DNA from: Owenia fusiformis
Lineage: Eukaryota > Annelida > Polychaeta > Sabellida > Oweniidae
Assembly: GCA_903813345.2 (NCBI GenBank)
Contig: CAIIXF020000011.1
Span: 33,660,166 to 33,724,165 of the forward strand
Reading direction: 5' to 3'
Length of the DNA: 64,000 bases
The position numbers and the translations under genes were made by a program. How positions within the stretch are numbered: the stretch's first letter is position 1; the number at the start of each line of letters is the position of its first letter. Under the pieces are notes generated by a model. The model ran no database searches and had not been told where the DNA came from. It saw only the letters and a list, made by a program, of their open reading frames with translations. Shown here piece by piece: positions 1 through 64,000 of this stretch.

Positions 1-340
1 TGTTGTTATAGGTTGGATGGAAAGTCACGGGAATATTGGCTGTCTAAAGAATCTACATGCTTGATTAGCTTTGTTAACTAGTGACTCATGTAACATTTCA
101 GTCGTAACCATGTCTGCTGCATACAATTTCTTCATAATGACATATATTCATGTAAAATGGAGGGAATTTGTATCATGATATATGGTGATACAGGTCGTAC
201 TTATCAACAATCTGATAGAATAAGGGTAGCCATATGTGCCTGTGCATGGGTATGATCTTTATTTAATTTGAAGAGATAGATCACAAAAATGTTTTTGGTA
301 TATTGAGATGCATGTTAACTGCATGGGTTGTGTTGGGCCT

Positions 341-812
341 AATGCAACAGTCTAGAAAGCAGACGATAATATGTGTGTATCCCATAATGCAACAATCAAG
401 AAAGCAGACAATAATATATATCCCATAATGAAATAATCAAGAAAGCAGACTATAATATATGTGTATCCATAATCCATCAGTCTAGAAAGCAGCCGATAAT
501 ATGTATGTATCCCATAATGCAACACCCTTGTTTACCCTTTACAAGAATGGGAATCTTCTCTCTCACTCTTTATATTGTTAAATAATCCTGCAAATCGGCA
601 GGCCTTCAAAACTTGTTTTACCATCTAAAGGCCGAGAAGAAATGAGATGTCATGGTTTATCATGATCATATAATGCTTTTAAATTAATTTTAGCCTCACC
701 TATTGTAATTTGCCTCGCCTATTTTTAGATCATCTCTATGCCCCATAATGCAACAAGAAAGAAAGCAGAGAATAATGTATATCCCATAATGCAATAATCA
801 AGAAGGCAGACG
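341..812. repeat. 45-bp tandem repeat, two blocks
   Basis: Units beginning AATGCAACA and containing GAAAGCAGAC and ATAATAT repeat about every 45 bases at 341-525 (four to five copies). Two more copies lie at 743-812 after a unique gap. Divergence between copies is moderate. Confidence 0.75.
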
Positions 813-2087
813 ACAATATTTATGTTAATCTTTGAAATTTTAGCATTTTGCAAGATCATGTTTTGGCCTAATGTAGAGTTCCATGAAAACATGGCAATCA
901 AAGTAATTGGCTGTTGTAACTCATCAGAGAAATAGCTCGAAATTGGGCCATTAGTTGTAGATCTACATATGACTGTTTTAAAACTTCACACCTTTTCTTG
1001 GAGTACAAAAACTAAAGGCTGACAATGCTTAAGTACAGTGTAAAGTATGTGTTTTATGTTTATTAGCCCCATGAGCGATATCTACATTGTAATTATATGG
1101 ATCTATGGAGGTTTTATCATAAGCTGTACATTCTCTTTCAACGTAAATCATCCTTCCGAGAACATTCTTTTATTCACTGTTATAGTTACCTATAGACCTT
1201 ACTGAAATGCATGGCTATAGATGGTTAGGAAAACTCATTATTTGTAGTTTATATTTCATTCGATTATATCATGATCTTTGTAAAACAGTATTCCTGATAG
1301 AGCCATAATAAGACAATTACAGCCATTAGATTGATTAAAAAATTTTATTATAGTAATTTATCATTGAACTTTATTCATAGTTATCAGTTTTGAACTGTGT
1401 TAATAATTATCAGTTTTGAACTTTATGCATTCTAGTTATCAGTTGAACACTTTAGCTTGTTTTACTGGTATAATCTCGTACAATATAAACATGTATGTAT
1501 GTCTTGTTTTGAAGGATACATATTGTTTAGTTTAATCACAAGGAACTTGAAAATGTTATGACATTTTTTGATATTGTTAAAGATTTGTCATCTAAATTTT
1601 CAAAAAGGGCTTAAATATTTTTCTACCGCAGTGACAGGATTTTAGAAACATTTATTTTTGATGCCATATTGCTAATTTTAGGTTCAGCCCTGCTCAAGAT
1701 CAAAATGTCTCAAGACCTTGGGGAGAGGACATTTTGGATAGCAATAATTACTGAATGTCAACAAGCCCAGACTTCTAGATCCCCTATGACAAGGATGAAG
1801 CAAATCTCATTTAATTTCCCAAAACATAAAGATCAAAAGCGTCCATGTTTCACAAAATATGCATTCCATTAAATGGATGGATTTTTGAAAATAGAAACTC
1901 CTTTGCCATTTACTTCCCCTATAAGGAGACTAGATGAAACATGTTTCCTAATATGAATTATTGTATTTTCGAAAAGGTAGAAGTATGTCATCTCATAGAT
2001 GACAATTGGGAAATCTATTATTTCGAAGTATTACTTTTTCATTAATCACTAAAGTGTATGAGGTCTCTCGCAGAAGGCGGTTGACAG

Positions 2088-2155
2088 AACAGTTGCACTT
2101 TTAGCATTTGAACAGTTGCACTTTTAGCATTTGAACAGTTGCACTTTTAGCATAT
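2088..2155. repeat. 23-bp triplication
   Basis: Three consecutive copies of a unit containing AACAGTTGCACTTTTAGCAT. Confidence 0.85.
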
Positions 2156-3940
2156 TGAATGAGGCTAGAATAAATATATTCTACTTTTTGACTTGTTTAT
2201 TTAAAAATTTATGTTGCCAATTTGTCATTCATGATTTCTTCATTTAACTTATTTTATTACCTAAAACATGTCTATATAAAATATGCAATTATCAGGTTTA
2301 TTTTCCATAAATGCCACATGAACTTCTATGTAATATAGTTTGTAATTATTAAGTAAGTGAGAGATGCTAAACATTTAACCTTTTACTTTAGCCTTAAAGC
2401 CTTACATAATATAGCATGTTAACATGTTGTTCATTATTAGATTAATTGGAATTGGGATTCGCTTACTTTTTTTGTAATACTTGAGGGAAAATTTGTAAAA
2501 TAAAATGACTATATGCTTTTCTGGCAACTCGGTCCATAATTAAAGAAAAGAGCACATGTATATAATATCTGTAACGTTGCATATATGCTCTAATAGATTG
2601 CTTAGAGTAGAAATTGTTCATGTAATGTTACGCATGATATATATGATTGTAATTCTAGACTTTCAATTAATTCTCGAAATCGCTGTTCCCTCTTCAAAAG
2701 AGGAGACGCGAAAATCTTTCCTTATATGGTCAAAATATTTCCCATGATGCAGTTCGCGGAGGAACAAATTTATACTTCCTTGTTTTCCCTCATAGGTTTA
2801 ACATGGGGATTTTCACACCTATTTTTCAAACGATATATTCGTTCATATTCCCGTACGAGGGTACAGAAAAAATTATTAGAAACGATTGATCTCTTATTAA
2901 TCTTAATATAACAGCTATTTTTTTCATTGTATTGATTCATAGCGTGGTGAAAACGATGATTGAAAAGTGAGAAAATATTCCGGAAGAGAAGGTCACATGA
3001 TCAGTTGACTAGTCGCCATATTGGAAAAAACAATTCCATTAGACTTTCAATACTGTCATGCCAATCTTACCGCACTACAAACTGCAACATCGATGCAACA
3101 ACTGAATAAAAGTATTCATCTTCAAATTACATCATAGGGCCTAGAGTTACGTTGAAAACCAACAAATAACTGAGCAGTAGACCAAAGAAGAAGCGTCGCT
3201 ATTATCTAGGTCACTCTGTCCAGTGGTTCGAAAGCAAATCTATAGTACTCGTTTCCGAATTTTGTTGTTCATTGTACAATCTTTTATTGATTAAACTCGG
3301 TATACTGGCTATTAAAGCAATGACAAAGAAGAATACTTCCGATTTTGGCATTGTTTTATTTAGCGTGCGGGTGTAAAAACAAAATTGCGTAATTAGTTTG
3401 ATTTAGAACTTTCGGGTCACGCAAATAGCTAGGCGAAATGCATAGTGAGAAAATATTGACCAATCAAATATTGTCCATTTTGAGTGCTTTTTCAGTACAT
3501 ATTTGCGAACGTTCTGATTCAAAGAGCGAATCGCGAAAGGGAGAATTGCACAAGATTATGTAAGAATTATACATGTCACATCTACATATTGAGTTCCTAA
3601 TTTGAAATGTTAGTTAATAGAAGGTGATACATTTGGTTCAAATATAAAACCATTTATATTGACATATGACCTTTGAGGTGACCTAAGGATACATATATGA
3701 ACTTGACCTTCTATGACCTGATCTTGACTTATTCTTATATATTTATTTTATCCCTATTCATTTACCCCTAAATTTAGAGTTCCCATCCCATTGAGCTCAA
3801 TATGATCATTACTGTAGGCTTCCACTCAAACCTTTTTTCACTACAAAATTTAGTAGTTGAGTAATAATTATTCTAATCTGCCTTATTGAATTCATTTGTT
3901 TTATTTAGCCTATCTTGATTAGTCAGATAATTATAGGATA

Positions 3941-4074
3941 TCCTATGATTTTGAGGAATATCATTTTTATCTACGAGGTGATATTGATGCCTGCATGAGA
4001 GAGCAAAGCGAATGAGTGCATATATCAATATCACCGAGTAGATTAAAATGATATTCTGAAAAAAAATCATAGGA
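3941..4074. repeat. Long imperfect hairpin (foldback)
   Basis: About 50 bases at 3941-3994 (TCCTATGATTTT...) are complementary to 4020-4074 (...AATCATAGGA) with a loop of about 25 bases. It probably represents a small foldback or MITE remnant. It directly precedes the TA-flanked element at 4086. Confidence 0.75.
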
Positions 4075-4085
4075 TGTTCTTATTA

Positions 4086-4342
4086 TCCTACACTTGAAAA
4101 GGAGTGTACTAAATGTATAATATCATTGCAAAATGGTTCCAAATAGAGTCAATTTGGCGGGAAATCAACAAGCGGAGTATATCATCACAATATCCTCCGC
4201 ATATTGGGTTTACCGGAGTATATCATCACGATATCCTCCGCCCGGAGTATATCATCACGATATCCTCCGGTTATTCATTTTGCCAATAGATATCAAATTT
4301 ATTTTTTAATGTTATTATACATTTAGTACACTAAGTGTAGGA
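4086..4342. mobile_element. TA-flanked MITE with internal triple repeat
   Basis: The termini TCCTACACTT and AAGTGTAGGA are inverted and flanked by TA on both sides. Inverted similarity extends inward through GTACTAAATGTATAATA. The arms differ by an 8-9 base insertion in the left arm. The interior has three copies of a CGGAGTATATCATCA..ATATCCTCCG unit, itself an imperfect palindrome (4152-4270). TA duplication suggests the Tc1/mariner group; there is no coding capacity. Confidence 0.75.
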
Positions 4343-4669
4343 TAAACTATTTTATTGTATGATCTGTAAAATGAAGCTTTCTGATTGGTCAGTTCTTGTA
4401 CTATACCAATCTATATTGCTACTAAGATTGTCCCCATTGAGCATCTCAGAAAATATTGGTACGGAGGGGCTGGGGACAATCTCAGTTGCAATACAAAGAA
4501 TGCAAAAGATCACGATAAAAACGCTATCGAATGCTCTGAAGTCAGTACAGGATATATTGTGCTCCAGAAATTCTTTTATCGACTCCTTAGATGTCATATC
4601 ATGACATATTAGTCACTTAGGTAGAGCAGTTCTTCCCATTGTCGAGTTGAAGAACTGGTATCTTTATCC

Positions 4670-4890
4670 TGGCTAGAACCATAGACAATTCTAGTCAGTG
4701 CCAGCCTTTTATCGAGTTAGCAGCACTCTAGTAATCGCCAGTATAGGTCAGCAGTCATAGGTCAAAGACAAATCACAAGAAGTGCTGTGACCTGGGTTTG
4801 AACCCAAGACCTCTACTTTTCAGCTTGAAGTCAGACTTTCTGCTTTTCAGACCAATGCCTTAACCACTAGGCCAACCCGGCGACCACAGA
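4670..4890 (-). mobile_element. tRNA-derived SINE (minus strand)
   Basis: On the minus strand, a pol III A box (TGGCCTAGTGGTTAAGGC, 4857-4874) is followed by a B box (GGTTCAAACCC, 4795-4805) at tRNA-like spacing. The flanks do not form an acceptor stem, so this is a tRNA-derived SINE head rather than a functional tRNA. The body and 3' end toward 4670 are not clearly bounded. Confidence 0.75.
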
Positions 4891-4918
4891 TGAAGTATAA
4901 TATTTTGCTTGCGCTTAT

Positions 4919-6478
4919 TAGCCAGAAAACTTATTCTATTCTGCCTACCTTAATTGGCAGATAATTCATTCTATTCTGCCTGCCTTAAATGGTCAGACTA
5001 TTATGCCTACCTTAATAAGCCAGATAATTCATTTTATTCTACCTTCCTTAAATGGTCAGACAACTCATTCGATTATGCCTACCTTAATAAGCCAGATAAT
5101 TCATTCTATTCTGCTTACCTTAAATGGACAGACAGCTCATTCGATTATGCCTACCTTAATAAGCCAGATAATTCATTCTATTCTGCCTACCTTAAATGGT
5201 CAGACAACTCATTTGATTATGCCTACCTTAATAAGCCAGATAATTCATTCTATTCTGCCTACCTTAATAAGCCAGATAATTCATTCTATTATGCCTACCT
5301 TAATAAGCCAGATAATTCATTCTATTCTGCCTACCTTAATTAGCCAGATAACTCATTCTATTATGCCTACCTTAAATGGTCAGACAACTCATTCTATTAT
5401 GCCTACCTTAAATGGTCAGACAACTCATTCTATTATACCTACCATAATAAGCCAGATGATTCATTCTATTCTGCCTACCTTAAATGGTCAGACAACTCAT
5501 TCTATTATACCTACCTTAATAAGCCAGATGATTCATTCTATTCTGCCTATCTTAAATGGTCAGACAACTCATTCTATTATACCTACCTTAAAAATCCAGA
5601 TGATTCATTCTATTCTGCCTACCTTAAATGGTCAGACAACTCATTCTATTATGCCTACCTTAATAAGCCAGATAATTCATTCTATTCTGCCTACCTTAAA
5701 TGGTCAGAATACTCATTCTATTATGCCTACCTTAATAAGCCAGATAATTCATTCTATTCTGCCTACCTTAATTGGTCAGACAACTCATTCTATTATGCCT
5801 ACCTTAATAAGCCAGATGATTCATTCTATTCTGCCTACCTTAATTGGTCAGACAACTCATTCTATTATGCCTACCTTAATAAGCCAGATAATTCATTCTA
5901 TTCTGCCTACCTTAATTGGTCAGACAACTCATTCTATTATGCCTACCTTAATAAGCCAGATAATTCATTGTATTCTGCCTACCTTAATTGGTCAGACAAC
6001 TCATTCTATTATGCCTACCTTAATAAGCCAGATAATTCATTCTATTCTGCTTACCTTAATTGGTCAGACAACTCATTCTATTATGCCTACCTTAATAAGT
6101 CAGATAATTCATTCTATTCTGCCTACCTTAATTAGTCAGACAACTCATTCTATTCTGCCTACCTTAAATGGTCAGACAACGTATTCTATTCTGCCTACCT
6201 TAATTGGTCAGACAACTCATTCTATTATGCCTACCTTAATAAGCCAAATAATTCATTCTATTCTGCCTACCTTAAATGGTCAGACAACTCATTCTATTCT
6301 GCCTACCTTAATTGGTCGGACAACTCATTCTATTATACCTACCTTAATTGGTCAGACAACTCATTCTATTCTGCCTACCTTAAATGGTCAGACAACTCAT
6401 TCTATTCTGCCTACCTTAATAAGCCAGACAACTCATTTTATTCTACCTACATTTTTAGTCAATTTACTCATTCTATTC
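4919..6478. repeat. 36-bp minisatellite with a 72-bp dimeric order
   Basis: About 43 units of 36 bases. Two types alternate over much of the array: one with CTTAATAAGCCAGATAATTC and one with AAATGGTCAGACAACTCAT, giving a 72-bp higher-order unit. Because 36 is a multiple of three and the unit lacks stops in one frame, a spurious 497-codon frame runs through it. Confidence 0.95.
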
Positions 6479-6511
6479 AATATATATTTTTATTGACTAT
6501 CTTAATTTTGA

Positions 6512-7718
6512 CAGGGTTCGTACATACCTGGAAATGTCAGGGAAATTGATTTATTTTTCCAGGTGCTGGAAATGTCAGGGAATTTCAAAATTGGGTCAAA
6601 AAGGGCCAAAAATGTCAGGGAATTTTAAAACAGTAGATGTGTCAGGGAAATGTCAGGGAATTTTGTATCATTGTTGAAAAAATAATGTTCCAGCAAAATA
6701 CATTTTAAGGCTATGATAGGGTATCAATGAAATCCAAAATCTAACATTAGTTGTTTGCACAAATTACAAATCTTTTCATTAAGGTTGATTGAATGACATT
6801 AAATCTGGTTTTGTCTTTTTCTAAGAACAGTGTGAACATTATACTGAAATCGAACAATAAAGAATATGTATAGATGGTTCAATACAATTATGCTCTTCCA
6901 TGTAGTAAGTTAGTCTTAGGCCATTCAAAGTTAATTACTGGTGTATGTTTCATGTTTTTTGAGGGGTTAATCTGAGGAGGGCGGGAGATGAAAAACAAAA
7001 AAATCAGGGAACTCTTTACAGTTTAAAATTGTATTTATTAAGGAACTGTTTGTTCGACAGTCCAGTCGTATTCAGTCTATTTATCTAACTCAAATATCAG
7101 TTGACAGATTTGGTAAAATTTTTATATACCAATGCTTTTGTTGCTGCCTCTGCTCAAGATTATTCGATAAATATGTTTCATTAGGTAAGAATTGCCCCTC
7201 AAGGGAATTGCTATTCTTCTTTAGGTCGACATTTTTAAGTTTCAGTTTTTATTGGAATTCATTATAAAACATTAAAAAATTATAGTTTGAAATGCTTAGA
7301 ATGTACTATATACAATTGTCCATTTTGAAAATTTTCCGGGGGTGAACCCCCGTACCCCCCTTTGGGTTTCCTTCCCTCGCAGTGATGCAAACTCCAAAAA
7401 ATGTACCCCTTTGACATTTGCTGACTCTGCCCCTGTACATGTGTGTTTATCTTCATAAATATGTAAGATTAAGAATATAATGTATCAAGAATAAATTGGT
7501 GAATAAGACAGCCTGTAAAAGTAAAGTTGAGTCATGAGAAATGGTACAAAAGGACAAACCCAAAATGTTTCATCATGTCTTGTCTTTTAAATAATACAGT
7601 TGTTTGAGACTTTTTAGAGGCTGTGCAAGAAAAACTAGATCTGGAAATTTCCTTTTTTGCCTGGAAATGTCAGAGAAATGTCAGGGAATTTCATTTTGAA
7701 AAAGGTGTACGAACCCTG
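6512..7718. mobile_element. hAT-like non-autonomous DNA element, 1.2 kb
   Basis: The termini CAGGGTTCGTACA (6512) and TGTACGAACCCTG (to 7718) are inverted. The CAGGG start suggests the hAT superfamily. AAATGTCAGGGAA motifs crowd both ends (five at 6532-6660, two at 7664-7690), all in the same orientation. There is a GGGGGTGAACCCCC hairpin near 7340. No transposase frame and no clean 8-bp target duplication were seen. Confidence 0.7.
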
Positions 7719-10455
7719 TTTGACCATTTTTACAGATGGCCACGTTCCATAAGTTTCATGTCTGATCTGTTTTTGGAAGAGAGATTAGACATGCCTTGCC
7801 AAGGATAAGAAAACTGGAGTAATGTATAAATGTTCTGAAACAGCTCAATGCCAATTGTTATATATTGCATAATTGGCCTAGAACCCATCCATCAATCTAT
7901 CCAATAATGCTAGATTAAGATAGGAGGAATTATAATGATGCGAATTGTCTCGATTATGCCCAGACTTACAATAAGAACCCTACCAGGAGCTCAATAACAC
8001 CTCAAGATTTTCTTATGATTATTTAATAATGGAGAAATAAAGGAAAATGCACTATTCCCGATCACAGTATAAAAATGATAATTTATTTTGATTGTTAGGT
8101 GTGAGAAAGAGTGAACAAAATTAAGATGGATACTCTGAATGGTTATTAGACTATTTGGTACTTAGGACAATGGCATTTACTTCGAAGTATCCTTCTTACC
8201 TATAAAGAAAATTTCCAAGTTAAATGTTTTATTTAGTGTGTTCCTTCGATTCTATTTACGAAATGTCTCGTTGTTATATTTGTTTATTATTTATAATGTT
8301 AATTTTTTGCCTATTCACTGTGTTCCTTGGTTATTTCTCGCCTATTCCTTGTTTTTCTGATGTGGAATTCATGATTATGTATCCAGGGGTTAGCTAAGTA
8401 TAAGGATTAGGGAATCTAATTTGCTCCATCATTACAGGGGCTTTCTGGAAACCTATTTGCAATTGGGAAAATTTGTCTCTAAATGGATCCTGAATGAAGA
8501 TTAGTGTTTTCTGGGTGCATGGATGCATACAAGTTTACACGGTACGTCTGATAACGCTCTTATAGGCAATTCGAACATCAAGGTCAATGGAAATGTGTGT
8601 TTTGCTCTAAGTTAGTCACAATTGGGATGTTACGTGAAAGTCTCGATGAAATCAGGTCTGCAAGAAAAACGAGAAATGTTATAGTACATAGGTTGAGAAA
8701 TTACCCTTTGGTCTGGCACTTATTAAACATACATCTATTGAATCTACCTTCAAAGTCTTTGATGTGAGAAACCAACGTCATTAGCCTCTTTTTGATTTTG
8801 CGTCATTTAGGTCGCTCTGCCTTTGTAATTTATAAGCTAAAACTCTGGTGGATCTCACTAAAGTGCTAATTTCCCTCATTATCTCACAATAATAAAACCC
8901 ATCTACAGTATCTTATTTTCCATTTAGTTAAGTTCCTTTACATATCTTCAAAGTTACAAATTCATGTTATTTCCTCGTTATTCCTTGCTTTTTGTGTTAT
9001 TTTGTATTAAAAGACATATAATGATATGATCATTGTTATCAATATTCTACTGTTACAGGAACCTGAAGATAAGTCCCTTTTGAGGCTGTGAGAGCTTTGA
9101 ACTGTTCCCAGTGGGGAAATCTGGGATTTTTAAACAATTAACAGATTTAGAAAAAACATTTTTGGATTCCTCCTTGGGCAGTTATTTACAGATTAACTGG
9201 CCTTTAGGTGCATTTTATGTAAATATGTTTTTCTGTTGTCTACCTTCACTAATTTATTGGGGGGAAAACAATCTAAAATGAATGTAAAAGCTCTCAAATC
9301 AAATGCAAATGTTATTTCTAATTTTGTAACTGTTTATTTGTCTGTCATTAAAAGGTTTTGGAACAAAAAAGCAACTTTAGCCAGTCATGCATGATGTTTC
9401 ATGTTCCTTATCATTTTCTTAGATAGAGATTGAAAGTAAATTGGGGGAGAGAGCAATAAGAGATGTTTAGTTTATATAAACATGGCAACAACCCTCTAAG
9501 AATTTATCATTAATTTGCAAAGAGCCTTTAAGAACTTTTTTTTATTTAGTAACAAGCCTTTAAGAACTTTATGAGGCCAAGGGATAACCTTATCCTAAAC
9601 CTCCACTTACCAGACTTCCTGAAAAATGCCTTGAAGACATTTTTATTAGAAAGCTACATTTGAATGAGGATTTTATGACATATTTTATCAGTTTGAACTC
9701 TTCCATAGAATATGAGTGTGTTGCATTATTTTGGTGTCCTCAATAAGTGGAGTAACCAAAAAACTCAATTGGAAGGATAAGATGGCTTGGTGTAATGAAT
9801 GGGGGAGATGCAGTCTCAAGGTTGAATTAGAACACCTCTAGAAGTAGAACACTTACAAAGTCACCCTTCCTGCAGAGTCTAGTTATAAAGTACCCTCTGC
9901 CTAGTATAGACCCAAGGTCATTTGATTTAGTGTTTCAAGCTACCCTGAATCCAAAAAGCTAACTATAAAATAACTACTCTCTGAGGAGTATAAAATATAC
10001 TGTATATACCTTTGATGGTGAAGATTTTAATGACCCCAAAAGTAAATTTTATGTCATTTAATGTGAGTTGAGATACGAAACAGGCAGCATCGAATGAAGG
10101 TAGAGAAAATAGGACTTGGAAGTTGGAAAACTAATTATACCACTATACAAACACAGAAATGTTGAATCTTGAAATATTGCCCAACATTAATATCAACAAT
10201 AAACTTCATATCAGAATAACCCATCATGGACATACTTACATACTAGGAGCCTGCCAAAACAAATATTTCTGGTTTATTCACCTTTGTAAGAGTGCATACA
10301 TGTACAATTGTACATGAACATATCATATATATATTTACAATGTATATCATGTTAAAAGTGCATTTATTGATGTTTTTTTAAAGATTTATATTCATTGATA
10401 AGGTTTTTATTTCTGATTCCTCTCATTTACGAGTATTGTAACTGTACTTGAAATA

Positions 10456-10556
10456 TGAATACATATTGTTATGGTCTCCAACTTTTGTAGATTGTGTTTG
10501 GTGTTTGGCAGTCAGTGTTCAGTGGTTAACATCTCTAAAAATGGCAGGTGGTGACA
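10456..10556. mobile_element. Short dispersed element, family M
   Basis: It contains GTTATGGTCTCCAACTTTTG, TCAGTGTTCAG and a GGCAGGTGGTGACATTTTGC end. The same blocks recur at 13805-13865, 18668-18690, 32082-32945, 45214-50053 and 58790-58850. Where complete, ends read ATGTCACC and GGTGACAT, so this is a small inverted-repeat element. Confidence 0.65.
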
Positions 10557-12581
10557 TTTTGCATGTTAATGCCTTGTTGAACTTGCAGCAGTGGAGGCCC
10601 TCAGGATCTGACGAATCAAAAGTAACCTGGTAATGACCAGCAAACCACCCTTAGGGCATACACTAACTTATAGGACATAACATTTAATGATTAAACCTTT
10701 TACATGCAAAATTTAGAAGAAAACAACATGGACTTTTCTTTCAGTATGTTCTTTAAATTAAGGAAATGTCAGAAGGCGGACTAAAATCAGTAATTTGGCA
10801 AAATAACATGTTCCTTATAACATGTAGACTTGCATATAGCTTTGCATCAACATTACCTTAACCCTTCCCTTCATATCTTTGCCCCATTTTGTGCTGAGAT
10901 ATTTAGAATGGGTCAGGGTTACAGGGCTAAATATAAGAGTAACCTCCATACATTGCTCTTAAAGTAGGTTACTAGACCGACTTTGATTTGAGTTTCATGG
11001 AAAAGGGAATATACTTTACATTATGAGTGTGATATTTCCTTCACAGGTGAAACAAGGATTACACGTAGGATATGTAGGTTATTTGGCATCTCGCTGTTTT
11101 GAAGGGAAGTTATGACTAGATACTCAACTACAAATTATAAGCCAGTTTTGATGTTGCAATATTTACAATACAGCTTGCCTGGGCCATGCTCCCCTTTCAA
11201 ATAGTTTAATTTTGATTTCTAAAAGTGAGCTTCATCTGCATATTTTGAATCAGAGCTAATCCTTTGATGTAGTGTTACCCAATCAAGATTGGTTGATCAC
11301 AATTCAGCTGCCCAATCAGATTCTCAGTGACAGAATTTTAAACCTATATATTTGCTGGCATTTCATGTTTTCTTGATCATGTCAAAGGCCATGGTATTTT
11401 TGCAGTCATTTTATATTTTACATTTTACAGTATTAAGCATATATTATATGTAGTATATAGTAGTCTAGTGTTAAATCGTATATATTCTTTTTGTGTACTG
11501 CACTTTCTTGTACCTGACCCTCAGGGGTGTGAATGTACTCAATAAATATTCTATAAAAATTGTAATACTGTCCTTCATTAGTAGAGGGTAGTAAAAATTA
11601 ATTAATCTATATATTTAGCAAGAAATCTATCAAAAGACTTAAACAAGTAGTCAAAAAACAGAATTAAGCTAACTTGAGTGGAAACTCCCTCATAATACTG
11701 ACATTGTTAAGTGTTTGAATTGGGCACCCATTGCATATTGAAACGAGTGGTTGTAAATAAGATAGAAATAAGCAGATTGGGAGAATATTAACGGTGATTA
11801 TCTAGTGGGATTTCCTGCGATGATTTGTGATTTTCAGAATCTGTTAGTTGTCAAAGTTTCAATGTAGAATACTTGTCGCTGCGATTAGAACTGTCAAATC
11901 TATTGATCTTATATGAGAGCATTTAAAAAGTTTCATTCCCATCATAATCTTAAGAGTTTTATCTGTTTAGGGGTTGTCTCAAACATTTCATAGTAATTCT
12001 ATTCATGATCCATTTCATTATTAGATACCTTCTTAAATTATTAGATGATATTTAATGACAATGAAATGTATAAATCACGCAAATTAAAAGTCTATGTATT
12101 TTTACATGGGGTTACCAACATTTTCCGTTGATTATTTTCATGGTAATCTTCCGCACGCATTCTATCACGTGCTTACTCCTAGTATCATCTCCAAAGTGAG
12201 GCTACATATATGTGACTGATGCCTCATTAAGCCAATGATATCACACGCAAACTCACGATAGGACGAGATAGGATGGGGCCTGGATAAAACCTGACATTTT
12301 TTAATTGTCATTTTATTAGTAAAGTGTTGAGGTAGGCGTTTACTTGAAGTCAAAAGGGAAACAAATTGACGTGGAAATTGAATCTGAAATACAGATCTAT
12401 TAAAACACACTGAATGCATGAATGAAATTCTCTAAGGAAATATGATGAGATGTTTTCCCGAACATATTTCACTAATTAGTTCTAAGATGAAATCAATCAT
12501 TATGTCAGTGGAAGTTAGAATTTTGACAACTAAGCTATTCAAACAATTTTTGCTGGAAAATGTTAATACGCTTACGTAGTA

Positions 12582-12768
12582 CAGTAAAGCCTGTATATCT
12601 GAACACCTCTCTTATTCAAACACCTCTCAGTGTGAACACTTTTCTCTTTCCCATCTTTGTATTCTCTGATTGACTATAATGTTGAAAATATTTGAAATGT
12701 GAATACCTAATTTGAGCACTTGGCCTGTCATAGTAACATAGTGGCATTCAGATTACACAGGTTTGCTG
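12582..12768. mobile_element. pogo-like MITE, copy 1 of an adjacent pair
   Basis: Flanked by TA, it starts CAGTAAAGCCTGTAT and ends CAGGTTTGCTG. The interior has repeats of the (T/G)GAACACCTCTC type. CAG ends with TA target duplication fit pogo/Tc1-type elements. No coding capacity. Confidence 0.7.
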
Positions 12769-12785
12769 TAAATATATTTCCATGG

Positions 12786-12973
12786 TAGTAAAACCAGTAT
12801 GTAGTGAACACCTATGGAGCCACAAAAAAGTGTTCACTGTAGGTAGGTGTTCACTACAGAGAGGGAATTTTTATACACAAGTCAATGTAGAATGTGCCTA
12901 TGTGTCTTGAAATGGTGTTCACTAAACACAGGTATTCACTAGAGAGAGGTATTCACTAAGATAGGTTTTACTG
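12786..12973. mobile_element. pogo-like MITE, copy 2 of an adjacent pair
   Basis: It starts TAGTAAAACCAGTAT (first base changed) and ends TAGGTTTTACTG followed by TA, with GTGTTCACTA repeats inside. It lies 17 bases after copy 1. Confidence 0.7.
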
Positions 12974-13804
12974 TATTGGCAAGGAGCAGGTATGGTTTCT
13001 CTTATATAACCATACATATGAACAGCAACCCAAGATCAGAGGAAGTGATATGTATGATGTTTTCATTATTACCACACATGTACATGTAGTATTACACAAT
13101 TATTACGCTTCAACCAAAATGCTTTACAAGAACGTAAAGATGCACAGTACAGTGTACTTAGAAAATTGAGTGGGTTGCAATTTTTCTGGTCAATCGGCTA
13201 ATTAATCAATCGACAAGGCGCACTTGGTCAAAAAGTATAGAAAAATATTCAGTAATTATTACACTGCTAGCCATAAGCGTTAACTGATAATTGTTTCAAT
13301 AACAGAGTTGAGGAAGTGAACTCAGGGAGCAGATGTGAGTCAAGCTGTTACACGTATATTGTACAATAGAATATTGTACAATTACAATATAATTCAAGGC
13401 AATATACCATCAGAGTAATACACAAGACATATCTTGATGAGACATTCAAAATTATATTGAAGTTTTTGAAAATAACACACTTTGTTTGATTCTAGAGCGT
13501 GATAGTGAAAAATGCTCGGATTAATTGACGGGGCAAGAAATTACTTTTCCTCTTCGATTCTTTCCGTAATGGAAGATTGAACGTAATATATTGTAACATA
13601 GAAGTAATATATCACGGCTACTGATGTATATTTAAAGTGTTTTATTGCTATTATAATTCAGTTAACCTTGGGGCCCAATAAAGATATAGTTATAAGTATA
13701 TTCATTGATCTAAAGTAGGAAATATCTTCATGAACTAGAAATATGCAATATCTGTGTCACCATCACAAGTGGGGATGTATTGTTATCTTTTCCAAATTTA
13801 TTGT

Positions 13805-13865
13805 TGATGATGTTTGGTGGTCAGTGTTCAGCATCTGTAACAAATGGCAGGTGGTGACATTTTGC
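13805..13865. mobile_element. Fragment of dispersed family M
   Basis: Shares GGTCAGTGTTCAG, CTGTAACAAATGGCAGGTGG and TGACATTTTGCATGTCAATG with the copies at 10456 and 18668. The left half is missing. Confidence 0.6.
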
Positions 13866-16148
13866 ATGTCAATGCCTTGTCCATAATTATATCTTCTTCA
13901 GCTTTACTTATATTATAATTTTTAGCAATATTACAGCTTTGATTATTTTTCATAAATAATTCCTGAGATGGTTCTGGAAATTAAACCTTCACATCTTTTC
14001 ATAATAACATTTGTCCAGTAATTAAGCATAAGTAGGACACACTGCTCTATATTGTCTGAAGATATGCAACATTGTATCTGCATACTCGCTTACCACTTCA
14101 ATTTTCAATCAGATTATGGAAACATCATACCTTTGTAATCCAAGATGTGCTATATGTAAAATACCAATGGCTGGAGTCTAGATGAAGCCCTGTTTAATAA
14201 GAGTCAAATAATATCAAAAATTGATTAAGGCTATCTAAAATAATGTATGTGTGTTAACTTCATATAGACACACATGATATATAAGAATTGAATCGGCCTT
14301 TTAGGACTAAAAACATGATTTATAATGAGATATGACATCATATATGACAATTTGCAGGCCAATTTGGCTCTGATTCAGGCACAAAGATAATATTTAGAGT
14401 ATTTGAAGTTATCTTAAGTCAAAAGGTAAGGTGAAATATCAATACCAAATCACTGAATAAGGCCAAATAAAAAGTGGAATAAAGCTGAAAGTCAAAAGGG
14501 TTTACTGCACTTTCAGTCTAATATTGAGAATAGATCATATAATGCTACTTATTGAGTATTCCTGTTCTAATTGTCACATACGTAACACACAATAAAGCTT
14601 TAATTAAAGTAGGCAAAGTAAGATTGAGATGTATCCATGAATGATAGGAATATATTTAAGAATGGTTGGGATTTGATTAATTTAATCAAATTATCAATTT
14701 TTAAAATCAGATAGAGACAATTTTCAATTTCCATTTTTTATGTATACACCGCATAATATTATCACATTCATGACACCAAGTAATGGCATGGATAAAAGAG
14801 AATTTAATGATTCAAAAAGATGAAGTTCGGGAGATCGGTATCAGTAAAATTATTCTTTAAAAAACCAATTCAAATATGTTGTTTTATTTGTGCGTTGCCA
14901 TAGAGATATCATACAGTATCATATTCTTTGGAGTATCATATTTTATTTATTTTTAAGGTGTTGTATATAATTTATGTTTTTATCTCAGGCATTTATGTTG
15001 AATAATCTATTTTGATATTTACCCAGTCTTCTAAGAAGTATTTTAACCAATGTGGTATTCATTTCCAGCATTCCAATGTCAAGCGACCTTGAATAAAAAA
15101 AACATGATTTTAATACAAAGTACATGAAAATATAAAGAAACTACAATGAAATAGCATGAATAAGCGTTGTCATAGAGTCAACATCTAATAATGATTCAAA
15201 AGAGAAGAATTGAAGAAATTTGATGGGAATATAAGAGAGGAACGATGGAAATTCTCTGTGATGAGAGGCGTGTTTTATATGCAGTCTTATAATGCTGATA
15301 AGGATTGTATATAGAGTCTGAAGATTCATCATTTTCAGTGAATGAACAAATTAGAATGATTAAGTGAGTTGGTTACGCCCCATAGAATTATCACAGACAT
15401 TGTGTCTTATCTGCAAAAATACGGAAGAAACGAGGGGAATAAGCATGAGAGATAATTACATGACATTTAAGATATATGGTTTCATAATGCTGAAGGGAAA
15501 AAATCAGTTACTGGTAAATATCTTTCAAAAAAAGGAAATATCCTTTGAGTAATTTTGCAATGGAAAGTCACCTTATAGATTTTCATTATAACCTTATCAT
15601 AGCTGCAAATTTATTCCAACATTGCTGTTCATGGATGTACCCATTTAAAAATTATCAAGATGTCCTGATCACTTTTCCTGCGAAATTAACCAGAGAGAAT
15701 AAGCAATAAGTAGAGTTCATGTTCAAAATCACAAAAAGCAAATGTTATAACACTTATAATAGACCATCCATCTTTTTGGAAATGAGAATTCCCGAGCATC
15801 ACTATAAATTGCCATCGACAAGTTCTTGATTGATTATGTTGAACTTGATGCAAAAACGGCAGATATTACAACGCATTTATGACCAAAGAACATTGTAAGA
15901 AAATGAACTGGCCTCCTGGGACACGGAGGATAATTTATTGAAAAATTGTCAAACATTTCACTTATTTATCACTCTCTTATTAACATTTCATGGGTGTCAT
16001 ACTTTTACTAATTAAAACCCTGTGCCATATTGACAAGCCTCAGTACCCTCTGAGAATTACATATGATTTGACAGTAAATTAACGATAAGTTGGATAAGTT
16101 CTCAAATGTTTTCGTCTTCGATGTAAGTTTGAATGTGAAATGAATATA

Positions 16149-16326
16149 CAGTAAAACCTGTTTTAGTAAACACCTCTCTATAGTGAACACCTGGCTCTAA
16201 TGGACACCCTTCCTACCACACATACTCCACTGACTTATGTACAAATTTCCCTTTCTGTAGTAAACATCTACCAACAATGAACATTTTTTCTTGGCAAAAA
16301 ATGTTCAATATATGCAGGTTATACTG
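16149..16326. mobile_element. pogo-like MITE, well-preserved copy
   Basis: TA-flanked at both ends (16147-16148, 16327-16328), starting CAGTAAAACCTGTTTTAG and ending CAGGTTATACTG, 178 bp. Internal TAGTGAACACCT-type repeats match the other copies. Confidence 0.75.
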
Positions 16327-16800
16327 TAAGATACAAATAGGCAGGAATGAAATGTCACAATGACTTCATACCTTATTTAGACATAAGAAAGATCAAAGAA
16401 TTAAATTAATTAGGCATTCTCTTACGAATGTTAACTAATTGAAGGTCATATCCAAAATGGCATATTTCATTATTGCCTTATTCTTCCTCATGCAAATTTC
16501 TACCTTGGATCGATATTTCCGTTGCAACGAAAGGGAACTAAGATGAAAATTTAATTATTTGAGAAAGTATTGGTCCCATATGACTTGCCACTTGTCCTTT
16601 TTTGTTTGTCTTCAAATAACATTTTCCAAAATCCTATCAAAGTGTAACTCCTAGGAAGGAAGTTTAGCCGGCAAGTCTTCTTCAATTACAGTTCAGTCTC
16701 ATCTTGAGAATATTTCGTAATTTAAAATGGGTCTAAGGTCCCATAATTATATGAAAAATGATATATGCAATTTTGTCTTTGGTGTTACTCTAGTATTGTA

Positions 16801-16902
16801 CAGTGAAACCTGTAAAGTGGAACACTGTATAAGTGGAACACCTCTGTTCGTAGAACACTTTTAAGTTGTATCAAAGTTGTTCCACTGAGATAGGTTTTAC
16901 TT
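16801..16902. mobile_element. pogo-like MITE, short variant
   Basis: It starts CAGTGAAACCTGTAAAGTGG after TA and ends GATAGGTTTTACT. It has a GTGGAACAC interior shared with the copy at 35877. Confidence 0.65.
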
Positions 16903-17779
16903 TCCTCTGAATATGCACCAGTCAGCTAGATACCTCTATATCCAAATGATTATATAGTTTTGAGTCTGATAAGATTGAAAGATCTTGGATCTCTTTAATG
17001 TTCCTTCATTGAAGTTGATTTGATTGAACAAATATCAAAGATTATATCAAAGAGTTATCCTTTATTGAAATAGTGTTGACAAAGTCAATGTCCTGAAATT
17101 GGTTCTTGCAGGAGAGGTAGAAAACTGTATGCAAGCAAGCAAGCAATATATAATACATACAGTATCTGGTGAGATTGGGAGAACACAAAAGCCTTACCTG
17201 TGATTGAAATACATTCATATCTTTGATGTATAATCACCTGTTAAAAAATAATAAGACCTGGAAACCATGAGAATCAATGAAAATATAAACTAGTCAAGTA
17301 TCAACCCCTTTACCATAAATATGATAATTTCATGAATGGTTCATTTAACAGCAGCTAAACCAGAATCATGGAAGGAATTCAGTTTCTTTAACATTACTAG
17401 TGCTCTTCAGATTGACATATGCTATCTCCTTTGATGTATGTACTTTCAAAAAGCAGCTTTGTGAAATACGTAGTTTCCTGCGTTTAATCCAGTTTTCTGA
17501 TTCATAATTGGGTTATCAGCCAAAGGATTATCCTACTGAATGCATGACGTAGACGTGTACTAGTATTGAATGATGCGAAAGTTGGGTTAGGCTTAGAAAA
17601 TAAACATTGCTTGTGGTGATTGGTTGGGTCTCAAATCACCAGTATATTTAGGGTTTTAGCTATATTTTGCAAAACTATAATTTCCCCTCACAGAAACGCA
17701 ACCTGTCCAGAACAAAAACAGAAAAATGTGAGTATCAGAATGATATCTGGCTGGCAGAGCTTAGTTTTGTACCAGAACC

Positions 17780-18051
17780 CAGGGGCGGATCTGGGAACCA
17801 ACTAGGGAGGGGGCCCAAATTTCTGGTCTGAGAAAAAAATTTTGGGCCCCTACAACCAAAAAGTGGGCCCAAATTTTGAGGCCCATTTTCTTCAAAATTT
17901 GGCCTCAAACTAAAAAATAAGGCCTTACAAGGCCCATTTATGACCAAAAAGGCCTACTTTTTCGGGCCTCAAGGCCTTTTTTGGGCCCAATTTTTTTTTC
18001 TGGGCCCACCCAAGGGGGGGGGGGGCGGGGCCCCCCCCAGATCCGCCAGTG
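17780..18051. mobile_element. hAT-like MITE with GC-rich ends
   Basis: The ends CAGGGGCGGATCTGGG and CCAGATCCGCCAGTG are inverted. GAACC occurs on both sides (a 5-base match, not a clean 8-base duplication). The interior is reiterated GGGCCCAAATTT and GGCC, with G and C homopolymers near the right end. 272 bp, non-coding. Confidence 0.72.
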
Positions 18052-18667
18052 GAACCAATGCCTTTTTCTTTGCCTTAGATTCCCTGACTGAGACCATTAC
18101 CTTTTTTCTTAGCTGAACTGACTGGAATTGTTGTCACCTGTGAGACAAACACATTAGAAAATTAAATTAGAAGGGCCTAACTTCACCCTATATTACTGTA
18201 TCATAGAATAGATATTGCATAAGGCCTCTGAGAACAAATACACTTTTCTAAGAAATTAATGAATAAAAAATGTGATAATTCATACCCAGAGGATGGCAGC
18301 TTTATAATACAAGCTCTTGTATGTTTTAATGTGTATAAATATAATCGTTTCTATAATAATCTCATAAAAAGATGACATATTTCAAGATGAATCATTTTTT
18401 GTTGAGTTTATAATTTGATTATATTAACTTTAACCCTCTCCTCTTCTTAGGGTATACAATTACATACCCATATGGCACACAATGAAGTATTTAGTTAGGT
18501 TAGTTTTCCTTTTCAAAATTAAGAGCATCTTTTTTGAAAAGTGGGTGCAAAACTGGTTTGGTCAGGGAACTCACGTAGAATTAACATGAATTTGCAAATC
18601 AGAGATCCAGAATATGACCCTCATTTCAAAATCTGATACTATTATTTTGTAATTTTGTCATCTTAAA

Positions 18668-18690
18668 CAAATGGCAGGTGGTGACATTTT
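18668..18690. mobile_element. End fragment of dispersed family M
   Basis: Only the conserved ACAAATGGCAGGTGGTGACA end block and a few flanking bases remain. Confidence 0.5.
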
Positions 18691-19481
18691 GCATTAATAA
18701 TCATAATATAGAACAATTTTGAACAATTTTGAACTATTTGAAAAATAGGCCACATTCTTATCATCTCTGACCATCAATGATGTCCTGTTTTGCCTTGAAA
18801 ACTAAAATAGTTTAGTGGCATTAAAACACCATATAAAGGTGTTTATTGAAGAATGTACGTATCCTGCTTATGGGCTATTGACTCGGCAATCCCTTAGCCA
18901 ACAAAACATAAAATTGTAAGATGAGTGTCTTTCACAGAAATTTGTAGAATGAATTAACTCAAGAATAAGTTGGCATATATAAAATGTAGTACTATATAGT
19001 ATAAGGTGAAATCATGAGGTGTCAGGTATAGTTTGGACTCAAATTCTAGGAAAAATAGTTTCGAAAACTGGAAATATTTTTGTCAGATTTCTTATCTTTA
19101 ATTGTCTCGATAATGATGACTTGTGAGAAGGTCTATTGTTTTCCGGGCTTTAATAAAGATATAATGAGATAAGACACTCTCCGGTCAGAGTAGGTGAAAA
19201 CCATTCCAACGTATTCGGTTAGTACATTTACATCATTCAGTGTTAAGGAAGGCAGTGGGGGACAACTTAATGCTGCAATTTAATGAATTGTCGTACAATC
19301 ATAGAGTGGTTGAGTGAGTTTAATCAAGAATTCTCTTCATGTGAGGTATGAACTTATTGCCAAATTCTCAATGCATGGTGCAGCATCCACTGATGCTTCT
19401 TTGCTTGGAGTTTACTGGATTAGGGAAAATTATGTGAAAATGTCTGTATATAATCCCTTTAATTTCACTTGAGGCTGCTCT

Positions 19482-19720
19482 CATTAAAACCTGTCTTAGT
19501 GAACAACTCTCTTTAGTGAACACATGTCTTTAGTGGACACCCTCTATACACATCTTTGCACGCTCCGGTCTTCACTGCGACCGACGGGAGCCGAGTGAAC
19601 GAAGATGCTCTATACATACTCTACCGACTTCTATATAAATTACCCTCTCTGTAGTGAACAACTACCAGCACTGAACATTTTCTCAGTTAAAAATGTTCAA
19701 TATAGTACACAGTTTTATAA
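19482..19720. mobile_element. pogo-like MITE interrupted by a 57-bp insertion
   Basis: It aligns with the copy at 16149 from CATTAAAACCTGTCTTAG to the decayed right end CAGTTTTATAA. It is interrupted at 19551-19607 by a GC-rich insert absent from the other copies. Confidence 0.7.
19551..19607. mobile_element. 57-bp insertion with target-site duplication
   Basis: It begins CATCTT and ends AAGATG (6-base inverted ends), and is flanked by CTCTATAC at 19542-19549 and 19608-19615, extendable to nine bases with the following A. It is much more GC-rich than its surroundings. It is far below the usual MITE size. Confidence 0.65.
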
Positions 19721-21132
19721 CAATTAAATGTTATATGAATTTAATGCCCTGATCTGTGAATTTAATCCATTAATAACAACACTCTTCGAATAAGACTATA
19801 AACATTTAGCTCTCCATGATCGTGACATTTAGGCTTGTTATGTTTGCTAAATATATAATATTGTGCCTTCATTTTCATGAGCTTAAAAATGTCAGATATG
19901 TTTATTTTATATATTTTTCAGTTGGAGGTGTCTGGTATCTAGAAAGTTTCCTTTGATCTTATTTCTATTTTCATCTATTGGTACAGCATAAAAATTGGAA
20001 CATGGTATTCCTGTTTTTACAGATATTATTGTTCCTGTGAATGTATTTCAAATCGTTTTCCTTTTTAAGGTATAAAATCATTCAGCATTCTTCCCTAAGA
20101 TTTTTTCTGTCAAGTAGGTGCAAAATTCCCATTTTGTACGCAAATGTTGGTCAGAATATTCTAACTTTCATGATTTTTCTCATTTTGCAGTAGATGCATA
20201 TATAGGTTTTGAAGTTAGTGCTCAATACCAGGAGATTGTTGATCATATTAAAGGGACTTGTGTAGATTAATACCATTTCTTGAAAAAGTACCATAAGAAA
20301 CAGGATTGTATCAGGATATTTATGACCTGGTTGAACTTTTCTTGACATCTTTAGTGAGGCAGCTCTTTTTATGATCCATATAACCACGACCATGTCATTA
20401 TCTATGATATCAACACGGATCTCATTATATATTTGACTTTGTGCGGGTTCCATGGCTTCATGGGAGTGTATTCTAATAGTACCCTTATGCTATACGGAGC
20501 ATTGAGAAATTATGTTCTAGGTGTCTAATATTTAGCACTCTAGATTTCTCTCTGGAGTTGTGTTCTTGTAATTGTAAAATATTGGTAGATAATTTAACTT
20601 GGAATTGGTTTAACAGCTTCATAAACTTCTTGAGCCCTTCCACCAAATTTCAATAGATTCATTTCGTAAATTCTTCTTTTCTTAATATCCCAAAAGTGAC
20701 TAATTTTATCCTCGTAAAGTTTATAATTGATGTTACGTCATAAAGATAAAACTTGAATTGATATGTTCTATTTTTTTATCCAAATGGCATACCCTTACAT
20801 TATACTTTTAACGATTTCCATTCTAATTTATGTGGTAACTTCCATCTTGTGGCGTTATTGAACCTTTATTAACTCCTATTTATGGTCAGATGTCATTAAA
20901 CTGCTTCATATTTTCCGATGGGTTCTTTAGGGATTCCACATTAGTGAGTAAATTAAATTATTACACATATCAGATCAGTCAGACATACCCAGACCCAACC
21001 AGGAAAATCATACTTCACTCTGACAACTAGGATAAATCATTTTATGGTTTGGTGTTCAACCAATCAGACAACATTGCAGATCTATGCAAATTTGATTACT
21101 GTACAGTATACCTGCCGTAGATATTATTATTA

Positions 21133-21885
21133 TCCCAACGAACGAAGTTCGGTAGGGATATTGTGAAGCCCTCCGTCCGTCCGTCCGTCCGTCCGTCCAT
21201 CCGGAAGATAACTCAAATATTAGTTGACGGATTTTCTTCATATTTGGTGGGAAGATGTATATTGATGAATAGTTTTACGCAAAAAAAAATTTCAAGATGG
21301 CTGCCGCTTTAAAAATGACGGGACTTTTTCGCAAAAATCATAAATTTTTCATTCTAAACCAAAGTAATAAATATTATTGTTTGAAATTTTGGTAGTATAT
21401 TCGCAACATCTATCTTTTTCACATATATTCTGTGTTTTTCATCCTGACCCCCAGGGGCCGTGTATGGGGGGTCAGGAAAACAGAAATGTTCGCTAATTTT
21501 TAGATCTTTCTGAAGTATAGCTTTATTATACTCAAATGAAAGGCAATTAAGAGTAGATTGCAAAAATTGTATCTTTTTTCTGATTCGAGCCTCGTAAAAT
21601 TCAAAATGGCCCTCTAATGTATGATTTCGCAATAATTTTTCGATCCCTTCAAAGTATGGCTATATTATACTCAAATTGAAGGAATTTTGGAGTAGATCAC
21701 AATTATGGTATTATTTTTCAGATTTGTACCTCAGAAAATTCAAAATGGCTGCTTTGCAGGAATTTGAAATTCTAAAATCTAAATTTTTCAATTTTAACCA
21801 AAGTAATGAGTATAATTGATTGGAATTCGGTAATTGATATTTTGTTCGTTGGGATTTGCTACTCCGCGGAGTTGCCGTTATCTAG
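21133..21885. mobile_element. Dispersed repeat bounded by TCCCAACGAA inverted ends, with (GTCC)n
   Basis: TCCCAACGAA at 21133-21142 is matched inversely by TTCGTTGGGA at 21844-21853. A (CCGT)n microsatellite lies at 21172-21199, and blocks like ATAACTCAAATATTAGTTGA and AAAATGGC(T/C)GCC follow. Diverged relatives with the same blocks occur at 7040-7140, 27440-27730, 38530-40620, 51900-52210 and 53635-53860, so this is a common interspersed family. Its class is unknown to me. Confidence 0.7.
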
Positions 21886-22934
21886 TTTATTTATTATTTA
21901 TTTATAGCTATCACATGGCTCTGCAATGTTTTCCATAAACTTTATATAAAAATATGCTTTTATTTAGTCAAGCCATTAAGTTCCCCAGAGACCTATTCCT
22001 TAACAACCTCTCGTATAAATAGGTTCAACGGAAGAGTGAAGTTTCAAGGGTTTGATACAAAACTACCATAATCTTGTCTTGCATGAAAGCCTAGTGTCCC
22101 AACAGAGATGATCAAAGACACAACACAAGCTCATATTTTGTAAGGGCAATTCATTCTGTATGCTAGTGATGAAAACTGTCTTTATTCTGCAGAGATAATC
22201 TTACTCATTATACTTTATTACTCTTTATAGCATGGGGAACATTCTCGGCGTTTTTTATTGTTTTTGTCAGATTAATTGAAATATACATTTTTCTGTTGCG
22301 CGTCTGTTGATACACTTATTGTTGCTACAATCGATATTGCTTGAGAATATTTTAACACTTATGCAATAGAGGGTGACAGTGTTATTCTGATATCATGTTT
22401 TTTCATTTATGGAGTGCTTGATTAAATTAATATTTTACTAAGAGATATTTGGGTAAATATAAAAGGTTAGATGGCTATATTCTTTATCTTCTTTTCTCTA
22501 ATATTCTTAATGACAAAACAGAATTCATGAAAACGATTATGCAATGAAACTGAGGATATTATAGTTAGTCATGTCATGACATACAATTCACCTCGAAATA
22601 ATTTTAGTTTGTAATTTCTTCACTGTATTTCAAATAGTTGAAATATGATGCAATTTTCACATTTGGAATAGCAAAATAATTTTGAAGTTGGAATGTAGTT
22701 CCCATGGAAGAATTATAAGGAAATTTTTAGAGAAGATGTGTTGAGTGGGAATGCTTGGAGAAAATGTAAACACGGGATATTATATCTGCTACAGAAATAT
22801 AACAGGTGTAGTGAAGCAATATGTAATTGACATTTAACATCATTGATGCCTATATTACTCAAGTATATAGTTTATTATTGATCTCTGTGATCTTGAGACT
22901 TCTCAAGATGTGGAGGTTAATGTCACTATGGTCG

Positions 22935-23295
22935 CTGTGCTATCTGCCCTCTCAAAGTATGATATCTGCCCTACGACAGCATGCTGTCTGGCTTCTCAAA
23001 GCAAGTTGTCTGTCCTCTCAAAGCATGCTGTCTGTCCTATGAATTTATTCTATCCACCCTCTTAAAGCATGCTATCTGCCCTTGTAAAGCATGCTATCTG
23101 CCCTCTAAAACATGCTATCTGCCCTCTCACAGCATGCTATCTGCCCTCTCAAAGCATGCTATCTGTCCATTCAAAGCATGCTATCTGTCTTCTCAAAATA
23201 TGCTGTCTGTCCTATGGAAGCATGTTATCTGCCCTCTTAAAGTATGCTTTTTGCCTTCTAAAGCATGGTATCTATCTCTCAAAGCATGCTATCTG
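22935..23295. repeat. 22-bp minisatellite
   Basis: About 16 degenerate units of consensus ATGCTATCTGCCCTCTCAAAG plus one base, each junction carrying the GCATGC palindrome. Two overlapping spurious frames (Leu/Ser/Cys-rich) result from it. Confidence 0.9.
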
Positions 23296-24354
23296 GTACT
23301 GTCATGCTCCTCTCAATCCAGTAACAGTGTTTGTGCATTGCACAAAACACATGACTTCATTAAATAATCAAATTGACATTACAAATAATTTTTTGACATG
23401 TGGCAATCTATACATTTTTATTACTTCTTAAAGCTGAAATTAATTAGTTATCTGAAACTAAGATAGACTGGATCTTTTGCAGGTATTGTATAAGTGTAGT
23501 AATTTACTGCAGATTAATTGAAAGTCTTGATTGCAATACACCTGTCTGTCTATGCCAGAATGTCTCTCACTGTTTGTCATAATAAAAAGTGCAGGTATGG
23601 GGTCCCGGAAAATGATTAGGAACTGAGAAACAATTAAGTTTTCTGTAATAAGCTATGCTCTTGATGAAAAGAATCAAAATCTTAAGATGGTGCAAAGACC
23701 GCCGAGTGTTATTCCTGTAGAAAATTTGAGAAATTACTTTCTTAATATCCTGTTGAAAAATCTGTGAACACCCCCCCCCCCTCCTCCCACCTGAAGGAAT
23801 ACATATCAAGGCATTTTGACAAAATTTTTAGTAAAATCAGGAAAAGTCCATGTTCCGAAAATATCCTGAGAAATTAACTGAGATGAGATGTAGTATTTTG
23901 TGCACACAGCTATCAATGGTGCTAATGAATACCCATTATTCAATTCCTATGTTTAATCTTGACGGAACGTTTCATGGAATGTGTTTTGTTGGTTACTTTA
24001 AGGGAATGATTCAAATTCTGCAACCCCTCGACTAATATCATCCAAACCTTTATAGATTATCAAACTCAATGAAATATCTAATTCCGAGGTCACATAATTA
24101 TAGACGCTATCCATTATTAGGTATTTTTCGATTGAATTTCTACTTCATTACGCTCTATGATGGCCCAATCAAGACTAGGAATCATTCTATTTCTTTATAT
24201 AGAATGCAACTAATAGTGATTCCTCTGTCATTTTCTGACTGTACCTATTTCATTCCTAATTTGATTGAAGACGTTAATCTTACTGGAATATAGAATATAT
24301 TCATCAACTATTCAGTTCTCATTGATTGTCAAAAAAATTAGAAATGAACTTATG

Positions 24355-24399
24355 TGAACCTAAAAGTATTTACTGTGAACCTAAAAGTATTTACTGTAA
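24355..24399. repeat. 23-bp direct duplication
   Basis: Two adjacent copies of GTGAACCTAAAAGTATTTAC plus a short tail. Confidence 0.85.
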
Positions 24400-27300
24400 G
24401 ACACATTAAATCTGTAGACATCTCGAATTTGCATATATATGTATGAGTGTAAAATCACGAATTCCGGATGCCGCAGATTTTAAATTATTTTCCTGGCGCA
24501 AATTAAGGCAAAACTTAAGGCAACAATGAGTATCCAAAAAGAAACATTAAACGCACAAATCCCTGGAAATTCTCATGAAAATTGAATGTGTTTTTACAGT
24601 ATCCGCCATCAACCAATAAAATTGTTCTGGTCTTTGAGTATGATGGCGATGAAACCAAGGACCATGAATGAATAATGTTGTAGTGGTCTTCTGGTCATGG
24701 TTCTTTTTACCCTTGATTCCCATCTGCTAGCCACACAACCCTCTTACATAGAGCCCTCTTACTATTATGGATGAACTGACAGTTTTGATGCTGATGGCTT
24801 TTGATCAGAGTTTAAAAAGAAAACAAATTTAAGTTGCTTGAAGGCAAGGAATGTCATGCTTTAATGGCTGTTTAGTGTTGTACACATTAACTATAAGTAT
24901 AAGTGATCTATCCAGCATTAAAGCTGTACCCATTTGAGATTTTGCACTTACTTGAAAATATTTAAGAAATAAAACTGTATTTGTGTGTAACGATCATGAA
25001 ATCATTTGAATTTTGAGAACATGGTTTACCAATCACATAGTTCTTAACTCGTACATAATTGATAGCAACAAATGTTAAATTAATAATTGATAGAAATAAG
25101 AGCAATTGAAATTTGTCATTGAGTCTAATTATTCACATCAACTGAGCATATTTCTACTTAGACCCAATCTCAGGAGAATTCTTGTCCAGACATATTGACA
25201 TTATTCTATTATTTTCTCAGAAAAATGACAATAAGAGAATATCAACATTGAATCTGTGCATCTGTAATTCTAGATGCATTTTCAAAATTATCATGTTGAT
25301 ACAGTAATCATTTTCTTTGGCTTTGGCAGAATTCGAGTTTAGAAAAAGAGGTGTTCAATATAAAGAGGCGCAGGTTAAAAAGGTATTCAATTTAAAGTAA
25401 CTTATATAAGCTTAAAAATATGTTTAAAAAGATGTTTAGTTTAAAGTTTAAAAGCATCATCTGTTATCATTATTATTATATAAGTTCATTTGATGAGAAT
25501 TATCAGGTCACCTTGACATTGCATTGGTGATTATATACCAGCAATTCATTCAGTTTATTCCTTTATAGATGAGAGCGAGTAAGCCATGACAGTTTGGGCT
25601 GTGTAGATAATCCTATTGTGGCCCATTGGTATAAATAATACATTCAGATATATACATCATTTGCTTTAATTTGCAATTAATGATTTTGTTAGAAGTAAAT
25701 GTGAAGTTCTGATAGTATAAACCCTTATAAACAGTTCAGTTGTGTCCAGTATAGTCAAGGCTAACGCTTGAAAAATGACATGCAATATAACAATCATTTA
25801 TAATTGTGTGGAAAAAGTTTATACCCTGTGGAACTATTCAGATTCACTCTTGTTACCCTGTAAATACACAGGGGAGGAAATGAACATGGCAGATAATACA
25901 AACCCTGGTTCCCTATTGGTTAATCATACCACCCTCTGACTATAACTATAGATATGCTAACCCTTTTCAAGAAGAAATAGATTCATTTTACACTCTCCAT
26001 TTGGAAACTTGGAACTGCCCAGACAGTTAGAAACTGCAATTGCTAGGCTTGTCATATTTCATTTAGAATAATTGGATATATTAGAGTGATTATTCAGTTA
26101 GGCTTATAGGGAGAGATAGTAGAAAGAGCCAGCCAATAGAAGAAGGACCTGATGCAACAGCCAATGATTCACAAGAAACTTGTTGAGAAAGTCATCTTCT
26201 GATGGGTTTTCCTTGCACTTGGAGATGGCGTTACTGCCACATCTTTATAAAACATTCTCCCAGCATTGGAACAAGCGGGCATGATAGCATACACTCTCAG
26301 AATTTTAAAATAAGCTTACATTGAAGTGAAATCGCATTCACAACCATTTTTTTCATTTTTTTTAAATGAAGCATCTTTTGAGTATCTTAGTCAAAATTGT
26401 GATGGCGAGCATTTTGTACTCACTTGAGGCACAATCCTTGGAAGAATACTGCTCTGTGCTCTGTACTTACTGCCTAGTGTCATACCTTAGAGATGCAACG
26501 AAGGAAACAAAATACATTTACAGAGTAGAACATTGCTTTCATGTGAGGCATAATGTAAAATAGCGTAATGTAAAATAACCGTGCTGAATACACTAATTCA
26601 CCAGAAGTAAGATAAGGTTTCCCGTTAATATAATTCTATTCCTGTCATGAGCCTTATTCAATATTGTTTTTCTCGTATCTTTCTAAAACCTGAATAATGG
26701 ATCTCGTTTCCTGGTTTATCTTAAGCTGAGTATTGTCCAGATCTTGTCTGCATTCAACCCATTATAATCCTTATGGTTAAATGGTAGTTTCTAAAAAAGC
26801 CATATTTCTGTTTTGTTATATTACATTATCTTATTAAAGTATAATATAAGCAAGGCATTATGATGGTAAAATGTCAGGTTTCATATATCTTCAGAAATCA
26901 ATAGAAATAACATCAATTTTTGTTTTGCTGTAATTTGCTTTGGCAAGACTGGCCTTGAGACAAAATAAAATATTCTACATAAAATACCATTTTATCATTC
27001 GTCATTAGTAATATTATATGATTTTATTAATAATATTATTTTGTAGGATTATCCTATTAATAGACAGTATTTTAAAGCAGGCATGGCAAGTTTGCATATG
27101 TGAGGTGAATCAGCTGGAAAAATGTCTAAACAAAATTTTTAGAGGCACGTGCCTAACCTGCCTTTTGTCTTGCCTATGTCTACCATTAAACTTTTTAAAG
27201 ATAATCATATTAGATGACATGATTCTAATTCATAGAAGCAACATTCTTTCATCTTTGTTGTAAAAACAAAATTAATGGTGAAGATGTGAGAAGTTTAAAA

Positions 27301-27439
27301 GCTATCACAAAGATAAAACATGATATCAACACTTAGTTTGTAAAACCTGCTACGAAAAGGAACTCTTTATTATTAATCAATTATAACTTAATTAAGGTAT
27401 GCTCCATTTTACTTTGAAGTGAATAATCAATTGTTATCC

Positions 27440-27730
27440 TATTGAATGAGGTTTGGGGAGATATCTGTGTGTCCTTCCGTTTGTCTGGACAATAACTCAA
27501 ATACCATTGGCCCTATGTCTCTGCTCGGAAGCCAATTCTCAAAATGGCTACCAGTTTCCAAATGGCCACCATTTTGTTGAAACTTTAATTGAGACTACTG
27601 AAAGTCAAATTACACTTTCTGATGACAATTTGGCTCAGTGAGTGACCATTTTGAGCCATTTTAGTAGCCATTGGCTTTGGTGGGATTTGCAATGCCTTGG
27701 TATTTCTGTTATCAAGTTTTTCTTGTTCGT
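27440..27730. mobile_element. Diverged copy of the TCCCAACGAA-type dispersed repeat
   Basis: TCTGTGTGTCCTTCCG, ACAATAACTCAAATACC, AAAATGGCTACC and GGTGGGATTTGCAATG follow in the same order as in the copy at 21133. Confidence 0.6.
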
Positions 27731-29221
27731 AATGAACACAACTTAATAAAAGATCTTTTTTTGTAATATATATTCCACATCCTAACCTATTTTCAGAAAG
27801 CACAATGGATAATGATAATCAACCTTCAATAACCATTTTTATATAAAATGTCTGCTGTAGCCCCCAGATGTCTCAATTGTTGAAATTCATGATAGATTGG
27901 GAGTTTTTGTCTTATTTTGGAAATTTTTGCCAAAATTGAATAAAAGGAGAAATCCAGCACAGAACTTGAAAACTTCATATGTGAAATTATTTCCAAATTT
28001 TTAAGGGATAATATACAAAGGGACGCATATAAATGATTGAGTTTGTCGTTACATTAAGATGTTAAGATAATCAGTCTGTAAATCAACTTTCTATAATAGA
28101 AACAATGGAGGGTTATTAGTAGAATTACCATGTAAATTGTCACCACTTGAAAGAAATGATTAAGGTAGTTTCCCAGTTTTCTCTTCAGAAAGGTTCCAGT
28201 ATTGAATTGTTATTTTAGTCTCATTATCTTAAAGAAGCATCTTGACTTAGTTCTGTATGAAATACAAAGATAAGTAAAGAAAGGTAAAATAGATGAAACA
28301 CTTAGATAAAATGCAATGAATAAAATAACATTTGCTATGAAAATAGCCTTATAGTTATGACTTTACCCTGAATATATCCTATGGCATTCACAGATGATCT
28401 AACTGTTTTGATGCAAATAAGATCTCTATGTCTAAAATTTAAATGTCTTATGCTTATGCCTAATTAGTAGAAACTGAATCATTGATATATTTATTAGTCA
28501 TGTCTTTCTTTTTTCATAATACCTTTTTTATTATCTTTTCATGAAATTTACACAGAACAAACTTCAAAGCATGCCTTAAATACCAAAAGATATTTTGTTG
28601 AACTCAATACAAATGTTTAACTCATCATTAATGACTTTAAAGGGACCATTTTTCTAATTTGTTATATTAGTTTAAAATGGAGGATTATTCCAGTTTTTAA
28701 TGTAATCATCCTAGTCATTGCTTTTGAATATTACATTATGTACTGGCTAATAAAATAAATAAAATAAAATAAAAAAGTATCCATGTTCCGATCATATTTC
28801 AGTAGATCTCGTCAACATCCATTCGGTGGTTGACCGTATTCATATCTTATTACTTTATCTAGATGCTACTAAGACTAACTGTTAATTATTTTTTGTCTGG
28901 GGCTCACCTTTTGTATCTGGGTTTGAATATCATGATTTGGATAGACTTCATGTCAATGATCTTGGGTCCCTGGAATACCCTCCTTGTTATTGAACTGTGT
29001 GTACAGTTCAAGAACTGTGACACAGTTTGATTCTATTTTGTATTCAGTAAAATAACCAGCCTATATGACTAAAATGTATTAATTTTATACTTAAAGAATT
29101 GATCAGATGCTGGCTTTGCCATATTGCAGTATCATGTCTTGGGTAGAATGCGGCAAAAGTCATGCTACATACAATAAGAAGTAGAACTGTAATGTTTAGA
29201 TATTGCAGATAAGTTCATGAA

Positions 29222-29376
29222 CAGGGGTTTCACTAGAAGAACAGGCTAAATAAATGGAAAAAACAAGCAAAATTAATGGAAATCATAAATTCAACATGGA
29301 AAAGTTGAAACTAAAAACAACAGGCGATTTTGTGAAAACAACCAGTGAAAATTGCCTGCTGCTAATGAAACCCCTG
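29222..29376. mobile_element. Short hAT-like MITE
   Basis: CAGGGGTTTCACTAG and CTAATGAAACCCCTG form near-perfect inverted ends around an A-rich 155-bp body. No exact target duplication was found. It lies just upstream of the exon A decoy copies. Confidence 0.65.
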
Positions 29377-29389
29377 ATAAGTCAACTAA

Positions 29390-29771
29390 AACTGAATCAA
29401 TGATGGTTTTGTATTATATGTATTTTCAGAATTCTCAGTTATGAGATAGCACTTTTATGAGAGGCGCATAGGTTGCTGACAGATACCTGAATCAAAAATT
29501 CTGAAGCTGAATTAATGATGATTTTACGTATATTTTCAGAATTCTCAGAGTTATGAGATAGCACTTTTATGAGAGGCGCATATGTTGCTGACAGATACCT
29601 GAATCAATAATTCTGAAACTGAATTAATGGTGATTTTATTTTTGTATATTTTCAGAATTCTCAGAGTTATGAGATAGCACTTTTATGAGAGGCGCATATG
29701 TTGCTGACAGATACCTGAATCAATGATTCTGAAACTGAATTAATGGTGATTTTATTTTTGTATATTTTCAG
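29390..29771 (+). repeat. Three degenerate tandem copies of the exon A acceptor and 5' end
   Basis: The TTTTCAG|AATTCTCAG acceptor-exon junction of exon A occurs four times, with exon-side starts at 29430, 29540, 29656 and the real one at 29772 (spacings 110, 116, 116). Each unit holds about 50 bases of intron end and about 63 bases of exon start. The three copies share changes absent from the exon (CTTTTATGAGAGGCG in place of CTGTTGGGGGAGGCT), which give an in-frame TGA: codon 5 in the first copy through a 2-base loss, codon 11 in the others. Confidence 0.92.
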
Positions 29772-60006
<30,235 letters not shown>

Positions 60007-60240
60007 GACTGGACAGTTGTTGTTTAATTGTATATATTGAATCTATTTCGAATCTGTTTCATTGGTTGTGTATCTAAGTCAGATAAATCACTTGGTGTAC
60101 AAGTAGGATATATACCCTTGAAGATGGTCTTATAGCGATCATTTTCCAAAGGAGAACGTTTTTGTAAGGGAGGGCAGTTGCAGTTAGCTAAATGTGGCTA
60201 CATACAGTATGTGATTGTAGAAATCACAAGTTATGTGTTA

Positions 60241-61760
60241 ACATATGACTACGGAAGTGACTACATGATGTAACTACTTGTACATATGTGACTACAACAG
60301 TGGTTCCATGGTGTGAATACATGTATGGTATCATATGTGACTACGTAAATGGCTACATGATATAACTACATATGTGACTACAACAGTGGTTCCATGGTGT
60401 GAATACATGTATGGTATCATATGTGACTACGGAAGTGACTACATGATGTAACTACTTGTACATATGTGACTACAACAGTGGTTCCATGGTGTGAATACAT
60501 GTATGGTATCATATGTGACTACGTAAATGGCTACATGATATAACTACATATGTGACTACAACAGTGGTTCCATGGTGTGAATACATGTATGGTATCATAT
60601 GTGACTACGTAAATGGCTACATGATATAACTACATATGTGACTACAACAGTGGTTCCATGGTGTGAATACATGTATGGTATCATATGTGACTACGTAAAT
60701 GGCTACATGATATAACTACATATGTGACTACAACAGTGGTTCCATGGTGTGAATACATGTATGGTATCATATGTGACTACGTAAATGGCTACATGATATA
60801 ACTACGTATGTGACTACAACAGTGGTTCCATGGTGTGGATACATGTATGGTATCATATGTGACTACGTAAATGGCTACATGATATAACTACATATGTGAC
60901 TACAACAGTGGTTCCATGGTGTGAATACATGTATGGTATCATATGTGACTACGTAAATGGCTACATGATATAACTACGTATGTGACTACAACAGTGGTTC
61001 CATGGTGTGGATACATGTATGGTATCATATGTGACTACGTAAATGGCTACATGATATAACTACATATGTGACTACAACAGTGGTTCCATGGTGTGAATAC
61101 ATGTATGGTATCATATGTGACTACGTAAATGGCTACATGATATAACTACATATGTGACTACAACAGTGGTTCCATGGTGTGAATACATGTATGGTATCAT
61201 ATGTGACTACGTAAATGGCTACATGATATAACTACATATGTGACTACAACAGTGGTTCCATGGTGTGAATACATGTATGGTATCATATGTGACTACGTAA
61301 ATGGCTACATGATATAACTACGTATGTGACTACAACAGTGGTTCCATGGTGTGGATACATGTATGGTATCATATGTGACTACGTAAATGGCTACATGATA
61401 TAACTACATATGTGACTACAACAGTGGTTCCATGGTGTGAATACATGTATGGTATCATATGTGACTACGTAAATGGCTACATGATATAACTACGTATGTG
61501 ACTACAACAGTGGTTCCATGGTGTGGATACATGTATGGTATCATATGTGACTACGTAAATGGCTACATGATATAACTACATATGTGACTACAACAGTGGT
61601 TCCATGGTGTGAATACATGTATGGTATCATATGTGACTACGTAAATGGCTACACGATATAACTACGTATGTGACTACAACAGTGGTTCCATGGTGTGAAT
61701 ACATGTATGGTATCATATGTGACTACGTAAATGGCTACATGATGTGACTACATATGTGCT
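60241..61760. repeat. 86-bp minisatellite following the PDE3 stop codon
   Basis: 17 units, each with TGGTTCCATGGTGTG; starts at 60301, 60387, 60479 and then every 86 bases to 61683. Units 1 and 3 carry a longer GGAAGTGACTACATGATGTA-type version, so the 1-2 pair was duplicated as 3-4. A linked variant (ACGTATG with GTGGAT) marks units 7, 9, 13 and 15, which implies a six-unit (516-bp) higher-order duplication. It begins 235 bases after the TGA and is probably within or next to the 3' UTR. Confidence 0.95.
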
Positions 61761-63401
61761 TACATAAATAGTTACACATTGAGAATTCTGTAGATGAAAG
61801 ATACCAAGAATAAGATGTGTCGCAAGAATTAGTTGCCACATTTGGCATTGTGCCTGATATCAATGCAAACAAAGAGTGTATTGTATATAGAAAGTACCAA
61901 TTGAACATAAAATGCATGTGCAATTCCATGTTAAAGAATAATTCATATGACCCCATCAAAGTGGTCATTTTAGGCAATTTTCTCAAAAAGCAATTGGAAA
62001 TATGTCTGGAGAGAGCATTGATAAATCCATATTTGGCCAAATGTAGTGTGCCATCTCTGATCTGCTTTCACAACGTGAATTTTCATGGTGGAGTCAAATA
62101 CCATCTTTGGGTCTAAAATCAGTATTTTATATTTTCTCCCAGTGTCTGAAAGCTACTTGGTACATATGCATACATATGAGCAAAGACCATTTTGTGAAAA
62201 ACAATACATTTTGGGTCATTCATGATTTTATAAATGCCCATCTCCAGAACAATTACCATAAATGTTATCATCATGGACATGTCATCCCTTATCCCATATT
62301 GTTGAAAAAGCACTAAAACCAGCAGAAATCCAGTTCATTTGTTCAAGACGCACATTCAACTGCCATCAGCATGTATTTTATTTGCCATACTTATTTATCT
62401 CCATGTACAGTGTATATACTGTACTGTCACTGTACCTCAATGTTTTAGTGAATGGTGTTTGAATTAAGTGTAACTACATACTGTTAATATACTCTCAAAA
62501 TCCTGTATTTCTGTTTTTTATTGAAATATGTAGATGCGAAGGAGATAGTCGTTACTTAGATGGCTCAGTTTGCACAGGAGGTATGGCTATCCCAGTTGTC
62601 CTCTGGATGTGATATTTTCAAGTTGTAAAGAATGATGGTCAGTGTCCAGAAACAGTGTCTCATTCATCCATTGTGTGTGGCAATATACAAGAGATAGTCT
62701 CCCTTTATTATCTGATCATTTATATGACACGCCTAAAACAGGGAGCTATCACTCATACCTCATTTTGAAAATCAAAAGAAAGCCAAAGGATGACATGAGA
62801 AAAATTCAGTCTGAAAACTGCTAAATTTAGCATGTGATATACATGTAAATTATTCGATGTAAGTGATATTGATTGAACATTTTAGCTAAATGTTAAACAA
62901 TTTTTGACAATATTGATAAATTTTTTAGTTACTGTAGATATCCATTGAAATATGAACTGATGAGATTGCTCCTATTTATAGCCTAGTACAATGCTTAAAT
63001 TAAATCTGAGCAAAATTTAGTTTCACCAAGGTGGTCATATTTGAGACTTTACAGACAGATTTTTGGGAATATAATAGAGATGAAAAGAGACTGTTGTTAT
63101 TATATTAATATGAATGATATTTATAGAGTATTTATATATGTGTGGGTGTTATGTATACTGTTTGTTACTATGGTAACTGTCTCATTGTTACTTTGACAAC
63201 CATTCTCAAAACATTTGTAAATGTTGTTGATTTTTGGATTCAGCAGTCATGTATGCAGGAACAAAGATTCTGACCATTTGCATGCAATGAACAAATACAA
63301 TATTATGGGGTCTTTCGGTGATAATTTAGATTTCTAGGAGTTATGCATTTTCCTTGTGGGTAAAAAATGAACAAAGGTGATACATATTCATTATTTTGCA
63401 A

Positions 63402-63438
63402 AATAAATTGATAAATAATAATGTGTGACATCAATAAA
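63402..63438 (+). terminator. Candidate polyadenylation signals
   Basis: Two AATAAA hexamers, 63402-63407 and 63433-63438, followed by a T/G-rich stretch (63490-63540). Assignment to PDE3 is inferred from orientation only. Confidence 0.35.
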
Positions 63439-63750
63439 TCTGTGATCAAGATATTTGTACATAATTGAATGATAGAAAATGATACAGTTGAGTCTTGTTG
63501 GTGTATAATTTTTGGTACATGTATAATTTTTTAGTCAGGCCGGCACATTTTATTTGAGTGATACCAAATGATTTGATGTGCTCACATACCTATGGTTACG
63601 TAATAGATTGAATCTAGATAGGATTGTCAAAATTGAAAATCTATATTTTAGTTGCATTAAATCTTAATGTTTAATTAACAAAACCAGAATTGTGAAATCA
63701 TGTCACTTCAAATTATGCTTGTTTAAAATTCAGTAGGTTATGAAACCCCT

Positions 63751-63845
63751 GTAAGAAGTGTAACCTTTTAAGAAAAACTGTTGGAGGACATTGTTAAAGA
63801 ACTGTACCCTTTTAAGTAAAACTGTGGGAGGACATTGTTATAACT
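63751..63845. repeat. Tandem duplication of about 55 bp
   Basis: Two copies of a unit with CCTTTTAAG(A/T)AAAACTGT, GGAGGACATTGTTA and a short AACT-containing tail. Confidence 0.8.
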
Positions 63846-64000
63846 CAGGTATTATTACACCCTATTTGACACCCCCTTGTTTTGTCAGTTAATGACACTA
63901 TGTATGCTGTATATTATGTATGAAACCATATGATATTGGCAAGGATTCTCCCTCATGTTGTTCACTCGTTGTCATGGTAATCATGCTTTGAATTTAACAG

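Follow-up and report, generated by a model that had tools for sequence, protein, structure and literature searches.

In an annelid genome, exon A of a PDE3 gene is preceded by three tandem copies of its own acceptor and start, each with an intact AG and an early stop, and this array is a further instance of the mirage-type minisatellites known from amphioxus. We consider it probable that the array is near-neutral, that it has been homogenised by unequal exchange, and that splicing uses the exon-proximal acceptor and takes the decoys as rare noise. Copies of exon edges also occur elsewhere in the same gene and in a sample of unrelated exons, at a rate no higher than that of random flanking positions. 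The window, that is, the whole 64,000-nt stretch of DNA that was analysed, is G000:C11:33660166-33724165 in a 498-Mb genome, and positions below are counted from its first base.

A tandem array across the start of PDE3 exon A

The array and its parts are as follows, with a slash marking splice junctions in the motifs given here and below:

29389 to 29829, + strand: tandem array, period 116, 3.8 copies; its final unit takes in the first part of PDE3 exon A
29430 to 29485, + strand: decoy copy 1 of the exon A start; acceptor AG at 29428-29429; two exon bases missing; stop after 4 codons
29540 to 29597, + strand: decoy copy 2 of the exon A start; acceptor AG at 29538-29539; stop after 10 codons
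29630 to 29631, + strand: weak donor-like ATG/GTGATT, which could close a 90-nt cassette, 29540-29629
29656 to 29713, + strand: decoy copy 3 of the exon A start; acceptor AG at 29654-29655, scoring the same as the true one; stop after 10 codons
29746 to 29747, + strand: weak donor-like ATG/GTGATT, which could close a 90-nt cassette, 29656-29745
29772 to 30026, + strand: PDE3 exon A, phase 0; true acceptor ends at 29771; donor AAG/GTATCA at 30027

Tandem Repeats Finder reported 29389-29829 as a single array with a score of 691, and a separate repeat search found four copies of 116 nt. Exon-type starts lie at 29430, 29540, 29656 and 29772 (spacing 110, 116 and 116), as an earlier sequence-only reading had described in proposing three upstream copies of acceptor and exon start at 110-116 bp; the acceptors that it placed at 29429, 29539, 29655 and 29771 are the right sites, but these are the last intron bases, and the exon starts one base later in each case. 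In each of the three upstream copies, intron sequence from the acceptor side leads through an intact TTTTCAG into the exon start, so that the AG is kept in 3 of 3, again in line with that reading. The exon A junction aligned to its upstream copy with a score of 161, against a maximum of 28 among 300 dinucleotide shuffles. The copied part of the exon measures 58 nt (29772-29829) rather than about 63, and the unit is not anchored exactly on the boundary, as had been claimed, but straddles it, with at least 40 nt of intron aligning together with the 58 nt of exon. An early stop was likewise found in every decoy, although it is not the same stop throughout, since the two bases missing from copy 1 make it stop after 4 codons instead of 10.

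Comparison of the copies shows homogenised inner units and a diverged outer one. No difference separates copies 2 and 3 over the 58 exon bases, and the first copy is the most diverged (identities to the reference copy are 83% and 97%). Seven sites distinguish copies 2 and 3 from exon A, six of which are common to copy 1, and four of these six fall at third codon positions, as read from the alignment by eye. The earlier suggestion that the copies share substitutions absent from the exon holds for six of the seven sites, but the junction itself departs from it: over the last 40 bases of the intron and the first 26 of exon A there is no difference from copy 3, while the following stretch differs, and 59 of the last 60 intron bases match. 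The array has thus been homogenised with the true junction, and such a mosaic of identity and difference is what unequal exchange inside the array would be expected to leave. Exon A may have undergone silent changes while one copy acquired the stop.

A word-based search of the 498-Mb genome, skipping very common words, gave no match to the 116-nt unit outside the array, and an origin from a transposon or dispersed satellite was ruled out, the unit being matched at a single genomic place. This also bears on whether the copies, or their number, are an error of assembly. One amphioxus mirage appeared to be aberrantly assembled in a draft genome, as reported in PMC3087553, and the exon A array was found at one place in one assembly, with no second haplotype. 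An artefact is nevertheless highly improbable here, given that the copies differ from each other, that the array has a single genomic location and that such arrays occur at many sampled loci.

The identification of the gene as PDE3, proposed beforehand, was borne out. Exon A matches human PDE3A with E 1.6e-17 and 53% identity, downstream catalytic exons match it as well, and for one catalytic exon the best solved-structure matches are PDE3A and PDE3B. About 60 kb upstream, an exon matching the membrane region (E 1.5e-5) has a phase 0 donor, CAG/GTAAGG, that fits the phase 0 start of exon A; the intron upstream of exon A would then span about 60 kb if no small exon has been overlooked in between. 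Nine bases into exon A, at 29781, a second AG (TTCTCAG/AG; 14th percentile of acceptor score) is a possible in-frame alternative acceptor that would drop three residues. Inside a PDE3 intron, 45790-49551 holds a non-LTR retroelement's open frame of 1254 residues, parts of which resemble an endonuclease and a reverse transcriptase; the motif GDIEPNPGP, close to the start of this frame, resembles a 2A peptide. Five more long minisatellite arrays occur in the window, at 4998-6450, 34993-35533, 37343-38529, 57422-57938 and 60281-61758 (periods 72, 25, 27, 70 and 86, respectively; 7 to 44 copies), all of them in introns or upstream of the exons found.

A second exon of the gene also carries an upstream copy of its own start:

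54880 to 54948, + strand: decayed copy of the PDE3 exon G acceptor and start; 49 of 64 aligned bases identical; no AG at the aligned place
55006 to 55209, + strand: PDE3 exon G, the second PDE3 exon with an upstream copy of its own start

Exons A and G are thus the two with such a copy among the 11 PDE3 exons tested in the window. None of these 11 had a significant downstream copy of its own end, the nearest being that of exon G (p 0.017, uncorrected for the 11 tests).

Boundary duplications in a sample of exons

The frequency of such copies was determined in a sample of 138 exon matches from the same genome, belonging to the PDE, myosin, ABC and P-type ATPase families, in which locus L006 is PDE3 exon G itself. 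For PF00233, 52 of 55 matches were taken, the three left out being other PDE3 exons of the window; for PF00063, 46 of 92 were taken, with 12 from one exon-duplication cluster and 34 more left out; PF00005 (25 of 25) and PF00122 (15 of 15) were taken whole. The exon edges are predicted, not annotated, and an edge was counted as duplicated when its copy beat 400 shuffles with z >6.3 and extended 12 nt or more to each side of the edge. By this measure, duplications were found at 11 of 137 acceptors (L006, L021, L022, L026, L054, L060, which is weak, L072, L079, L109, L132 and L137; the L047 acceptor was not usable) and at 4 of 138 donors (L028, L103, L105 and L115). Altogether 22 edge rows beat the shuffles, and seven of them, failing the z threshold or the requirement to straddle the edge, were not counted (L023 3′, L027 5′, L031 5′, L069 3′, L119 5′, L122 3′ and L137 3′). 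Two called edges, the L021 acceptor (its true position being at 1590) and, by our reading, the L028 donor, lie off the true edge, and both arrays span the true edge. In a test of 58 of the loci there were seven acceptor-side and two donor-side hits, three of which (L004, L007 and L031) are whole-exon duplications. The exon A array as a unique event is ruled out by these cases and by the exon G copy.

Several exons carry more than one decoy, namely L021 (12), L137 (8), and L022 and L109 (5 each), and the decoy counts at L061-L140 are lower bounds, the flanks there being 520 bases. Over 12 junctions, the AG was kept in 40 of 42 copies, its absence being confined to the decayed copies at exon G and L060, and a stop is met before the true acceptor in 34 of the 42 decoys. 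At L021 (192-1647; G000:C1, about 26225743-26227198), an exon that is PDE7-like by motif follows 12 repeats of its acceptor and start, spaced about 112 bp apart; the nearest four are identical to the junction over 83 bases, and every decoy has an AG and leads to a stop. At L022 (1042-1556; G000:C9, about 2255270-2255784), a PDE exon has five upstream copies of an 87-bp unit that are open and in frame, so that a decoy, if used, would lengthen the protein by 29-residue repeats and bring no stop. Whole-exon duplication was seen as well: one part of the myosin head (model positions roughly 18-84) is matched twelve times in series within about 8 kb at G000:C9:37986009-37994334, apparently by a large set of mutually exclusive exons, and two pairs of PDE exons duplicated a few hundred bases apart, L004/L007 (G000:C1:15898836 and 15899438) and L023/L031 (G000:C5:8035371 and 8035821), are candidates for mutually exclusive exons.

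Random flank positions served as background, three per side per locus in 58 loci, with 345 of 348 usable and 200 shuffles for each, as compared with 400 for the edges. These positions, which are not independent of each other, were duplicated in 15 of 174 cases upstream and 15 of 171 downstream. Against them, acceptors were neither enriched nor depleted (Fisher p 1.0), and no excess of duplications at exon starts was found. Donors fell below background (p 0.034; 0.045 and 0.081 after edge filtering), and the comparison of acceptors with donors gave p 0.068. At a stricter score of 52, the counts were 9 of 137 acceptors and 4 of 138 donors, versus 13 of 174 and 14 of 171 background positions. Arrays of period at least 30 make up 8.6% of the window and 8.4% of the sampled flanks, and 1 of the 21 PDE3 edges in the window lies inside one. 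Acceptors are thus duplicated at the background rate, and the finding is therefore what a minisatellite-rich genome yields at exon edges. The view that amplification across an exon boundary is unusual is not supported for this genome, duplicated edges being no more frequent than duplicated random flanks and the class having already been published as mirages.

Choice among the acceptors

Scored with a matrix built from 93 predicted acceptors of the same genome, a rough yardstick because the edges are predicted, the decoy acceptors fall at the 54th, 28th and 82nd percentiles and the true exon A acceptor at the 82nd. The decoys are thus of ordinary strength. Eleven GT sites lie between the decoys and exon A, of which the two ATG/GTGATT sites alone score above 0; their score of 5.1 exceeds that of exon A's own donor (1.2), seven other PDE3 donors scoring 2.8 to 13.5, so that a 90-nt cassette is conceivable.

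These features could be read as a regulated poison switch, in which decoys, used either to lengthen exon A or to begin a 90-nt cassette, would tune the PDE3 level through nonsense-mediated decay. Such a switch would account for the AG, ordinary strength and early stop of all three decoys and for donor-like sites stronger than the exon's own donor. The same structure, however, stands before unrelated exons at the background rate, and the stops come from running into intron sequence, as they do for most decoys at the 12 junctions, which makes a switch very unlikely. Clutter that splicing ignores fits better than a switch, the two readings between which the earlier reading had left the matter.

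The decoys might instead be used at an appreciable constant level, as an unregulated cost, with selection erasing their AGs in time. The classical rule, by which the intron-proximal splice site is favoured and hence upstream acceptors (as set out in PMC9225289), would have this consequence, and the two decayed copies that lack an AG are compatible with it. Acceptor duplications are nevertheless not depleted relative to background, and RT-PCR in amphioxus suggests regular splicing with no interference, as reported in PMC3087553. We regard a burden of this kind as unlikely.

The probable course of events, on the near-neutral minisatellite reading, would be as follows. The minisatellite unit happens to span the intron end and exon start. 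A tandem duplication across the acceptor would have multiplied and, in part, been homogenised with the true junction, unequal exchange or slippage being the probable process; copies left in the intron can diverge, and their AG can be lost, as has happened before exon G. The spliceosome would mostly take the exon-proximal acceptor at 29771. Given the upstream intron of about 60 kb, exon A probably undergoes exon definition, paired with a donor that lies 255 nt away, which would favour the acceptor nearest the donor; use of a decoy would give a stop-containing mRNA, probably as rare noise. In the human transcriptome, intron definition goes with a strong preference for the upstream 3′ site, a preference that is significantly lower with exon definition (PMC9225289). 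This reduction is weaker than what is needed here, and use of the last acceptor does not follow from it by itself; the amphioxus data suggest exon-proximal use as well. The ordinary strength of the decoys (28th-82nd percentile) and the AG in 40 of 42 copies count against the mirage reading to the extent that a functional reading would also predict both.

A single array before a single exon is ordinary in this genome; it is the class that matters, as it makes testable which of several near-identical acceptors splicing uses and what sets the choice. Exons suited to this question, with between 1 and 12 decoys apiece, are available from the sample. We put forward tentatively, and with some doubt, the joint proposal that about 1 in 10 sampled exons has a duplicated splice site, that acceptor copies are not selected against while donor copies may be, and that exon-proximal choice among equal acceptors is nearly errorless. 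If true, such a choice would run contrary to the classical intron-proximal rule, and the genome would offer a natural genome-wide experiment on 3′ splice site choice.

Comparison with known systems

Poison exons are found in genes regulated by nonsense-mediated decay; they bring a premature stop when included, have 3′ and 5′ splice sites of their own, and are conserved and regulated in their inclusion. Alternative splicing would give early stops at the exon A decoys as it does at the poison exons of such genes, but the array, known from the sequence of one genome, shows no sign of regulation or conservation. In Drosophila, intron gain by tandem duplication of exonic sequence has been described (PMC2891723); it likewise involves a regional tandem duplication touching splice sites or proto-splice sites, whereas at exon A an existing acceptor has been copied and no new intron is indicated. 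Human segmental-duplication genes contain internal tandem repeats, likewise minisatellites, that extend across exon-intron boundaries (De Grassi and Ciccarelli 2009, PMC2812944). According to that report, these vary between recent paralogues, affect transcripts and have units of 30 bp on average, while the exon A array concerns a single gene and a 116-bp unit, with decoys probably left in the intron.

The closest counterparts are the amphioxus mirages, minisatellite-like tandem duplications spanning an intron-exon boundary, at either the 3′ or the 5′ splice site, described for Adh3 and the globins BflGb6 and BflGb9 (PMC3087553, PMC3902484), to which PGBD5 and troponin C were added (PMC3902484). 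In these reports, the units measure 10-72 bp (Adh3), 150-160 bp (globin) and 60 and 108 bp (PGBD5), splice signals are present in many copies, units are homogenised while the cluster edge is not, and copy number can differ between two haplotypes (6 versus 3 units); the arrays were also proposed as raw material for intron growth and new introns in the globins (PMC3087553). A literature search of partial coverage found no mirages of this kind outside lancelets, the word elsewhere denoting a transposon family or appearing in a citation title. The exon A array shares with the amphioxus cases a tandem unit lying on the boundary, splice signals kept in its copies and homogenised inner units. It differs from them in its annelid host, and for the class as a whole a frequency was obtained here from sampled exons. 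Three matches above the cut-off to the linker domain PF16915, known from annelids, agree with this host. Duplicated acceptors are frequent in this annelid genome and apparently tolerated, and the added interest lies in the frequency of boundary duplications, in a host that is an annelid rather than amphioxus, and in their undiminished occurrence at acceptors.
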